Shown piece by piece: positions 1 to 64,000 of a stretch of DNA of 64,000 nt. Each line of letters opens with the position of its first letter. Position 1 is the first letter of the stretch. Position numbers and translations under genes: made by a program. This DNA is from Candidatus Scalindua sp. Lineage in GTDB: Bacteria; Planctomycetota; Brocadiia; Brocadiales; Scalinduaceae. Location of the stretch: assembly GCA_021776915.1 (NCBI GenBank), contig JAIQZU010000043.1:1-64000 (forward strand). Reading direction: 5' to 3'. The notes under the pieces were generated by a model. The model did no database searches. It was not told where the DNA came from and worked only from the letters and a program-made list of their open reading frames with translations.

Positions 1-1
1 T

Positions 2-421
2 GATATACTTAATAAAAAGGGGAAATTGACAGATGAGGAATTTGATATAATAAAACAGCATCCTGTGTTAGGGGCGGAAGTATTAGAAGAAACAGGGGTT
101 GAGTTTAAAGAGGAACTTATAGTAACCTTACAGCATCATGAGAACGATGATGGCAGCGGTTATCCATACGGGCTTACAAAAGATGAAATCCATCCTTGTG
201 GTAAAATTGCGCGCGTAATAGATGTATACGACGCACTAACGGCAAACAGGTCATATAAAGATGCAATGAGGCCATTTGCCGCTCTTAAGGAGATGAAGGA
301 TGGGATGCTTCATTGCTTTGATACGGAACTGTTTAAAGAGTTTATATGCTTTTTAGGACCTTACGATCCGCGTAGAAAAGAAAGAAAGAGTAGCAAACTG
401 CTTGCTACTTTAGCTCGATAA
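2..421 (+). CDS. HD-GYP domain protein, C-terminal part (5' end outside window)
   Basis: This is the C-terminal part of an HD-GYP phosphodiesterase-type protein. The reading frame is open through the left edge, so the gene begins before the window and about 139 residues are visible. The HHE, DGSGYP and later D-V-YDAL-T-R-Y blocks typical of HD-GYP domains are all present. Family members usually hydrolyse cyclic di-GMP (some act on other cyclic dinucleotides) and are often the output domain of a response regulator, but any sensor or receiver part lies outside the window. The TTG at position 26 is internal and should not be taken as the start. The neighbouring TIR/TPR gene converges on this one with a gap of only four bases. 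Confidence 0.85.
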   Translation, partial: DILNKKGKLTDEEFDIIKQHPVLGAEVLEETGVEFKEELIVTLQHHENDDGSGYPYGLTKDEIHPCGKIARVIDVYDALTANRSYKDAMRPFAALKEMKDGMLHCFDTELFKEFICFLGPYDPRRKERKSSKLLATLAR

Positions 422-425
422 GAAA

Positions 426-2672
426 CTACCATCTTTCCAGCCTTTCCAGCAAAAACAATATCTCAGCCGCATCGGTATAATCCAATCCCGCAGCATAAGC
501 CAACTCTCTTTCACGAGAACCTGTAAGGATATCTTGTAACTTTGAAACCAGCAGTTTTCCAGACTCAGGTATATTCGGGTCGCCGGCTACCTCGTCCAAT
601 TGTTTTTTAATCTCCTCCGGCTTCTGTTGCTTCAAGGCATTCTCAAACAAGGCACATAACTTCCCTCCCGGATTCTGATCTTCCCCACCACTACGGCGGC
701 AGGCAAGAAACAATTGGATGGCCTGTTCCCTTGCCCGGGAAGCTGCCTCCTGATTGCCATCAGCCAGTTCAATTTCACTCAGTTTATCCCACGCTCTCCA
801 GGGTTCAACATGATAACCATATGGTTTGAAGCATTCTATAGCCCGCTGGATCTCCTTTCTGGCCTCACCGAAACGTTTAAGCGTGATTAATGTAATGGTA
901 AGATTACCACGGACGCGTCCCTCATTTGACATGTCATTGATCTCTGTATATTTCTCTGCTGATTGCCTGAAGGAAATCACTGCATCCTCAGACCTTCCTG
1001 TTTTAGCGTAAAGGTTTCCAAGCCGCCCAAGGCTCCTGGCCTCATCCAACGGATTTTCCTGCTGTACATTAAAGGCCAGCGATTGCTGGAATGCCTGCTC
1101 AGCCTCTTCAAATTGACCTATTTCCTCAAACACAGCGCCTGTCTGCTGCAAGGCAATTGCAGCCATGTTCAGATCTCCGAGATTCTCAAATATTTCCCTG
1201 GCCTCGTTATGTGCCTTGATAGCTTCTTCGTACTTTCCCTGAGAAAAACGTACTGTCCCGAGTTGGCCTTTTCCTACTGCGACATGCCTTTCACTTTTTA
1301 TTTCTTCGGCTACGTGTATGCTTTCTTCATAAGCGGCAGCAGATTCATCTAAGCGCCACATATCCAACAGGCACTCTCCTTTCCTGGCAAGTGATGCAGA
1401 TACCATCTTTCCGGCAGCATCATCATTTTTATCTCCGGCAAGTAGTTGAAATCGTCTGTGTGCCTCATTGATTGATTTAATGGCGTCCTCAGCAGCGCCT
1501 CCCAACCTCAATACATTTCCAAGCAGTAAATTAGCCGCCGCTATATCATAATCTGCCCCCTCATATGATCCCTCACCTGCCTTCATACATTTATCCAGCA
1601 GTATCTGAGCAACGCTTAATGACTGTGGAAAATTTCCGGCATCCAATAACCTTTCAACATACATATTCAAGGCTTCAAATCTGGCATGCTCCCAATTCAC
1701 TGATTTCTTCTCTTCCTCCTCCATAACCGCCTTTACTTTTGCCAGGGTTTGTGGTTTGTTCACTTGCATAGTCAATTGTTCAAGTATTACCGCCCTGTCC
1801 AGAGTTATCTCAGGGATTGCCTGCGCCTGTACATGTTCCAGAGACTTTATCAGATTAGGCAGTTCCAGCAGTGTTAATGAATCTGCAATCTGTGAATCCT
1901 CAGATTGTTGCTTATACAGAAATTCGCTCAACTGCCGCAAGCTTTCAGTCCATCTGGCCTTGCTTCTGCCAAGTGAGGCTTCATCCAATTCCTGATAGAG
2001 ATAAGGACACAGGGCAGGATGAAAGCGCAGGAAACCATAAGGCATTGGTTCTGCCAGGCCAATCTCCATTAATTCACTAACCAGCAAATCTCTTTCCGCT
2101 TCATTTAACTCCAAAACGTTTGTCACATTTGAAATACTGCCGCCTCCCTGAAACACACCCAGTGGCTTGATTTTTTCCCGGATTTCCGGTGACAGCCGGC
2201 ACAGGGAGTTTTCTACACCGTCAAAAAGCGATTGTTTCTGTTTGTCAGACAGGCGTTCTCCCAATGCAAGGAATATCAGCGAGATGGCTTCACTCATGCC
2301 GCCGGAACCAATCTGAATCTTTGTCCCAATCGGTTCCTTCCCAAAAAACGTACTTAATACTGCAGGCTCAACACCTTCCATAACTAATGGAATCACCTTG
2401 TAATCGTCCCCTCCTTTATCTCTCACCTCCAGCGCATATTTTGTCTCTTTCAAAACACTGAGAGAATTTATCGTCTCAGGACTAATCACCACAAAAAACG
2501 CACGCGCCTCTTCAATCGCTTGTTTTGTTTCCGGTTCTAATTCTTCACCAGGGGCTGACTCACGTGAATCAGTACGTATGTCCAACCCCTCGTTCTCCAG
2601 ACTCTTGCGCAGGATACTTGCAAACTCACTATCTTTGGTACTGTGTGATATGAAGATATAATTTATTTTCAT
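426..2672 (-). CDS. TIR domain / winged-helix-like / TPR repeat protein
   Basis: A 748-residue protein in three parts. Residues 1 to about 140 form a TIR-type domain: it opens with a beta strand and an FISHSTKD box, and has KET at 75-77, where Glu76 aligns by eye with the catalytic glutamate of NAD-cleaving TIR domains. Residues about 145-260 look like the winged-helix segment that follows the NTPase in STAND proteins. From about 330 onward there are many TPR-like helical pairs. I see no Walker A or NB-ARC motif between TIR and TPR. TIR/TPR proteins are known in bacterial immunity and signalling, and a defence role is an inference here. It stands alone, convergent with the HD-GYP gene and divergent from the cysteine synthase-like gene. 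Confidence 0.8.
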   Translation of the reverse strand: MKINYIFISHSTKDSEFASILRKSLENEGLDIRTDSRESAPGEELEPETKQAIEEARAFFVVISPETINSLSVLKETKYALEVRDKGGDDYKVIPLVMEGVEPAVLSTFFGKEPIGTKIQIGSGGMSEAISLIFLALGERLSDKQKQSLFDGVENSLCRLSPEIREKIKPLGVFQGGGSISNVTNVLELNEAERDLLVSELMEIGLAEPMPYGFLRFHPALCPYLYQELDEASLGRSKARWTESLRQLSEFLYKQQSEDSQIADSLTLLELPNLIKSLEHVQAQAIPEITLDRAVILEQLTMQVNKPQTLAKVKAVMEEEEKKSVNWEHARFEALNMYVERLLDAGNFPQSLSVAQILLDKCMKAGEGSYEGADYDIAAANLLLGNVLRLGGAAEDAIKSINEAHRRFQLLAGDKNDDAAGKMVSASLARKGECLLDMWRLDESAAAYEESIHVAEEIKSERHVAVGKGQLGTVRFSQGKYEEAIKAHNEAREIFENLGDLNMAAIALQQTGAVFEEIGQFEEAEQAFQQSLAFNVQQENPLDEARSLGRLGNLYAKTGRSEDAVISFRQSAEKYTEINDMSNEGRVRGNLTITLITLKRFGEARKEIQRAIECFKPYGYHVEPWRAWDKLSEIELADGNQEAASRAREQAIQLFLACRRSGGEDQNPGGKLCALFENALKQQKPEEIKKQLDEVAGDPNIPESGKLLVSKLQDILTGSRERELAYAAGLDYTDAAEILFLLERLERW

Positions 2673-2814
2673 AATGCCTTTCTAAATTCAAATTAATTTA
2701 CAAATTTTAAAGTACTGATGGAATCACGCCACGAATAATGCATCATGTGACACAAATAACAACACATCATACAAAACATTCTAACATCTTACTCACCAAA
2801 AGTGGTAACTTTAA

Positions 2815-2842
2815 TTGACATATACGTAATCATCACTATAAT
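2815..2842 (+). promoter_or_regulatory. Consensus sigma-70-type promoter of the cysteine synthase-like gene
   Basis: TTGACA at 2815-2820, a 16-base spacer, then TATAAT at 2837-2842: both hexamers match the consensus exactly. Transcription would start near 2849, leaving a leader of about 110 bases before the ATG at 2960. Confidence 0.75.
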
Positions 2843-2859
2843 ACTGGTTTGCAAATTCA

Positions 2860-2915
2860 GAGGCTACTTCAGGTGTTTTAAGGTAGGCTATAACAGACAC
2901 CAAAAGAAAGGCCTC
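2860..2915 (+). promoter_or_regulatory. Structured 5' leader with two nested stems
   Basis: Within the leader, GAGGC (2860-2864) can pair with GCCTC (2911-2915), and inside it GGTGT (2872-2876) can pair with ACACC (2897-2901). Nested stems in the leader of a sulfur amino acid gene could be an attenuator or riboswitch. I do not recognise a known class (no SAM or T-box signature is evident). Confidence 0.35.
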
Positions 2916-2959
2916 ATATTATTTAAGATATTTATATCATAACAAAGAGAATATAAATA

Positions 2960-3898
2960 ATGAGTGGAGAGATAGAAAGTCTGGATATTGACGAAATTAT
3001 TGATAATACCGTTTTGCGATACGTAGGGAATACACCGTTGATAAAGGTCAAAACTCCTCAAGGCATATCAGATAAAGTGGAAATATACGCAAAACTAGAG
3101 TATTTAAATCCTGGCGGTTCTGTAAAAGATCGCCCTATATTGCGGATGATAAAGGAGGCAATAAAATCCGGAGAACTGACTCATGACAAGGCTATTCTGG
3201 ATTCTACCTCCGGAAATGCTGGAATCGCTTACTCAATGATAGGCGCTGCGCTGGGATATGAAGTGGATCTGGTTATACCGGGTAATGCAAGCGAAGAGAG
3301 GAAACGGAACATCCGGGCTTACGGGGCAAGGATTATCACTACAGATCCAATAAAGGGATATGATGAAGCGATAAGAAAGGCACATGAGATGTTAGAAGAA
3401 AATCCGGATAAATATTATATGCCGGATCAATATGCAAACAAATACAATCCAATAGCCCACTATGAAACAACAGGCAAGGAAATTCTGGAACAAACCGAGG
3501 GTAAAGTTACACATTTTATTTGCGGTGTTGGTACAGGCGGCACTGTAATGGGTGTTGGAAGAAGGCTGAAGGAGTACAATCCGGATATAAAAATTTATGT
3601 CATTAAGCCTGAAGACTTCCCGGGGATTGAGGGACTGAAGCCGATGGGCGCAGAATATATAAAACCAAAGATTTACAGGGAAGACTTTATAGAAGATCAC
3701 ACATTCTTTATAACCTCTGAAGAGGCAAAGGACACATGTAGTACACTGGCTAGAGAAACGGGACTCTTTGTCGGACAGTCCTCAGGTGCATTTATGAAAG
3801 GGGCATTAGATCTGGCAGTAGAGATTAATGAAGGTATGATTGTTACTATATTCCCTGATACCGGCAACAGATATTTCAGTACACAATTATGGGACTAG
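2960..3898 (+). CDS. Cysteine synthase family PLP enzyme (CysK/CysM-like)
   Basis: A 312-residue fold-type II PLP enzyme. PGGSVKDR at 51-58 carries the PLP lysine (Lys56), followed by the STSGNAG substrate loop and a GVGTGGT phosphate-binding glycine loop. The length fits O-acetylserine (or O-phosphoserine) sulfhydrylases, which make cysteine from sulfide. Cystathionine beta-synthase relatives share these motifs, so the acceptor substrate is not settled. The ATG at 2960 follows a weak purine-rich stretch. A consensus promoter and structured leader lie upstream, and the TPR lipoprotein follows five bases after the stop, suggesting one transcript. Confidence 0.85.
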   Translation: MSGEIESLDIDEIIDNTVLRYVGNTPLIKVKTPQGISDKVEIYAKLEYLNPGGSVKDRPILRMIKEAIKSGELTHDKAILDSTSGNAGIAYSMIGAALGYEVDLVIPGNASEERKRNIRAYGARIITTDPIKGYDEAIRKAHEMLEENPDKYYMPDQYANKYNPIAHYETTGKEILEQTEGKVTHFICGVGTGGTVMGVGRRLKEYNPDIKIYVIKPEDFPGIEGLKPMGAEYIKPKIYREDFIEDHTFFITSEEAKDTCSTLARETGLFVGQSSGAFMKGALDLAVEINEGMIVTIFPDTGNRYFSTQLWD

Positions 3899-3903
3899 AA
3901 GAA

Positions 3904-4614
3904 ATGAAAAGAAATTTTATTGCACTTCCATGTATTTTAGTTTTATCGCTTTTGTTTATTACATTGAACTCAGGCTGCAGCGGCAAACTGAGAGACGCTG
4001 AAGAACATTATGATATCGGTACCATTCATTGGAAACAGGGAAGGATAGATGATGCTATAGAGGAATATAAGAAGGCAACAACCATTTTCCCTAATTTCGA
4101 AAAAGCACACTTTAATCTGGGTTGTATATATACCCAGAAAGTAAACCTGGGCCTTGCCATAGATTCTTTCAAGAAAGCACTGGAAATCAAACCGGATTGG
4201 ATAGAGGCTCACACAAACCTGGGTGCGGCATACGAAGCAAATGATATGTTTAATTACGCAATGGAAGAGTATCAAAAAGCGTTAGGGCTTAATCCAGGTA
4301 TTCCGGAATCTCACACAAACCTGGGAAATCTCTATTTAAAGATGGAGAAATTTGATGAGGCCATTAAGGAGCATGAAATGTCCATTAAACTTAAGCCGGA
4401 TTTTCCAGAAGCGTACAATAATCTAGGCTATGTTTATTTTAAACAAGGTAAATACAGCTTTGCAATTAACGAGTTCAAGAAGGCCATAGAGCTGAAGCCG
4501 GGTTATATAAACGCACACAAAAATCTCGGCCAGGCATACATAAATGTTGGCTTGCGCGATAAAGCAAGGGAACAATACGATATTATCAGTAAGCTTACCG
4601 GCAAACCCAGGTAA
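3904..4614 (+). CDS. TPR repeat lipoprotein
   Basis: A protein of about 236 residues. A basic N-terminus and hydrophobic segment end in a lipobox-like LNSGC, so it is probably a lipid-anchored envelope protein. The rest is five or more tandem TPR units with regular spacing and repeated A-x-x-NLG and ALE/AIE-x-KP segments. TPR arrays bind other proteins; no catalytic motif is seen. I chose ATG 3904 over an upstream start at 3889 because 3904 begins directly at the signal peptide and does not overlap the preceding gene. Its partner is unknown, and the link to the upstream cysteine synthase-like gene is only positional. Confidence 0.75.
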   Translation: MKRNFIALPCILVLSLLFITLNSGCSGKLRDAEEHYDIGTIHWKQGRIDDAIEEYKKATTIFPNFEKAHFNLGCIYTQKVNLGLAIDSFKKALEIKPDWIEAHTNLGAAYEANDMFNYAMEEYQKALGLNPGIPESHTNLGNLYLKMEKFDEAIKEHEMSIKLKPDFPEAYNNLGYVYFKQGKYSFAINEFKKAIELKPGYINAHKNLGQAYINVGLRDKAREQYDIISKLTGKPR

Positions 4615-4949
4615 GTAAAAGCAAACTTCTAGAATATAGTTATATATCTGTATTAAACCATTCCCTTACCCTTAAAACTACCATGCCTGAAAAAGGCCTT
4701 CTGGAAGCTACAAAAATATAACGGCATCTTCAGAGGAAACTAAATACCTTAATCGAAAGTAATACGGCAAGGTCTATAGTGAATGTTTATGAGGCCACAA
4801 TAAAGAGACGTACTATCCGGCGGTTTAAACAAAAGCCAGAACTCTAAAAATGAAACATTGAAATTCTTCTATTAAAAAACAAATACTCCATTTCTAGAGG
4901 ATTCCAATACTGGACTCCTCCAGAAATGGAGGTGAAATCGATTAGCCTT
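4615..4949. other. Intergenic space holding a palindromic element
   Basis: 335 bases between the convergent TPR lipoprotein and mqnD genes. Apart from the palindrome at 4886-4931 I see no gene or RNA here. Confidence 0.5.
4886..4931. repeat. Palindromic repeat, family A, copy 1 (diverged)
   Basis: The 10-base outer arms CTCCATTTCT (4886-4895) and AGAAATGGAG (4922-4931) pair perfectly. The interior contains AGAGGATTCCAATACTGGA, which closely resembles the cores at 51471-51522 and 55247-55280. It sits between convergent genes, where it could also serve as a terminator-like hairpin. Confidence 0.7.
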
Positions 4950-5774
4950 CTAATAAGCAAACAACGACTTCACATCACCAGACTCCGGCGCAATCAACTG
5001 CTGTAACCGCTCTACAGCAACTTCTCCCTTATTACCCATATGTGCCGAAAAATCATTCACATACAGACCTATGTGAGACGTAACAACACTCTCTTCTGTT
5101 TCCTGAGCGTGCTCCTTAATAAAAGACTCTGATTCTTCAGGATTTTTCCAGGCAAACTCAACACTCTGCCGAATCAATTTATCCACCTTCCTGGCCACAT
5201 CTATACCCAAATCTCTACGAATCACTATGCCGCCCAGTGGGATCGGGGCATCCGTTCTCTTCTCCCAGTACTCACCTAAGTCACAAATCAGATACAGCCC
5301 GTCACTCTCATAAGTAAATCGATTCTCGTGAATCACCAGACTCTGCACCCTGTTCCCGTTCAACAAATCACGATACAACTCATCGAAAAAGGCATACTCC
5401 GCTTTAAATGCCACACCCTCGCTCTCTGCCCAGAACCTGAGGAGGGCGTTTGCCGTAGTATTCTCACCGGGTACTCCAACCGGAATACCAGGATCAAGAC
5501 TATTCGATTTTGTAGAAAGTAAAAGTGGACCACATCCATACCCCATGGCGCCGCCGGAATATAAAAGCCCATACTTATCCTGTACATTCCAGAGGTTTCC
5601 ATAAGAAATTTTTACAATATCAAAATCACCGGCCTGAGCAGCTTCATTCAGACTCTGCACATCAGCGAAAGTTGGATCAAACTCAAACGAACCCACATCA
5701 ACCAAGCTCTTCAAAAGTGCATGAAATATGAAGGTATCATTAGGGCAGGGTGAAATGCCAATCTTCAACTTCAC
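4950..5774 (-). CDS. mqnD: 1,4-dihydroxy-6-naphthoate synthase
   Basis: About 274 residues of a periplasmic-binding-protein-like fold enzyme. The N-terminal KIGISPCPNDTFIFHAL is the MqnD hallmark, followed by the D-x-x-SLNEAA and S-x-GNLW segments of the family. It converts cyclic de-hypoxanthine futalosine to 1,4-dihydroxy-6-naphthoate in the futalosine menaquinone pathway. I place the start at a GTG (5772-5774) whose GTGA overlaps the mqnB stop, which gives tight translational coupling. A longer reading to 5828 adds an unlike N-terminus and overlaps mqnB further. The neighbouring mqnB supports the call. Confidence 0.9.
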   Translation of the reverse strand: MKLKIGISPCPNDTFIFHALLKSLVDVGSFEFDPTFADVQSLNEAAQAGDFDIVKISYGNLWNVQDKYGLLYSGGAMGYGCGPLLLSTKSNSLDPGIPVGVPGENTTANALLRFWAESEGVAFKAEYAFFDELYRDLLNGNRVQSLVIHENRFTYESDGLYLICDLGEYWEKRTDAPIPLGGIVIRRDLGIDVARKVDKLIRQSVEFAWKNPEESESFIKEHAQETEESVVTSHIGLYVNDFSAHMGNKGEVAVERLQQLIAPESGDVKSLFAY

Positions 5775-6439
5775 AATAAAACTCCACACAAATCCCTGAG
5801 TGACTTTAACGCTCCACCAATATCCCAACTCTCCCTGTCCCGGGTAGTAGCAATATTGGAAATACTTCGAATCTGTAAAACAGGAACTCTAAAGTCTTCA
5901 CCAAACTTCAACGCCCCTGCCCCCTCCATAGACTCAACCTCAACGCCGTATTTCTCAGCCCTGATAGTACCGGTCTCTTTTTTCCCGGTAGCCATATTTA
6001 CCGTAGCTCCCGAAACAACCGGAAGAGACTTTAGAGAATCCCCAAACAAGTCGTCAAAAACAGGCACACACTTACTCTCATAATATTCCAATTCCCCTAA
6101 CTCCAGATCTTCCAGGCTTAAAAAAGAACCGGAATCTTCAGCCCCCAGATCAGCAACAACCTCATTTTCAATAATAACAGGAGTACCCAACACCTTCACC
6201 TCTGCTCTTGCAGAGGTATAAGCGCCTGCAATACCAATCTGCAACACCCTGTCAACAGGAGTATTTGTATGAAACCGTACCAGTGAAGCGTAAGTACTTA
6301 ACACCCCTATTCCAGTCTCCAAAAAAAGCAAACCCTCTTTTTCAAAACCGGTACAGGCATTTTCTATTTCTGACAAACTTATGGATGGGAATATCCCCTT
6401 AAGCTCTAAAGAAGTTGCTGTGCAAATGAGCGTTTTCAT
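5771..6439 (-). CDS. mqnB: Futalosine hydrolase
   Basis: A 222-residue nucleoside phosphorylase-fold protein. Features include GIAGAY near the middle, a VESMEGAGAL substrate segment, and a C-terminal I-R-S-ISN box followed by RDRESWDI, as in MqnB. It removes the purine base from futalosine to give dehypoxanthine futalosine, one step before MqnC in the futalosine menaquinone route. It is the first gene of a two-gene unit with mqnD, overlapping by four bases. MTA/SAH nucleosidases share the fold, but the mqnD partner makes futalosine the likely substrate. mqnA, mqnC and mqnE are not in this window. Confidence 0.88.
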   Translation of the reverse strand: MKTLICTATSLELKGIFPSISLSEIENACTGFEKEGLLFLETGIGVLSTYASLVRFHTNTPVDRVLQIGIAGAYTSARAEVKVLGTPVIIENEVVADLGAEDSGSFLSLEDLELGELEYYESKCVPVFDDLFGDSLKSLPVVSGATVNMATGKKETGTIRAEKYGVEVESMEGAGALKFGEDFRVPVLQIRSISNIATTRDRESWDIGGALKSLRDLCGVLL

Positions 6440-6622
6440 AATCTTTCGATTTAATCCTAAATATCACTTAAAATCAAGGCTTAACATTTGAGATTTATTT
6501 AAATAACAACTAAAAAACCTTCGAAAAATATACTATATTAATTGCAGTGTTATTCAGTTATAATAATTTATCAAGCTTTGAACGTAAGATAATTTTGTTT
6601 TATGTATAGAAAGGCAAAATAC

Positions 6623-8845
6623 ATGCAAAAAGCATTATCATCACTATTGTCTGGTATTATTTTAATAACATTATTTACAGGGAATCTGAGGGCTCTCTCC
6701 TCAAATTCTGAGGTAAAAGACATGAAACATAAATCAGCAAATAGCGATACTGAGAAGAAGCACAACAGGCTCATACATGAAAAAAGTCCTTATTTACTCC
6801 AACATGCAGATAACCCGGTAGATTGGTATGCCTGGGGACCGGAGGCTTTTGAGAAGGCCAGAAAGGAAAGCAAACCCATTTTTCTTTCCATTGGCTACTC
6901 AACATGTCACTGGTGTCACGTAATGGCGCACGAATCTTTCGAGGACCCGGAGGTTGCTAAATTGATGAATGAGGTATTTGTCTGCATTAAGGTCGACAGA
7001 GAAGAGCGTCCGGACATAGACAATATTTATATGCGTGTCTGCCAGATGATAACTGGCAGCGGCGGGTGGCCTCTTACCATCTTCATGACGCCTGACAAGA
7101 AACCATTTTTTGCAGGCACATATATACCAAGGGAAAGTCAACGTGGGCGGATAGGTCTGCTGGATTTGATACCACGCATCAAAGATGCCTGGGACGATAA
7201 ACTTGTTGATATCCTGAAATCAGCTGATCAGATTACGGCCAGGCTTAATCAGATTTCTATTAACTCTTCAGGTGCAGAACTTGACAAGTCAACCTTAAAG
7301 ACGGCGTATGAACAACTCTCCGGTAGATTCAGTGAACAGTACGGCGGTTTCGGTGATGCGCCAAAGTTCCCCAGCCCCCAGAACCTTCTGTTTTTACTGC
7401 GTTACTGGCAGAGTACTAATGACGATAAGGCATTAAGGATGGTGGTAAAAACCCTTCAATCCATGCAGGAGGGTGGTATATATGATCACATCGGATTTGG
7501 TTTCCATAGATATTCTACAGATTCACATTGGCTAGTACCGCACTTTGAAAAAATGCTTTATGATCAGGCCATGCTGGCAATGGCGTATATAGAGGCATAT
7601 CAGGCAACAGGAAAGAATGAATTCAAAGAAACAGCAAAGGATATTTTTACTTACGTTCTGAGAGACATGACAGACACGAAGGGGGGATTTTACTCCGCCG
7701 AGGATGCTGACAGCGAGGGCGTGGAAGGAAAGTTTTATGTCTGGACGGAGGATGAGATTCGACAGATTCTGAAAGGGGAAGAGGCGGACCTGATTATAAA
7801 TGTGTTTAATGTTAAAAAATCAGGGAATTTCAGCGATGAAGCATCCGGAGAGAACACAGGCTCTAATATCCTGCATCTGGAGAGAACCCTTACTGAGATT
7901 GCCTTTAAGAATAAGACATCTGTGGATGAACTCAAAGAGCGTGTAGAAACCGCAAGGCAGAAATTATTCACAGCCCGCAATAAAAGAGTCCGTCCGCATA
8001 GAGATGACAAAATTTTAACAGACTGGAACGGGTTAATGATTGCCGCTCTGGCAAAAGGCGCTCAGGTATGCAATGAGCCTGAGTATGCTGATGCGGCAAA
8101 GCGCGCTGCAGACTTCATCTTCACCGACATGCGCAGGCAGGACGGAAGAATCCTGCACCGTTACCGTGATGGACATGCTGCAATACTTGCCAATGTTGAT
8201 GATTATGCCTTCCTGATCTGGGGATTGCTGGAACTCTATGAAACAACCTTTGACGTACATTACCTCCAGACAGCGCTTGACCTGAACAATGAAATGATAA
8301 AATATTTCTGGGATGAACAAGACGGCGGTTTTTATTTTACCGCAGATGATGCGGAAGAACTGATAGTCCGGCAGAAAGAGATTTATGACGGCGCAATACC
8401 ATCCGGAAATTCCGTAGCAGTCTTAAACTTACTCAGGCTGGCGCGAATCACTGCAGACTCTGATCTTGAAGATAAGGCAAATAAGATAATGCTCGCCTTT
8501 TCCGAAGATGTGAAGAGTGTGCCTTCCGGTTATACACAGATGATGGTTGCACTCGATTTTGGGATAGGTCCTTCTTACGAGATTGTTATAGTTGGCAACC
8601 TACAGGCAAATGACACTAAGGAAATGCTTAACGCTCTCAGAAAGCATTTCATACCCAACAAGGTTGTTCTCTTAAGGCCATCTGACCAGGAAACACCTGA
8701 TATTATCCGCCTTGCCGAATTTACAGAGTATCAATCAAGCCTGGACGGCAAGGCTACTGCATATGTCTGTCTTGACTATGCATGTAAGATGCCTACAACA
8801 GATACTGAAGAAATGCTTAAGCTGCTCAATGTATCCCTGGAGTGA
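6623..8845 (+). CDS. YyaL/SSP411-like thioredoxin-domain protein (DUF255)
   Basis: About 740 residues. A probable signal peptide or N-terminal anchor ([15 protein letters not shown]) precedes the DUF255 thioredoxin-like domain with [17 protein letters not shown] and a CHWC redox motif (Cys102 and Cys105 counted from the upstream ATG at 6602). The rest is an (alpha/alpha)6-like glycoside-hydrolase/N-acyl-glucosamine epimerase-like region with a [14 protein letters not shown]-type box. The family is widespread (mammalian SPATA20, Bacillus YyaL) but its reaction is not established. ATG 6623 is the better fit for a signal peptide; ATG 6602 is an in-frame alternative. It is followed 47 bases later by the DapA-family gene. 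Confidence 0.85.
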
Positions 8846-8892
8846 AAAGTTCGAGTTTCGGCAAATAATAGAAATGTGAAAAAGTGAATAAG

Positions 8893-9780
8893 ATGAGACT
8901 TGAAGGGATTTTCCCGCCTGTTACTACGCCTTTTGACGATAATGGTTGTATCGAACACAACCATCTCTCTGGAAATATTCAAAAATGGAATGAAACTGAG
9001 GTGTCAGGCTATCTGATATTGGGATCTAACGGTGAAACTGCTTTCTTAAACGAAGAAGAAAAGATTGAGATTGTAAACACAGCAAGAAAAGCGATCCCAT
9101 CGTCAAAGCAAATGCTTGTTGGAACAGGCCTGGAATCCACTAAAGGCGCCATAGAGTTAACAAGAAAAGCCGCCGATTGCGGCGCTGATGTTGCCGTTGT
9201 TATCACACCTCACTTTTTCAAGGATGACATGTCTCATGAAGCATTCCTGAAACATTATTTGAAAGTAGCCGATAATGCTCCAATTCCCGTACTGCTTTAT
9301 AATGTGCCACCGTTCACAGGGGTTAATCTAGAGGCCAATACTGCGGCGGCACTCTCATCACACGAAAATATAATCGGGATCAAGGACAGCTCCGGAAATG
9401 TTGAACAACTTTCTGAAATTATTAATTTGACAAAAGATGAAAATTTCAGTGTTCTAACAGGCAGCAGTATAGTTCTTTATCCGTCCCTGTGCATTGGCGC
9501 CGCGGGCGGCATTATGGCAATTGCCTGTGTACTGCCGGAGATATGCTCTGACATAATAAGGTGGTACAAAGATGGTAATCACACGGAAGCAAGGGCATTA
9601 CAGATGCGGCTTATTGAACCGACTATTGCCGTAACATCCAGGTATGGCATCCCCGGGCTGAAGGCAGCTATGGATTTATTCGGATATCATGGAGGAGGTT
9701 CAAGGTTGCCACTCTTACCAATTACTGATGCAGAGATTAAAAATATAAAAGACATCTTTAAAAATGCAGGTTTTCTATGA
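8893..9780 (+). CDS. DapA/NAL family class I aldolase
   Basis: About 295 residues of a Schiff-base TIM-barrel aldolase. It opens with LEGIFPPVTTPF and has LGSNGE at the carboxylate-binding loop, the YNVPPFTG tyrosine box, and IGIKDSSGN with the Schiff-base lysine. The family includes dihydrodipicolinate synthase, N-acetylneuraminate lyase, KDG aldolase and 4-hydroxy-2-oxoglutarate aldolase. The GSNGE rather than GTTGE loop looks more like the hydroxyoxoglutarate-type branch than like true DapA, so I give no symbol. ATG 8893 is preferred over GTG 8884. The stop overlaps the ribD start by four bases (ATGA). Confidence 0.8.
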   Translation: MRLEGIFPPVTTPFDDNGCIEHNHLSGNIQKWNETEVSGYLILGSNGETAFLNEEEKIEIVNTARKAIPSSKQMLVGTGLESTKGAIELTRKAADCGADVAVVITPHFFKDDMSHEAFLKHYLKVADNAPIPVLLYNVPPFTGVNLEANTAAALSSHENIIGIKDSSGNVEQLSEIINLTKDENFSVLTGSSIVLYPSLCIGAAGGIMAIACVLPEICSDIIRWYKDGNHTEARALQMRLIEPTIAVTSRYGIPGLKAAMDLFGYHGGGSRLPLLPITDAEIKNIKDIFKNAGFL

Positions 9781-10886
9781 AGAAAAAAATATTCGATGAC
9801 AATTATTACATGAGAATGGCAATCCGTCTGGCAGGGAAAGGTATTGGAAAAACCAGCCCGAACCCCATGGTCGGCGCCGTAATTGTAAAGAATGACAAGA
9901 TCATCGGTCGGGGCTATCACAAAAAATGTGGCGACTGCCATGCCGAAATAAATGCCATAAATAATGCTAAGGGCAGCATCAGGGGTTCAACGTTTTACAT
10001 TACCTTAGAACCGTGTAGTCACTATGGACGAACTCCTCCCTGTGTAGACACATTAATCAAGAAGGGCCTGAAAAGGGTAGTTATCGGCACACCTGACCCT
10101 AACCCTGAAGTAAATGGTAAAGGTATTAAAGTCCTCAGATCAAAAGGCATAAAAGTTGACGTTGGGATACTTGAAACTGAATGCAGGCATTTAAATGAGA
10201 ACTATTTTAAATTTATCAAATCAGGGATTCCTTACGTAACCGTAAAGTATGCACAGACACTGGACGGAAGGATTGCCACAAAGACCGGAGACTCTCAATG
10301 GATAAGCTCCGAAGAGTCCCGCAAATATGTCCACCGTCTCCGTGCTATAAACGATTGTGTTATGGTTGGCGCTGGCACTGTTACTGCCGACAACCCACAA
10401 TTAACGGTTAGACACGTAAAGGGAAAGAATCCCCTGCGCATAATAGTTGACAGTAACCTTCGTATCCCCATCAAGTCATCTGTCCTGACAGATGACAATC
10501 CACATCTGACAATTATAGCCACCACATCTAAAGCACCTGCCAGAAAAATAACAGCAATCAAGAAGTTGGGAGTAGAAGTATTGATAGTGAAAAAAGAGAG
10601 GAATGGTAAGGTCAGTTTCTCAAGCCTCTTAAAAGAACTTGGTAAGAGAGGGATTATGTCCGTACTGGTAGAAGGCGGCTCTGGAATGAACACATCCCTA
10701 CTTAAAGTAAATCTCGTAGACAAAATGATAATACCAATAGCGCCAAAGATACTGGGAAAAGGCCTGGAAGCAATAGGCGACCTCAATATAAACAAGATAA
10801 AAGACGCCATTAAATTTTCATCATTCAAGACAATGAAAAAGGGTGATGATATTATCTTTGATGGTACGATATTAAAGGAAGTTTAG
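9777..10886 (+). CDS. ribD: Bifunctional riboflavin biosynthesis deaminase/reductase
   Basis: 369 residues. Residues 1 to about 150 form the cytidine-deaminase-fold domain with zinc ligands in HAE and PCSHYGRTPPC. Residues about 150-369 are the DHFR-like reductase, beginning KYAQTLDGRIATKTGDSQW. RibD deaminates and then reduces the pyrimidine intermediate made from GTP. Its length matches full-length RibD. The start overlaps the aldolase stop, so the two are coupled. No other rib gene is adjacent and no FMN riboswitch is seen upstream. Confidence 0.93.
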   Translation: MKKKIFDDNYYMRMAIRLAGKGIGKTSPNPMVGAVIVKNDKIIGRGYHKKCGDCHAEINAINNAKGSIRGSTFYITLEPCSHYGRTPPCVDTLIKKGLKRVVIGTPDPNPEVNGKGIKVLRSKGIKVDVGILETECRHLNENYFKFIKSGIPYVTVKYAQTLDGRIATKTGDSQWISSEESRKYVHRLRAINDCVMVGAGTVTADNPQLTVRHVKGKNPLRIIVDSNLRIPIKSSVLTDDNPHLTIIATTSKAPARKITAIKKLGVEVLIVKKERNGKVSFSSLLKELGKRGIMSVLVEGGSGMNTSLLKVNLVDKMIIPIAPKILGKGLEAIGDLNINKIKDAIKFSSFKTMKKGDDIIFDGTILKEV

Positions 10887-11222
10887 ATGTTTTAACAGGA
10901 GGTATTGCTGATAGTATAGCCGTATCCCCGATTACCCATAAAATCCAAACTTTTTTATAAATGAAATTTCTTGTATCCAGCTTCTAGTTTTGCCTTCAGT
11001 CTTTTCTCCCATACTTTCAGTTTTAATCAGTGAAAGTCCGTGGCTAAATATTCATGTTTTCCCCTCTGCTTTCTCTTTTAGTGCCATGTCCTCGGCGTCT
11101 TTTGTCCGGGGAAATCCGTGAAATTCCCTGCCTGTCGGCAGACAGGGTGTCTAATGTCTTTTGTCTTGCAAAACAACCCCACTCTTTCCCCCTTTCTTTA
11201 AAATGGAACTAAAGTGGATTTA
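10887..11222. other. Intergenic space between convergent ribD and RND genes
   Basis: 336 bases with no convincing gene. A small stem CCTGTC/GACAGG (11131-11146) lies in a stretch (about 11030-11160) that reads like the low-information dispersed intergenic text also seen near 14.6, 23.8 and 25.9 kb. It might act as a terminator, but there is no T tract. Confidence 0.4.
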
Positions 11223-14200
11223 TTATACTACTTTTTCGTGTTGTATACGCTCTTTAATATCCATAACAAGACTGAAAACCGCAGGGATCAGGAGCAGCGT
11301 AAATATAGTAGACACTATAAGACCGCCTAATACTACGCTGCCAAGGCCGCGATAGAGTTCACTCCCTGCTCCAGGGAATAATACTAACGGCAGCATACCA
11401 AACACAGTTGTAGCCACACTCATAAATATTGGCCGGATACGCGTCCTGACACTCTCTATAAGCGCCGGGCGGGATTCCATTTTATCCTCCCGCATATTAT
11501 TTAGAGTCTGATGCACAATCAGGATAGCATTGTTTATAACCGTACCTATTAATATAACGAAACCGAGCATTGTGAGTACATCCATTGCCTGCAAAGTAAA
11601 CAGGTTCAGAACTCTAAGACCCAGAAAACCGCCAACTGCAGCCAGGGGGACACTGAACAAAATAACTATTGGATAGAGGAATGATTCAAAGAGAGCAGCC
11701 ATTAACAGGTAAGAAATAACAATGGCCAGTATAAAGTTCCATTGTAATGACTTTCGCGCCTCTTGAAGTTTATCGGCTGTACCTGCAAGATTTGCCTTAT
11801 AAAGACCTCCCAGTAAGCCTTTATCCATCATCGGTTTAATTATTTGTGTATCTATTATGTTAATCGCTCTTTCCAGCGGCATTGTACGCGGAGGTATTAC
11901 CTGTATTACTATAGAACGTTCTCTTTCGATATGATCTATCTCTTCCGGCCCTACTCCTAACTGTATATCTGCTACTGTACTTAAAGGCACATAATCACCT
12001 GATGGTGTAAAGATGAATATCTGCTCCAGGTCCTGAGTTCGTTCAATATATTTACTCTGGCCAAAAATGACAAGGTCTATTTTGTCACCCTGATACCAGT
12101 AATCTCCGGCATAAGCTCCATCCACAAGGGCGTCAACAATATATCCTATATCAGAGGCCGTTAGTCCCAGCTCAGTTGCATGTTCCAATCGCGGCAGGAT
12201 CTGTAATTCCGGACTCCCAAGTTCAAGGCTGGGGACTGGGCGGGCTTGTGTACCCGGTGGAAACACCTGACTTACCTGGCCAAACACCTGAGCGCCATAA
12301 TATACCAGACGATTCAAATCAGGCCCGGTAAGTTCAATGTCTATTGTACGCCCCCCACTTGATGCCCGCTCAAACAGGCTTGCCTGCTGGACTATCGTTA
12401 TCATCCCGGGAATCTTACCGCAAACCCGCCTGAGAACAGGTATAAGTTCTGCGACCCTTTCAGGTTCAGCCGATAAAACACCCATAAAGATAGCCCTCCC
12501 GCGGGAAACATAAAATCCGTGCTTAATCGGAGGTCCATCAAGCATCTCCGCTTCCTTAGTCCCCTTTTTGGCAAGCCAGTAAGGGCTCAGTTCCTTTTCA
12601 ATGATCAATCCTATAACCTTTTGCTCTTCCAGGCTGTATCCGGGCGGAGGCAAAATAATGGCCAGAATCATGTTACGATTGCCCTCCGGTAGATACTCCA
12701 TTTCAGGAATCATCCACCAGGTAAGAAATATTGATATAAATATCAATGCAAAAATCGTTAGCAAGCGCCTTCTCAAAGTGTTCGTTAAATAATCTACAAC
12801 TCCAACAATTTTATCAGTTAAATTGCGTCCGAGTGACGCCAGTCTGCTGCCACTGCTTAATGACGGCTCGTTGTGCGCAATTTCACTCTTCTTTCTGCGG
12901 GAAAGAATCCTGGCAGCCGTAGTTGGTATTACCGTAATGGCGACGATGAGCGACAGGCCTACGGCAAAGCTTATGGCCAATGCTATGTCCCTGAATAATT
13001 GTCCGACTTCCTGCTCGACGAGGATTATAGGAATAAAGACTCCGATGGTGGTCAGCGTGGAAGCTAAAACAGCCCCCCATACTTCAGTAGCCCCTTTGTA
13101 AGCCGCCTCAAACGGGCCTTCACCTGACTGCCAGTGGCGGAATATATTTTCAAGAACGACGATGGCGCTGTCAACCACCATACCGACAGCAAAAGCTATC
13201 CCTGCCAGGCTAACCACATTGAGCGATCGCCCCAGAAGTGTAATCATTAGAAACGTGCCTACGGCGCTGATAGGAATCGCCAGGGCGATTACAAGTGTGC
13301 TGCGCCAGCTTCTGAGGAATAAGAGGAGTACCATAACCGCCAGGAGGCCGCCAACAACAACATTCTGTTTCACAAGGCCTATTGACGATTTTATATATTC
13401 AGTCTCATCATAAACCTGTTCCAGCTGCAGACCTCTATCTTTCAATAAATTTTCATTTAATTCACGGCATGCCTCTCTTATACCTGCCATAACCGTCAGT
13501 ACATTAGCGCCAACCTCTCTCTGCGCGTTTATGGCAATGGACGCCTCATTCTTCTGCCTGACAAATGCCTCGAGTTTCTTGTATCCAAGCTTTACTTCTG
13601 CTATGTCGCGAACATAAACAGGAATATCATCCCGTTTTGTAATGACCAGATTCTCTATTTCCTCAACGGACTTAAACTGTCCTAATGTTCTCACTACAAA
13701 CCTGTTCTTACCCTCATCTATATCTCCACCGCTTATATTTGTGTTAGTAGAAATTAGAGCCCTGCGTACGTCCAGGATTGTCAGTTGGGATCCGGCTAAT
13801 GCATGAGGGTCTATGATGACCTGCATCTCTCTCTCTGCGCCTCCATGAATATTACTGTTAGCAACTCCCGGCACCCTCTCAAACCTTGACTCAATATGAT
13901 CTTCCGCAAAATCTCTCAAGTCATTAATATCAATATTGTTTCCCGGAAGTGTACGCAGTGTAAACCAGGCAATAGGCCTGTCACCGGTATTTACCGCACT
14001 GATAACCGGTTCATCCACATTTTCAGGATATTCCTGCACCTGGTCCAACTTATTAGCAACGTCCAGAAGGGTAGCGCTTTTATCCACCCCGACCACAAAT
14101 TCCAGTAATATCTCCCCCCGCCCATTGAAGCTTTTAGAGGTTAATTTTTTCAGGTTTTCAACACTCTTCAGCATCTCCTCCTGTTCATGAATTATCTCCT

Positions 14201-14381
14201 GCTCAACTTCTTGAGGACTTGCCCCTATCCAGCGGGTTACTACAGTTATCTGTGGTTTCTCGACATCAGGCACGAGCTGAACAGGAATACGGAATAAGGC
14301 AAGGAGGCCAAAGAGTAATACAAATATCGCCCCTACCGCTACTTTTACCGGATTGTTTGTTGAATATTCTATAATCTTCAT
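11223..14381 (-). CDS. RND (HAE1/AcrB-type) efflux transporter
   Basis: 1052 residues, the usual size for an AcrB-type inner membrane pump. A first membrane helix lies near residues 11-30, a large periplasmic porter loop follows, then TM2-6, a second loop and TM8-12. The TM4 box reads GMVVDSAIVVLEN, keeping one of the two proton-relay aspartates and replacing the second by Ser. The TM10 region reads GTVINNAILIVH, with Asn where AcrB has the relay Lys. Both variants occur in divergent HAE1 clades. It is third in a marR-MFP-RND set, after a gap of about 320 bases. No TolC-type channel gene lies nearby. The substrate is not deducible. Confidence 0.92.
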   Translation of the reverse strand: MKIIEYSTNNPVKVAVGAIFVLLFGLLALFRIPVQLVPDVEKPQITVVTRWIGASPQEVEQEIIHEQEEMLKSVENLKKLTSKSFNGRGEILLEFVVGVDKSATLLDVANKLDQVQEYPENVDEPVISAVNTGDRPIAWFTLRTLPGNNIDINDLRDFAEDHIESRFERVPGVANSNIHGGAEREMQVIIDPHALAGSQLTILDVRRALISTNTNISGGDIDEGKNRFVVRTLGQFKSVEEIENLVITKRDDIPVYVRDIAEVKLGYKKLEAFVRQKNEASIAINAQREVGANVLTVMAGIREACRELNENLLKDRGLQLEQVYDETEYIKSSIGLVKQNVVVGGLLAVMVLLLFLRSWRSTLVIALAIPISAVGTFLMITLLGRSLNVVSLAGIAFAVGMVVDSAIVVLENIFRHWQSGEGPFEAAYKGATEVWGAVLASTLTTIGVFIPIILVEQEVGQLFRDIALAISFAVGLSLIVAITVIPTTAARILSRRKKSEIAHNEPSLSSGSRLASLGRNLTDKIVGVVDYLTNTLRRRLLTIFALIFISIFLTWWMIPEMEYLPEGNRNMILAIILPPPGYSLEEQKVIGLIIEKELSPYWLAKKGTKEAEMLDGPPIKHGFYVSRGRAIFMGVLSAEPERVAELIPVLRRVCGKIPGMITIVQQASLFERASSGGRTIDIELTGPDLNRLVYYGAQVFGQVSQVFPPGTQARPVPSLELGSPELQILPRLEHATELGLTASDIGYIVDALVDGAYAGDYWYQGDKIDLVIFGQSKYIERTQDLEQIFIFTPSGDYVPLSTVADIQLGVGPEEIDHIERERSIVIQVIPPRTMPLERAINIIDTQIIKPMMDKGLLGGLYKANLAGTADKLQEARKSLQWNFILAIVISYLLMAALFESFLYPIVILFSVPLAAVGGFLGLRVLNLFTLQAMDVLTMLGFVILIGTVINNAILIVHQTLNNMREDKMESRPALIESVRTRIRPIFMSVATTVFGMLPLVLFPGAGSELYRGLGSVVLGGLIVSTIFTLLLIPAVFSLVMDIKERIQHEKVV

Positions 14382-14703
14382 TACAAGTCAAAATTGAACG
14401 TAATTAACACTAACTTTTTTCGTGTTTAACAACAGTCGATCCTTAGCACACAATGCGTCTTGACTCATTTTGACAATACACGATGGACGAACGTTCGTCC
14501 CGCTTGCAGTTACTCACTTTGACGATGGACGACAGACGAATAAATTCTCAATCTTTACAAAACTAATCTGCTTTTCGATATCTCAAAAATCTCCATAGCA
14601 GATTCAAAGGCCAACTTATAAACCTCTAAATCCCTCACACTATTTATCCTTTTTGCATTTCTCCCCTCATCTTTCATCTCTCGTCCCTCGTCTTTCTTCC
14701 CTC
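14382..14703. other. Spacer between MFP and RND genes
   Basis: About 320 bases. It contains GATGGACGAACGTTCG-like and pyrimidine-rich TCTCGTCCCTCGTC-like text but no gene I can support. It is unusually long for the inside of an efflux operon, so the RND gene may have its own promoter. Confidence 0.4.
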
Positions 14704-15819
14704 TTAATTTCTTGGCTTTTCACCAATCTCATCAGGATCCATCCTTCCGGTTACCTGGATGTCCTGACCACTGCGCAAACGCTCATTACCTCTTACAATC
14801 ACATCAACTCCCGGCTCTACATCACCTATAATCTGTATTAAATCATTGTGAGCAATACCGGTCTGAACGGGGACTTCTGCAACCTTTCCATCTACTGCCA
14901 GATAAATAAACTCCATGCCTCCGCGCCTTACAATACCATCCTTCAAGATCATTTTTGCTGATAACAAAGAACCTGTTTCAAAGGTTGCCTCTGCAAACAT
15001 ACCACTCTTAATTACCTCATCCTTATTATCTATTTTGACATAAACAGGAAATGTTCTGGCACGCGCGCCTGCCTGCGGTACTATGTGAACAATATTACCT
15101 GTCCTTGTCATACCTCCCAGAGCGGAGAAACTGACCTTACTTTCATCGCCAACATTCAAACTCTGGATATATTTCTCAGGAACCGGAACCCTGACCTTCA
15201 CATAGTTCGATTGCAACATTGAAATAACGCTGTCTCCCTTTTTAAGCCATTGTCCTACCTCAGTATTTTCTTCAGTAATCCTTCCATCAAATGGCGCAGT
15301 AATCGTACACTTTCCAATGTCGTCTTCAATGCCTTCTACCTTTGCTCCCTGTGCGATTAGCTTAGTTTCAAACTCATCTACTTCCGAATTGGAAATTGCA
15401 TCACCTTCATAAAGCTCCCTGGCACGCTCATATTCTATAAGGGCGAGATGTTCATCCGCCTTAGCGCCTTTAAGTTGTATTTCCAGTGATGTTGTTCTGA
15501 GCGTTGCCAATACCTGACCATTTTTAACATAATCACCTCTTTTAACAGGAAATTCAATCACTAATCCTTCTATTTCACTGGCAACAATACTCTCCCTGAG
15601 CGGAAAGACAGTTCCCACCATTTTCACCGGCTGACGCACGTCCATTTGAATGATGCGTGACACAACTACAGGCGCTTTTGGTATTTGATCCTGTGCCAGA
15701 CTCGTGGCACATATAAAAAACAAACCAATTGTGTGAAAGATCAGGATTCCGGTACACAAAAACAAATAGTACCGTTTCTTATTGTGACTATACAGAGTTT
15801 TCAGTCCCGAATTATCCAT
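14704..15819 (-). CDS. RND efflux membrane fusion (periplasmic adaptor) protein
   Basis: 371 residues. One N-terminal membrane segment (about 18-42) is followed by a barrel-sandwich (lipoyl-like) half with VKRGDYVKNGQVLATL, an alpha-helical hairpin, the second lipoyl half with TITAPFDGRITE and a VGQWLKKGD turn, and C-terminal beta domains. It is an HlyD/AcrA-type adaptor that would link the RND pump to an outer membrane channel. AGGGAGA lies just upstream of ATG 15819, which overlaps the marR 3' end by eight bases, so it is co-translated with the regulator. Confidence 0.9.
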   Translation of the reverse strand: MDNSGLKTLYSHNKKRYYLFLCTGILIFHTIGLFFICATSLAQDQIPKAPVVVSRIIQMDVRQPVKMVGTVFPLRESIVASEIEGLVIEFPVKRGDYVKNGQVLATLRTTSLEIQLKGAKADEHLALIEYERARELYEGDAISNSEVDEFETKLIAQGAKVEGIEDDIGKCTITAPFDGRITEENTEVGQWLKKGDSVISMLQSNYVKVRVPVPEKYIQSLNVGDESKVSFSALGGMTRTGNIVHIVPQAGARARTFPVYVKIDNKDEVIKSGMFAEATFETGSLLSAKMILKDGIVRRGGMEFIYLAVDGKVAEVPVQTGIAHNDLIQIIGDVEPGVDVIVRGNERLRSGQDIQVTGRMDPDEIGEKPRN

Positions 15820-16243
15820 TCAGATTCTCCCTTATTTTTCCCAAAAGTCTTTGCAAATTTGCAACATCTTTAGACGAGATACCTTTAACGGCCCCCCTTC
15901 TTACCCCATGAGCACATTCAGTCATCTTCCTCCATACACCTTCTACCTTCTTTGTAGGAGAAATTAATTTTTGACGTTTGTCGCGGGAAGATATCTTTCG
16001 TTTTATCCAGCCCTTCTGCTCCATCCTGTCAAGTATCCTGACCAGTGTAGGGCCTTCTACGCCTATCAGTTCGGCCAGCTTAACCTGAGAAATTTCACCC
16101 TCCAGAGCCAGACCTGCGAGGACCTGCCATTGGGCAAACGTAATCCCGTAGTGCCCCAGTTCAGCATCTAACGCCTTTCTCAAGGCCCGATTTACCATAG
16201 CGACTGAATAACCAATGCTTTTCTTGAAATCGTATTCCAGCAT
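15812..16243 (-). CDS. MarR family transcriptional regulator
   Basis: 143 residues with a winged helix-turn-helix: ITFAQWQVLAGLALEGEISQVKLAELIGVEGPTLV is helix-turn-helix, followed by the wing with SSRDKRQKL. MarR proteins are dimeric repressors released by phenolic or other small ligands. As the first gene of the efflux operon it very probably controls itself and the pump. A palindromic site lies 19-38 bases upstream of its start. Confidence 0.92.
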   Translation of the reverse strand: MLEYDFKKSIGYSVAMVNRALRKALDAELGHYGITFAQWQVLAGLALEGEISQVKLAELIGVEGPTLVRILDRMEQKGWIKRKISSRDKRQKLISPTKKVEGVWRKMTECAHGVRRGAVKGISSKDVANLQRLLGKIRENLNG

Positions 16244-16254
16244 TTTGATAGCCT

Positions 16255-16275
16255 ACTATTAAATAGTGAACTATT
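16255..16275. promoter_or_regulatory. Probable MarR operator (three alternating hexamers)
   Basis: The sequence reads ACTATT-A-AATAGT-GA-ACTATT. The middle hexamer is the reverse complement of both outer ones, giving two overlapping palindromes. The position, immediately upstream of marR, is where an autorepressor would bind. Confidence 0.65.
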
Positions 16276-16680
16276 ATCTTACAAACATTACAACAGAAAA
16301 TCAAGTTTTGTAGCCTTGTCATGTGACTGTCTGCATACAACGCACAGGCAGGCAAAGATATCCATCTGCCGGTTCAACCTTGTAGATTGATGAACTAAAC
16401 ATTTCGGTCCAGACTACCCGCAAGAAAGACATGTCGGGCAGTCAAGCCTGAACAGGCAGGAACAACGGATACTGATTAATTTTTGCAGACGGAAGAGAGA
16501 AATGTCTTTCAAGTCAGGTCGTTATCGCGACAAAAGACTATCCTTCGACTCCGCTCAGGATGACGTCACACTGAGCGGAGTCGAAGTGTTATAAACATTG
16601 AAATTCATATACACTAAAATAATTAATGAGGAGGCGATTAAGAATATGTATGTATTATGAGGCAGTCTTAAAATAAAAAA
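16276..16680. other. Gene-free stretch with dispersed repeat
   Basis: About 400 bases with no supported gene. It contains the repeat at 16543-16620. A GAGGAGG followed by ATG and only three more codons near 16630-16660 is too short to call. Confidence 0.45.
16543..16620. repeat. Dispersed hairpin repeat, family B, copy 1
   Basis: A perfect 16-base inverted repeat, CTTCGACTCCGCTCAG (16543-16558) with CTGAGCGGAGTCGAAG (16571-16586), and a loop centred on GACGTC. Similarity to the copy at 55160-55240 continues about 35 bases past the hairpin (GTGTtAtaAACATTgAAATTcaTAT-like), so the repeat unit is larger than the stem. Confidence 0.8.
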
Positions 16681-16720
16681 TGAACCTGTTGTTTGTATAA
16701 TAGAAACAACAGGTTCATTT
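16671..16720 (-). terminator. Rho-independent terminator (bidirectional in form)
   Basis: A perfect 14-base stem (16681-16694 with 16704-16717) and a nine-base loop. On the minus strand it is followed by TTTTTTATTT, so it best serves the prepilin-like gene ending at 16801. The plus-strand side has a shorter T run. Confidence 0.85.
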
Positions 16721-16800
16721 TTATTACAGTAGAAGCGTAAAGTCCTCGGCGCAGTTTGTCAGGGGATGGCAATACGCCTAAAACTAAAGATTATGAACTA

Positions 16801-17475
16801 TCAATCTTGTAGTATAACGGTATCTGTTCCGCCCGCAGAAACTGCTGTACCACCCGCAGTGTTCGTATAAATATTATCTCTCGTAGTACCATCACTATAA
16901 AACCAACCGGCAAGTGGAGAGATAATAAACTCTACATGACCATCAACATAAACTATGTTTTGCCCTCTACCGTTATGGTTTGTTGTATTTGTTGTTGCGT
17001 CTGGTGAAGGCGGTGGACGGTCAGCAGCAAGCGCAACATCCGCATCGTCCGCCTGTGTGTGTGACCTGTCATAGCCATAACTGCATTGAGTTGAGGTAAA
17101 TGCTTCCGTTGCCCCACCAGGTACGTAAACTGTCATACCGGCATTTGAAGCAGCAGTTACCTGAGGGTCACTGGGGCAATTAAACACCCTGTTATCGCTT
17201 ATATATGTATCATATAATAAGTTTAAGGATGCCATTGCTCCTCCAGCAGTATCCGATGGAAACTGTTCACTGTTCTCATTCGCATACATTATCAAGCCCA
17301 TACCTATCTGTTTTATATTACTCATACATTGAGTCCTACGGGCTGATTCTCTGGCCCTGCTCAAAACCGGTAGCAGGATTCCGGCAAGGATACCAATTAT
17401 GGCAATCACAACCAGTAATTCGATAAGAGTAAAACCCTTATTAAACACTTTAAAACCTGGTATTCGCATATACAC
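16801..17475 (-). CDS. Prepilin-type N-terminal domain protein (DUF1559-like)
   Basis: 224 residues. A short leader ending in KG is followed by [16 protein letters not shown], the type IV prepilin/pseudopilin cleavage and assembly motif, then [12 protein letters not shown] and IKQIGMG as in DUF1559-like proteins. The C-terminal part has NHNGRG and YVDGHVEF, close to the H-X9-DG motif of these planctomycete proteins (here ten residues lie between H and DG). It is likely a pseudopilin-like envelope protein of unknown partner. A GGGGAGGG ribosome-binding sequence precedes the start. Single gene, with its own terminator. Confidence 0.85.
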
Positions 17476-17891
17476 CCTCCCCTTTTCGCTATAATTATAT
17501 ATTTATGAGCTTTTGAAAAGCGAATTCATGAAAATGTAAGAATTTCAATCTGTATTGTAAGTCAAATTTCTCAGGAATTATCGGATTATATCCCTGTTAA
17601 TGTTTGTGTCAAGTATTTAAATGTTTAGTATTTATACAAGTTTAGCAAAGATTATACCATTGTTCTACTCAACAACGGTCAACGTAAAAATAATTGACCA
17701 AAAAAAATACACAGGAAATTGTTGATAAATGTTTGATATTACGTATATAATTCACTAACTATAACAACGAAAACAGCTTACTTCTCAAGTAAGGCCGTTA
17801 ATGCATTTAGAATCTTTTACTAATTCTTCAGTATTGACAAGACTCTATCTATATTAAACTTTCAGAGGATTGTACAATAGTTTAGCATTTT
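17476..17891. other. Divergent intergenic region
   Basis: About 415 AT-rich bases between the divergent prepilin-like and O-antigen ligase genes. It presumably carries both promoters; a TTGACA at 17834-17839 has no well-spaced -10. No gene is seen. Confidence 0.4.
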
Positions 17892-20441
17892 GTGAATTTA
17901 TTAAACATGTTTAGTAAAAGAACTCAAACATCTACTACCACAGAACTTAAACCTCTCCCATACTGTGATCAAATAGTAATAGCCATCCTGTTAGTCATTA
18001 TTATCGCGGTTCCTCTCTATTTTGATGTCAATATTCACAGCGTCTTCGACCTGAGCAAGATTACTATACTGTATGTATTGACCTTTGCCATGCTGGCAAT
18101 ATGGTCTATAAAGGGACTTTTTCAATCTTCATATCCACAACGCCTAAGCAGTTTCAACCTGAGTCCACTGTCAAAGGCACAACCGTTAAGCCTGCCGATA
18201 GTATCCCTCCTGTTTGTCAGTGGACTTTCAACTATATTTTCCATAAATCCTTATTTAAGTTTAGTAGGCACTTACAAAAGATACGGAGGATTTATATCAA
18301 CAATTGTATACGTCTCATTATTCTTTGTCATTGTGAACTTCATCGACAAGAGAAGATTAAGCTCACTCCTGAATGTAATTATCTTAACTGCCGGCGCTGC
18401 ATCTATATATGGTATCCTGCAACATTTTGGATTAGACCTGTATCATTGGAGTACGTCTTTTGGTTATGGAATCAGGGTTGCTTCCACCTTTGGACATCCC
18501 GCATTCTTTTCTGCCTTTCTAATTATGGTTTTGCCGCTTGTACTTATCAATATCTTCTCCTGTAAAGAATGGTTCAAGGCTTATCTTTATATAGGGATAT
18601 TGACACTGATTGTAGTCGCATTTTATTATACAAAGACACGAGCTTCCTTTCTGGGTCTTATTATCTCTAATTTATTTTTCTTTTCTTTCATTGGCAAAAA
18701 GAATCTCCTGGCAAATAAGACAAAAACGATTGTTACAATAACAATCATAATAGGTATTTCAATTTTCTTTAATGTAAATAATAAGACGTCCATTGTCGGA
18801 AGATTCATAGGTGACATAAGGCCCGTCCACTTAGACAACAAATCAGGAAGAAAGACGGAAAACCTGGAGAGTAAACACCTGGCAGAACAGGTTCGGCATG
18901 AGATCACTGTTGAAGACCGGGAATTGCTTCCTCTGTCTGCATATGCTGATACTCACTGGGACGTTGATCTCGCACATCAATTAGAAGGCACAACTCTTAC
19001 AAGATTCTTACAATATCTTACAAGTCTCAGGATTATTCATGATTATCCTATTCTTGGAATCGGCCCAGATACATTAGGAATGATATACCCTCAGTATATA
19101 GCAAAGGTTTATATGGAAATGCATGAGCACAGGAGCTTTGAAAATCAAAACAGGATACACTGTGACTTATTAAATATAACAGTCTCAACCGGCCTTCTGG
19201 GCATGGGAGTATATGTATGGTTCGTCCTGGCTTATGCAAGAATGGTATGGAAAAGATGTATAAAGGCAAGCGGCCGTGACAGAATACTCATAATGGGTCT
19301 TTGTTCCGGCTGCCTGGCATATTTTATTCAAAATCAGTTTAGTTTCGGACATATACCCATAATCACACTCTTCTGGTTTCTTATTGCCATGTCGGTTATT
19401 ACCTGCCACACGTCCAGCGAATCTCAAGATTCTGTAACACACAAACCAAACCTGACCGGATGGGCCGGCAGTCTCGCTCTTGGAAAACTTGCAAAATACA
19501 TATTCTGCGGCATTATTATATTTTCAATGATCCTGCTTATCACCCTTAGTTTGTATCGTTATAAAGCAGACATATATTTTGAACACGGGCGAAGGGCACT
19601 CAATAGATATGAAATAACGGAGGCAATTCAAAGCTATGAAATGGCAGTAAAATACAATCCTTTATCGTTGAATTACAACAATGTGCTCAATGGCACTTAT
19701 TTGAAGTTGGCAGCAATTGGTGTCAGCAAAGAGAGTGAAAGAGGCACAGAAGGCATGCCGGACATCTTTTCGCGTGAACAAACAACAATGTGGTTTGCAA
19801 ATACAATCGAAGGTGCAGAGATCGTACAAAGACTTTATCCCAGAGATTACCATTCAGCTTTTACCCTTGGCCAGGCTTATCATCTCCTTGATAAGATGTC
19901 TGACGATGACATGAGTAAGAACGCAATAAAATACTATAAAAAAGCGGTAATGCTGCATCCGTTTAAGTTTGAATTTCGGAATAAACTGGCACAGCTTTAT
20001 GCTGAAAAAGGACTGTACGAAGATGCCATTCATCAGTTAAAAGATGCAAAGAGTATTGCACCCTCCAACCAGGCGTCGTACTTAAACCTCGCTAAAGTAT
20101 TTATGAATGACGGGGAACGATATGAAGAAGCGGAAGCCGTCATTCTGGAATTCATCAAAGAAAATCCTGACAGTGAAATATCAGATATTTACAGGCTCCT
20201 GAGTTACATCTATTTGAAAACAGAAAGATGGAATGAGGCATTGATTCAATCAGAAAAGATAATCCAACTCGATCAGGAAGATTTAGAAGCCCACAAATAT
20301 GCGATTATGGCCAACTCTAAACTTGAAAGATTTGAAGATGCACGGAATCTGTGTAATCGTATCCTGGAGTTGTCAGGATCACAAAATAATATGTACAGCA
20401 AATATGCTAAAGAGATGCTGGAGGTTTTATCAGAAAAGTAA
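17892..20441 (+). CDS. O-antigen ligase/polymerase-like membrane protein with C-terminal TPRs
   Basis: 849 residues. The first ~550 contain about a dozen hydrophobic segments and a large loop with GIGPDTLGMIYPQY and RIHCDLLNITVSTGLLGMGVYVW, matching the Wzy/WaaL family region in which a histidine precedes the following helix. From about 555 to the end are TPR units. Proteins of this build ligate or polymerise lipid-linked sugar chains at the periplasmic face, or glycosylate pilins. The start codon is GTG 17892 or the ATG at 17907; neither has a strong Shine-Dalgarno. It ends just before a pair of hairpins. The divergent prepilin-like gene makes pilin glycosylation a possible but unproven role. 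Confidence 0.82.
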   Translation: MNLLNMFSKRTQTSTTTELKPLPYCDQIVIAILLVIIIAVPLYFDVNIHSVFDLSKITILYVLTFAMLAIWSIKGLFQSSYPQRLSSFNLSPLSKAQPLSLPIVSLLFVSGLSTIFSINPYLSLVGTYKRYGGFISTIVYVSLFFVIVNFIDKRRLSSLLNVIILTAGAASIYGILQHFGLDLYHWSTSFGYGIRVASTFGHPAFFSAFLIMVLPLVLINIFSCKEWFKAYLYIGILTLIVVAFYYTKTRASFLGLIISNLFFFSFIGKKNLLANKTKTIVTITIIIGISIFFNVNNKTSIVGRFIGDIRPVHLDNKSGRKTENLESKHLAEQVRHEITVEDRELLPLSAYADTHWDVDLAHQLEGTTLTRFLQYLTSLRIIHDYPILGIGPDTLGMIYPQYIAKVYMEMHEHRSFENQNRIHCDLLNITVSTGLLGMGVYVWFVLAYARMVWKRCIKASGRDRILIMGLCSGCLAYFIQNQFSFGHIPIITLFWFLIAMSVITCHTSSESQDSVTHKPNLTGWAGSLALGKLAKYIFCGIIIFSMILLITLSLYRYKADIYFEHGRRALNRYEITEAIQSYEMAVKYNPLSLNYNNVLNGTYLKLAAIGVSKESERGTEGMPDIFSREQTTMWFANTIEGAEIVQRLYPRDYHSAFTLGQAYHLLDKMSDDDMSKNAIKYYKKAVMLHPFKFEFRNKLAQLYAEKGLYEDAIHQLKDAKSIAPSNQASYLNLAKVFMNDGERYEEAEAVILEFIKENPDSEISDIYRLLSYIYLKTERWNEALIQSEKIIQLDQEDLEAHKYAIMANSKLERFEDARNLCNRILELSGSQNNMYSKYAKEMLEVLSEK

Positions 20442-20452
20442 ATTATAAAATA

Positions 20453-20503
20453 GCCGAGGCGTCCTGCCTCGGCACTGCCTGCGGTCAGGCAAGATGCCTG
20501 ACC
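20453..20503. terminator. Two tandem perfect hairpins between convergent genes
   Basis: GCCGAGGC-gtcct-GCCTCGGC (20453-20473) and GGTCAGGCA-aga-TGCCTGACC (20483-20503). There is no T tract, so they may be a bidirectional transcription or decay barrier, or a REP-like element, rather than a classical intrinsic terminator. Confidence 0.5.
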
Positions 20504-20601
20504 TATATTATTAAAACGGAAATCCTATATAATCAAGTTACAATCGGTTCACATCTCACGTAAACGCACATTAAAGGAGCGCAGTCCTTTAACTACAATT
20601 A

Positions 20602-21420
20602 TCACAAAGCGACTATAGAAATTTTATTCTTGTCCGCCAGCCTGATAGCATCATCTTTATCAAGAATCAAGGTCTTTTCTGACTCTATCGCTAATGTGGA
20701 TACGCCTGCCTCTTTCAGATAATCAATAGTCTCTGTGCCGATAGTCGGCAGATCAAAGCGCGGATCCTGCCCCTTCTTGCTTAACTTTATTACCACAACC
20801 TTGCCGCGGCCAAGTTCGCCCCCACGTTTGATTGTTTCATTTGTCCCCTCAATCGCTTCGACTGCCAGGACTATTCTATCCTTTACCACAATACACTGCC
20901 CTATCTCCATCCCTGCAATCTCCTTTGCAATCTTCCATCCGAACTCTATATCGGCTGTTTCATTTTCTGATGGTTTCCTCTTAGTCAAACAACCTTTCTC
21001 TGCCAAAAGGTCCTTCACGTAATCTATAGAACTGATAAGTTCTATACCGTCTTCGGCCAGTTCGTCTGCAACGGCTTCAAGGATAGAATGATCGTGCTTA
21101 CTCTTCAGTTTTTTGTACCACATGTTGACTGCTCTCAGGTCAGGCCTTAATTTTAAGTGTTTAAATCTTGAATGTATATGTGACTTTGTCAATCCCCCTG
21201 CCATCACAACCTTTTCAATATGTTCGGCCTTTAATGTCTTTATCAATTTGCCAATCTTTGCGACGCCGACCCAGTATAATTTCTCTACATATTGTTCAAT
21301 TTCAGGAGATGCTTCATCCTCAATAGCAACTGCTATTACGTTTACACCCTTTGCCTTTGCGCTCTGCGCAAAGAGTATCGGGAACCTTCCGTTACCTGCA
21401 ATTAATCCTAATCTTTCCAT
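20602..21420 (-). CDS. lpxI: UDP-2,3-diacylglucosamine pyrophosphatase LpxI
   Basis: 272 residues of the LpxI (former DUF1009) family. It opens with [13 protein letters not shown], has GGLTKSHIH, and ends with [10 protein letters not shown], the family's conserved C-terminal box. LpxI hydrolyses UDP-2,3-diacylglucosamine to lipid X in lipid A synthesis and replaces LpxH in many diderms. The start overlaps the 3' end of lpxD by 13 bases, so the two are co-translated, and they act close together in the pathway. Confidence 0.92.
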
Positions 21421-22451
21421 TTCTCTAACTTATCTTCAAGTTGTTTTACCTTGTCCTTTAAATCCTTCACAGTCTCTCTCATCTCCGGCAGTCTATGTAT
21501 AATCATATAACATTTTCTCATTCTTTCGATCTCTATTGCAGGTGTACCCAGAAATGTGCCTCCCGCAGGCAGGTCTTTTGTAACTCCGGTCCAGCCGCCC
21601 ACTTTCACATTATCTCCCACCTTAATATGGCCTGCTACACCTGACCCGCCGGCCAGGATAACGTTATTCCCAATCACAGCGCTACCCGCAATCCCAACCT
21701 GTGATGTTACCAGAACGTCTTCACCAATTTCAACATTGTGAGCAATCATTACCTCGCTGTCTATCTTTGTTCCCCGCCTAATCCTGGTCTCCCCCAGTAC
21801 GGCACGATTGATTGTAGTATTGGCGCCGATATCAACATCATCCTCGATTACGGTAATTCCGATCTGAGGAATTTTGTAGTATGTATTTCCATCCGGAGCG
21901 TATCCATAACCACTGCAACCAATAACTGAATTACTATGGATCACTACACGTTCTCCAATTATTGTTCCTTTGTGGAGTACAGTATTTGGATGGATTATGG
22001 TATCCTTCCCTATCCGGCAATCATCCCCTATATAAACACCGGGATATAAAACCACATTATCAGCCACCTTTGCATTTTCACCTATAAAGACAAACGGATA
22101 AGCGGTTACATTAGAACCGATTTCGGCTGAATCACTTACTCTGGCTGAGTCATCCACTGTGCCTGGATATACTTCCTCCGGGTTCATCATAAGGTCAACA
22201 ACCTTTGCAAATGCCAGGTAAGGGTTTTTGGTCACCAACAGGTTTTTGCCTTCAGCTTCCATGCCCGGTGACACCAGGATTGCGGACGCCCCGGTCGATC
22301 CAAGCTTTTTTATATACTTCTTATTAGATACAAAGGTGATATAGCCTTCTGTTGCCTCATCAATCGTCATTACACCCTTTATCTTTATATTCTCGTCGCC
22401 AACCACCTCTCCACCTACGTAATCGGCAAGCTCTTTCAATGTCTTTTCCAT
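21408..22451 (-). CDS. lpxD: UDP-3-O-acylglucosamine N-acyltransferase
   Basis: 347 residues. The N-terminal LpxD uridine-binding domain (to ~100) is followed by a left-handed parallel beta helix made of many hexapeptide units ([LIV]-G-x4) and a C-terminal helix with coiled-coil character. The active-site histidine lies in the IAHNVEIG segment. LpxD adds the N-linked acyl chain, the third step of lipid A synthesis. The ATG follows the stop of the upstream CPBP gene with no gap, and lpxI follows. lpxA and lpxC are not in the window. Confidence 0.94.
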
Positions 22452-23405
22452 TTATGTTTTCCCGTAATTGTGTGAATTGCTATAGATTCTTTTGATTATC
22501 AATAAGATACATATTAAGAAACCCCATATGATGATTCCTGTTATTAACTTGCTATCACCGCCAAACAGCCATACCAGCTTTTCCCTGAAACGCGAGATGA
22601 ATATAGAGTCTGTCTTCGACATAAACACCATTCCTGAATGCAGACCGATGGAGAGGTACAGCGATTTCGTTCGAATCAATGCATAAGACAGCACTACACC
22701 AACCAGAAAGAGCCCTATAATCGCAGGCAGATGTTTAACTAAGTCAAAAAACAGAGGTTTAAAAAATTGCGCCATGGTTACAAAGCCGACAAACGGCTGA
22801 AAACCTGTTGACACAAAGACGTCGGCCCTGAAAAAATGCAGAACCGAGTAAATCAAACTACAAACGAACACAGCCTTCGGCGCTGACATATTTTCCATAA
22901 AAGATTGTAACAGGAAACCCCTGAAAAATATCTCCTCCATAAAGCCTATTAAACAGCCTATTAACAGATACTTGAAAATGTCTAATATCGACTCTCTTAA
23001 TACATCGTTATCCAGCTGATCGTAAATTATAAAATCAAGATGAATAACCCACGCACCTGTAAGGAGTCCAATACCATAATAGATGAGTAGTGACAATACC
23101 GCCAGTGAAAAACCCAATAGAAACTGCCTGAAGAAACCCGGCCTCATCTTCAGACTTGAAGAAATCAGTGTACCGAATCTCAGCGATTTTCTGAAGACTA
23201 TAAACACTATCAGGGCAGCCACCATTAATACCCTTCTCATCACCTTGCCGAAATTATACATACCATTTTCGTAGTCCACCGAATCCGCCATGAAACCCGT
23301 CTTCTCCAACATAAAGTCCAGAGGTACTTTCTTGATGGGCGCAATGATACAGCTGGCAAATACTATAATCAAAAAAAACAGAATTAATTTTTTATATTGT
23401 TTCAT
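22452..23405 (-). CDS. CPBP family intramembrane metalloprotease
   Basis: About 317 residues with roughly eight membrane helices. The CPBP (Abi) motifs are present: EEIFFRGFLLQ with the glutamate pair and arginine, a helix with SVLHFF, and GLHSGM near the end. These are the predicted metal-binding residues of Rce1-like intramembrane proteases. I chose ATG 23405 (KQYKK then a membrane helix). The frame is open upstream to 23528, but that part is GC-rich, repeat-like and unlike a protein N-terminus. The stop codon abuts the lpxD ATG, so it is transcribed with lipid A genes. The substrate is unknown. Confidence 0.82.
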   Translation of the reverse strand: MKQYKKLILFFLIIVFASCIIAPIKKVPLDFMLEKTGFMADSVDYENGMYNFGKVMRRVLMVAALIVFIVFRKSLRFGTLISSSLKMRPGFFRQFLLGFSLAVLSLLIYYGIGLLTGAWVIHLDFIIYDQLDNDVLRESILDIFKYLLIGCLIGFMEEIFFRGFLLQSFMENMSAPKAVFVCSLIYSVLHFFRADVFVSTGFQPFVGFVTMAQFFKPLFFDLVKHLPAIIGLFLVGVVLSYALIRTKSLYLSIGLHSGMVFMSKTDSIFISRFREKLVWLFGGDSKLITGIIIWGFLICILLIIKRIYSNSHNYGKT

Positions 23406-24089
23406 TTTATAAATAGGACGCTCCCGCCACACGAATCGTCTGGCAAGCCCGCCAAAATTCTCGTCGCCCGCCCGGATGAATCCCTGCCCGACAAATGGCA
23501 GGCAGGCGTTCGCCAGCCCGATACTCATTCTGGCGGGGACGGGGGCATGGATTTCTCGTAGATTGACACGGAAAGAAATAAAATAACTAACGAATTATGA
23601 TTGAAGGATTCCTAAATCCCCTAATTCCCAAATTCCTTAATTATCTAATGACAAGTGGGTGTATGTGAACTGATAAACCGGATTCGAAATCTAACACAAT
23701 ACCCATAAACAGTCAAGTCAAAAGCCTTTATCCGCATATTCCTCAAATGGACACAGAGAAAAGAACAAAAAGCAAAGGACAAAACCTCACGCAAAGACGC
23801 TAAGCTCTCAGAGAAAAACAAAAAGATTTTGGACACGAATTCCACGGATTAACACAGATTAGCACATAAGCAGGAAATTAGAGATTGGTTAACAGTAGAT
23901 GAGAAAAGCGAATACCGAATTTTGAAGTAAAAACATTCATTATGCTGATTCAGGCTTGAAGCTAGTAAAATAAATTGACAAAAAACTGGCAAAGTATAAG
24001 ATTGCGTTAATCATTACAATTGTGGTGTTATACAGAAACTTTATAATAAATTGTTAGATTGAAAATCAATCATGAGAAAGGAGAAATTA
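23406..24089. other. Long gene-free stretch with repeat-like text
   Basis: About 680 bases between divergent genes. 23410-23530 is markedly more GC-rich and holds GGATTCATCCGGGCGG-like text (on the minus strand) that recurs near 51570. 23750-23870 contains CGCAAAGACGC and CACGGATTAACACAG phrases of the sort scattered in intergenic DNA of many environmental bacteria. No gene is supported. Confidence 0.5.
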
Positions 24090-24752
24090 ATGAATATCCG
24101 TTCCATTATCGAAGAACATCCGTTCTTTGTGATCATCGGCATCGCTATTTCTTCGTTTGGGGCTGGCTGGGGTGCTTACAAAACTGTTTTAGAAACATCA
24201 AATCAAATTGTCATTTCGCAAGATATATACGACGAGCTTATTAAAATAAGAGATGTACGGGGACTGTCTGACAATGATAAGAAATATATCAACAAGATTA
24301 TTGCTGAATTTAACAGCAAAGCATTCACCAAAAACCTTCCTGCAAGCGAAAATTTTAGATTAATGTTTAAACGGTTCAATGATGTGCGGATCGAACTACA
24401 AAAGAACCGTCCGCTGATTAATAATAGAGTATATTCGAAGCTGCTCGCTACAGCAGAAAAAGACCTCGATTGTTTGATGGAATTGTCGCCCTGGAGTGTC
24501 AGTGAGTTAAGCCAAGCCAAGCTCGAAGATAAAGTAGATTTGAATAAAGATAATGAAGACCTACAGGAATGGGCTAAAGGGAAAGGGAAATCAATATTTA
24601 AAGAAATGCGGAGTGATAAACCACTCCACGTGGATGAACCTCTTTATTTTTCTGAGTTGTTCCATTTCGTTAGAAAAAAGCAAGAACCGTTGTTGCGTTT
24701 GATAGAGGCTATTGATCGCATACACAAGAACGGCATACTTGATGCTGCTTGA
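24090..24752 (+). CDS. Uncharacterised protein with N-terminal membrane anchor
   Basis: 220 residues that I do not recognise. A single hydrophobic segment at about 10-30 (FFVIIGIAISSFGAGWGAY) is followed by a charged, largely helical soluble part with no Cys cluster or known catalytic motif, suggesting a membrane-anchored cytoplasmic protein. AAAGGAG lies seven or so bases before ATG 24090, which decides this start over the ATG 18 bases upstream. It is transcribed alone, convergent with the resB-like gene. No function is proposed. Confidence 0.65.
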   Translation: MNIRSIIEEHPFFVIIGIAISSFGAGWGAYKTVLETSNQIVISQDIYDELIKIRDVRGLSDNDKKYINKIIAEFNSKAFTKNLPASENFRLMFKRFNDVRIELQKNRPLINNRVYSKLLATAEKDLDCLMELSPWSVSELSQAKLEDKVDLNKDNEDLQEWAKGKGKSIFKEMRSDKPLHVDEPLYFSELFHFVRKKQEPLLRLIEAIDRIHKNGILDAA

Positions 24753-24867
24753 ATTGCAACGTTATCAATTAACAATAGCCTTCTCAGATATGATTTCTGG
24801 TGTAAAGACGTAGACTCTAACGTCTGTCTTGCTTCTTACTTCAGTCTACAATCATCAATCTTCAATA

Positions 24868-25836
24868 TTAAATTCTCACCATCTTATACGCTGTCCTGAA
24901 GATCACTAAGAGCATTCCGGAGCCGAAGCAGCCGATTGCAATCAGTGTGAGAGGTATGCTGGGGTTTTCTTTTGGTGCAACAACCACTGCAGGTGTAGAT
25001 TTTATATCTTCAAAAGCCACATTCACTCCCTTGACATTTTGAGCATTCTGCCTGCCGATGCGGACGTAGGACTTATTGTATTTGCCGTCTTTATCTTTTG
25101 AAATTAACTGAATAGCTGGAATGCGGAACTGTGGAGGAAAGTAAAGGTTGGCCAGGAGTACTTTTGATCCGTTTATCTCTATAACATCCTTTATATTAAA
25201 AACACTTGTCTTGCCATCAATATTCAATACTACCGCGTTTGACATATTTCCATAATTTTGTAAAAGAAATAGTTTAGTACCGCTATCTAAAAGCACGGGA
25301 TTGTTAAAGCCAAGTGTATCATCAATCTCTTCACCGTCTTTCCTTATTTTCATCTGTGCTTTTATTTTCCTTGGCATACCGTTGGGGTATGAGGTGGTTT
25401 CAAGGCCGGTCACTTTCAACTCATATTCACCGGATTGAACCCATTTATCGGCAATCGTGATCGGCATGCCGGACTCTGACCATATACCGCCTATAAGATG
25501 AGCCACCAGCGTAATCAGAAATCCAACGTGTACAATTGACGCTCCATATAAGGGAATCTTTTTGGATCGGACTTTTATCTTCCTGAGAAGAGAGTCCAGT
25601 GTGCAGAAGAAGATAGATATCCCATACATGGCAAAGGCAACAAACATTATATAAAACCATGTGTGTATCAGCTTCGGATTATTAAAGAAGAAGGTAATAT
25701 CTTCTCCCGAAAGCCCTTCATAGGATTCCGGGAAATAGTTCATTATCAGGCTGCCTATTATCAGGAGTCCCGTAAGCGTAAATCCGACTATAATTCCCGT
25801 CTTCTGAGATTTTAAGAAACCGTATATCTGCTTCAT
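24868..25836 (-). CDS. ResB-like cytochrome c biogenesis protein
   Basis: 322 residues. It has membrane helices near the N-terminus (about 16-34, 57-78 and 95-117) and one at the C-terminus (about 297-316), enclosing a beta-rich periplasmic part, as in ResB/Ccs1. ResB with CcsA forms the System II haem export and cytochrome c synthetase. The adjacent ccsA upstream on the same strand supports this. It is shorter than many ResB proteins (often 400 or more residues). Confidence 0.82.
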   Translation of the reverse strand: MKQIYGFLKSQKTGIIVGFTLTGLLIIGSLIMNYFPESYEGLSGEDITFFFNNPKLIHTWFYIMFVAFAMYGISIFFCTLDSLLRKIKVRSKKIPLYGASIVHVGFLITLVAHLIGGIWSESGMPITIADKWVQSGEYELKVTGLETTSYPNGMPRKIKAQMKIRKDGEEIDDTLGFNNPVLLDSGTKLFLLQNYGNMSNAVVLNIDGKTSVFNIKDVIEINGSKVLLANLYFPPQFRIPAIQLISKDKDGKYNKSYVRIGRQNAQNVKGVNVAFEDIKSTPAVVVAPKENPSIPLTLIAIGCFGSGMLLVIFRTAYKMVRI

Positions 25837-25839
25837 TTT

Positions 25840-25978
25840 AAAATAACTATGTTTTTTGACAGGATAACAGGATGAACAAAGATAAAAATAATCTTGTAAA
25901 TCTTGTTAATCCCGTCTAAAGAATTAAACGGATTTTTAAATTATATTTTACTACTTCGTGTCTTCGTGGCAAAAAAAG
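25840..25978. repeat. Dispersed low-information intergenic text
   Basis: Contains GACAGGATAACAGGATGAAC, TCTTGTTAATCCCGTC and TTCGTGTCTTCGTGGC phrases. Variants of these occur in intergenic DNA of many environmental bacterial genomes. Their function is unknown; no gene is present. Confidence 0.4.
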
Positions 25979-26743
25979 CTAAAAACTGTGTGAACTCTTT
26001 ATAAGGAAACTCGTACCGACATACGTCATAAGTAATATTACAAAACCGACCAGGGCCATCGGAGTCTTGAATTTTCTGGCCTCCGGCCAGTAATCCAGGT
26101 GAATACATGTAGCATAAAAGAACCAGATAATCACAGACCATAGTAACTTAGCATCCCACAGGAAATAAGAGCCCCAGGCTACGTATCCCCACAGGCCGCC
26201 GAAAATCATTGATATTGAGAATGCTATCAGGCCGTATTGAAAACCGAAATCTATTATGTTCTCAAACCGTCTTTTATCTCCCTCTGAGAAATATCTCGCC
26301 AAAGCCGCCGCAGCCGAACTCGTCCACAATGCGTAACAGAAGAAAGATATGGGGACGTGAAGTATATACCATATAGTCAACATCAGTGGAGGTGCGTATG
26401 ATTGTTTCATTGAAAAAAAGACTGAGGCTACAACAAAAAAGCAGTATCCCACACAAAACAGGGAAATCCTGTATACGTAACTTTCCACTCTGGAATAACA
26501 CAAAAGCACAATGAAGCAGGCAAGGGCAAATGCGGTGAAAGACTCAAACTTGTTTGTCAGAGGGAAATATTCTATGGAAATACCCCTGGAAGTAATTGAT
26601 AATGAATGTAGAATAACCCCACCCAGGAGCACATAAAACCTTGTCCCTCTGCCCAGAAAACCGATTACCCAGTAAGAGGTGTATATAAGTAATGAACACC
26701 AATACAAGCTGATAGATAATTTTATAAATAACTGTGGATCCAT
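25979..26743 (-). CDS. ccsA: CcsA-type cytochrome c assembly protein
   Basis: 254 residues with about eight membrane helices. The periplasmic WWD haem-binding signature is clear, WGYVAWGSYFLWD at 185-197. Flanking histidines His46, His129 and His215 sit where CcsA/CcmC proteins use external haem ligands. It works with the ResB-like protein encoded 142 bases downstream to attach haem to apocytochromes c outside the cytoplasm. System II maturation suits an organism rich in multihaem cytochromes, although none is encoded in this window. Confidence 0.9.
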   Translation of the reverse strand: MDPQLFIKLSISLYWCSLLIYTSYWVIGFLGRGTRFYVLLGGVILHSLSITSRGISIEYFPLTNKFESFTAFALACFIVLLCYSRVESYVYRISLFCVGYCFFVVASVFFSMKQSYAPPLMLTIWYILHVPISFFCYALWTSSAAAALARYFSEGDKRRFENIIDFGFQYGLIAFSISMIFGGLWGYVAWGSYFLWDAKLLWSVIIWFFYATCIHLDYWPEARKFKTPMALVGFVILLMTYVGTSFLIKSSHSF

Positions 26744-26863
26744 TTTATTAACTGACTAATTTCAAATCCCCCTTTTTATAAATGGGGAAACTCGCCCACC
26801 CTGGAGGAGAGGGAGAATTGTTAAAACAATAGAGTCAATGAGGTTTATTGGCCGAAACGTTTA

Positions 26864-26906
26864 GGTTCAATCTGCAGAGCTAAACTCAGCTTTGCAAGAT
26901 TGAACC
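26864..26906. repeat. Imperfect inverted repeat, family D, copy 1
   Basis: GGTTCAATCTGCAGAGCT pairs with AGCTTTGCAAGATTGAACC with few mismatches. Its centre (26875-26894) matches 59604-59623 at 19 of 20 positions, so the core is dispersed. It lies downstream of ccsA's promoter side and before the parvulin gene's 3' end. Confidence 0.6.
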
Positions 26907-26977
26907 GGCAATAAGCAGGGCCGGAAGGGAATAACAAAATCCGGATAGTTGCTTACAGTCCCTCAATTTGTAAGGGT

Positions 26978-28300
26978 CTATGGTTTTTCCGTTGAACTCA
27001 TTGGTCCGCCGTGAGGTGAACTGCCACCACCATGAGGATCACCACCACCATAGGCTGAACCACCCGGCATAGGCATTCCAGCGTGAGGAGCAGGATTACC
27101 ACGGCTAGTACTGCTACCACCATGAGGCGAAGCACCCTGACCACCATACATGGAACTACCATGAGCTGACATGCTGCCATGACCACCGGATGATGCATAT
27201 GGGGTTGGTTTGTATAAAACGTTTACATCTGCTTTGTCTTTTAATTCTTGTATTAACGCTACTGTTTTTTCATTAAAGAGTGCAAGCTTGACATTATCCT
27301 CTGCATCTTCAAACGTGACGTCTTTGCCCACCTGTTTATCAGTAATCTTTATTATGTGGTAACCAAACTTGGTTTTCACCGGTTCACTGATGCCATTTAC
27401 CTCCGTATTAAAGGCCGTTTCCTCAAATTCCTCCACCATTTGCCCCCTGACAATAACACCTAATTCTCCACCATTTTTTGCAGAAGGGCAATCGGAGTTT
27501 TCCTCAGCAAGCTTTGCAAAATCAGCCCCATTATCAAGTTCTTTCTTTAATCTTTCTGTATCTTCTTTTGCCTTATTTAATCCCTCTTCATCCTTTATAG
27601 TTCTCGTATCTATGAGTATATGACTTGCAGTTACAGTTTCACTGTTAAAAATACCTATGTTTTCGATAAAATATTTCTTCATCTCTTCTTCCGATGTTAT
27701 CCTGCTCAGGTAGTCGTCTATCGATAATGAAATATCCATGGCCACTCTCAACTCGTTTATGCCCCCACCCTGCTCTTCCAGAAGTGTCTCAAGATTTTTA
27801 TCAGCAGTATCAGGGTTATTCTTGATATTTTCTCTGAAGGTATTTATCTCTTCTTCAATGCGGTCTGAATCAACCTGAATATTTTCTTTTCTGATAAATT
27901 GCTTGAGTACAAGCTGTGTAACAAGATCATCTATAATTTTTTCTTCAACCAGGTGCAGTCTTTTTGTGCCCATCTTTTGCTTTATCTTATCTAATATCAT
28001 GTCAAGTTCCAGACGAAGGATTGATTCGCCATTTACTATTGCAATAGCTTCGTTAGGGTCTTTCGTTGCTGTAACATCTCCAGCGCCTTCATGTATTTTG
28101 GCAAAGTCCTCTGATTTATACCTCTCACTCGGCTTTAATTTGGCAATATCTTCCTGTTCCATTTTCAACGCCTGCTGCTCAAAATTCATGTCGCCACCAC
28201 CACCAGAATAATGACTGCTGTGTCCATCATCACCACAGCCGTTTATTAATAAACTTAAGAAACTAAAAGAAATCAGTGTAAAACAAATCCTTATTTTCAT
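26978..28300 (-). CDS. SurA/PrsA-like parvulin peptidyl-prolyl isomerase lipoprotein with Gly/His-rich tail
   Basis: About 440 residues. A signal peptide with lipobox-like LLINGC is followed by a Gly/His/Ser linker, a SurA N-like helical domain (about 90-210) and a PpiC rotamase domain (about 225-320: ASHILI, a-D-FAKLAEENSD, GELG and FGYHIIKI). It would assist folding of exported proteins. The last 75 residues are low-complexity Gly, Ser, Pro, His and Met, with repeated PHGG/GGxxxHG units, which could bind metal or contact the cell wall. ATG 28300 starts directly at the signal peptide; 28312 is an alternative. It is divergent from pepA. Confidence 0.85.
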   Translation of the reverse strand: MKIRICFTLISFSFLSLLINGCGDDGHSSHYSGGGGDMNFEQQALKMEQEDIAKLKPSERYKSEDFAKIHEGAGDVTATKDPNEAIAIVNGESILRLELDMILDKIKQKMGTKRLHLVEEKIIDDLVTQLVLKQFIRKENIQVDSDRIEEEINTFRENIKNNPDTADKNLETLLEEQGGGINELRVAMDISLSIDDYLSRITSEEEMKKYFIENIGIFNSETVTASHILIDTRTIKDEEGLNKAKEDTERLKKELDNGADFAKLAEENSDCPSAKNGGELGVIVRGQMVEEFEETAFNTEVNGISEPVKTKFGYHIIKITDKQVGKDVTFEDAEDNVKLALFNEKTVALIQELKDKADVNVLYKPTPYASSGGHGSMSAHGSSMYGGQGASPHGGSSTSRGNPAPHAGMPMPGGSAYGGGDPHGGGSSPHGGPMSSTEKP

Positions 28301-28474
28301 TACTTTCCCCATTGTCGATTTTAAAATATTATAGATAATTTTTCGATTCTAATGTATATAATTATGATTGTCAAAAGAAAAAGACTCTCTTGTCATATAG
28401 GCATTATTAGTATAATATGCCGACAGAATCATTATTAAATTATTAGTTTTTTCTTCTTGTATGGAGGATAAAGA

Positions 28475-30004
28475 ATGAAGATTTCAGTAAAATCTGGTGC
28501 GGCAGAAAAGGAATTTACAGACGTAATCGTGATAAGTCTCTTTGAAAATGTAAAAAAAATACCTTCCGAGTTAAACTCTCTTGATAAAGCATCCGGAGGA
28601 ACCATATCAAATTTACTGCAGAACAAGGATTTTACCGGCAAGCTGAACGAAACCGTAATGATTCCAACTTATAAGAAGTCTATTCCAAAAAGGATCCTGC
28701 TTGTTGGATTAGGAAAAGCAACGGAACTGTCATCGGATAAAGTTCGTCAGGCAGCCGGTACTGCAGCCAGGGTAATCCAGGGAAAGAAATTCAAGAACCC
28801 TTCTATGCTGCTATATAATAAAACAGAATACAAAGGCATTTCCATAGAAGAGATTACCAGTTCAGTTGTAGAGGGAGTGCTATTGTCCCTGTATAATTTC
28901 ACCATGTATAAGACATTGAAGAAGGAAGATAAAGCTACCATTAATAATTTCACATTGATTGTCCAGAAGAAAGATGTCCTGGCAAAGGTTAAATCTGTAG
29001 CAAAAAATACTCAAACTGTAGCTGAAGCCGTTTGTTTCACTCGTGACCTTGTAAATATGTCTGGAAGCGACGCAACGCCGACCTTCCTTGCAAACAAAGC
29101 AAAAGAGATTGCAAAGAAAACCGGTGTTAAATGCAGGACATTATCACACCCTGACATGAAGAAACTGGGGATGGGCGGTATTTTGAATGTATCGAGAGGG
29201 AGTTCTCAACCGCCTAAATTTATCATCCTTGAATATAATACCAGGAAAAAGAATAATGATACAATCGTTCTTATAGGTAAAGGAGTAACATTTGACTCAG
29301 GAGGAATATCCTTAAAGCCGGGAATGGATATGGACTTGATGAAGGCCGATATGGCAGGCGCTGCCGCTGTCCTCGGCGCTTTTAAGGCGGTTTCAGGCCT
29401 GAAACCATCTACTCATATTGTTGGTCTGATACCGTGTACAGAAAATATGCCCGATGGCAGCGCCTTGAAACCAGGTGACATTATTAAATTCATGTCAGGA
29501 AAGACGGTAGAAGTTCTGAATACAGATGCTGAAGGGCGCCTGATCCTGGCGGATGCTATCAGTTATGCAAAAAGGTACAAGCCGGATGCCGTAATAGACA
29601 TTGCCACGTTAACCGGTGCATGTGTCGCCGCATTAGGCACATTTGCAACAGGCATGCTCGGCAATAACGATGAACTTAAAGAGAGGGTAAATCAAGCCGG
29701 TAAGAAATGTCACGAAAGGGTGTGGGAGCTGCCGCTATGGAAGGAATATTATGACCTGATAAAGAGTAACATAGCTGACATTAAGAATACCGGTGGTAAA
29801 TACGCAGGCACTATCACGGCTGCATGTTTTTTAGGTGAGTTTGTAGAAGACTTCCCATGGGTGCATCTTGATATTGCCGGAACTTTCCTGGTAGAAAAAG
29901 ACACTCCATACATAAGAAAAGGGGCTTCCGGAGTTGGCGTGCGGTTACTAACACAATTGATTCTAGACTGGAAGAAGATGCGCAAGAAGACCGGCCAAAA
30001 ATGA
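28475..30004 (+). CDS. pepA: Leucyl aminopeptidase (M17)
   Basis: 509 residues. The N-terminal macro-like domain (1 to ~165) is followed by the M17 catalytic domain. The two-zinc site is visible: Lys269 and Asp274 in KGVTFDSGG, and Asp351 and Glu353 in NTDAEGRL, with Arg355 as the bicarbonate-site residue. It removes N-terminal residues, preferring Leu-type ones, from cytoplasmic peptides; in some bacteria PepA also binds DNA. GGAGGA lies upstream of the ATG. Single gene upstream of the toxin-antitoxin pair. Confidence 0.94.
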   Translation: MKISVKSGAAEKEFTDVIVISLFENVKKIPSELNSLDKASGGTISNLLQNKDFTGKLNETVMIPTYKKSIPKRILLVGLGKATELSSDKVRQAAGTAARVIQGKKFKNPSMLLYNKTEYKGISIEEITSSVVEGVLLSLYNFTMYKTLKKEDKATINNFTLIVQKKDVLAKVKSVAKNTQTVAEAVCFTRDLVNMSGSDATPTFLANKAKEIAKKTGVKCRTLSHPDMKKLGMGGILNVSRGSSQPPKFIILEYNTRKKNNDTIVLIGKGVTFDSGGISLKPGMDMDLMKADMAGAAAVLGAFKAVSGLKPSTHIVGLIPCTENMPDGSALKPGDIIKFMSGKTVEVLNTDAEGRLILADAISYAKRYKPDAVIDIATLTGACVAALGTFATGMLGNNDELKERVNQAGKKCHERVWELPLWKEYYDLIKSNIADIKNTGGKYAGTITAACFLGEFVEDFPWVHLDIAGTFLVEKDTPYIRKGASGVGVRLLTQLILDWKKMRKKTGQK

Positions 30005-30037
30005 ATACGAATACTTAAACCAATGTGAAAAATAAAT

Positions 30038-30066
30038 TTGACAAAAGATTAATTATGCCGTATACT
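30038..30066 (+). promoter_or_regulatory. Promoter of the toxin-antitoxin pair
   Basis: TTGACA (30038-30043), a 17-base spacer, then TATACT (30061-30066). It predicts a transcript start near 30073 and so excludes upstream in-frame starts for the antitoxin. Confidence 0.8.
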
Positions 30067-30085
30067 TTTAGCAAGAATATACGGC
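30057..30085. promoter_or_regulatory. Inverted repeat over the -10 and start site, candidate TA operator
   Basis: GCCGTATA (30057-30064) and TATACGGC (30078-30085), separated by 13 bases, overlap the -10 box and predicted start point. This is where a ribbon-helix-helix antitoxin would repress its own operon. Confidence 0.65.
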
Positions 30086-30108
30086 AAGGTTTATTTTTGG
30101 GTAGAGAA

Positions 30109-30351
30109 ATGCAAAAGAAATTAACATTAAGAATTGATGAGAATCTAATTGAAAAGGTTAAACGATTTTCAGAAAAAGAGGGGAAATCGATTTCCCAGAT
30201 AGTTTCAGACTATTTTTCAATACTATTTGAGAAATACTCACCATCAGACTCTGAAAATACCCCCATAGTCCAATCACTTAAGGGCAGCCTTAAAGGGAAG
30301 AATATAAACAAGAAAGACTATAAATTGTATTTAGAGAAGAAATATCTTTGA
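30109..30351 (+). CDS. DUF6364-like ribbon-helix-helix antitoxin
   Basis: 80 residues. It opens with KKLTLRIDENL, a beta strand and turn, then two helices with SISQIVSDYF, as in the small DUF6364/RHH antitoxins paired with PIN toxins. A charged C-terminal tail would wrap the toxin. ATG 30109 is chosen because the consensus promoter ends at 30066 and would start transcripts near 30073. The stop codon overlaps the toxin's TTG start (TTGA), the usual coupled arrangement. Likely autoregulated through the inverted repeat at 30057-30085. Confidence 0.82.
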   Translation: MQKKLTLRIDENLIEKVKRFSEKEGKSISQIVSDYFSILFEKYSPSDSENTPIVQSLKGSLKGKNINKKDYKLYLEKKYL

Positions 30352-30755
30352 AAGTTCTCTTTGACACAAATGTGATACTTGACGTTATGTTGGATCGTAA
30401 GCCTTTTTCAAGCGTTTCTGCCCAATTATTCTCTAAGGTTGAATCTGAAGAAATAACAGGATATATCAGCGCAACTACGGTAACTACTATACATTATCTT
30501 GCACAGAAAGCAGTTGGTTATATAAAAGCTAAACTTGAAATCGATAAATTATTTACACTTTTTGAAATCGCCCCTGTAAATCGAGCTGTTTTAGATGAAG
30601 CCGCAAAATCAAATATTACCGATTTTGAAGATGCAGTCATACATGAAGCTGCCCGGCATGTTGGCGCCGATGCCATAGTCAGTCGCAATGTAAAAGATTT
30701 TAAGCGATCAATCATACCTGTTTATACTCCCAACGAATTATCAAAGATACTTTAA
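30348..30755 (+). CDS. PIN domain toxin (VapC-like ribonuclease)
   Basis: 135 residues of a PIN domain. It opens with VLFDTNVILDV (Asp6), carries an acidic DFED cluster at 92-95, and has SRNVKDF with Asp117: the metal-binding acidic set of PIN nucleases. The usual mid-domain glutamate is not obvious. Such toxins cut tRNA or rRNA when not held by the antitoxin. The start is TTG overlapping the antitoxin stop. uvrA begins four bases after the toxin stop, an unusual junction. Confidence 0.85.
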   Translation: MKVLFDTNVILDVMLDRKPFSSVSAQLFSKVESEEITGYISATTVTTIHYLAQKAVGYIKAKLEIDKLFTLFEIAPVNRAVLDEAAKSNITDFEDAVIHEAARHVGADAIVSRNVKDFKRSIIPVYTPNELSKIL

Positions 30756-30759
30756 CCAA

Positions 30760-33573
30760 TTGAAAGATTACGCCTCCAACAGCTACATATCAATAAAGGG
30801 TGCAAGGCAACATAACCTTAAAAGTATAAACATCAATATTCCCAGAGACAGGCTTGTGGTCATCACGGGAGTGAGCGGTTCCGGCAAGTCCTCACTAGCC
30901 TTTGATACTATTTATGCAGAAGGCCAGCGACGCTACATAGAAAGCCTTTCCTCATATGCAAGACAGTTTCTCGACCAGATGCAGAAACCGGATGTTGATA
31001 TCATAGAAGGTCTTCCTCCCACGATTGCCATCGAACAGCGCACAAGTAATACAGGGCCGCGTTCCACTGTTGCCACAACAACAGAGATATACGACTACAT
31101 GCGCCTCCTCTTTGCAAAAGCAGGCACGCCCTATTGCCATAATTGCGGTACAGAAATCACAAGGCAAACCATGGAGCAGATTTTGCACAGGGTAAGCCAA
31201 ATCCCCAAAGGAACAAAGATCATGATTTTATCACCCATAATCAAGGGCAAAAAAGGTGAGCATAAAGAAATTTTCCAGAAAATAAGACGTAAGGGTTTTG
31301 TACGCGCCAGAGTTGATGGAGATATTATTGATGCAAATACCGACATTAAACTCAGCAGGTATAAGATACACGATATCGACGTTGTTGTTGACAGGTTGAT
31401 AGTTAAGAGTGACATTCAAAAAAGACTCTACGACTCAATACATACCAGCCTGGAGCTGGGCGAAGGTGTAGTGATTGTTGCCAGTGAAAAGAAAGGAAAG
31501 TGGGAAGATATGATTTTCAGTGAACATTATTCCTGCCCTGGTTGTGGAACAGGCTATGAGGAACTTGCTCCCAGAATGTTTTCTTTCAATAGCCCGTACG
31601 GCTCGTGCAGGGAGTGTGAAGGGTTGGGTATGACGCTGGAGTTTGATCCGGATCTGATCATTCCTAACGAAGAGTTAAGTTTGAGCGGAGGCGCAGTCCA
31701 TGCGTGGTCGAACTGGAGTCCAATCACACAAGATCATTATATTCGTCTAATAGATGAGTTCTCAGGAAAATTCGGTATAGACCAGAAGGCGCCATTCAAG
31801 AAGATTAACAAAAGGGGCAGAAACATCTTATTATATGGTGAGGTACAAAATAATAATGCTGAGCGCTTTGAGGGTATCATCCCGACTTTATGGCGTGTAT
31901 ATGATAAAACAAACAGCCCCGATGTCGTAAAACGGCTTGAAAGATACATGGATTATGATGTGTGTGAGGAGTGCAGTGGAGCAAGATTAAGGCCGGAGGC
32001 TTTATCAATAAAGATCAACGACAAGTCGATAACTGAGGCCACCTCAATGACTGTAGAAAAGGCCTTCGACTTTTTCAAATCTCTTAAATTCCAGGGCGAA
32101 AGAGAGATTATTGCCAGAGGGATATTGAAAGAAATCGTAACAAGATTAAGTTTTATGATTGACATAGGGTTATGCTACTTAACACTGGACAGGAGAAGCG
32201 ATACTCTTTCCGGAGGAGAGGTGCAAAGAATTCAACTGGCCACTCAGGTGGGTACAGGCCTGATTGGCGCCTGCTACGTATTGGATGAACCAACAATAGG
32301 GCTACACCAGAGAGATAACAAAAGATTAATAGGTACGTTAAAAAAATTGAAGGATTCGGGGAATACCGTGATAGTGGTTGAACATGATGAAGCTGCCATA
32401 CGCAGCGCAGATTATGTAATTGATCTGGGGCCGGGCGCAGGCGAACATGGAGGAACGGTAGTCGCAAAGGGCACCGTTCAGGAGATTATATCCAATAACG
32501 GCTCATTAACCTCTCAATACCTGAATAATAAACTTAAGGTGGAAGTCTCCGGGTTGAGAAAGAAGGTAGATATGAAAAACTCTATCCTGATAAAAGGCGC
32601 CAGTGAAAATAACCTTAAATCAATTGACGTCAGGATTCCATTAAAGGTTTTTTGCTGCATAACCGGAGTTTCAGGTTCAGGCAAGAGCACACTGATAGAC
32701 CAGATATTAAACAGAGCGTTGATGAAAGCAATTTATGGCAGCCGTGCCAAGCCTGGCAAACACAACAGGATAACGGGCATAGAGAGGATCGATAAGGTTA
32801 TCGAAATAGACCAATCCCCGATCGGACGTACGCCGCGATCCAATCCTGCAACATATACGAATCTATTCAGCCATATAAGAAATGTTTTTGCCCAGACAAA
32901 AGAGTCTAAAATACGTGGTTACAAATCAGGCCGTTACAGTTTTAATGTCAGAGGAGGCCGGTGTGAACTATGTGAAGGACAGGGCACAAAGAAGATTGCC
33001 ATGAATTTCCTGCCGGATATGTTTGTTCTTTGTGAACAATGCAGGGGCAAAAGATACAATCCTGAAACACTGGAAATAAGGTATAAGGGTAAAACCATTT
33101 CCGACACACTGGACATGAGTGTAGAGGAGGCATACGATTTTTTCAGGAATATTCCACGCATAGAACGTATATTGAGGACATTGCGTAATGTCGGGTTGGG
33201 ATACATAACTCTAGGACAATCCAGCACTACCATTTCCGGTGGAGAGGCGCAAAGGGTGAAGCTGTCAACTGAACTCGCAAAACAGAGTACCGGAAAAACA
33301 CTCTACATACTTGACGAACCGACAACCGGACTCCACTTCGCAGACATACAAAACCTCCTGAAGATACTTCACAGATTGACTGACATGGGGAATACAGTTA
33401 TAGTTATTGAGCACAACCTTGATGTTATCAAGACAGCAGATTACATAATCGATCTTGGGCCAGAGGGAGGTGAAAGAGGAGGAGAGGTTGTGGCTGTCGG
33501 CCCCCCTGAAAAAATATGTCGAATCAAAAAATCTTATACTGGAAGATATTTAAAGAGTGTTTGCGGTATGTAA
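30760..33573 (+). CDS. uvrA: UvrABC excinuclease subunit A
   Basis: 937 residues, the normal UvrA length. Tandem ABC halves: Walker A 1 GVSGSGKSS at 37-45, zinc module with CPGC...CREC, signature LSGGE; Walker A 2 GVSGSGKST near 650, second zinc module CELC...CEQC, signature ISGGE, and the DEPT-type Walker B boxes. UvrA dimers scan DNA for bulky damage and load UvrB. The start is a TTG with no clear Shine-Dalgarno, four bases after the PIN toxin stop, so it may be translated by read-in from that gene. No uvrB is nearby. Confidence 0.95.
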   Translation: MKDYASNSYISIKGARQHNLKSININIPRDRLVVITGVSGSGKSSLAFDTIYAEGQRRYIESLSSYARQFLDQMQKPDVDIIEGLPPTIAIEQRTSNTGPRSTVATTTEIYDYMRLLFAKAGTPYCHNCGTEITRQTMEQILHRVSQIPKGTKIMILSPIIKGKKGEHKEIFQKIRRKGFVRARVDGDIIDANTDIKLSRYKIHDIDVVVDRLIVKSDIQKRLYDSIHTSLELGEGVVIVASEKKGKWEDMIFSEHYSCPGCGTGYEELAPRMFSFNSPYGSCRECEGLGMTLEFDPDLIIPNEELSLSGGAVHAWSNWSPITQDHYIRLIDEFSGKFGIDQKAPFKKINKRGRNILLYGEVQNNNAERFEGIIPTLWRVYDKTNSPDVVKRLERYMDYDVCEECSGARLRPEALSIKINDKSITEATSMTVEKAFDFFKSLKFQGEREIIARGILKEIVTRLSFMIDIGLCYLTLDRRSDTLSGGEVQRIQLATQVGTGLIGACYVLDEPTIGLHQRDNKRLIGTLKKLKDSGNTVIVVEHDEAAIRSADYVIDLGPGAGEHGGTVVAKGTVQEIISNNGSLTSQYLNNKLKVEVSGLRKKVDMKNSILIKGASENNLKSIDVRIPLKVFCCITGVSGSGKSTLIDQILNRALMKAIYGSRAKPGKHNRITGIERIDKVIEIDQSPIGRTPRSNPATYTNLFSHIRNVFAQTKESKIRGYKSGRYSFNVRGGRCELCEGQGTKKIAMNFLPDMFVLCEQCRGKRYNPETLEIRYKGKTISDTLDMSVEEAYDFFRNIPRIERILRTLRNVGLGYITLGQSSTTISGGEAQRVKLSTELAKQSTGKTLYILDEPTTGLHFADIQNLLKILHRLTDMGNTVIVIEHNLDVIKTADYIIDLGPEGGERGGEVVAVGPPEKICRIKKSYTGRYLKSVCGM

Positions 33574-33589
33574 AAAATTCACAATTTCA

Positions 33590-34207
33590 TTACACACCGT
33601 TATTTCTACACTTTATGATCTGGACTAGTTTGAAGGTATTTATCCTGTCTTTGAAATCAATATTGAAATTTGCACTATTCAATAATTTCTCAAGGTTTAT
33701 GGCCTTTCCAAGACCCAACTTGCATCGTATGGGAGATAATGCTTTCTCAAACTTTGCAACAAGATTATCATCGCTTCCAGCATAGTTTAGAAAAAAGAAC
33801 TCGGCATTTTCCTTGCACACACGCTTTATTTCTTTAAGTGTTTCTAAAGGCCTTGGGATTACAGCAATCGAATGAGAGGCAATTACTTTATCAAAGTAAT
33901 TATCCCTAAACGCCATTTCTGAAGCATCCATTATACACAGTTTTACATTGTGATAACCAAGACGTTGTTTTTTTTCTCGAGCCCGTTTAATCATGTCCCA
34001 GCTTATATCGATACCAATGATATCGGTGTCTCTTCGATAAAGAGGCAGAGATATTCCAGTGCCGATCCCAACCTCAAGGATTCTTTCGCCCGGTTGAATG
34101 TCCATTAATATACTCGCCATACGACGCCCGGAATGTAACAGTGCCCCAAACAAACTATCATAAAAGTGGGAGTACAGGGAGTAGATCTTCGTTGGCATTA
34201 TATTCAC
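33590..34207 (-). CDS. Class I SAM-dependent methyltransferase (phospholipid N-methyltransferase-like)
   Basis: 205 residues. The SAM-binding motif ILEVGIGTG is followed by the acidic IDIS turn. The VIASHSIAVIPRP and EIKRVC segments resemble PmtA-type phosphatidylethanolamine N-methyltransferases more than UbiE. The N-terminal YSLYSHFYDSLFG segment fits lipid or quinone methylase relatives. The substrate cannot be fixed. It converges on uvrA with a gap of 16 bases. ATG 34207 is used; 34198 is an in-frame alternative. Confidence 0.72.
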   Translation of the reverse strand: MNIMPTKIYSLYSHFYDSLFGALLHSGRRMASILMDIQPGERILEVGIGTGISLPLYRRDTDIIGIDISWDMIKRAREKKQRLGYHNVKLCIMDASEMAFRDNYFDKVIASHSIAVIPRPLETLKEIKRVCKENAEFFFLNYAGSDDNLVAKFEKALSPIRCKLGLGKAINLEKLLNSANFNIDFKDRINTFKLVQIIKCRNNGV

Positions 34208-34321
34208 CTACAATATGGTAATTTAAAGCAAACCATTTATAAGTCAGTTATAAGTCATGGACAGCGTCTATTCTTCAGAAACACCTTACACTTTATAAAA
34301 AAAACAAGAAATTACAATTCT

Positions 34322-35827
34322 TTAATTATTATAAGTTACCAGGAATCTGCACACGTTATCCTGGAGCTGTTTTGCCTGCCATGTACTACCTTTAATTTCG
34401 TTTACTAATATTGAGAACGCTATTATTTCTTCGTTTAATGTTTTGATGTATCCGGAAAGCGTACTTGTCCCGCGAATATATCCTGTCTTTGCCCTTATTC
34501 TTGATTTATACGGCTCTTCTTTCAAACGTTTCTTCAGCGTACCATCCATGCCGGAGATTGGAAGTGATTTCAGGAAAATACCTGCATCTTTATGTCTATA
34601 CATATGGCGTAACAGTCTTATTATCAATTCCGGAGTCAATTCGTTTTTTCTCGACAAACCGGAGCCATCATCAAGCTGATATTGATCCTCTGAAATTCCT
34701 AATTTTGAGATGAAATCCTTGATTACGTCCAACCCACCGGAAAACGTCCCTTCCTTCTTAACGGCTGCCCCAATAGTCTTTAGTATCTGTTCCGCATAAA
34801 AACCCTGACTGCGCTTGTTAGTCACATTGATAGCTTGTATTAAACTCGAAGTAGTTACTGCTAATTTATGAAGCTTATGTCTGGCATTTAAATCTGATTC
34901 GTTAATAACCCTTACATCCCCCATTACCCGGACATTCTTTCGTTCTAATATCTCCCTAAAAACAGTCGCTGTATATAGAGGTGGATTATGTATAGTGATC
35001 CACTCTTTTTGAGGCCTGGTCTCTGACCATAAGAAACCTTTAATATTAATCCGGTTTGTAAATGGTTTTCTGTGAAATGAATAAAAATGCTTTGATTTTA
35101 ACGTTGTGGTCTTGCATTCGTTAATTATCTCAACGTAGGATGTTTCAGGCTCAATTTGTATGGAAACAAGACCTCCAGGTTTATTGTTGGGTTCCAGTAT
35201 AATATCAATGCAATTATCATTAAACGAGAGGCCGCTAACCGGAGCGCAGTACCACTCCGAAAGCTGATCTTTTGGCCAGCTATCGTGAACAAATTCTCTA
35301 TCAAAGATGCTGTCATCAGCAATGATATCTCCAGTGATTACTTTTATACCTTGTTTTTTAACCGCACCAGCCCAGTAGTCTGGGACAGCAGTAATTTCAC
35401 CTTCAAAGAACCTTCCTGAAATATTAGGGTCACCGCTTCCCTTTATGACAATATCACCATCCAGCTTACCATCAGAAGAGATGTTTCCACGATACAATAT
35501 TTTAGTTTTGTATTCAAAGTCCGCACCAAGATAAACCAGAGCGGTGGCCGTAGTAAACAACTTCATATTGGAAGCAACGACAAAAGATTTGTTAGGATTG
35601 ATTTTGTACAGAGATTTGTTTTTACTTATGGAGAATAAACTTATGCCGACAACGGTGTCTTTTGGCTTATATTTCTGTAATATTGCATTTATGCCTTCCT
35701 CTAATTTTCCTTCTTCGGGCGTAGACCATGTATTTTCTAAACATAAGATGCATGAAAATACGAAGGCAATTATTAAGAAACAGGAGGTTTTATATCTGAT
35801 TTGATAAGTTCTGGAAATGAGTTTCAT
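34322..35827 (-). CDS. D-alanyl-D-alanine carboxypeptidase/endopeptidase, PBP4 (S13) family
   Basis: About 501 residues. A signal peptide is followed by the S13 catalytic set: SNMK (serine and lysine, 98 and 101 on the longer reading), DDGSGLSR as the second block, and KTGYIRGTS as the KTG triad. The insertion between motifs 1 and 2 is large, as in DacB. It trims or cuts peptidoglycan cross-links in the periplasm. ATG 35827 starts directly at the signal peptide; a GTG at 35863 is possible but adds 12 unlike residues encoded by an inverted repeat (AAGGCCAGGCC region). Anammox-type planctomycetes do have peptidoglycan, which is compatible. Confidence 0.88.
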   Translation of the reverse strand: MKLISRTYQIRYKTSCFLIIAFVFSCILCLENTWSTPEEGKLEEGINAILQKYKPKDTVVGISLFSISKNKSLYKINPNKSFVVASNMKLFTTATALVYLGADFEYKTKILYRGNISSDGKLDGDIVIKGSGDPNISGRFFEGEITAVPDYWAGAVKKQGIKVITGDIIADDSIFDREFVHDSWPKDQLSEWYCAPVSGLSFNDNCIDIILEPNNKPGGLVSIQIEPETSYVEIINECKTTTLKSKHFYSFHRKPFTNRINIKGFLWSETRPQKEWITIHNPPLYTATVFREILERKNVRVMGDVRVINESDLNARHKLHKLAVTTSSLIQAINVTNKRSQGFYAEQILKTIGAAVKKEGTFSGGLDVIKDFISKLGISEDQYQLDDGSGLSRKNELTPELIIRLLRHMYRHKDAGIFLKSLPISGMDGTLKKRLKEEPYKSRIRAKTGYIRGTSTLSGYIKTLNEEIIAFSILVNEIKGSTWQAKQLQDNVCRFLVTYNN

Positions 35828-35893
35828 CTCAGAGTTTGGCCAAAAACGGCCTGGCCTTTTCACATCCTATTCAGGCCATATTTATCCAAGCCC

Positions 35894-36289
35894 TTACAGG
35901 CGGCTTTGTACTGCCTTGCTCACATGAGATGCAAGTACTTTTCTTACTTTACGTAAAAACGGATCCCATTCGATAGGTTCTGGAATGTATCCCTGGGCTC
36001 CTGCCTTTATTATCACAGACTTTATTTTTTTGGAATTACTTCCATGGATTATAATAGCTGGAAGAAAAGGATCTATGCCCCTGACATTTTCCAAAACGTC
36101 AAGACCTGGTATATCCTGAACTTTAAAACCTATTATTGCCAGATCCATTCTTCTTTCTTCCAGGATTGCAAACGCGACCTTGGCATTCAGGGCAACTTCC
36201 GTTTCAAAACCGTTTAACTCAAAAAAATCTCTAAGCTCGTCAACAATTTCCCTTGCATCTGCAATTATTAATATCCTGGTAATGTTCAT
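35894..36289 (-). CDS. Receiver-domain-only response regulator
   Basis: 131 residues of a CheY-like receiver fold (ILIIADAREIVDELRDFF..., AILEERRMDLAIIG, GAQGYIPEPI). The acidic pocket after strand 1 is weak (AD rather than DD), and the strand-3 position of the phospho-accepting Asp reads IIGFKV with no aspartate, so it may be a pseudo-receiver. The KP-type motif reads PEP, so that lysine is lost as well. ATG 36289 is used. A longer open frame to 36376 translates tmRNA sequence and is rejected. No kinase gene is adjacent. Confidence 0.7.
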   Translation of the reverse strand: MNITRILIIADAREIVDELRDFFELNGFETEVALNAKVAFAILEERRMDLAIIGFKVQDIPGLDVLENVRGIDPFLPAIIIHGSNSKKIKSVIIKAGAQGYIPEPIEWDPFLRKVRKVLASHVSKAVQSRL

Positions 36290-36312
36290 TTTATTTAGTT
36301 CGTTATAAAAAA

Positions 36313-36666
36313 TGGTGGAGGCGGCGGGAGTCGAACCCGCGTCCCAAAGTATTTCAGCAAAAGTGTCTACACACATAGTCTGTCTTTTAATTTCGCTGTT
36401 TTAAATGCCGACAGACAGGCCTTCAAAACAACTATCTCAAATTAAAGTTTCGCCAAGCCTTCTTTGAGCGAAAAGGCTTAGCTATCCTGCTAATTTTCGC
36501 CTATCCAACCCCGCAGGAGAAAATTGAAAAGACGCGGCCGTTTTTACGCAGCCAATGCTAGTTCATTATCAGCATTTAAGTTTTTGCCAGGTTTTTAATG
36601 AGGCCGCCTGACCACCTCAGAGTGCAACTTTTGCATCCAGTTACTCGGTCGAAACCTTTCGCCCCC
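36313..36666 (-). ncRNA. ssrA: Transfer-messenger RNA (tmRNA)
   Basis: 354 nt. The 5' end GGGGGCGAAAGGTTTCGACC (from 36666) and the 3' end with a T-arm (GGGTTCGA-type, here CGGGTTCGACTCCCGC) and an encoded CCA (36315-36313) form a seven-pair acceptor stem with one G-U. The tag frame at 36573-36544 encodes ADNELALAA then TAA, preceded by UUAAAU; the exact resume codon is inferred from this. tmRNA with SmpB rescues stalled ribosomes. smpB ends only 22 bases upstream, so both may share a transcript that is processed. Confidence 0.93.
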
Positions 36667-36688
36667 CATTTAGTTCACATAACCCTTT

Positions 36689-37129
36689 TTATCTTTTAAC
36701 GATGCGTTCAATCTCACGTTCAACAGTCTTCTTTTTTAAGGTTTCCCTTTTATCTACTAACCTCTTACCTCGGCCAATAGCCAACTCGACCTTTATCCTT
36801 CCTTTCCTCAAATAAATCGAGAGAGGAACCAGAGAGAGACCTTTCTGTTGGATTTTTGCAACTAATTTCTTGATTTCACGTTTATGAAGAAGTAGCTTTC
36901 TTACACGTATAGGATCATGGTTCTCCCGATTTCCCTGTTCGTATGGACTTATGTGTAAATTGTGTAGGAAAACCTCGCTGTCCTTTACTTGAGCATAACT
37001 TTCACCTATACTTACATTTCTGTTACGTATTGATTTTACTTCCGTACCTTTTAAAGCAATCCCCGCTTCGATTTTCTCAATAATTTCATAATTAAAGCGG
37101 GCCTTTTTGTTAGTTGAAACAATTTCCAT
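36689..37129 (-). CDS. smpB: SsrA-binding protein
   Basis: 146 residues with the SmpB landmarks: NKKARFNYEI near the start, IEAGIALKGTEVKSIR, VFLHNLHISPYEQGN and a basic C-terminal tail RxxLVDKRETLKKK. It binds the tmRNA tRNA-like domain and delivers it to stalled ribosomes. The location directly upstream of ssrA is a common functional pairing. The start ATG at 37129 lies next to the divergent tRNA-Leu promoter, so the two promoters overlap the palindrome at 37144-37159. Confidence 0.95.
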   Translation of the reverse strand: MEIVSTNKKARFNYEIIEKIEAGIALKGTEVKSIRNRNVSIGESYAQVKDSEVFLHNLHISPYEQGNRENHDPIRVRKLLLHKREIKKLVAKIQQKGLSLVPLSIYLRKGRIKVELAIGRGKRLVDKRETLKKKTVEREIERIVKR

Positions 37130-37130
37130 G

Positions 37131-37160
37131 TTGACAAACCGTTATATAGTTAACTATATT
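37131..37160 (+). promoter_or_regulatory. Promoter of tRNA-Leu with overlapping palindrome
   Basis: TTGACA at 37131-37136, an 18-base spacer, then TATATT at 37155-37160. The perfect palindrome ATATAGTTAACTATAT (37144-37159) fills the spacer and most of the -10 box. Confidence 0.6.
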
Positions 37161-37201
37161 AGCAAAAATATCGTCAAGTTTCAAGAGTTATTACACTTAT
37201 A

Positions 37202-37285
37202 GCCGAAGTGGCGGAATTGGCAGACGCGTTAGGTTCAGGACCTAATGTCCGCAAGGATGTGGGGGTTCGAATCCCCCCTTCGGCA
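37202..37285 (+). tRNA. tRNA-Leu (anticodon CAG)
   Basis: A cloverleaf with a long variable arm: acceptor GCCGAAG pairs CTTCGGC, the anticodon stem TTAGG/CCTAA holds the loop TTCAGGA (anticodon CAG), the variable arm is TGTCCGCAAGGATGT, the T arm GGGGGTTCGAATCCCCC, and the discriminator is A. The 3' CCA is not encoded. Confidence 0.96.
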
Positions 37286-37663
37286 TATCTTGCCTCAGAA
37301 AACATATAAGCTTCTTATTAATAAACGCTTATGATCAATACTCACATCTAAAAACCCTCCTTCATAGCCAACTGCCAGTATGACATCTTCCTGAGTTTGC
37401 ATAATAATGGACAACTGCCAATTCGGCAGTACACCTGTATCCCATTCCTTTTAGTACAAAAAAGTATTTCTGATTTTTCTAAACTAAAAGCATTATGATC
37501 TGTTGACAGCATACGTTTTAGGAGAAAATCAAAGGCAAAATACTCAGATATTAAATAAGAATATCACATCAGGCATTTTTTTTGCTATACTATTCACTTC
37601 CAACTAAAAATATAAAAACTTATTTTAACTGCAGCATAGCCGAAAAAAAGGAGGTTCTTAAAT
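37286..37663. other. Upstream region of groEL
   Basis: About 380 bases. No groES and no CIRCE inverted repeat (TTAGCACTC-N9-GAGTGCTAA) are present. An extended -10 box TGCTATACT (37583-37591) is the most likely promoter; a -35 is not evident. AAAGGAGG precedes the groEL ATG. Confidence 0.45.
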
Positions 37664-39310
37664 ATGGCCGAAAAGAAAAAAATTGTTTTTGATCAGGACG
37701 CATTTGATGCTTTGAAGAAAGGTATTAATCAACTCGCTTCTGCTGTCAAAATAACCCTGGGTCCAAGAGGAAGAAACGTAATACTGCAAAAAAGTTTTGG
37801 GTCACCCACAATTACGAAAGACGGTGTAACAGTAGCAAAAGAAATAGAACTCGAAGATCATATAGAAAACATTGGGGCCCAAATGGTAAAATCTGTAGCT
37901 TCAAAGACGAGTGATGTTGCCGGTGATGGTACCACTACTGCTACAGTGCTTGCAGAGGCTATATTTCTGGAGGGGCTGAAAAACGTAGTCGCAGGCGCAG
38001 ATGCAATGGCACTCAAACGAGGTATCGAAAAAGCTGTTGATAAAGTCGTTGAGACATTGAAATCAATGAGTATTCCTGTAAAAGGCAGAAAAGAAATAGA
38101 GCAGGTTGGCACCGTATCTTCAAATCATGATGTTGAGATAGGTAAAATCATCGCCGATGCGATGGAAAAAGTTGGTAAGGACGGTGTTATTACGGTTGAA
38201 GAGGGAAAGAGTTTACAAACTGAATCAACATGGATTGAAGGCTTACAATTTGATAAAGGATATCTCTCGCCTTATTTTGTAACTGATCCTTCAAAGATGC
38301 AGGTGATCCTGGAAGATGCTTATATACTCATTCACGAAAAGAAGATTTCTTCAGCAAAGAATATATTACCTGTTTTAGAAAAGGTTGCACAAAGTGGCAA
38401 GCCTCTATTTATAATCGCAGAAGACATTGAAGGTGAGGCATTAACCCTCCTGGTAGTCAACAAACTTCGTGGGACACTAAGATGTGCTGCTGCTAAGGCG
38501 CCAGGTTTTGGTGATAGAAGAAAAGAGATGTTGCAGGATATTGCAATACTTACCGGTGGACAGGCTATCTTTGAAGACTTGGGCATAAATATGGAAGGAG
38601 TAGAGCTCAAAGACCTTGGAAGGGCGAAGAAGATTGAAATCGACAAAGAAAATACTACAATTATAGAAGGCGCCGGCAGTAGCAAAGAGATACAGGGAAG
38701 AATAGAACAAATACGAACACAAATACAGAGTACTACCTCAGATTACGATATAGAAAAACTGGAGGAGAGACTTGCAAAATTGACTGGTGGTGTAGCGCTT
38801 ATTAATGTTGGCGCAGCTACTGAGAGTGAAATGAAGGAGAAGAAAGCCAGAGTGGAAGACGCCTTGCATGCAACCAGAGCGGCTGTTGAAGAGGGCATTC
38901 TACCCGGTGGAGGAGTGGCCTTTATACGTGCAATTGACAAACTGAAAGCGTTGAAACTGAAGGGAGATGAATTAACAGGGGTTGATATTGTACGCAGAGC
39001 ATTATCTGCACCTCTAAGTCAAATTGTTGAAAATGCAGGTGAAAATGCACCAATCGTTGTAGAAAGGGTCGCCAATGCCGAGGGAAATGAGGGTTATGAT
39101 GCAAGCAGATCTAAATATTGTGATATGGTTAAGCAAGGCATTGTAGATCCGACTAAAGTAGTAAGGTGTGCAATTCAAAACGCCGCAAGCATTGCAACAC
39201 TCCTGTTAACCACTGACGCTATGATAGGAAGAGTACCTGAGAAGAAAAAGATGCCAGCTATGCCAGCAGGTGGAGGTGGTGGCTATGGTGGGTATGGAGA
39301 TATGTACTAA
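37664..39310 (+). CDS. groEL: 60 kDa chaperonin GroEL
   Basis: 548 residues, full-length chaperonin. [20 protein letters not shown] (nucleotide-binding), the apical domain and a hinge with GGVA are all in place. The C-terminal tail is [13 protein letters not shown], rich in Gly and Tyr, rather than the usual GGM repeats. It encloses folding proteins together with GroES. No groES is adjacent, which is uncommon for a sole groEL; planctomycetes often carry more than one groEL, so this could be an extra copy. A terminator follows before hsp20. Confidence 0.95.
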
Positions 39311-39349
39311 ACTCAATCTCTACAATAAAAACGATAAAACAGTTATTTC

Positions 39350-39386
39350 AAAAAGCCGGCCTGAGTTTAGGGGTCGGCTTTTTTGT
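39350..39386 (+). terminator. Rho-independent terminator after groEL
   Basis: The stem AAAAGCCGGCC/GGTCGGCTTTT (one G-U) is followed by TTTTTTG. It separates groEL from the hsp20-lon unit. Confidence 0.85.
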
Positions 39387-39472
39387 TGAATGGATTTTGC
39401 AAAGCTGTTATATTCAACATTCACACTTTTTCAAAGAAATTTCGACTATTAAGACTTAGAAATGAGGGCAAA

Positions 39473-39922
39473 ATGGCTTTTATATCAGATGAATTATCGC
39501 AGAAATTGATGGCAAAACATAGTAATATTGAAAAGCTTTTCGAAGAATTCTTTTTTATGTCAAAGAGTCACGATTTCACTTCATCAACACCATGGCAACC
39601 TCCCGCTGACGTATACGAAACGGGAACAGATATTATAATAAAAATTGCTGTTTCCGGTCTTAAGCCTGAAGATATATCCATTCTCTTTTCTGACCGTATA
39701 CTTACGGTAAGTGGCAAAAGAAGCGATAATTCTGCACATCAAAAGGTATGTTTTTATCAGGTTGAAATAAGATATGGATATTTTGAAAGAAAGATAAAGA
39801 TTCCAAAAAATGTTGATGCAAATAACATCCAGGCCACCTACGAGAACGGATTTATAGTAATAACTATCCCAAAAGCCGAAAAAGCCTTTGATTCTACAAT
39901 ATCCATTAAAATTACGTATTAA
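39473..39922 (+). CDS. Hsp20/alpha-crystallin small heat shock protein
   Basis: 149 residues. An N-terminal helical arm is followed by the alpha-crystallin beta sandwich (PPADVYETGTDIIIKIAVSGL..., I-L-TVSGKR, YGYFERKIKIP and a GFIVITIPKA ending). It holds unfolding proteins in soluble oligomers. GAGGG lies seven bases before ATG 39473. The upstream open frame overlaps the groEL terminator and is not coding. lon follows after 11 bases, so the two are probably co-transcribed as a heat-response unit. Confidence 0.9.
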   Translation: MAFISDELSQKLMAKHSNIEKLFEEFFFMSKSHDFTSSTPWQPPADVYETGTDIIIKIAVSGLKPEDISILFSDRILTVSGKRSDNSAHQKVCFYQVEIRYGYFERKIKIPKNVDANNIQATYENGFIVITIPKAEKAFDSTISIKITY

Positions 39923-39933
39923 TTTATACTTTA

Positions 39934-42366
39934 ATGAAAGTTAAGGAAAAGAACACAATAAATTCAGAAGAAGTGGAACTCGATAAGCCGGATATCCCAA
40001 AGCACTTCGAACCGGAATCTATGAATATCCCTGAAGAACTGCCTGTTCTGGGGCTGAAGGATGTAGTAGTCTTTCCACAAATGGTTACAGCTCTGGGGGT
40101 TTCTACAGAAAAAGAACTTAAACTTCTCGATAATGTTCTGGCAACAAACAGATTTTTGGTACTTGTTGCCCAGAAAGATGCAGAAAAAGAGAATTTGACC
40201 CCTTCAGACCTTTATGAGTATGGAACAGCTTCAGTGGTATTGCAGATGTTACGGATGCCCGATAATACGGCAAAGATGCTTGTGCAGGGGATAGCAAGGA
40301 TACGCATTAAAGAGTTTACCGAAACAGAACCTTTTTTTAAGGCGAAAGTAGAAGTATTGAAAGACGACCCTGATAAAGGCGATGTTGAGACAGAAGCGCT
40401 GGCGACAAACGCTAAAAATCAGTTTTCTCATATGGTATCTATCTCTCCCCATTTACCGGAAGAATTAAAGATAGTCATTATTAATATAGATAATCCCGGA
40501 AGACTTTCGGACTTAATATCTTCGCATCTCAACATAAACATATCTGAAAAGCAGGAAATCCTTGAAACTTCAGATGTGAAGAAGCGTTTACAGAAGATAA
40601 ATACATTTGTTAACAATGAAATGCAGGTATTAGAGCTCGCCGGCAAGATACAAACACAGGTTAAGAGTGAAATGGATAAAGGACAGCGTGAGTATTATCT
40701 GCGCCAGCAACTTAAAGCGATACAGGAAGAACTTGGAGAAGGAGATGATCAGGCAGCCGAAGTTAAAGAATTGAGGAAAAAGTTAAAGCAGGCAAAATTG
40801 CCGGAGGAAGCCCAGAAGGAAGCAGATCGGGAACTTTCGCGCCTTGCAAGGATGCATCCTTCGTCAGCAGAATACACTGTTGCACGCACATATCTGGACT
40901 GGTTGGTAGCCTTGCCCTGGTCAAAGTCTACCAAAGACAACCTGGACATCTCCAGCGCCCACAAAGTGCTGGATACAGATCATTACGATTTGGAAAAGGT
41001 TAAGGAACGGATTCTGGAATATTTAGCCGTCAGGAAGCTTAAGGAAGACATGAAAGGACCAATACTATGCTTTGTCGGCCCACCGGGAACGGGTAAAACA
41101 TCTCTTGGTAAATCAATAGCCAGGGCAATGGGAAGAGAGTTTGTCAGGATGTCGCTTGGAGGAATTCGTGACGAAGCTGAAATTCGCGGCCATAGACGTA
41201 CTTATGTTGGTGCGCTCCCGGGAAGGATCATACAAGGCCTACGTAAGGCTTCCTCGAACAACCCTGTCTATATGCTGGATGAGGTAGACAAACTGGTAGC
41301 AGATTTTCATGGAGACCCTTCATCTGCTCTATTGGAAGTACTTGATCCGGAGCAGAATTTCTCTTTTTCAGACCATTACCTTGACGTGCCATTTGATTTA
41401 TCTAAGGTAATGTTTATAACAACAGCCAACATTCTCGATACAATACCACATGCTTTAAGAGACAGAATGGAAGTCCTGGATTTGCCAGGTTATACTACAG
41501 AAGAAAAACTTGAAATTGCAAAACAATATTTAATTCCAAAACAATTTGAGGCACATGGCTTAAAAACCAACAATTTAAAGATTACGGACGACGCGATTAA
41601 GGTAATAATAAGTGATTACACAAAAGAAGCCGGACTCAGAAACCTTGAACGCGAAATTGGCACAGTTTGTAGAAAGGTCGCCAAAGAAGTTGCCTCAGGT
41701 AAGACAAAACCGGTGAAAGCAAACGCAAAGAATGTTAACGACTTTCTGGGGCCCATAAAATTCTTCTCCGAAATAGCAGAAACATCTGTTGAACCCGGAG
41801 TAGCAACAGGCCTCGCATGGACTCAGGCCGGAGGTGAAATATTATTTATTGAATCTACAAAAATGCCGGGAACCGGAAAGTTGACGTTGACAGGCCAGCT
41901 TGGAAACGTTATGAAGGAATCCGCTCAGGCTGCATTGAGTTATGTCCGTGCAAAGGCAAAGACGTTAGGCCTCTCATTAAAAGATTTCTCAAAATATGAC
42001 TATCATATCCATGTCCCTGCAGGGGCTATCCCTAAGGATGGCCCTTCAGCCGGTGTTACCATGGCAATATCTCTAATATCACTATTCAAGAGTGTATCAA
42101 CAAAATCTCGTGTTGCCATGACGGGAGAAATAACGTTAAGGGGTAGAGTTTTGCCTGTTGGCGGAATCAAAGAAAAGGTATTAGCGGCAAAAAGGGCTGG
42201 TATTACCACCATAATACTGCCAAAGAAGAACGAAAAGGATTTAGTCGATGTTCCGGAGAAGGCGAAAGAAAAATTATCATTCAAATTAGTTGAGAAGGTA
42301 GACGAAATACTACCTATAGTTTTTGAAACAAAAAACAAACCAAAGATCAAAAAAAGGGGTAAATAG
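39934..42366 (+). CDS. lon: ATP-dependent Lon protease
   Basis: 810 residues, LonA type. The N-terminal substrate-binding domain (about 30-220) is followed by a coiled coil, the AAA+ module with Walker A GPPGTGKT at 382-389, and the protease domain with Ser705 in PKDGPSAG and Lys748 in GGIKEK, the catalytic dyad at the expected spacing of 43. It degrades misfolded and regulatory proteins in the cytoplasm. It is second in an hsp20-lon pair beside groEL. Cytoplasmic; no signal sequence. Confidence 0.96.
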   Translation: MKVKEKNTINSEEVELDKPDIPKHFEPESMNIPEELPVLGLKDVVVFPQMVTALGVSTEKELKLLDNVLATNRFLVLVAQKDAEKENLTPSDLYEYGTASVVLQMLRMPDNTAKMLVQGIARIRIKEFTETEPFFKAKVEVLKDDPDKGDVETEALATNAKNQFSHMVSISPHLPEELKIVIINIDNPGRLSDLISSHLNINISEKQEILETSDVKKRLQKINTFVNNEMQVLELAGKIQTQVKSEMDKGQREYYLRQQLKAIQEELGEGDDQAAEVKELRKKLKQAKLPEEAQKEADRELSRLARMHPSSAEYTVARTYLDWLVALPWSKSTKDNLDISSAHKVLDTDHYDLEKVKERILEYLAVRKLKEDMKGPILCFVGPPGTGKTSLGKSIARAMGREFVRMSLGGIRDEAEIRGHRRTYVGALPGRIIQGLRKASSNNPVYMLDEVDKLVADFHGDPSSALLEVLDPEQNFSFSDHYLDVPFDLSKVMFITTANILDTIPHALRDRMEVLDLPGYTTEEKLEIAKQYLIPKQFEAHGLKTNNLKITDDAIKVIISDYTKEAGLRNLEREIGTVCRKVAKEVASGKTKPVKANAKNVNDFLGPIKFFSEIAETSVEPGVATGLAWTQAGGEILFIESTKMPGTGKLTLTGQLGNVMKESAQAALSYVRAKAKTLGLSLKDFSKYDYHIHVPAGAIPKDGPSAGVTMAISLISLFKSVSTKSRVAMTGEITLRGRVLPVGGIKEKVLAAKRAGITTIILPKKNEKDLVDVPEKAKEKLSFKLVEKVDEILPIVFETKNKPKIKKRGK

Positions 42367-42822
42367 CGTAACCCCCTTATATTAAATATGTTACGCAGGA
42401 CACAAGCTGTTTTACACATATTGCAACTGCGATAAAAAACGCAACAACCCTCTTTTTTATCACATTTTCTGAGTAATAATTCGAAAAAATCCCTCTAAAA
42501 TTAACAATCCTCTTGTGTTCTGTAACTCATGGAATGAAATGTCTTTGCGACTATAAATATTGTATATAGAACTTTCTAACATACAACATTTTGTACATTT
42601 TGCAGAAAATGTACTTGACATTTTATTTACAATCTGTATATTACCACTCAAATTTAAATTTGTGTATCTAGATGCATTTCTTTTTTAACTGTAAATTTCA
42701 ATCGGTTCTAAGACTCCGGGAAAGGAGGGAAACTAAATAGAATAGCTTTCGGTTGGTTAATCAGTTAAATAGGTGGTTTAAACGTTAAATTTTTTATTTT
42801 TTTGAAAAAGGAGGAGAATATA
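42367..42822. promoter_or_regulatory. Promoter and long leader of the NrdD-tail-like gene
   Basis: About 455 bases. TTGACA (42615-42620), a 16-base spacer and TATATT (42637-42642) form a strong promoter. A transcript starting near 42649 would have about 175 untranslated bases before the GTG at 42823. I could not match the leader to a known riboswitch. The remainder, up to lon, shows no gene. Confidence 0.55.
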
Positions 42823-43272
42823 GTGACAGTAGAAACATTAAATGAGAACGCCAGTATTACAGAAAGTATTGAAAAGAGCTTAACAATTTTTGCAGAGGCG
42901 GTAGAGTTGTCTTCAGACCTCGAAATAATCGGTACAGCATTTCCATCGAACGACGAAGAGGTTTTCGTGATTAGAGACTACAGCAAGACCGAAGGTATCG
43001 AAGGGGCTTACGTTGAAGTGTCAATCGATGAGATCGTCCAAAAAGTTACTGATACAGATAAAGCTCAAGAATTTGTACAGGTAATCCAAAACGAGAGAAA
43101 GCCTATAGTCTTACACGGCGTCACAAGGATAGTTGGCTATTATTCCAGAGTTAACAATTGGAACAAGTCAAAAGTAGGAGAGCTAAGAGACCGTGCACAG
43201 AGGAATTATGGCCTCACGGCGGAATCTCCTATGTTTGATGCCGAGAGAATGAATGTGATTGACTCTTTATAA
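42823..43272 (+). CDS. Small protein with an NrdD C-terminal-like segment
   Basis: 149 residues. Residues about 100-135 (RIVGYYSRVNNWNKSKVGELRDR) match the segment found near the C-terminus of anaerobic ribonucleotide reductase NrdD. Here the enzyme barrel, the zinc cysteines and the glycyl radical site are all missing: the protein contains no Cys. The first 95 residues are acidic and unrecognised. The GTG start follows AAGGAGGAG at good distance. A strong promoter, long leader and dedicated terminator suggest a well-expressed single gene. Role unknown; it may bind nucleotides or a reductase partner. Confidence 0.72.
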   Translation: MTVETLNENASITESIEKSLTIFAEAVELSSDLEIIGTAFPSNDEEVFVIRDYSKTEGIEGAYVEVSIDEIVQKVTDTDKAQEFVQVIQNERKPIVLHGVTRIVGYYSRVNNWNKSKVGELRDRAQRNYGLTAESPMFDAERMNVIDSL

Positions 43273-43352
43273 AGATAAAGAAAATTTTCAATTAGGGTTA
43301 AACTTTAGTTCATTCCAATATGGACATGAGAGCTAAAGTGAACTTATTATTA

Positions 43353-43391
43353 AAGGCTTATAAGGTGTGTAAACCTTATAAGCCTTTTTTT
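43353..43391 (+). terminator. Rho-independent terminator
   Basis: A perfect 14-base stem (43353-43366 with 43373-43386) and a six-base loop, followed by five or more T. It ends the NrdD-tail-like transcript. Confidence 0.9.
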
Positions 43392-43650
43392 AATTAAAAG
43401 GGTAATCTATTTTAACAGTAGGGCTTGATGATATTCTTGCCTTTTCAAGAATCCTGCCATTTCTGATAATGAGTATTTCGGTGGCATCAACAGTATCAAA
43501 TGGATAAGGACTTCTTACATATTACCTTCTAAAATCGTTATCTTCTTCCACTCGTATAGTTGTTTGATTATATCTCGTTCTGACCGTCTTGCATCTGCTG
43601 TCAAAAACCTGAATCTGTACTTTGGGCACTATACTAAATGTTACTTGCAT
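43390..43650 (-). pseudogene. Degenerate small reading frame with an internal stop
   Basis: On the minus strand, a frame from ATG (43650) reads about 42 residues, meets a TAA at 43522-43524, then continues in the same frame for about 43 residues that look coding (SPYPFDTVDATEILIIRNG...) to a TAA at 43390-43392, inside the T tract of the neighbouring terminator. I do not recognise the family. This could be a decayed gene or chance. Confidence 0.3.
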
Positions 43651-43686
43651 TCATATACTGTATATGCTAGCTTATGCCACTTTACC

Positions 43687-43746
43687 ATTGAATACCTCCT
43701 TCTCTCTTCCAGGGCAACCTACAAACACATTAAGGAGGTATTCAAT
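43687..43746. repeat. Perfect 15-base inverted repeat with 30-base loop
   Basis: ATTGAATACCTCCTT (43687-43701) and AAGGAGGTATTCAAT (43732-43746). It lies 170 bases before the LolA-like gene, in DNA without a gene. It could be a remnant of a mobile element end or a regulatory hairpin; the right arm contains AAGGAGG but no start codon follows usefully. Confidence 0.6.
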
Positions 43747-43916
43747 TTATAACGTTATCTACTACCGTAACCGTATAGCATAGCTGGTGGTTTAAGGTAC
43801 TGCTTAATTAAACATGGCAAAGTAGACCAAGAATTAGAAGAATGTTTTTCTGGTGCAGTGGTTGTGGTAACCCCCGAATTTACTATAAATTTCAGTTTAA
43901 AAGGAGATGATTGAAA

Positions 43917-44744
43917 ATGGATTTTAGAAATATTGTTGGGTTTTTTTTGATGGTTGGTTTTTACTTTGCGATTAACGCCTCTCCTTCGTTTGCAGCTCCA
44001 ACGGAAGGCAAGCTTACCGGACGACAAATTATGGAAAAACAAAAAGAATTGCATAATGTCTCAAGTGAGTTTGAATCCCAAAAAATGGTTTTAGTGGATA
44101 AAACTGGAAGCAAAGAAACTAGAGATGTTCGTCGTTATATTAAAGAACATGAAACAGATGTTTTTCGATCTTTAATTGTGTTTTTACAGCCTTCTGATAT
44201 TGAGGGAACTGCTCTATTAAATTGGCAACACAAAGACCAAGCCGATGATCAATGGCTTTACCTTCCCGCTCAAGGAAAAATGCAGAGGATTGCAAAGGGT
44301 GGGAAGAAAAATTATTTCATGGGCACTGATTTTACTTATGAAGATATGCAGAGTGAAGAATTTGACGATTACAAATACACGCTTTTGAAAGAAGAGCCTT
44401 ACGCAAATGAATACACCTGCTATGTAGTGGAGGCTATTCCAGCCAATAAGGAAAAGGAGCGAGAATCTGCATATAGCAAAAGAGTCATGTGGCTGAGAAA
44501 AGATATTTTCTTAACTGTAAAGATTGATTTCTATGACAGAAGAGAGAAATTGATCAAAACACAAACAAACAGCGCCATTGAAAATGTTAAAGGAACCATC
44601 TGGCGAGCCAAGCAAACCATCATGGATAATCATAAATCAAAGCATAAAACGGCGATTATGGTTGTAAAGAGAGAGGTTAATGAAGAAATGCCGGATAAGA
44701 CTTTTACAGAACGGTTTATTTTAAAGGGTGAACACACCCAGTAA
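43917..44744 (+). CDS. LolA-like outer membrane lipoprotein-sorting protein
   Basis: About 275 residues. A signal peptide ends near SFAAP, and the mature part is a LolA/LolB-like half barrel: GRQIMEKQ near the start, R-RY, P-DIEGTALLNW, the W-YLPA-GK-RRIA-type segment (here WLYLPAQGKMQRI) and FMGTDFTYEDM. This protein type is usually encoded next to an MMPL exporter and is thought to carry lipidic cargo across the periplasm. ATG 43917 follows AAGGAG at ten bases. First of a three-gene cluster with its own codon style. Confidence 0.85.
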   Translation: MDFRNIVGFFLMVGFYFAINASPSFAAPTEGKLTGRQIMEKQKELHNVSSEFESQKMVLVDKTGSKETRDVRRYIKEHETDVFRSLIVFLQPSDIEGTALLNWQHKDQADDQWLYLPAQGKMQRIAKGGKKNYFMGTDFTYEDMQSEEFDDYKYTLLKEEPYANEYTCYVVEAIPANKEKERESAYSKRVMWLRKDIFLTVKIDFYDRREKLIKTQTNSAIENVKGTIWRAKQTIMDNHKSKHKTAIMVVKREVNEEMPDKTFTERFILKGEHTQ

Positions 44745-44859
44745 ATATGGTAAACACGCCAAATATATAGATGAATTCAGGTTAAATAAGTTATTTAATT
44801 ACAATAATTAGCCAGTTTTCTTGTAGATTTGGAATCTATATAACGGAGAAAAGCGACAA

Positions 44860-47616
44860 ATGAAAAAAATAGAATTAATTATTGAGTGGAGTCGGCAGCA
44901 TCCGGTAGTTGTGGTCATTATTGCAGGGATTATTACAGCCTTTTTTGCTCTTCAACTACCTAAGGTTCGCGTAGATGCTTCTGCTTCACGAATGATGGTA
45001 AAAGAAGATCCCAATCGGGTTTTCTATGAAAAAACTATAGAGACATTTGGCTCAGACAATACAACGGTTATTTATATTAAAGATGAAAAACTTTTCACCT
45101 ATGAGAAATTAGAGGCTATTGAAGATATTTTTTATAATTTACAAGATGTGCCTGGGGTTTCCCGGGTCAATGGTCTTTTTAATGTAAAGAACTTTAAAGG
45201 AATGGATGGATTTCTGGATACAAACCCCTTATTGGACCCTATTCCGGAAGAACAAGAAGAACTCAACAGGGCCAATAAAGATGCTATCAATAGTCCACTA
45301 ATGCTGGGTTCTATGATTTCTAAAGATGGCAAGGTGATGGCCATCTCTGTTATTGCGGAGCCAGATCTTGAAGATGAAGACTTCGATAAAAAGTTTTCAA
45401 TAGAGATAGACAAGGTAATTGCTCCCTTGAAAAGCAAAGTAGATGAAGTTTTTCAAATTGGTACACCGCTTACCCGTCGTTCAATCATTGATCATATCCT
45501 GGAAGATCAGAGAACTCTCATTCCGGCAGGAGTGGGTATTTTATTAGTTCTCCTGGTGATTGGCCTGAAAACTTTCAACGGCGCTATCATTCCAGTGATT
45601 ACAGGGGGAGTATCAGTTATATGGGCAGTGGGTTTTATGACCATGCTTGGAATTCCCATTCAAGTACTAACAGTGATTATGCCTTGTCTGATTCTGGTTC
45701 TAGGTGCCACGGAAGATATGCACATTATTTCTGAATATTTTAAAGGAATTGAAGAAGGAAAAAATAAGCTTCAAGCAATTGACTATATGGCCCATAAAGT
45801 ATCAACGGCTATTTTATTGACTGCACTTACTACTTTTATAGGATTTGCCTCGATTATTCTAAATGACATGACCCTATTGAAAGAGTTTGGAATTGCCTCT
45901 GCTTTTGGCCTTTTTGTAAATTTCTGGATCACCATTACAATGGTGCCCGCATGCTTAAGGTTTTTTGGAGAATCCAAGAGTCCCTTTAAGAAAAAACATC
46001 CAGAGGACAAAGAGAGTGGAAAGCTCTTTAATTGGGCGGCTGAGAATTCTATTCGTATTGTTAATACCAAGAAAAAACTTGCCGTGATTCTTTATTGCGT
46101 TCTCACTCTGATTAGTATCTATGGAGTAACAAAGATCAAGGTGGATAACGATCTACTGGGCTATTTTAAGGCAAGTTCAGATATTCGTGTGAAGGCTGAT
46201 CGTCTTCATGAAGATTTGGCAGGTGCTCAAACTTTCTATGTGGTCTTAAATGCACATGAAAAAGGAGCTTTCAAAAGAACTGAAGCCTTAAAAAAGGTTT
46301 TTACAATTCAGGATTATATTGATGGTTCTGGTGATTTTGATAATTCTGTTTCTTTGGCTAATAATGTCGCACTTGTAAATCGAGAGATGAATGGTGGAAC
46401 TCAAGATAAATACTCTATTCCTGATAAAGATGAATTAATTTCACAATACCTTCTCTTTTTTACTAGAGAAGATATAGACCGTTACGTTTCTCCTGATTAC
46501 TCAGAAGCTAATATTGTTGTCCGTCATAATTTAAGTTCATCTTATGATCTTAAAGCCGCCTTGAATAAATTAACCGAAATACTCCAAGGGCAGCTTAGCG
46601 AAACTGAAATCGATTATCGGTATACTAGTGAGAGTATTCTTATTAATAATGCGGCTGAAAGCATTGCTGTAGGGCAGATACAATCACTGGGTCTTATGGG
46701 ATTGATTATCTTCGTCATTATGTGTTTTTTGTTTGTGAATATCAAGGCTGGATTCTTGTCTTTAATTCCTAATATATTTCCAATCATGTTACTTTATGGG
46801 GTAATGGGAATTTTTGATATTCCACTGAATCCAGGCACTGCCATGATTGCAGCTATTGCTATTGGTATTGCTGTAGACGATACTATTCATTTTATGGTGA
46901 GGTACAACGAAGAGATGAGAATACATAACAATCAAGTCCTTGCAATGGAGAGCTCTATTAGAGAAGAAACCCGCCCGGTGGTTACAACCTCTATTGCATT
47001 GGCTCTTGGTTTTGCATCCTTGGGTTTCTCACATTTTGTGCCCTTGATTTACTTTGGACTTTTATCAGCCCTGGTGATGGTGTTGGCCCTGATTTCCGAT
47101 TTGCTTATCACTCCAATGCTTCTGGTTTCCACGAAGCTTATCACTATTTGGGATATGATGGCCTTGAAATTGAGAGAAAATGTTATCAAAGAATCTCCTC
47201 TTTTTCAGAATATGAGTAAGTGGCAGATTAAAAAGATTGTTCTTATGGCTCATACCAAAATCTTCAACAAAGGGGATTTGATTATTAAGCAGGGGACAAA
47301 AGAGAGAACCATGTATTTGATTTTAGACGGTTCGGTCCAAGTAGAGTCCACCAGGGCTGATGGCCAAAAGACGGTTTTTGGAGAACTCCATGATGGGGAA
47401 ATCTTTGGAGAGATTGCTCTGGTAGATGAGGTGGAAAGAACAGCTGATATCGTTGCCCTTGAAGATGATACTCAAATGATTGAGATCGATTGGAAATCTT
47501 TAGAGCGGATAAGAAAAATTCTCCCACATGTGGCTAGCAAGCTCTTTTTGAATATATCCAGAATATTGGGTAAGCGTTTGGCCGCTATGAATGCGGCAAA
47601 GGTAGATCACCATTGA
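44860..47616 (+). CDS. RND/MMPL-type exporter with C-terminal cyclic nucleotide-binding domain
   Basis: 918 residues. An RND-superfamily transporter of the MMPL/HpnN-like type: TM1 at about 15-33, a periplasmic loop, TM2-6 (about 218-370), TM7 near 400, a second loop and TM8-12 (about 610-760). Residues 785-918 form a cyclic nucleotide-binding domain with the phosphate-binding cassette FGEIAL at 849-854 and R860-T-A, the same Glu to Arg spacing as protein kinase A sites, so binding of cAMP or cGMP is plausible. Such a fusion would gate export by a second messenger, which is inference. It follows the LolA-like gene; the stop overlaps the next start (TGATG). Confidence 0.88.
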   Translation: MKKIELIIEWSRQHPVVVVIIAGIITAFFALQLPKVRVDASASRMMVKEDPNRVFYEKTIETFGSDNTTVIYIKDEKLFTYEKLEAIEDIFYNLQDVPGVSRVNGLFNVKNFKGMDGFLDTNPLLDPIPEEQEELNRANKDAINSPLMLGSMISKDGKVMAISVIAEPDLEDEDFDKKFSIEIDKVIAPLKSKVDEVFQIGTPLTRRSIIDHILEDQRTLIPAGVGILLVLLVIGLKTFNGAIIPVITGGVSVIWAVGFMTMLGIPIQVLTVIMPCLILVLGATEDMHIISEYFKGIEEGKNKLQAIDYMAHKVSTAILLTALTTFIGFASIILNDMTLLKEFGIASAFGLFVNFWITITMVPACLRFFGESKSPFKKKHPEDKESGKLFNWAAENSIRIVNTKKKLAVILYCVLTLISIYGVTKIKVDNDLLGYFKASSDIRVKADRLHEDLAGAQTFYVVLNAHEKGAFKRTEALKKVFTIQDYIDGSGDFDNSVSLANNVALVNREMNGGTQDKYSIPDKDELISQYLLFFTREDIDRYVSPDYSEANIVVRHNLSSSYDLKAALNKLTEILQGQLSETEIDYRYTSESILINNAAESIAVGQIQSLGLMGLIIFVIMCFLFVNIKAGFLSLIPNIFPIMLLYGVMGIFDIPLNPGTAMIAAIAIGIAVDDTIHFMVRYNEEMRIHNNQVLAMESSIREETRPVVTTSIALALGFASLGFSHFVPLIYFGLLSALVMVLALISDLLITPMLLVSTKLITIWDMMALKLRENVIKESPLFQNMSKWQIKKIVLMAHTKIFNKGDLIIKQGTKERTMYLILDGSVQVESTRADGQKTVFGELHDGEIFGEIALVDEVERTADIVALEDDTQMIEIDWKSLERIRKILPHVASKLFLNISRILGKRLAAMNAAKVDHH

Positions 47617-49046
47617 TGTTATGCTTATTTAATTATCAGAGGTTGCTTTTAGCTAAAGGGCTTCTCTTTGCCTTTTTGTTTCTTTTTGCTACCTCTTTTG
47701 TATTAGCGGATGAATTCGATGATCTTTTTGGTGATGTAGATACAAAAGAGGCTGCTCCTGAAAAGAAAAATATGTGGAGAGATTTGATAGATAATTCCAA
47801 TTTTAAACTCTCACTGCGTTCTATGACTCAATATGAAAATCCAACTCCAAGAAAGGGATTAGATGATAAAACCCAATTTGTAGATGGAAGGCTTAATTTT
47901 GATACCAAGCTCAAAAGGGGAATGAATCTTCTTAGTTTAGCGATGTGGTTTGAATTTGGAAATCAAAAGGACACCTATCAAGGGATTGGTAATTTCCCGG
48001 AAGACCGTAATGATCATAGAAGGATTGTGGAGTTTAATGAGTTTAATTGGGTAGGGAGCTGGGATGATCTTGATTTAACAATTGGAAAAAAAGTTTTTAA
48101 GATGGGGATGTCCACCCTCTATTCTCCTTCAGATCGCATTAGCCCTAAAGACTTCAATGACCCCTTTAATCCTAAAGAGCTTGGTACCTGGTTGTCCCAA
48201 ATAGATTATTTTAAGGGAAACACAACCTTTACATTGGCGGTTATTCCTTTCTTTACCCCTCTAAAAAGACCTCCAACTACCTCTAGGTGGTCTGGAGTAG
48301 GCGACTCTTCTAACAGCATAGAATCTCTAATTCCAAATAATCTTCCTTCGGTCACTTCGACTGTTACTTCGTCAACTTCAGAAGAAGAGTTTCCGGTTAG
48401 GACATTGAAAAATGTACAATCTATTCTTAAGATGAAAACAACTGTGAAGGGTTGGGATTTTTTTCTGGCTGCCTTTAATGGACCTAACTTTTTTCCAGTA
48501 CTTGCTGGAGAATCCTCAAGCAAGTTCAAAACCGAGCAAGTGCGTGTGGCAAATTTTAGTACCGGATTTTCAACGACTTATAAAAAGTTTGAATTCCATG
48601 GTGAGGCTCTCTATCAATTGGCTTATGCTGGCAAAGACGATAATTATCTCAATTATGTCTTTGGCAGCACCTTAACAATGGATGAATGGGTGAAGCACAT
48701 TGGCTTAAAGCAGATTGATCTTACAACAGAATTCTCCAAAGAAAAAATTACTGCAAAGCAGACTCATAGTGATTTTGTTTCCAGCTCCGAAGAATCGCGT
48801 CTCGCAAGGGATATTATACTCACTCGTATTATTTTTAAATATAGTGAAAACTTAAGACTGGCCGCTGGATTCAATTATGACTTTGATGAGAGGGGTCATT
48901 TTGAAACAGCCGGATTTGAATATAAAATAAGGCCAGGTTTGATTCTTAAAATGCATACAGAATATATTAATGGTAAAAAAGATACCCATTATGGTCAATT
49001 TCGTGAAAATGATCGTTTGGTTACCACTTTAGAGTACTCTTTTTAA
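47616..49046 (+). CDS. Outer membrane beta-barrel-like protein of the exporter cluster (DUF1302-like)
   Basis: About 476 residues. A signal peptide ends near FVLAD, followed by an acidic EFDDLFGDVD segment. The rest is alternating amphipathic strands with frequent aromatic girdle residues, ending in TTLEYSF, a C-terminal Phe typical of BAM-assembled barrels. It resembles the DUF1302/alginate-export-like proteins found with LolA-like/MMPL pairs. I infer that it is the outer membrane member of the same transport system. ATG 47616 overlaps the exporter stop, giving coupled translation. Confidence 0.75.
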   Translation: MLCLFNYQRLLLAKGLLFAFLFLFATSFVLADEFDDLFGDVDTKEAAPEKKNMWRDLIDNSNFKLSLRSMTQYENPTPRKGLDDKTQFVDGRLNFDTKLKRGMNLLSLAMWFEFGNQKDTYQGIGNFPEDRNDHRRIVEFNEFNWVGSWDDLDLTIGKKVFKMGMSTLYSPSDRISPKDFNDPFNPKELGTWLSQIDYFKGNTTFTLAVIPFFTPLKRPPTTSRWSGVGDSSNSIESLIPNNLPSVTSTVTSSTSEEEFPVRTLKNVQSILKMKTTVKGWDFFLAAFNGPNFFPVLAGESSSKFKTEQVRVANFSTGFSTTYKKFEFHGEALYQLAYAGKDDNYLNYVFGSTLTMDEWVKHIGLKQIDLTTEFSKEKITAKQTHSDFVSSSEESRLARDIILTRIIFKYSENLRLAAGFNYDFDERGHFETAGFEYKIRPGLILKMHTEYINGKKDTHYGQFRENDRLVTTLEYSF

Positions 49047-49436
49047 GAAATCTCTTTAAACAAGCCATTGATGGTATTATGTATATAGCCGCATTGCCTT
49101 TAAGAATTCGGCATGTTCATGGTGTTCGCAGTCTTTAAACCTTTTCACATCTATAGTCTTTAATGCTTTACGCCTGATTTTTCCTGCTCTTCTTACTAAC
49201 CTTCTCAATATTAGCACGACCTTTATTAGTGTTAACTTATTTGCGAAATAATTTTTCTCCATTTTAGGAGTCAATATCCTAAATTTCACCTAACTATAAC
49301 ATACATTCCTTTCAATCTTTCAGTAAAAACTATATGCCTTGACTACGCAAAATCGTCATGTTAATATTTAAGCTTAATCTTATATAATCAAATGTTGTTA
49401 TGAAACAGGCAATAAACTCTTAAGGAGAAAACATAA
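49047..49436. other. Intergenic region with a possible small gene
   Basis: 390 bases after the transport cluster; it holds the small minus-strand frame at 49077-49289 and the activase upstream region (AAGGAGAAAAC ribosome-binding site at its end). Confidence 0.4.
49077..49289 (-). CDS. Possible small basic protein
   Basis: A 70-residue frame, strongly basic (many Lys and Arg), with a modest AGGTGA before its ATG and host-like codons (ATA, AGA, AGG). Not recognised; it may be a small DNA- or RNA-binding protein, a gene remnant or chance. Confidence 0.3.
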   Translation of the reverse strand: MKFRILTPKMEKNYFANKLTLIKVVLILRRLVRRAGKIRRKALKTIDVKRFKDCEHHEHAEFLKAMRLYT

Positions 49437-51338
49437 ATGTTGACGCTCGGAATTGATATAGGGTCTTTATCGACAGACGCAGTATTAATAAATGAAAAGA
49501 AAGAAATAGTGACCTATGAGGTAATCGCTACCGGCGCCAGCAGCAAAAAGGCATGCGACAAAATATTCAAACATATCCTGGATGTTACCAAACTGGAGGC
49601 AAAAGATATAGACTACACAGTTGCAACCGGTTATGGCCGGATCAAAGTCCCTTTTGCCAATGAAGTTGTAACTGAGATTACCTGCCATGCTAAAGGTGCA
49701 AACCATTTCTTCCCTGATGCCAGGACTGTCATAGACATTGGTGGGCAGGATAGCAAAGCCATAAAGCTGGACGCCAAAGGCAACGTAGTCGATTTCTCCA
49801 TGAACGACAAGTGCGCAGCAGGGACAGGAAGGTTCCTGGAGGTAATGGCAAGGACACTAGAGATTGAGCTCGATGATATGGGGGAACTCTCTCTTAAAGG
49901 GAAAGATAATGTCTCTATCAGCAGTCTGTGTACCGTATTTGCAGAATCAGAGGTTGTATCCTTAATCGGCGCTGACCATAAGGTTCCGGATATTTGTAAG
50001 GCATTACATATTTCCATCGCCAAAAGGGTCTCAGCACAGGCGAAGAGGGTTGGCCTGGAAGAAACGGTAGTAATGACCGGAGGTGTTGCCAAGAATATAG
50101 GAGTTGTGCGTGAACTTGAAAAAAAGCTGCTCTGTACTATTAAAATGCCTGAAGAACCTCAAATAATTGGTGCTTTAGGAGCAGCCATAATAGCCTTAGA
50201 AAACGCAAATGCAGCTACAAAAAAGGAATCCGTTGCGGCCACTGCTGATAATAAAACATCCATCGCCAATGTTCAACTCGATGATGATAAAATGCCGAAA
50301 ATCGGTTATTTTTGTACTTATACACCGGTTGAGATTATCAGGGCAGCTGGATATCACCCTGTAAGGATAAAGGGTTCAAATAGCGAAAATGGTGGAGCAG
50401 AGGAGCTGTTGTGTAATAATATATGCTCATATATCAAAACTCTTACCGATCAGAAATTATCAGGTAACCTGGAACATCTTGAGGGAATTGTTTTTACTAA
50501 TTCCTGTGATGGGATGAGAAGGCTCTACGATGCCTGGGTAAGGATAGATAACGGAAAGAAATTCAACTATTTCCTCGATATTCCAAAGAACAGTGACGAT
50601 GCATCCGTACAATACTTTGCTGACGTAATATATACATTTAAAGAGGAATTAGAGAAGCATTTTAAGCTTAAGATACGAGATAAGGATATAAATGAGAGTA
50701 TTTCTTTATATAATGGAATGAGAGAAAAAGTAACGGTATTTTTACAAAAACAATGGGACGGTTACATTGGGTATTCCGGTTATGAAATCTACTCTCTATT
50801 GATGCAAGGCATAAATGCAGTGCCTGAGAAATTTCAGGATTATATATCATCCTTAACCTCCCTAATGAAGAAAATAGGTGATGTTCCTCAAACGAAATCA
50901 ACACCAACGCTCTTTATCTGGGGAAGTATATTGGAAAATGAAGAAATAATCAAAATGATTGAAGATACCGGTGCCAGGGTAGTTTTAGATGATCTATGTA
51001 CAGGCAGCAGGTACTTTGACAAAAAAGTTGAGATTACAGACGATCCTTACAAGTCAATTTCGGAAAGATACTTAAAGAGATCACCCTGCTCAAGGATGGT
51101 TGACGTCTTCGGGAGAATTAAAGGCATACTCTCCCTTATCGAAAAAAGGGCAATAAGCGGAGCAGTCTATCACTCCTTGAAATTCTGTGATCATACCTTA
51201 TACGATTATCCTCTGGTCAAGGAAGAGTTTGAGAAGAAGAATATCCCCCTGCTTCATATAAATTGCGATAACAGTTCCAAGAGTGAAGGTCAAATCAAGA
51301 CCAGAGTTGAAGCGTTCATAGAACAACTGGCAACATAA
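49437..51338 (+). CDS. Fused dehydratase activase (BcrA/HgdC type) and HgdB-type dehydratase subunit
   Basis: 633 residues. Residues 1 to about 258 are an ASKHA ATPase activase: GIDIGSLSTDA, DIGGQDSK at 100-107, Cys126 in KCAAGTG and Cys165 in SLCTVFAESE, the cysteines that bridge the dimer's [4Fe-4S] cluster in HgdC. After a linker, about 287-633 resemble the HgdB/BcrB-type D component, with cysteines in LLCNNIC, TNSCDGMRR, DDLCTG and KFCDH. Activases use ATP to push an electron to a low-potential dehydratase or reductase. The fusion to a dehydratase half is unusual. The neighbouring 51653 gene supplies another such subunit. Substrate unknown. Confidence 0.85.
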   Translation: MLTLGIDIGSLSTDAVLINEKKEIVTYEVIATGASSKKACDKIFKHILDVTKLEAKDIDYTVATGYGRIKVPFANEVVTEITCHAKGANHFFPDARTVIDIGGQDSKAIKLDAKGNVVDFSMNDKCAAGTGRFLEVMARTLEIELDDMGELSLKGKDNVSISSLCTVFAESEVVSLIGADHKVPDICKALHISIAKRVSAQAKRVGLEETVVMTGGVAKNIGVVRELEKKLLCTIKMPEEPQIIGALGAAIIALENANAATKKESVAATADNKTSIANVQLDDDKMPKIGYFCTYTPVEIIRAAGYHPVRIKGSNSENGGAEELLCNNICSYIKTLTDQKLSGNLEHLEGIVFTNSCDGMRRLYDAWVRIDNGKKFNYFLDIPKNSDDASVQYFADVIYTFKEELEKHFKLKIRDKDINESISLYNGMREKVTVFLQKQWDGYIGYSGYEIYSLLMQGINAVPEKFQDYISSLTSLMKKIGDVPQTKSTPTLFIWGSILENEEIIKMIEDTGARVVLDDLCTGSRYFDKKVEITDDPYKSISERYLKRSPCSRMVDVFGRIKGILSLIEKRAISGAVYHSLKFCDHTLYDYPLVKEEFEKKNIPLLHINCDNSSKSEGQIKTRVEAFIEQLAT

Positions 51339-51652
51339 TTAGAAGCGCCTGGTAATCTCCCGGTCTTTGGTCTAGCCACTACTAACACCCAATCTGGCCA
51401 GGCAATAAGAGAAAAACGTTTACTTGTGCAAATGAAAGATTCGTACTATTGAATTTCCGGTCTGATGACATTCCTCACTTTCGAGAGGATTCCAGTATTG
51501 GAATCCTCTCGAAAGTGAGGAATATGTCCCTGCTTCCACTTGCCTGAACTACGTCTGACCCGTCCGAACGGATTCATCTGGGCGGACAGACAGACAGGGA
51601 ATCCACATTCAGCCTCAGACATTTAAAAGAACAGGTTTACAATAATAGAATT
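51339..51652. other. Spacer with palindromic element
   Basis: 314 bases between the two dehydratase-type genes. It contains the perfect palindrome at 51471-51522 and, at about 51555-51600, text similar to the GC-rich stretch near 23460. No gene is seen. Confidence 0.5.
51471..51522. repeat. Palindromic repeat, family A, copy 2 (perfect)
   Basis: A perfect 24-base inverted repeat (51471-51494 with 51499-51522) and a four-base loop GTAT. The core AGAGGATTCCAGTATTGGA recurs at 4896-4914 and 55253-55272 with substitutions. It is the longest perfect hairpin seen in the window. Confidence 0.9.
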
Positions 51653-52933
51653 ATGCTGAACATTAAAAGGGCAAAGCAGAAAGCTGCCAGAAAATTAACC
51701 CCCTATTTCCTGAAAGAACTATTCAGGTGGTTGAATATGTATTCAAGAATAACCGGAAAAGGTTTTGGCAATGAGAAATTAAAGGCTTTTGATGAGCTGT
51801 CCAAGCACGTAATAGAGCTTTTTTATCATACATACAAACATGGTTCGATCTGGACAACTCTATTTGTACCGTCCGAAATCATTTTTGCGATGAAACTATA
51901 TCCCTTCTCATTGGAAATAGCAGCCGCCCTTTCTTCAAAATTTGGTCAAAGCTCCCATTCTCTCGCAGAGGCCGATCTCGCCGCCATTCCAACTGATGTC
52001 TGCTCTTTCCATAGAACAGCGTTGGGGAATGCTTACATGGGAGCGTATCCACGTCCCCTGTTTCTCGCAGGAACATCTACTATATGCGACAGCAACATAA
52101 AGACAATAAAGATCTGCGAATCCATAACAGGTAAAAAGAATATGATAGTAGACGTCCCTTATGAGATGAACGACAACTCCGTCAAGTATCTTACAAATCA
52201 ATTAATCAGCTTGACAAAATGCCTGGAAGAAGCTACCGGGAAAAAGATGGAGAAACACTCTCTTGCAGAAGCCATAGATTTATCTAATAAAGCAAGAGAA
52301 AAGATGCTTGAATTAAATCATGTGAGGCTGGATCCTTTATCGCCGCTTGCGGGCGGTGACGGCCTGGGCTTCATGTTGCCAAGCCACTTCTTGATAGGTT
52401 CAGAATATGCAGTAAATTTCTACGCAAAAATGGTAGATGAACTCAAGGAGATAATTGCATCAAAGAGGGCAAATGGAGAAAAAGCCGATGATAAAGAGAT
52501 CAGGCTCCTCTGGCTGGAACTGAAACCATATTTTAAGGCCGATGTCTTTGACAAGATTGAGAATGCCGGAAAAACCAAAATAGTCTTTGAGGAGATTAAT
52601 CACGTCTACTGGGACAAAATGGACCCGGATAAACCATACGAAAGCCTCGCACGAAAACTTATCTCCAACCATAACAACGGACCTTTAGAAAACAGATTGA
52701 AGGTTATTAAAACGTTAGCCAGAGATTACAACGTAGACGGCGTAATCGCCTTCTCAACCTGGGGCTGCAGGAGAAACAACGCCGCAATACCTACCATAAA
52801 AACAGAGCTGGCCAGGGAAGGATACCCACTCTTAAATCTTGATGGAGATTGCGTTGATGACAGCAACTACATGTCAGGCCAGATCGCCACAAGAACCGAA
52901 GGTTTCGTTGAAATGCTGGGCGTCAGAAAGTAA
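51653..52933 (+). CDS. 2-hydroxyacyl-CoA dehydratase D-component family protein (HgdB-like)
   Basis: 426 residues. Conserved points of the HgdB/BcrB/double-cubane family are visible: VPSEIIFAMKLYPF near residue 75, TDVCSFHRTALG with a cluster cysteine, ICDSN, and a C-terminal GVIAFSTWGCRRNNAA with the third cysteine, followed by LNLDGDCVDDSNYMSGQ. Members bind [4Fe-4S] or double-cubane clusters and perform radical dehydration of 2-hydroxyacyl-CoA, benzoyl-CoA reduction, or reduction of small molecules. It is probably activated by the upstream fused activase. Basic N-terminal 20 residues; start ATG 51653 with a weak ribosome-binding site. Confidence 0.85.
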   Translation: MLNIKRAKQKAARKLTPYFLKELFRWLNMYSRITGKGFGNEKLKAFDELSKHVIELFYHTYKHGSIWTTLFVPSEIIFAMKLYPFSLEIAAALSSKFGQSSHSLAEADLAAIPTDVCSFHRTALGNAYMGAYPRPLFLAGTSTICDSNIKTIKICESITGKKNMIVDVPYEMNDNSVKYLTNQLISLTKCLEEATGKKMEKHSLAEAIDLSNKAREKMLELNHVRLDPLSPLAGGDGLGFMLPSHFLIGSEYAVNFYAKMVDELKEIIASKRANGEKADDKEIRLLWLELKPYFKADVFDKIENAGKTKIVFEEINHVYWDKMDPDKPYESLARKLISNHNNGPLENRLKVIKTLARDYNVDGVIAFSTWGCRRNNAAIPTIKTELAREGYPLLNLDGDCVDDSNYMSGQIATRTEGFVEMLGVRK

Positions 52934-53174
52934 ATCTCAAAATCTGCCACAGTTTCCCAGCTAATTCATATTCATTCGCTCACAGCCAATCTTATCTGGT
53001 AGCAAAAGAAGCCTATTGGTCTCTCCACGTTTTTTGGAAATTCCACTTGAAAAATTACCTTAAAGTAATATAAATCATGACTATGATATTGGAAATATAC
53101 AGACGCCGTATATTTCTGATGTCGCAGTAGCTGTATATTTAATGTTAGGCTTGCTAAAATTATAATACAAACCA
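52934..53174. other. Gene-free spacer
   Basis: About 240 bases. An inverted pair ATATACAG ... CTGTATAT (about 53094-53138) is present; nothing else is supported. Confidence 0.35.
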
Positions 53175-53716
53175 ATGTTTCTATTAAACAAGTATGATCA
53201 AAAAATAAAAATTATTACTGAATTCAAGTTGGATATTAAGAAATACATTTCACTTGAAGTCAATGAATATCAATCTGACAATGAAGCTAAAAAAATACTA
53301 TCTCTTAGAGAAAAATTAAATACCCTTGCTGGTGAAGTTAGAAACTATGTTGAAAAAGCAGGGGTAAGCTCAGGTTTCTACATAGACCAAGCCTATACAC
53401 CAGCATTCTCAAATTTATTTAATATTAGTATTAATAATCTGCAAGCGGTTATAGACCTTCTCGATCAAGCAATAGGGAACTATAAGTACCTTCAAAAAAT
53501 TTCCGGCGCAAATGTTTCAATCCTCTGCATTGGATTGGTGAATTCATAAGGATACCTTTCTATCTAGCTTCCTTTGCTGGCTTTGATGTAAATAAAATTG
53601 AATTTTCTATATTTGGCAAAATTTACAAATTTTTATTTTCAATTGTTATTTTTTTGGCCGCGATATGTAGAATCCTAACTTATTTTAAAATATTCTTTGG
53701 CCTCGTTATTATGTAA
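53175..53716 (+). pseudogene. Frameshifted gene for a small coiled-coil/membrane protein
   Basis: The first frame gives 124 residues, mostly charged helix, and ends at TAA 53547-53549. From about 53516 the +2 frame becomes coding-like, reading NPLHWIGEFIRIPFYLASF and then a Gly-Phe-Asp segment and a hydrophobic helix (FLFSIVIFLAAICRIL), and stops at TAA 53714-53716. One missing base near 53515 (in GTTTCAATCC) would join both parts into a protein of about 180 residues with a helical N-terminal part, an amphipathic WIG...RIPF segment and one C-terminal membrane helix. It could be a true mutation or an assembly error. Function unknown. Confidence 0.65.
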
Positions 53717-53813
53717 AGATGGATGCTTATTAGGGGTAAAAAGGGGTCACCTTGATCTATGATTAGCAAATGGGAATCACAGATCGTCGCCTGACACAAT
53801 CTTTTAAACCTCA

Positions 53814-55142
53814 TCATTGACTCAAAACTGTTTCTGCACACGGAATTAAAGACGCCGAAAAGCTATAGGGAATGGGTTCTTTTGTTGTCTTTAATACCGA
53901 CACCACAAGTACAATCTCTCTGCAGTCCACTCCCACACCACTTACATCAAAGGTCTCTATCTGTTCATTCAGTACAACATCTTCTACCCCGGGATTGGAC
54001 AGGTCATCATTGTATACCCTGATGATCTTGATAAGGAAGTCATCGGGGCAATCACTCTCAAAAGTTATTCTCAGTTTCTTATCCTTCACTCGCTCTATGC
54101 TGAATTTCAGATAATCTGCCGCGTATCCGTTTACTTTTCCGGTTTCGTAAACCGGCAATGTGAAGAAATGTTTAATAGTCGGAGTAATGGGAAGTTGTAT
54201 GGATTTGTATCTGAATTTTTCATCTTTAACGATATTATTGCATACATAGTTAGCAACCAGCCAGTCTCCAAAAACACCTGAAAAGCCGTCTTCTATATTC
54301 ATACTTTTCAGCGTATTCTGAAAGCCTTTGATACCATTTTCTTCCTCTCGTACCAGATTTCCCAGAAACTCTATCCCGAGTCGTTCGTAAATATATGTTC
54401 CCCACAGGAGGCATGCCCCATAATCAACAATGTGACGCTTTGATACCAGGGAGCTGTCCGTATTATTCAAATACTTGATTACGTGCTTCTGGTCCGTGTA
54501 GAATCCGCAAAGAATCATTGCAACTTCCGACAGTGACTCACCAATCCATCCTGCCTCATTACGGTCATACTGCCAGTGTATAAGATGCTGAAACTCGTGT
54601 GCAATAATTCCAAGGTAATAATCGCCGGAAGGATCGTCACAATCTAAATACAATATCTCTGTGTGATTACTATGTTTTCCCTCAAGCTCATCAAAAAAAC
54701 GAAAATAGCCATCAAAGTGATGGCCGCGATACTCTCCCAATTGTGAAATCAGGAAATATATTCTATTATCATCGTCTACATCAGGCGGGCTGCCAAAAGT
54801 CTCGGTAAGAATCTCATATATTCCTTTGTCTTTGTCTATTGAACCTTCCGGAGTAGAATGATCAAAAGTAGTTATTATCTTTTCTATATCCTGCTGACAG
54901 ACATTAACATCCCATACATCATCAGAAACAAAGACATATACATTCTCTCCAACACCACGACAGGTTGCCTGTAATTTGAAGTCTTCCGGCGGCATGACAG
55001 TAAGATTCCATGTCCAGAATTCTTTTCTGTCTCCAACCTTATAAACAGACACGTCCCTAAGCCCGTCTTGCGCAAAAAGATAATTAGACAAAAAGAGAAG
55101 GCACGCAAAGGAAGTGAAAAGTATCTGTAATTTAATCTTCAT
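53814..55142 (-). CDS. Secreted zinc metallopeptidase-like protein (HEFQH motif)
   Basis: About 442 residues. A signal peptide (KIKLQILFTSFACLLFLSNYLFAQ) is followed by a domain holding IIAHEFQHLIHW, an HExxH zinc site, then GWIGESLSEVA, with a glutamate placed to be the third ligand, as in M6/M30-like peptidases. The C-terminal 130 residues are beta-rich (a PPC-like or sandwich domain). Probably exported to the periplasm or outside. ATG 55142 is preferred over 55148. Single gene; two dispersed repeats lie just upstream. Confidence 0.75.
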   Translation of the reverse strand: MKIKLQILFTSFACLLFLSNYLFAQDGLRDVSVYKVGDRKEFWTWNLTVMPPEDFKLQATCRGVGENVYVFVSDDVWDVNVCQQDIEKIITTFDHSTPEGSIDKDKGIYEILTETFGSPPDVDDDNRIYFLISQLGEYRGHHFDGYFRFFDELEGKHSNHTEILYLDCDDPSGDYYLGIIAHEFQHLIHWQYDRNEAGWIGESLSEVAMILCGFYTDQKHVIKYLNNTDSSLVSKRHIVDYGACLLWGTYIYERLGIEFLGNLVREEENGIKGFQNTLKSMNIEDGFSGVFGDWLVANYVCNNIVKDEKFRYKSIQLPITPTIKHFFTLPVYETGKVNGYAADYLKFSIERVKDKKLRITFESDCPDDFLIKIIRVYNDDLSNPGVEDVVLNEQIETFDVSGVGVDCREIVLVVSVLKTTKEPIPYSFSASLIPCAETVLSQ

Positions 55143-55156
55143 GAACATCTTAAATT

Positions 55157-55240
55157 AGATTCCTCGACTCCGCTCGGAATGACGTCACACTGAGCGAAGT
55201 CGAAGTGTAACCAACATTTAAATTTCTATGCATTAAATTA
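55157..55240. repeat. Dispersed hairpin repeat, family B, copy 2
   Basis: TCGACTCCGCTCGGAATGAC and its near complement TGAGCGAAGTCGA form the same hairpin as at 16543-16586, and the flanking 35 bases also align. It sits in the upstream region of the metallopeptidase gene. Confidence 0.75.
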
Positions 55241-55288
55241 GGCCTCTCTTTCGAGAGGAATCCAAGACTGGAATCCTCTTTAAGTCTC
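55241..55288. repeat. Palindromic repeat, family A, copy 3 (diverged)
   Basis: CTTTCGAGAGGAATCC, a short loop, then GGAATCCTCTTTAAG: this matches the core of the perfect copy at 51471-51522, but the outer arms have decayed. It directly abuts family B copy 2. Confidence 0.7.
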
Positions 55289-55293
55289 AGTAG

Positions 55294-55380
55294 TAGCCGT
55301 AGGCTTTAGCCTGCGTTTCTCATCATATGATGGGTGTATGAGAACTTCTTGTAAGTTACGCACCCTGAAGGATGCGGCTA
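55294..55380. repeat. Imperfect inverted repeat, family C, overlapping a stop codon
   Basis: TAGCCGTAGGCTTTAGCCTG (from 55294) and the complement of 55358-55380 agree at about 16 of 23 positions. The right arm contains the TAG stop (55378-55380) of the RNase H gene. Confidence 0.55.
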
Positions 55381-55995
55381 TCTATTTTCAGTAAACATTT
55401 CTACACCTTTATTTGCCAGTAAATCTGCTTCTTTGTTTTCTTCCCTGGGGACGTGCTTTATTTTCCATTCCGGCAGCTTTCCAAGAAGGCTTTGCACCTC
55501 ACTATAAAGGGACTTGAGCTGTGTGTTTTTAACTCTGTACTCACCTATAATCTGTTTCACCAGGAGTTCACTGTCAGATTTAAACAGTGTATTCTTTGCA
55601 TTAAATTTTATTGCCAGTTTAACACCAAGAGTCAGCGCTTTATATTCTGCAACATTATTAGTTGCCACACCAATATACTCACAACTTTCCTTTACAATAT
55701 TTAAATCTTTATCAAATACAGCAACGCCAATACCCGCTTCTCCCGGATTTCCCTTTGAAGCGCCGTCAACATTTACTATCAGAAAATCATGTTTATTAAT
55801 AGTTGAAGCATCCTTTCCTGCTTTACCGGAAATAGACGGATCATCTTTCTTTACATATTCTTTAAGTTTCTGAAGGAGTGCATCAACTCTCTTCTTTGTA
55901 ATTGTTTTATTTTGATTCTTTAACTTCTCCATATCAATATTCCTGTGTATCAGAGTTAATATCTCGTGGTCAGAAACAGTGTCTTCTTTCATCAT
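55378..55995 (-). CDS. Ribonuclease HI-like protein with N-terminal extension
   Basis: 205 residues. Residues about 70-205 are an RNase H fold with the DEDD set: Asp in VNVDGASKGNPG, Glu in NNVAEYKAL, Asp in KSDSELLVKQI, and Asp in REENKEADLLANKG. This is the short YpdQ/RnhA-like subtype that lacks the basic handle. The N-terminal 65 residues are charged helix with no known domain. It removes RNA from RNA-DNA hybrids, or is a nuclease of related use. The stop lies in a repeat arm. It is divergent from the deacetylase-like gene. Confidence 0.85.
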   Translation of the reverse strand: MMKEDTVSDHEILTLIHRNIDMEKLKNQNKTITKKRVDALLQKLKEYVKKDDPSISGKAGKDASTINKHDFLIVNVDGASKGNPGEAGIGVAVFDKDLNIVKESCEYIGVATNNVAEYKALTLGVKLAIKFNAKNTLFKSDSELLVKQIIGEYRVKNTQLKSLYSEVQSLLGKLPEWKIKHVPREENKEADLLANKGVEMFTENR

Positions 55996-56052
55996 TCACC
56001 TGCAATCCCTCTGGTTATAATTGGTTTGATTTAACAAAAAGAATAATTTAAC

Positions 56053-57000
56053 ATGATTATTATGACGGTTGTTATTTACGATGACATTTATTTAAAGCAC
56101 GATACAGGGCCCAATCATCCTGAAAACGCTACAAGGATAATAAATACGATTGAGCACCTCCGCTCAGCAGGTATCTGGCAGAAATTGGATATTAAGAAAC
56201 CAAGAGCTGCCACCGAAGAAGAAGTATCTGCTGTTCATAGCATAAGTCAAATAGAACAAATTTCTGAGATTGCGGGATCAGGGGGAGGATACTTAGACCC
56301 CGATACATATGTATCTCCCTACTCATATGCCGCCGCATTATATGCCGCCGGCGCAGCCCTTGCCGCCATTGATTTAATAATGGATAAAAAGGCAGACAAT
56401 GCATTTTGTTTAGTGCGTCCTCCGGGACATCATGCCACCCCGGAAAAGGGGATGGGTTTCTGCTTGTTTAATAATGTTGCAATAGCCGCAAAGTACATTC
56501 AATCAAGATACAGCCTTGATAGAATTGTAATAATTGATTGGGACGTGCACCATGGCAATGGGACACAAGACGCCTTTTATGACGATCCATCGGTCATGTA
56601 TTTTTCCATGCACAGATATCCATTTTACCCGGGAACAGGCGCAGAGGAAGAAACAGGAAAAGACAGCGGCTCCGGTTTTACAATAAATATACCGCTATCT
56701 TATAATACAGAACCACAGGAGTATTTAAAATTCTTTGAAGATACATTGGAAAAAAGAATTAAACCTTTCAAGCCGGAGTTTATACTAATTTCATCCGGTT
56801 TTGACGCATACCGCCTGGACCCCATAAGCGGCCTGAACCTGGAAGCTTCTGATTATAATAAACTAACTAAGCTTACACAAAATGTTGCTAAAGATTGTTG
56901 TGATGGCAGAATTGTTTCTTGCCTGGAGGGAGGATATCACTTATTAGATTTACCAAAATGCATAGAGGAACATTTAAATGGTCTGATGTATGATAATTAA
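56053..57000 (+). CDS. Histone deacetylase-fold (AcuC/HdaH family) zinc hydrolase
   Basis: 315 residues. The arginase-deacetylase fold is shown by HDTGPNHPENATR, RPPGHHATPEKGMGFCLFN with the catalytic histidine pair, DWDVHHGNGTQD with zinc ligands Asp and His, SSGFDA with the third Asp ligand, and LEGGY with the tail. Bacterial members deacetylate acetyl-CoA synthetase, acetylpolyamines or other small amides, so the substrate is open. The first Met (56053) and the fourth (56062) are both possible starts; neither has a strong ribosome-binding site. Confidence 0.88.
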   Translation: MIIMTVVIYDDIYLKHDTGPNHPENATRIINTIEHLRSAGIWQKLDIKKPRAATEEEVSAVHSISQIEQISEIAGSGGGYLDPDTYVSPYSYAAALYAAGAALAAIDLIMDKKADNAFCLVRPPGHHATPEKGMGFCLFNNVAIAAKYIQSRYSLDRIVIIDWDVHHGNGTQDAFYDDPSVMYFSMHRYPFYPGTGAEEETGKDSGSGFTINIPLSYNTEPQEYLKFFEDTLEKRIKPFKPEFILISSGFDAYRLDPISGLNLEASDYNKLTKLTQNVAKDCCDGRIVSCLEGGYHLLDLPKCIEEHLNGLMYDN

Positions 57001-57029
57001 ATAAAGCAGATTGAATATCTCCAGGATAT

Positions 57030-57305
57030 TTACGCTGATGCCGCCTTTTGCTTGTTAAGCATCTTTGTTAAGCGGGACTTTTTTCTCGATGCTGTTTTTT
57101 TGTGTGTAATATTATCAGCTGCAATTTTATCAAGCTTTTTTGTCGCCAGTGACAGTTGTTTTTCTGCATCCTCCAGATCATGTTTTTTGACGGCCAAAAC
57201 AAATTTCTTTATCTGTGTTCTCAAAGCAGATTTTTTGTCTCTGTTTCTCATCCTACGTACAGCATCTTGTCTTACATTTTTCTTCGCAGATTTACTGGTT
57301 GGCAT
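57030..57305 (-). CDS. rpsT: 30S ribosomal protein S20
   Basis: 91 residues, highly basic and helical: PTSKSAKKNVRQDAVRRMRN at the start, a central coiled region with KKLDKIAADNITHKKTASRKKSRL, and a C-terminal KAASA tail. S20 binds 16S rRNA helices 9, 11 and 44 early in assembly. Length is normal. Single gene, convergent with the deacetylase-fold gene and divergent from def. Confidence 0.95.
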   Translation of the reverse strand: MPTSKSAKKNVRQDAVRRMRNRDKKSALRTQIKKFVLAVKKHDLEDAEKQLSLATKKLDKIAADNITHKKTASRKKSRLTKMLNKQKAASA

Positions 57306-57546
57306 TGAATTTTTCCTTTATTTTTTCCATTTACTTCAATATATCTTTCAATCAAAAAAGTTTATGACATTGGATTACCATTGTCAACAAAAAAACAAAT
57401 AATCCTTGCTTTTAAAGGAAATAATATTATATACTAACCTATTAAAATTTCGTTATTTCATGTTGCTTTTCGAGACAATAAGTCTTTACTGCCTATTGGC
57501 AAACTGGAATATACCTCAAGCAAACCTGAATAAAATCGTACTAGAT

Positions 57547-58062
57547 ATGGAAATAGCTGTTTATCCAAACCCGGTATTAAAAACAAAGGCTGAACCAATT
57601 GAAGAAATTGACAGTGAGATCTGCCAGATTGCAGAGGAAATGCTTGATACTTTGTATGATGCATGTGGAGTAGGACTTGCAGCGCCACAGGTTGGGCTGT
57701 CGATACGCCTGGTTGTACTAGACGTAACTGGTGAAAAAACCGGTGAAAGGGTATTTATAAACCCGTATATCGCTGAAGAGCGAGGAGAAATTCTGGAAGA
57801 AGAAGGCTGCCTGTCCTTCCCCGATGTAATGGGAAAGATCATCCGTTCACAATATGTTAAAGTCATCGCATACAATCTTAAGGGCGAAAAGCTTGAGATA
57901 GAAGCTGAAGGCCTGTTGAGCCGTGCATGGCAGCATGAAATCGACCACCTGAATGGCTGTCTTTTTATTGACAAGATGACTCCAGCAAGTACGATAGCCA
58001 GCAAACCGAAACTGAAAGAACTCGAACTGTCTTATCAAAATAACAAAGCCGGCGTTAGTTAG
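57547..58062 (+). CDS. def: Peptide deformylase
   Basis: 171 residues. The three motifs are complete: GVGLAAPQVG, EEGCLSFP (Cys metal ligand) and QHEIDHLNG (two His ligands and the catalytic Glu). It removes the formyl group from nascent proteins. ATG 57547, starting EIAVYPNPVL, is the usual N-terminus; the frame is open upstream to 57406, but those residues are unlike the family. fmt follows 29 bases later: the enzymes that add and remove the formyl group are encoded together. Confidence 0.95.
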   Translation: MEIAVYPNPVLKTKAEPIEEIDSEICQIAEEMLDTLYDACGVGLAAPQVGLSIRLVVLDVTGEKTGERVFINPYIAEERGEILEEEGCLSFPDVMGKIIRSQYVKVIAYNLKGEKLEIEAEGLLSRAWQHEIDHLNGCLFIDKMTPASTIASKPKLKELELSYQNNKAGVS

Positions 58063-58091
58063 AATTTTGACTGTTCATTATTAAATACAGT

Positions 58092-59042
58092 ATGAATGTA
58101 GTTTTTATGGGTACGCCGGAATTTGCAGTTCCCAGTTTAAAATGCTTAAGCGAATCAAAGCACCATATACTGGCCGTAGTTACACAAACAGATAAACCCA
58201 AAGGAAGAAAGGGGAAGCCTTGCGCACCCCCTGTTAAGAATGTAGCTATAGATGCGGGTTTCCGTATAATACAGCCGGACAATGTAAACGATGACTTCAT
58301 CATAGAGAAACTTAAAGGGCTGAATCCGGATGTTATCGCAGTTGTTGCTTTCGGGCAGAAAATTTCGTCTGAAATACTGAATTTACCAAAATATAGATGC
58401 GTTAACGTCCATGCTTCACTCCTACCCAAATACCGTGGCGCAGCGCCTATTAATTGGGCAATCGTCAATGGAGAGAAAGAGACAGGGATAACCACTATCA
58501 TTTTGAGCGATAAAATGGATGCCGGTGAGATGATCTTACAGAAATCATTAACAATCGATCCTGATGAAACAGCAGGTGAACTTGGAAACAGATTGAGCAG
58601 GCTCGGTGCAGAGACTTTATTAGAGAGCCTAATGCAAATTGAAACGGGAAATGTAAAATACACGCAACAGGATGAAGGGCTTGTTTCTCTTGCGCCAAAA
58701 ATCAAAAAAGAAAACGGGCTTATTAACTGGAATCAGGGAGAAAAAGAGATACATGATTTTGTAAGAGGTATGAATCCGAGACCTGCTGCTTATACTTCTT
58801 TAATCAGAAATAATTCAAAGGAAAGAATTATAATTCTAAAGACGGAAAGAGATAATTCTCCAGATGCCGAAACAGTTAACGTTCCCGGCACAATCACGGA
58901 TATATCGAATCGAGGTATTAAGACTGCTGCAAGAAACGGAAGTATATGGATCAAAGAGGTCAAGCCCGAAGGCAAGCGAATGATGAGCGCTGCTGCATTC
59001 TCAAGAGGACACGAACTTAAAGTTAATTACTTATTTCAATAA
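58092..59042 (+). CDS. fmt: Methionyl-tRNA formyltransferase
   Basis: 316 residues. The formyltransferase domain opens with VVFMGTPEFAVPSLK, has the folate-binding HASLLPKYRGAAPINWAI and a C-terminal OB-like domain (from about 205). It formylates initiator Met-tRNA with 10-formyltetrahydrofolate. Length is normal. It is the middle gene of def-fmt-DUF116. Confidence 0.95.
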   Translation: MNVVFMGTPEFAVPSLKCLSESKHHILAVVTQTDKPKGRKGKPCAPPVKNVAIDAGFRIIQPDNVNDDFIIEKLKGLNPDVIAVVAFGQKISSEILNLPKYRCVNVHASLLPKYRGAAPINWAIVNGEKETGITTIILSDKMDAGEMILQKSLTIDPDETAGELGNRLSRLGAETLLESLMQIETGNVKYTQQDEGLVSLAPKIKKENGLINWNQGEKEIHDFVRGMNPRPAAYTSLIRNNSKERIIILKTERDNSPDAETVNVPGTITDISNRGIKTAARNGSIWIKEVKPEGKRMMSAAAFSRGHELKVNYLFQ

Positions 59043-59081
59043 GATATTCAAAATCTTCATACAAGGGAGATATACTTAAAA

Positions 59082-59564
59082 ATGGAAGTTATAGATAAAA
59101 AATTTGTTTCGCTTAACAACATGATGACCAGGCTGAGGAAAAAGAAATGCCCGCCTGAGGGTTTACTGCTCCTTTTTCCACACTGTATACAAAATTCAAA
59201 GTGCAAACAAAATATTAAACACGATATCAACGAGTGCATACGTTGCGGAAAATGCAAGGTAAAGGACCTGCTGGAATTGTCAGAAGAATATGGTATAAGC
59301 ATAGCTGTGGCGAGTGGCGGCAGGATTGCTCTAAAAAGAGTCATGGCCGAAGAAGTTCAGGGAGTTGTGGCTATCGCATGCGAAAAAGAATTGCGGACAG
59401 GATTAATGGCTGCCATGCCAAAAGCCATCTACGCAGTTCCGAACTTGAGACCTCACGGCTACTGCGTAGATACGGACGTGTATATGGATGATGTAATAAA
59501 TGCCATAAAATTTTTTGTTAAAAGCTACGAAAAGGATTCTAAGGAACCGGAATCTTTACGATAA
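59082..59564 (+). CDS. DUF116 family cysteine-rich protein
   Basis: 160 residues. PHCIQNSKCK, then ECIRCGKC, give a cysteine set suited to metal or Fe-S binding; later ACEKELRTG and VPNLRPHGYC complete the DUF116 pattern. The biochemical role of DUF116 is unknown. It is frequently encoded with def and fmt, as here, which suggests a link to translation start or a conserved operon habit. GGGAGATA precedes ATG 59082. Confidence 0.82.
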   Translation: MEVIDKKFVSLNNMMTRLRKKKCPPEGLLLLFPHCIQNSKCKQNIKHDINECIRCGKCKVKDLLELSEEYGISIAVASGGRIALKRVMAEEVQGVVAIACEKELRTGLMAAMPKAIYAVPNLRPHGYCVDTDVYMDDVINAIKFFVKSYEKDSKEPESLR

Positions 59565-59588
59565 CACCCCGCCACAAATCTTTATTTA

Positions 59589-59624
59589 CCAAAGCCCCGC
59601 TAACAGAGCTAAGCTCAGCTTTGG
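59589..59624. repeat. Inverted repeat, family D, copy 2
   Basis: CCAAAGC (59589-59595) and GCTTTGG (59618-59624) flank a core whose bases 59604-59623 match 26875-26894 at 19 of 20 positions. Confidence 0.55.
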
Positions 59625-59760
59625 CGTGGCAAAGCATAAATACCAAATCTTTTATTCAACGATACACACTCTCTCTTTGATTATGTAATACATTTAAATA
59701 AAGAATAAACAGCAAAAAGTATCAAACTGGCAAAACCATAAACTTTCAGGAGGTTTTTTT

Positions 59761-60777
59761 ATGGCCACAAAAGGGATGAGCGTACTCAGGCATATTGTTG
59801 AGCAGGAAAGGAAATTTCCTCAGGCAACAGGCAGTCTTACCGGATTATTGATGGACTTAATATATGCGGCAAAGGTTATATCAAGAGAGGTTAATAAGGC
59901 CGGTCTTGTTGATATACTCGGCCTCACCGGTGAAGAAAATATTTCTGGTGATGAAATAAAGAAGCTGGATGAATATGCCAACGGTAAATTATTTAGCGCT
60001 ATGGATCATGGGGGACACCTTTGCGTAATGGCATCAGAGGAGAATGACGAAGTCATTCCTATTCCAGATAAATTTCCCAAAGGTAAATATGTGCTGCTCT
60101 TTGATCCGCTTGATGGTTCATCCAATATTGATGCAAATGTAAGTATAGGGACAATATTTTCCATACACCGGAAGAAAACAGAGGGTGAAAACGGAACACT
60201 CGAAGACTGCCTGCAAAAGGGCAGTGATCAGGTCGCAGCAGGCTACATACTTTACGGCTCCAGTACAGTGCTGGTCTATACAACAGGTCAGGGCGTAAAC
60301 GGTTATACGTTAGACCCAAGCGTGGGCGAATTCCTATTATCCCATGAAGATATAAAGACCCCTTCAAAAGGAGAAATTTATAGTGCAAATGAAGGCAACG
60401 CTAAATTCTGGGATGAAGGGACAAAGAAATACATCAGCTACCTCAAAGAAAAAGATTCTGACACGGGCAGGCCTTATTCCTTGCGTTATATAGGTTCGCT
60501 TGTATCCGATTTTCACAGAAATCTACTCTACGGCGGTATATTCCTATATCCCGCAGATTGCAAAGACCCAAAGAATCCAAAAGGTAAATTGCGCTTATTA
60601 TACGAGGCTTCACCATTGGCATTTATAGTAGAGCAGGCAGGTGGGATGGCAACTACAGGCAAAGAAAATATTATGGATATAGTACCAACAGAGCTTCATC
60701 AGAAAGTGCCATTAATTATAGGAAGTAAAGAAGACGTGCTTACTTATCAGAAATTTGTCGGTGATTATGCAGACTAA
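59761..60777 (+). CDS. fbp: Class I fructose-1,6-bisphosphatase
   Basis: 338 residues. Metal and substrate motifs: [35 protein letters not shown] (metal-binding Asp pair), [17 protein letters not shown] and [16 protein letters not shown]. It releases phosphate from fructose-1,6-bisphosphate in gluconeogenesis or CO2-fixation-linked sugar synthesis. CAGGAGG precedes the ATG. trpF overlaps its last 11 bases, so the two are translationally coupled despite unrelated pathways. Confidence 0.95.
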
Positions 60778-61384
60778 CACAAAGGTAAAAATCTGTGGTA
60801 TAAAAACTTTAAGTGACGCAAAATGCGCTGTTGATTACGGTGCAGATGCTATTGGTTTTGTGTTTGCAGAAAGTATAAGAAATGTAAGCAAGGAAAAAGC
60901 CCGGGCTATCATACAAAAATTACCTCCATTTGTTACAATTGTCGGACTCTTTGTCAATGACACCGCGGAAAATATCAAGGCAGTCTGCAGGTTTTGTGGT
61001 CTGGACGCCATACAACTCCATGGAAATGAACGACCAGGTTTATTAAATAAATTGAAAAATTTTAAAACTATTAAGGCGTTTCGAATACAAAATGAAAAAG
61101 ATATTATTCCAATAAGAAAATACAAGCCTGACGCCATCCTGCTCGACGGATACTCTGAAAATAAAATGGGTGGCACCGGTACCTCTTTTGACTGGAAGAT
61201 TGTAAAGAAAGTAAGGACTTCAATCCCCATTATAGTTGCAGGAGGATTAACACATTCAAATGTTTCTCAGGCTATAAGCATCGTAAATCCCTACGCAGTA
61301 GATGTTTCCTCCGGTGTAGAAAGTAAACCAGGAAAAAAAGACAAGATGCTGATAAAGAAATTTATTGATGCCGTAAAAGGTTAG
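60767..61384 (+). CDS. trpF: Phosphoribosylanthranilate isomerase
   Basis: 205 residues, a TIM barrel. [11 protein letters not shown] holds the catalytic Cys, with [25 protein letters not shown] carrying the catalytic Asp, and AGGLTHSNV plus [14 protein letters not shown] for phosphate. It performs the third step of tryptophan synthesis. ATG 60767 is chosen over 60755 since TKVKICGI then lies at the normal distance. No other trp genes are in the window. Confidence 0.93.
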
Positions 61385-61522
61385 AATTTCCCGCCAATAA
61401 ATATCAACCATATCAACCAATAAAATATTATTGCACACATACATTAATTTTGATAGATTAAGAGTTTGCAATTTTAAATATTACAATTATTTTAAAGTTT
61501 ATTTTCAGATCGAGAAGACACT

Positions 61523-61978
61523 ATGTTAAAGAAAAGATTTAAAAGCAAAAACTGCGTTACCTGTAAGAGATGTATGATTGAATGTGGTGTCAGGCATTCA
61601 CAGTCACAGGATTTTGCCCTATCCTCTCTGGAAAATCCAGCTCCAGTACCAAGGATTAATATAAGCTTCAAAAAAGATAAGCCACATGCAACAGTCTGCC
61701 AGAATTGCAAGAATCCAAAATGCAGGGAGTCATGTGAGTACGGAGCAATTACTAAATTTGAGGATGGTAATGTAATTATAGACCAGGAAAAGTGTACCGG
61801 CTGCTGGGAATGTATAGATGCATGTCCTTTCGGCGCTATCACCAAAGAAACGGAAATGGCTGTTGCCATTAACTGCGATGATTGCAAAGGATATGATGAC
61901 ATGGCCTGCGTAGAGGCATGTAAAACCTTTGCGCTGACATACGTTGAGAAAAAGGTTAAAGTTACTGCTGACGTGTAG
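61523..61978 (+). CDS. Four-cluster ferredoxin-like electron transfer subunit
   Basis: 151 residues rich in Cys: CVTCKRCMIEC, CQNCKNPKCRESC, CTGCWECIDACPFGAI and CDDCKGYDDMACVEAC give ligands for up to four [4Fe-4S] clusters, as in HycB/CooF/HydN-like polyferredoxins. No signal peptide is present, so it is cytoplasmic. Located 118 bases before the formate dehydrogenase gene, it is the likely electron acceptor or relay for that enzyme. Confidence 0.88.
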   Translation: MLKKRFKSKNCVTCKRCMIECGVRHSQSQDFALSSLENPAPVPRINISFKKDKPHATVCQNCKNPKCRESCEYGAITKFEDGNVIIDQEKCTGCWECIDACPFGAITKETEMAVAINCDDCKGYDDMACVEACKTFALTYVEKKVKVTADV

Positions 61979-62096
61979 TAATTGCTTAGTTGCTGTTATG
62001 AAAGATTTTTCATTGTAATAGATTTAAAAATAGTTCAAATAACATATATATTTTATAAGCGTTGAACAGCTAGATGATTTGTTTCAGGAGAAAAGC

Positions 62097-64000
62097 ATGA
62101 AAAAAATTACGTTACAAATTAACCAGAAAGAGTATGAAGCAAGTGATGGCGAAACCATCCTTGATGTTACCAAGAAAAACAATATCCATGTTCCACATTT
62201 ATGCCATTGGGGCTTACTATCGCCATTTGGGCAATGCAGAATGTGCGTTGTTGAAGTAGACGGGAACTTGGGTCCTGTAACAGCCTGCAACGCTCCTGTC
62301 TGGGATGGTATGAGTGTTGTGACGGAAAGCGATAGCATTGCAGAACTCAGAAAAAACAACCTTAAGCTGATACTCGGCAACCACCCTAATGACTGTATGA
62401 CCTGTGAAAAGACAGGTAATTGTAAACTCCAGAATTACGCCTACCAGTTTGATGTACATGCCGAATGGAGTCAGCAGACTATTAGAAAATTCCCTGAACT
62501 CCCAAATAACGGAGTTATAGAGTGGGACAAGGATAAATGTATCATGTGTACCAGGTGTGCACGAACCTGCGCTGAACTCCAGGGATCTTACGCACTTGGA
62601 TTTAAGGCTCACGGGTTTACGGCAATTGGCACTCCTAGCAAGACTAATATCTCTAAAGAAGGTGATTGCGAACTATGTGGGCAGTGCATAGACGCGTGTC
62701 CGGTAGGAGCCCTACAGGAACTATCTGCGAAAGGCAAGGGACGTCCATGGCAATTTGAAAAAACCAGAACCACCTGTACATATTGTGGAACTGGCTGCAA
62801 CTACTTCTTAAATGTAAAAGACAAGAAGGTAGTTTCTATTTCACCATGCTTTGATGCGCCGGTTAATGATAAAGGAAGTCTCTGTGTAAAGGGTAGATTT
62901 GGTTACGAACACATACACCATAAAGACAGAATAACCACACCGCTCATAAGGAAAAATGGCAAGCTGGAAGAGGCAAGCTGGGATGAGGCAATAAACCTGA
63001 TCGTAAAAAAGTTTACAGAGATCAAAAAGGAACATGGCCCAGACAGTCTGGGATTCCTCTCTTCATCAAGGTGTACCAACGAAGAGAACTATATATTCCA
63101 GAAGCTTGGCCGAATGATGGGCACTAATAACGTAGATAACTGCGCGAGGGTATGTCATAGCGCAAGCGTATCAGGGTTGGCTGCGTGTTATGGAAGTGGT
63201 GCCGCGACTAATTCATTTGATCAGATTCGTGATACTGATCTATTATTAGTGATAGGCGCTAATCCCTATGAAGCGCACCCGATTGTAGGACTCAAGATAA
63301 AGGACGCCATAAAAAATGGAACACAGCTGATTGTAGGCGACCCGAGAAAGACGCAACTCGCGGAAAAGGCGGATGTGTGGCTGAATCTGATACCAGGCAC
63401 AAACATAGCTTTATTAAATGGAATAATACATGTAATCCTGAATGAGGGGCTTGAGGATAAGGAGTTTATAAAGAAACGTACAGAAGGGTTTGATCAACTC
63501 AAAAAAGGTGTTAAGAAATACACGCCAGAATACGTTTCCGGTATAACCGGTGTCGCCAAGGACAGGATCATTGAAGCGGCCAGGATGTATGCGAAAGCGG
63601 ATAAGGCAATGATAATCTACAGCCTTGGTATGACAGAACACACAACAGGAACATACAACGTTATGTCTCTTGCTAACCTTGCTACAGTTACCGGTCACCT
63701 TGGAAGACCAAACGTTGGAATAAATCCGACCCGCGGACAGAATAATGTACAGGGTGCATGTGACATGGGAGCACTGCCTAATAAGTATGTTGGATATCAG
63801 TCAGTTGATGATGAGAAAGCACAGAAGAAATTTGAAAAGGCGTGGAAAACCAAACTGGATAATAAGATAGGCCTGACGTGTACAGAGATGGATGTTGCAA
63901 TGAATAAAGGCAAATTAAAGGGCTACTATATCTTCGGTGAAGATCCTGCCATGACGAATGCTAATGTCAATTTCGTGAAAGCCGGTCTGAAGAAATTAGA
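62097..64000 (+). CDS. Formate dehydrogenase catalytic subunit (3' end outside window)
   Basis: 634 codons are visible and the frame runs off the right edge. The N-terminal NuoG-like part has a [2Fe-2S] ferredoxin domain (CHWGLLSPFGQCRMC), a His-Cys [4Fe-4S] segment (HPNDCMTCEKTGNC) and a two-cluster domain (CIMCTRC, CELCGQCIDACPVGAL). The Mo/W-bis-MGD domain follows (CTYCGTGCNYF cluster). The metal ligand is Cys353 (TGT) in NCARVCHSAS, so this is a Cys rather than Sec enzyme. It interconverts formate and CO2. CAGGAG precedes ATG 62097. The long N-terminus suits NAD(P)- or ferredoxin-linked cytoplasmic FDH. Confidence 0.92.
   Translation, partial: MKKITLQINQKEYEASDGETILDVTKKNNIHVPHLCHWGLLSPFGQCRMCVVEVDGNLGPVTACNAPVWDGMSVVTESDSIAELRKNNLKLILGNHPNDCMTCEKTGNCKLQNYAYQFDVHAEWSQQTIRKFPELPNNGVIEWDKDKCIMCTRCARTCAELQGSYALGFKAHGFTAIGTPSKTNISKEGDCELCGQCIDACPVGALQELSAKGKGRPWQFEKTRTTCTYCGTGCNYFLNVKDKKVVSISPCFDAPVNDKGSLCVKGRFGYEHIHHKDRITTPLIRKNGKLEEASWDEAINLIVKKFTEIKKEHGPDSLGFLSSSRCTNEENYIFQKLGRMMGTNNVDNCARVCHSASVSGLAACYGSGAATNSFDQIRDTDLLLVIGANPYEAHPIVGLKIKDAIKNGTQLIVGDPRKTQLAEKADVWLNLIPGTNIALLNGIIHVILNEGLEDKEFIKKRTEGFDQLKKGVKKYTPEYVSGITGVAKDRIIEAARMYAKADKAMIIYSLGMTEHTTGTYNVMSLANLATVTGHLGRPNVGINPTRGQNNVQGACDMGALPNKYVGYQSVDDEKAQKKFEKAWKTKLDNKIGLTCTEMDVAMNKGKLKGYYIFGEDPAMTNANVNFVKAGLKKL

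Follow-up and report, generated by a model that had tools for sequence, protein, structure and literature searches.

A TIR–winged-helix–TPR protein without an NTPase in anammox Planctomycetota, probably a STAND receptor that lost its switch

Domain organisation and the winged-helix region

The window analysed here is a 64,000-nucleotide stretch from the genome (G000; 89 contigs totalling 3.79 Mb) of an anammox bacterium resembling Candidatus Scalindua. Positions 426..2672 on its minus strand encode, from an ATG start, a 748-aa TIR–winged-helix–TPR protein belonging to a set of 12 orthologues, and a divergently oriented gene of the cysteine synthase family lies beside it (2960..3898, plus strand). 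The TIR domain (residues 1–143; 2244..2672) was recognised by Pfam TIR_2 at residues 6–104 (E = 1e-18; 68 bits against a cut-off of 28) and was resolved in the AlphaFold2 model, and profile matches to AbTIR, SPARTA TIR-APAZ and Cat1 in the PDB likewise place the protein among TIR proteins. Beyond the junction D143/K144 (2243..2244) follow, all on the minus strand, a STAND-type winged-helix domain (WHD; residues 144–245; 1938..2243), a helical arm delimited in the AlphaFold2 model (residues 246–324; 1701..1937) and a TPR superhelix resembling LGN and kinesin light chain (KLC) (residues 325–735; 468..1700). TPR families of Pfam matched the protein from residue ~390 onward (TPR_12, E = 1e-25), and comparison of this part with the LGN fold gave a Z of 26.9; the superstructure-forming sensor repeats of a STAND protein are present, as TPRs. 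The full-length AlphaFold model (mean pLDDT 76) contained the TIR domain up to about residue 136, a helix at 143–157, a low-confidence HHH-beta-beta winged helix up to about residue 217, and then the TPR superhelix.

The interval between the TIR and TPR parts was also modelled separately and compared with NB-ARC and STAND folds, as the initial annotation had proposed. Residues 105–345 folded alone reached a mean pLDDT of 51 (60–77 over the wHTH core) and yielded a predicted STAND-type WHD and no NTPase fold. The best Foldseek matches of the winged-helix region were CED-4 and Apaf-1 (E 0.015–0.09, weak if taken alone). VIA-align superposed residues 143–245 on residues 373–482 of CED-4, 246–399 of MalT, 314–412 of PH0952 and 385–491 of NRC1 with Z values of ~9–10, which are only moderately above background, given that winged helices of the MarR/CodY type reach 7.5–9; the assignment to the STAND type therefore leans on collinearity with long homologues, in which the corresponding WHD follows NB-ARC. 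Because a sequence profile of this region retrieved only chance matches from the PDB, identification of the WHD itself is based on the fold comparison together with this collinearity. A winged-helix domain of the STAND type is thus predicted at moderate model confidence.

Absence of the NTPase and relationship to long homologues

The window protein lacks the P-loop with Walker A and B that marks the STAND NTPases (NB-ARC/NACHT). The search with NACHT and NB-ARC profiles suggested by the initial annotation was carried out and returned zero matches to NTPase families at E ≤ 1 in Pfam, NCBIfam and PADLOC; residues 105–345 of 11 orthologues matched no NTPase model at E ≤ 1, and the Walker A pattern G-x4-GK[ST] occurred in none of the 12 short orthologues. 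Since the modelled TIR domain stops at about residue 136 and the winged helix begins with the helix at 143–157, no space is left for an NTPase. A degenerate NTPase concealed between the TIR and TPR parts was considered and ruled out by the model, the profile and motif searches and the fold alignment of the WHD. The first reading of the gene, that the winged helix comes straight after the TIR domain without a Walker A motif, was therefore borne out. Its premise that a STAND switch is the norm in bacterial TIR–TPR proteins was overstated, as the same genome encodes a second TIR–TPR protein without an NTPase. This protein (L067:2510-4309, minus strand), encoded on contig C14 of that genome, has a TIR domain with a long run of canonical TPRs behind it, and it is not orthologous to the window protein.

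The short gene was found with an intact N-terminal part in 12 of 98 related genomes, its own included, and in a thirteenth (G007) the contig terminates within it. The 12 orthologues come from separate assemblies, are 747–756 aa long and share at least 57% identity. Two remoter proteins (G004:C52 and G021:C61) aligned to the window protein in two separated blocks, residues 3–152 and 127–314, and have the architecture TIR-CHAT-NB-ARC-WHD-TPR (CHAT E = 1e-24; NB-ARC E = 6e-8). When 392 genomes of the phylum were searched with a profile, long forms also came to light in G153 (two copies, one ending at a contig edge), G199, G317 and G167, and the short form did not turn up again beyond its own family. 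These planctomycete homologues comprise ~1460–1740 codons; L043, L044, L059, L061 and L062 are complete N-terminally, and L058 and L060 are partial or broken. All five complete N-termini carry Walker A (G-x-GG-x-GK[ST]), the CHAT His (FDGHG) and Cys (L[ED]ACQ) motifs and the TIR Trp. The G004 copy (L043:3866-8272, minus strand), from the same genus as the window genome, is interrupted by an in-frame stop downstream of the first TPRs, with the remainder continuing in frame. In the G199 copy (L060:5000-9107, plus strand), the TIR start lies in another frame and the end of the TIR domain and the start of CHAT are missing, which points either to an internal deletion that broke the gene or to an error of assembly.

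The long forms hold 707–755 residues (CHAT and NB-ARC) between the TIR end and the WHD start and the short form holds zero, D143 being followed directly by K144, and the two forms are collinear on both sides of this zero-length junction. The initial likening of the protein to STAND receptors was apt, as its nearest homologues hold a true NB-ARC, together with CHAT, precisely at this position. Beyond the orthologues, the top match of its TIR domain in the 98 genomes was the TIR domain of a long protein (103.8 bits), and unrelated TIR proteins scored at most 31 bits. In a midpoint-rooted tree of the C-terminal part, the short forms constituted a single clade (100/100) that joined L043 and L044 (99/99), separately from the remaining long forms. 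The short form is best understood as having arisen by deletion from a long receptor. Because the tree has no outgroup root, a short ancestor that acquired the CHAT–NTPase block is formally compatible with it; the direction from long to short is one that, for want of an outgroup, we infer, and it is supported by the wider spread of the long forms, which occur in six families of the phylum, with the short forms confined to one. No split partner homologous to the missing CHAT–NTPase block was found in the window genome, in which the two CHAT proteins have other architectures. A partner acting in trans is unlikely, since none homologous is encoded there and the sole full-length one among the 17 genomes of the family (G004) contains the in-frame stop.

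TIR residues, selection and genomic context

Glu76 (codon 2445..2447), the glutamate of the WxxxE position, is invariant in the 12 short and five long TIR domains and aligns with the catalytic Glu77 of SPARTA TIR-APAZ, with which it shares the surrounding VLKE tetrapeptide. By alignment, then, the glutamate expected on the C helix of TIR NADases is present, and Glu76 holds up as the NADase-motif residue first proposed; NADase activity is possible on these grounds. Ser9 and His10 are also invariant in the short TIR domains. Invariance of Glu76 by itself says little, because 23 of the 136 TIR positions do not vary. Four residues ahead of Glu76, a Trp is present in all five intact long-form TIR domains and in none of the 12 short forms, and Ser72 takes its place in the window protein (codon 2457..2459). 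Asp35 (codon 2568..2570), equivalent to AbTir D167 by our own alignment of the DxxxxxG segment rather than by superposition, is replaced by Val in five of the 12 orthologues. The substitutions W204A and D167A weaken the NADase activity of AbTir, and W204 is required for 2'cADPR (PMC11374754, PMC10937652). TcpC does not need the equivalent residue, W240, for its NADase activity (PMC11374754); in SPARTA TIR-APAZ, E77A serves as a catalytic-dead control and TIR self-association is required for activity (PMC10474274). The missing Trp was at first favoured as proof of a dead NADase, a view dropped since SPARTA TIR-APAZ is active without it. Judged from these residues, a cyclic-ADPR product is unlikely, because every short form lacks the WxxxE Trp, and non-cyclising NADase activity of the window protein is plausible, with orthologues that lack Asp35 as weaker candidates. 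Given the loss of Asp in five and of Trp in all 12 short forms, some or all members of the clade may have a TIR domain without catalytic activity.

The short form is under purifying selection. Pairwise NG86 estimates of dN/dS (ten pairs) were 0.09–0.19 for the whole gene and mostly 0.04–0.2 in the WHD and TPR parts, and were laxest in the TIR domain (0.20–0.41), where conservation is also lowest among the domains (58% mean identity). The gene is usually single-copy and mostly syntenic. The divergent cysteine synthase family gene adjoins it in 10 of the 12 genomes, usually along with a TPR lipoprotein gene and, at a greater distance, mqnB plus a gene resembling mqnD; the last label is our own reading of its sequence, for which NCBIfam had no match. 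In another genus (L011:12331-14703 and L017:12324-14693), the gene occupies a different locus, followed on the same strand at less than 100 bases by an ExtM-like multihaem cytochrome gene. The TIR gene is absent from this locus in G002 and G005, whose cysteine synthase is 94% identical to that of the window; conserved as it is, the gene is thus dispensable, two close sister genomes being without it. At the corresponding position beside the cysteine synthase, both carry a PqiA-family gene (L085:5869-6549 and L086:6197-6877).

The survey of genomic neighbourhoods found the homologues outside defence contexts and in no evident defence island; the neighbours were metabolic where these were read, and the flanks examined contained nothing recognised as a defence gene. 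PADLOC returned matches to the TIR or the TPR part only and no whole-protein system, the best TIR matches being TIR proteins of short Argonautes, and the match to ThsB of Thoeris was weak and partial. Carriage by phages or plasmids was also dropped as a candidate: the window protein had no phage match, and the single plasmid match covered the TPR part only. The defence role initially assigned to the protein is thus not supported, given the recurrent cysteine synthase neighbour, the usual proximity of mqnB and the flanks free of recognised defence genes.

Proposed origin and function in relation to known systems

Our results are best explained by a STAND receptor from which CHAT and the whole NTPase were lost as one block and which selection has since kept as a partner-gated, nucleotide-independent TIR protein (probability roughly 0.6). 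A TIR-CHAT-NB-ARC-WHD-TPR ancestor would have dropped CHAT and the NTPase (~710–750 residues) in a forebear of these anammox bacteria, leaving the TIR domain fused to the WHD. With no nucleotide exchange, control would pass to partner binding, concentration or oligomerisation. LGN and kinesin light chain, which the TPR part resembles, bind peptides; capture of a partner is therefore the simplest input to assume, TIR–TIR contact would be the output, and nucleotide-independent TIR signalling gated by such capture seems the likeliest mode of action. The LGN/KLC-like superhelix could bind a peptide or another protein as its partner, the WHD together with the helical arm might stay as a rigid connector, and partner-driven clustering or release of the TIR domains, rather than ADP/ATP exchange, could activate them, as in other TIR proteins without an NTPase. 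The activated TIR domain might then either hydrolyse NAD+ via Glu76 in a SPARTA-like manner, yielding ADPR and not a cyclic product, or serve as a scaffold. It is a bolder and rather doubtful suggestion that an NLR-like STAND protein was converted in this way into a receptor in which the WHD took over the coupling of TPRs to TIR, and exchanged its part in defence for a conserved cellular role of another kind in anammox planctomycetes.

A non-catalytic adaptor, in which the TIR domain is now a scaffold recruiting TIR proteins or other partners and the TPRs pick the client, is possible but less probable. The loss of Trp throughout and of Asp35 in five short forms, the low conservation and lax dN/dS of the TIR domain and the second TIR protein of the genome, as a possible partner, would fit such a role, but Glu76, Ser9 and His10 have remained invariant, and SPARTA TIR-APAZ and TcpC illustrate NADase activity that does not depend on the Trp. 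Truncated NLRs can modulate full-length NLRs, and the short protein could in principle antagonise the long TIR-CHAT-NB-ARC receptors or serve as a decoy for them; its TIR, WHD and TPR parts share a common lineage with these receptors, one of which accompanies it in G004. This is very improbable, as a full-length long form was found in only one of the 17 family genomes, where it has the in-frame stop, and the short form is retained in 11 others that have no full-length long form.

An ordinary TIR–TPR protein, made by independent joining of TIR and WHD–TPR parts rather than by deletion, would be in keeping with the NTPase-less TIR–TPR fusion in the window genome and with the unrooted tree. It is scarcely credible, however, since both halves match the same long homologues collinearly and the junction has no leftover linker. 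That the gene is a decaying relic or an assembly artefact, as its absence from G002 and G005 might suggest, has a negligible probability: in 12 independent assemblies the reading frame is uninterrupted and varies little in length, and the dN/dS values, well below 1 for each domain, already refute decay for most lineages.

The ATP/ADP switch is the standard explanation of NLR and STAND receptors. A clade in which the switch appears to have been lost as a clean block while effector, WHD and sensor were kept would mean that the architecture can outlast the switch, and could provide a natural test of how NLR-type receptors can work without it. NTPase-less TIR–TPR proteins are not new in themselves; the switch-deleted STAND protein with its WHD retained is. 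A limited search of the open-access literature found no description of a TIR–WHD–TPR protein arising by CHAT–NTPase loss and no paper naming TIR with Scalindua and anammox.

Several known systems share parts of this design. STAND proteins of the MalT/PH0952 type likewise place an arm and a TPR sensor superhelix after the WHD but possess the NTPase switch and have no TIR domain. SPARTA TIR-APAZ has, like the window protein, the VLKE glutamate motif and no Trp at −4, and it is active although its TIR protein carries no NTPase domain, but its partners are Argonaute and APAZ, and it has neither a WHD nor TPRs. SARM1 (ARM-SAM-TIR) also has its TIR domain governed by a repeat domain without an NTPase, although its repeat and oligomerisation domains are of other kinds and a WHD is absent. 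An 824-aa 'Tetratricopeptide repeat protein' in the PDB (9m0n/9umd) is comparable by name and by a TIR profile match at residues 4–94. The inactive STAND modules iSTAND and iSTAND2 of ternary conflict systems (PMC8195603; PMC7159879) retain an eroded NTPase fold, whereas the short form is without the fold altogether. The closest counterparts are the long Planctomycetota proteins, which have homologous TIR, WHD, arm, TPR and C-terminal parts (up to 42% identity in the TIR domain and 35–41% in the C-terminal part to the short proteins compared) but carry, between TIR and WHD, a CHAT domain that includes the His and Cys motifs and an NB-ARC that includes Walker A, and also keep the TIR Trp. The long and short homologues therefore offer a direct comparison for the contributions of the NTPase, CHAT and the TIR Trp.
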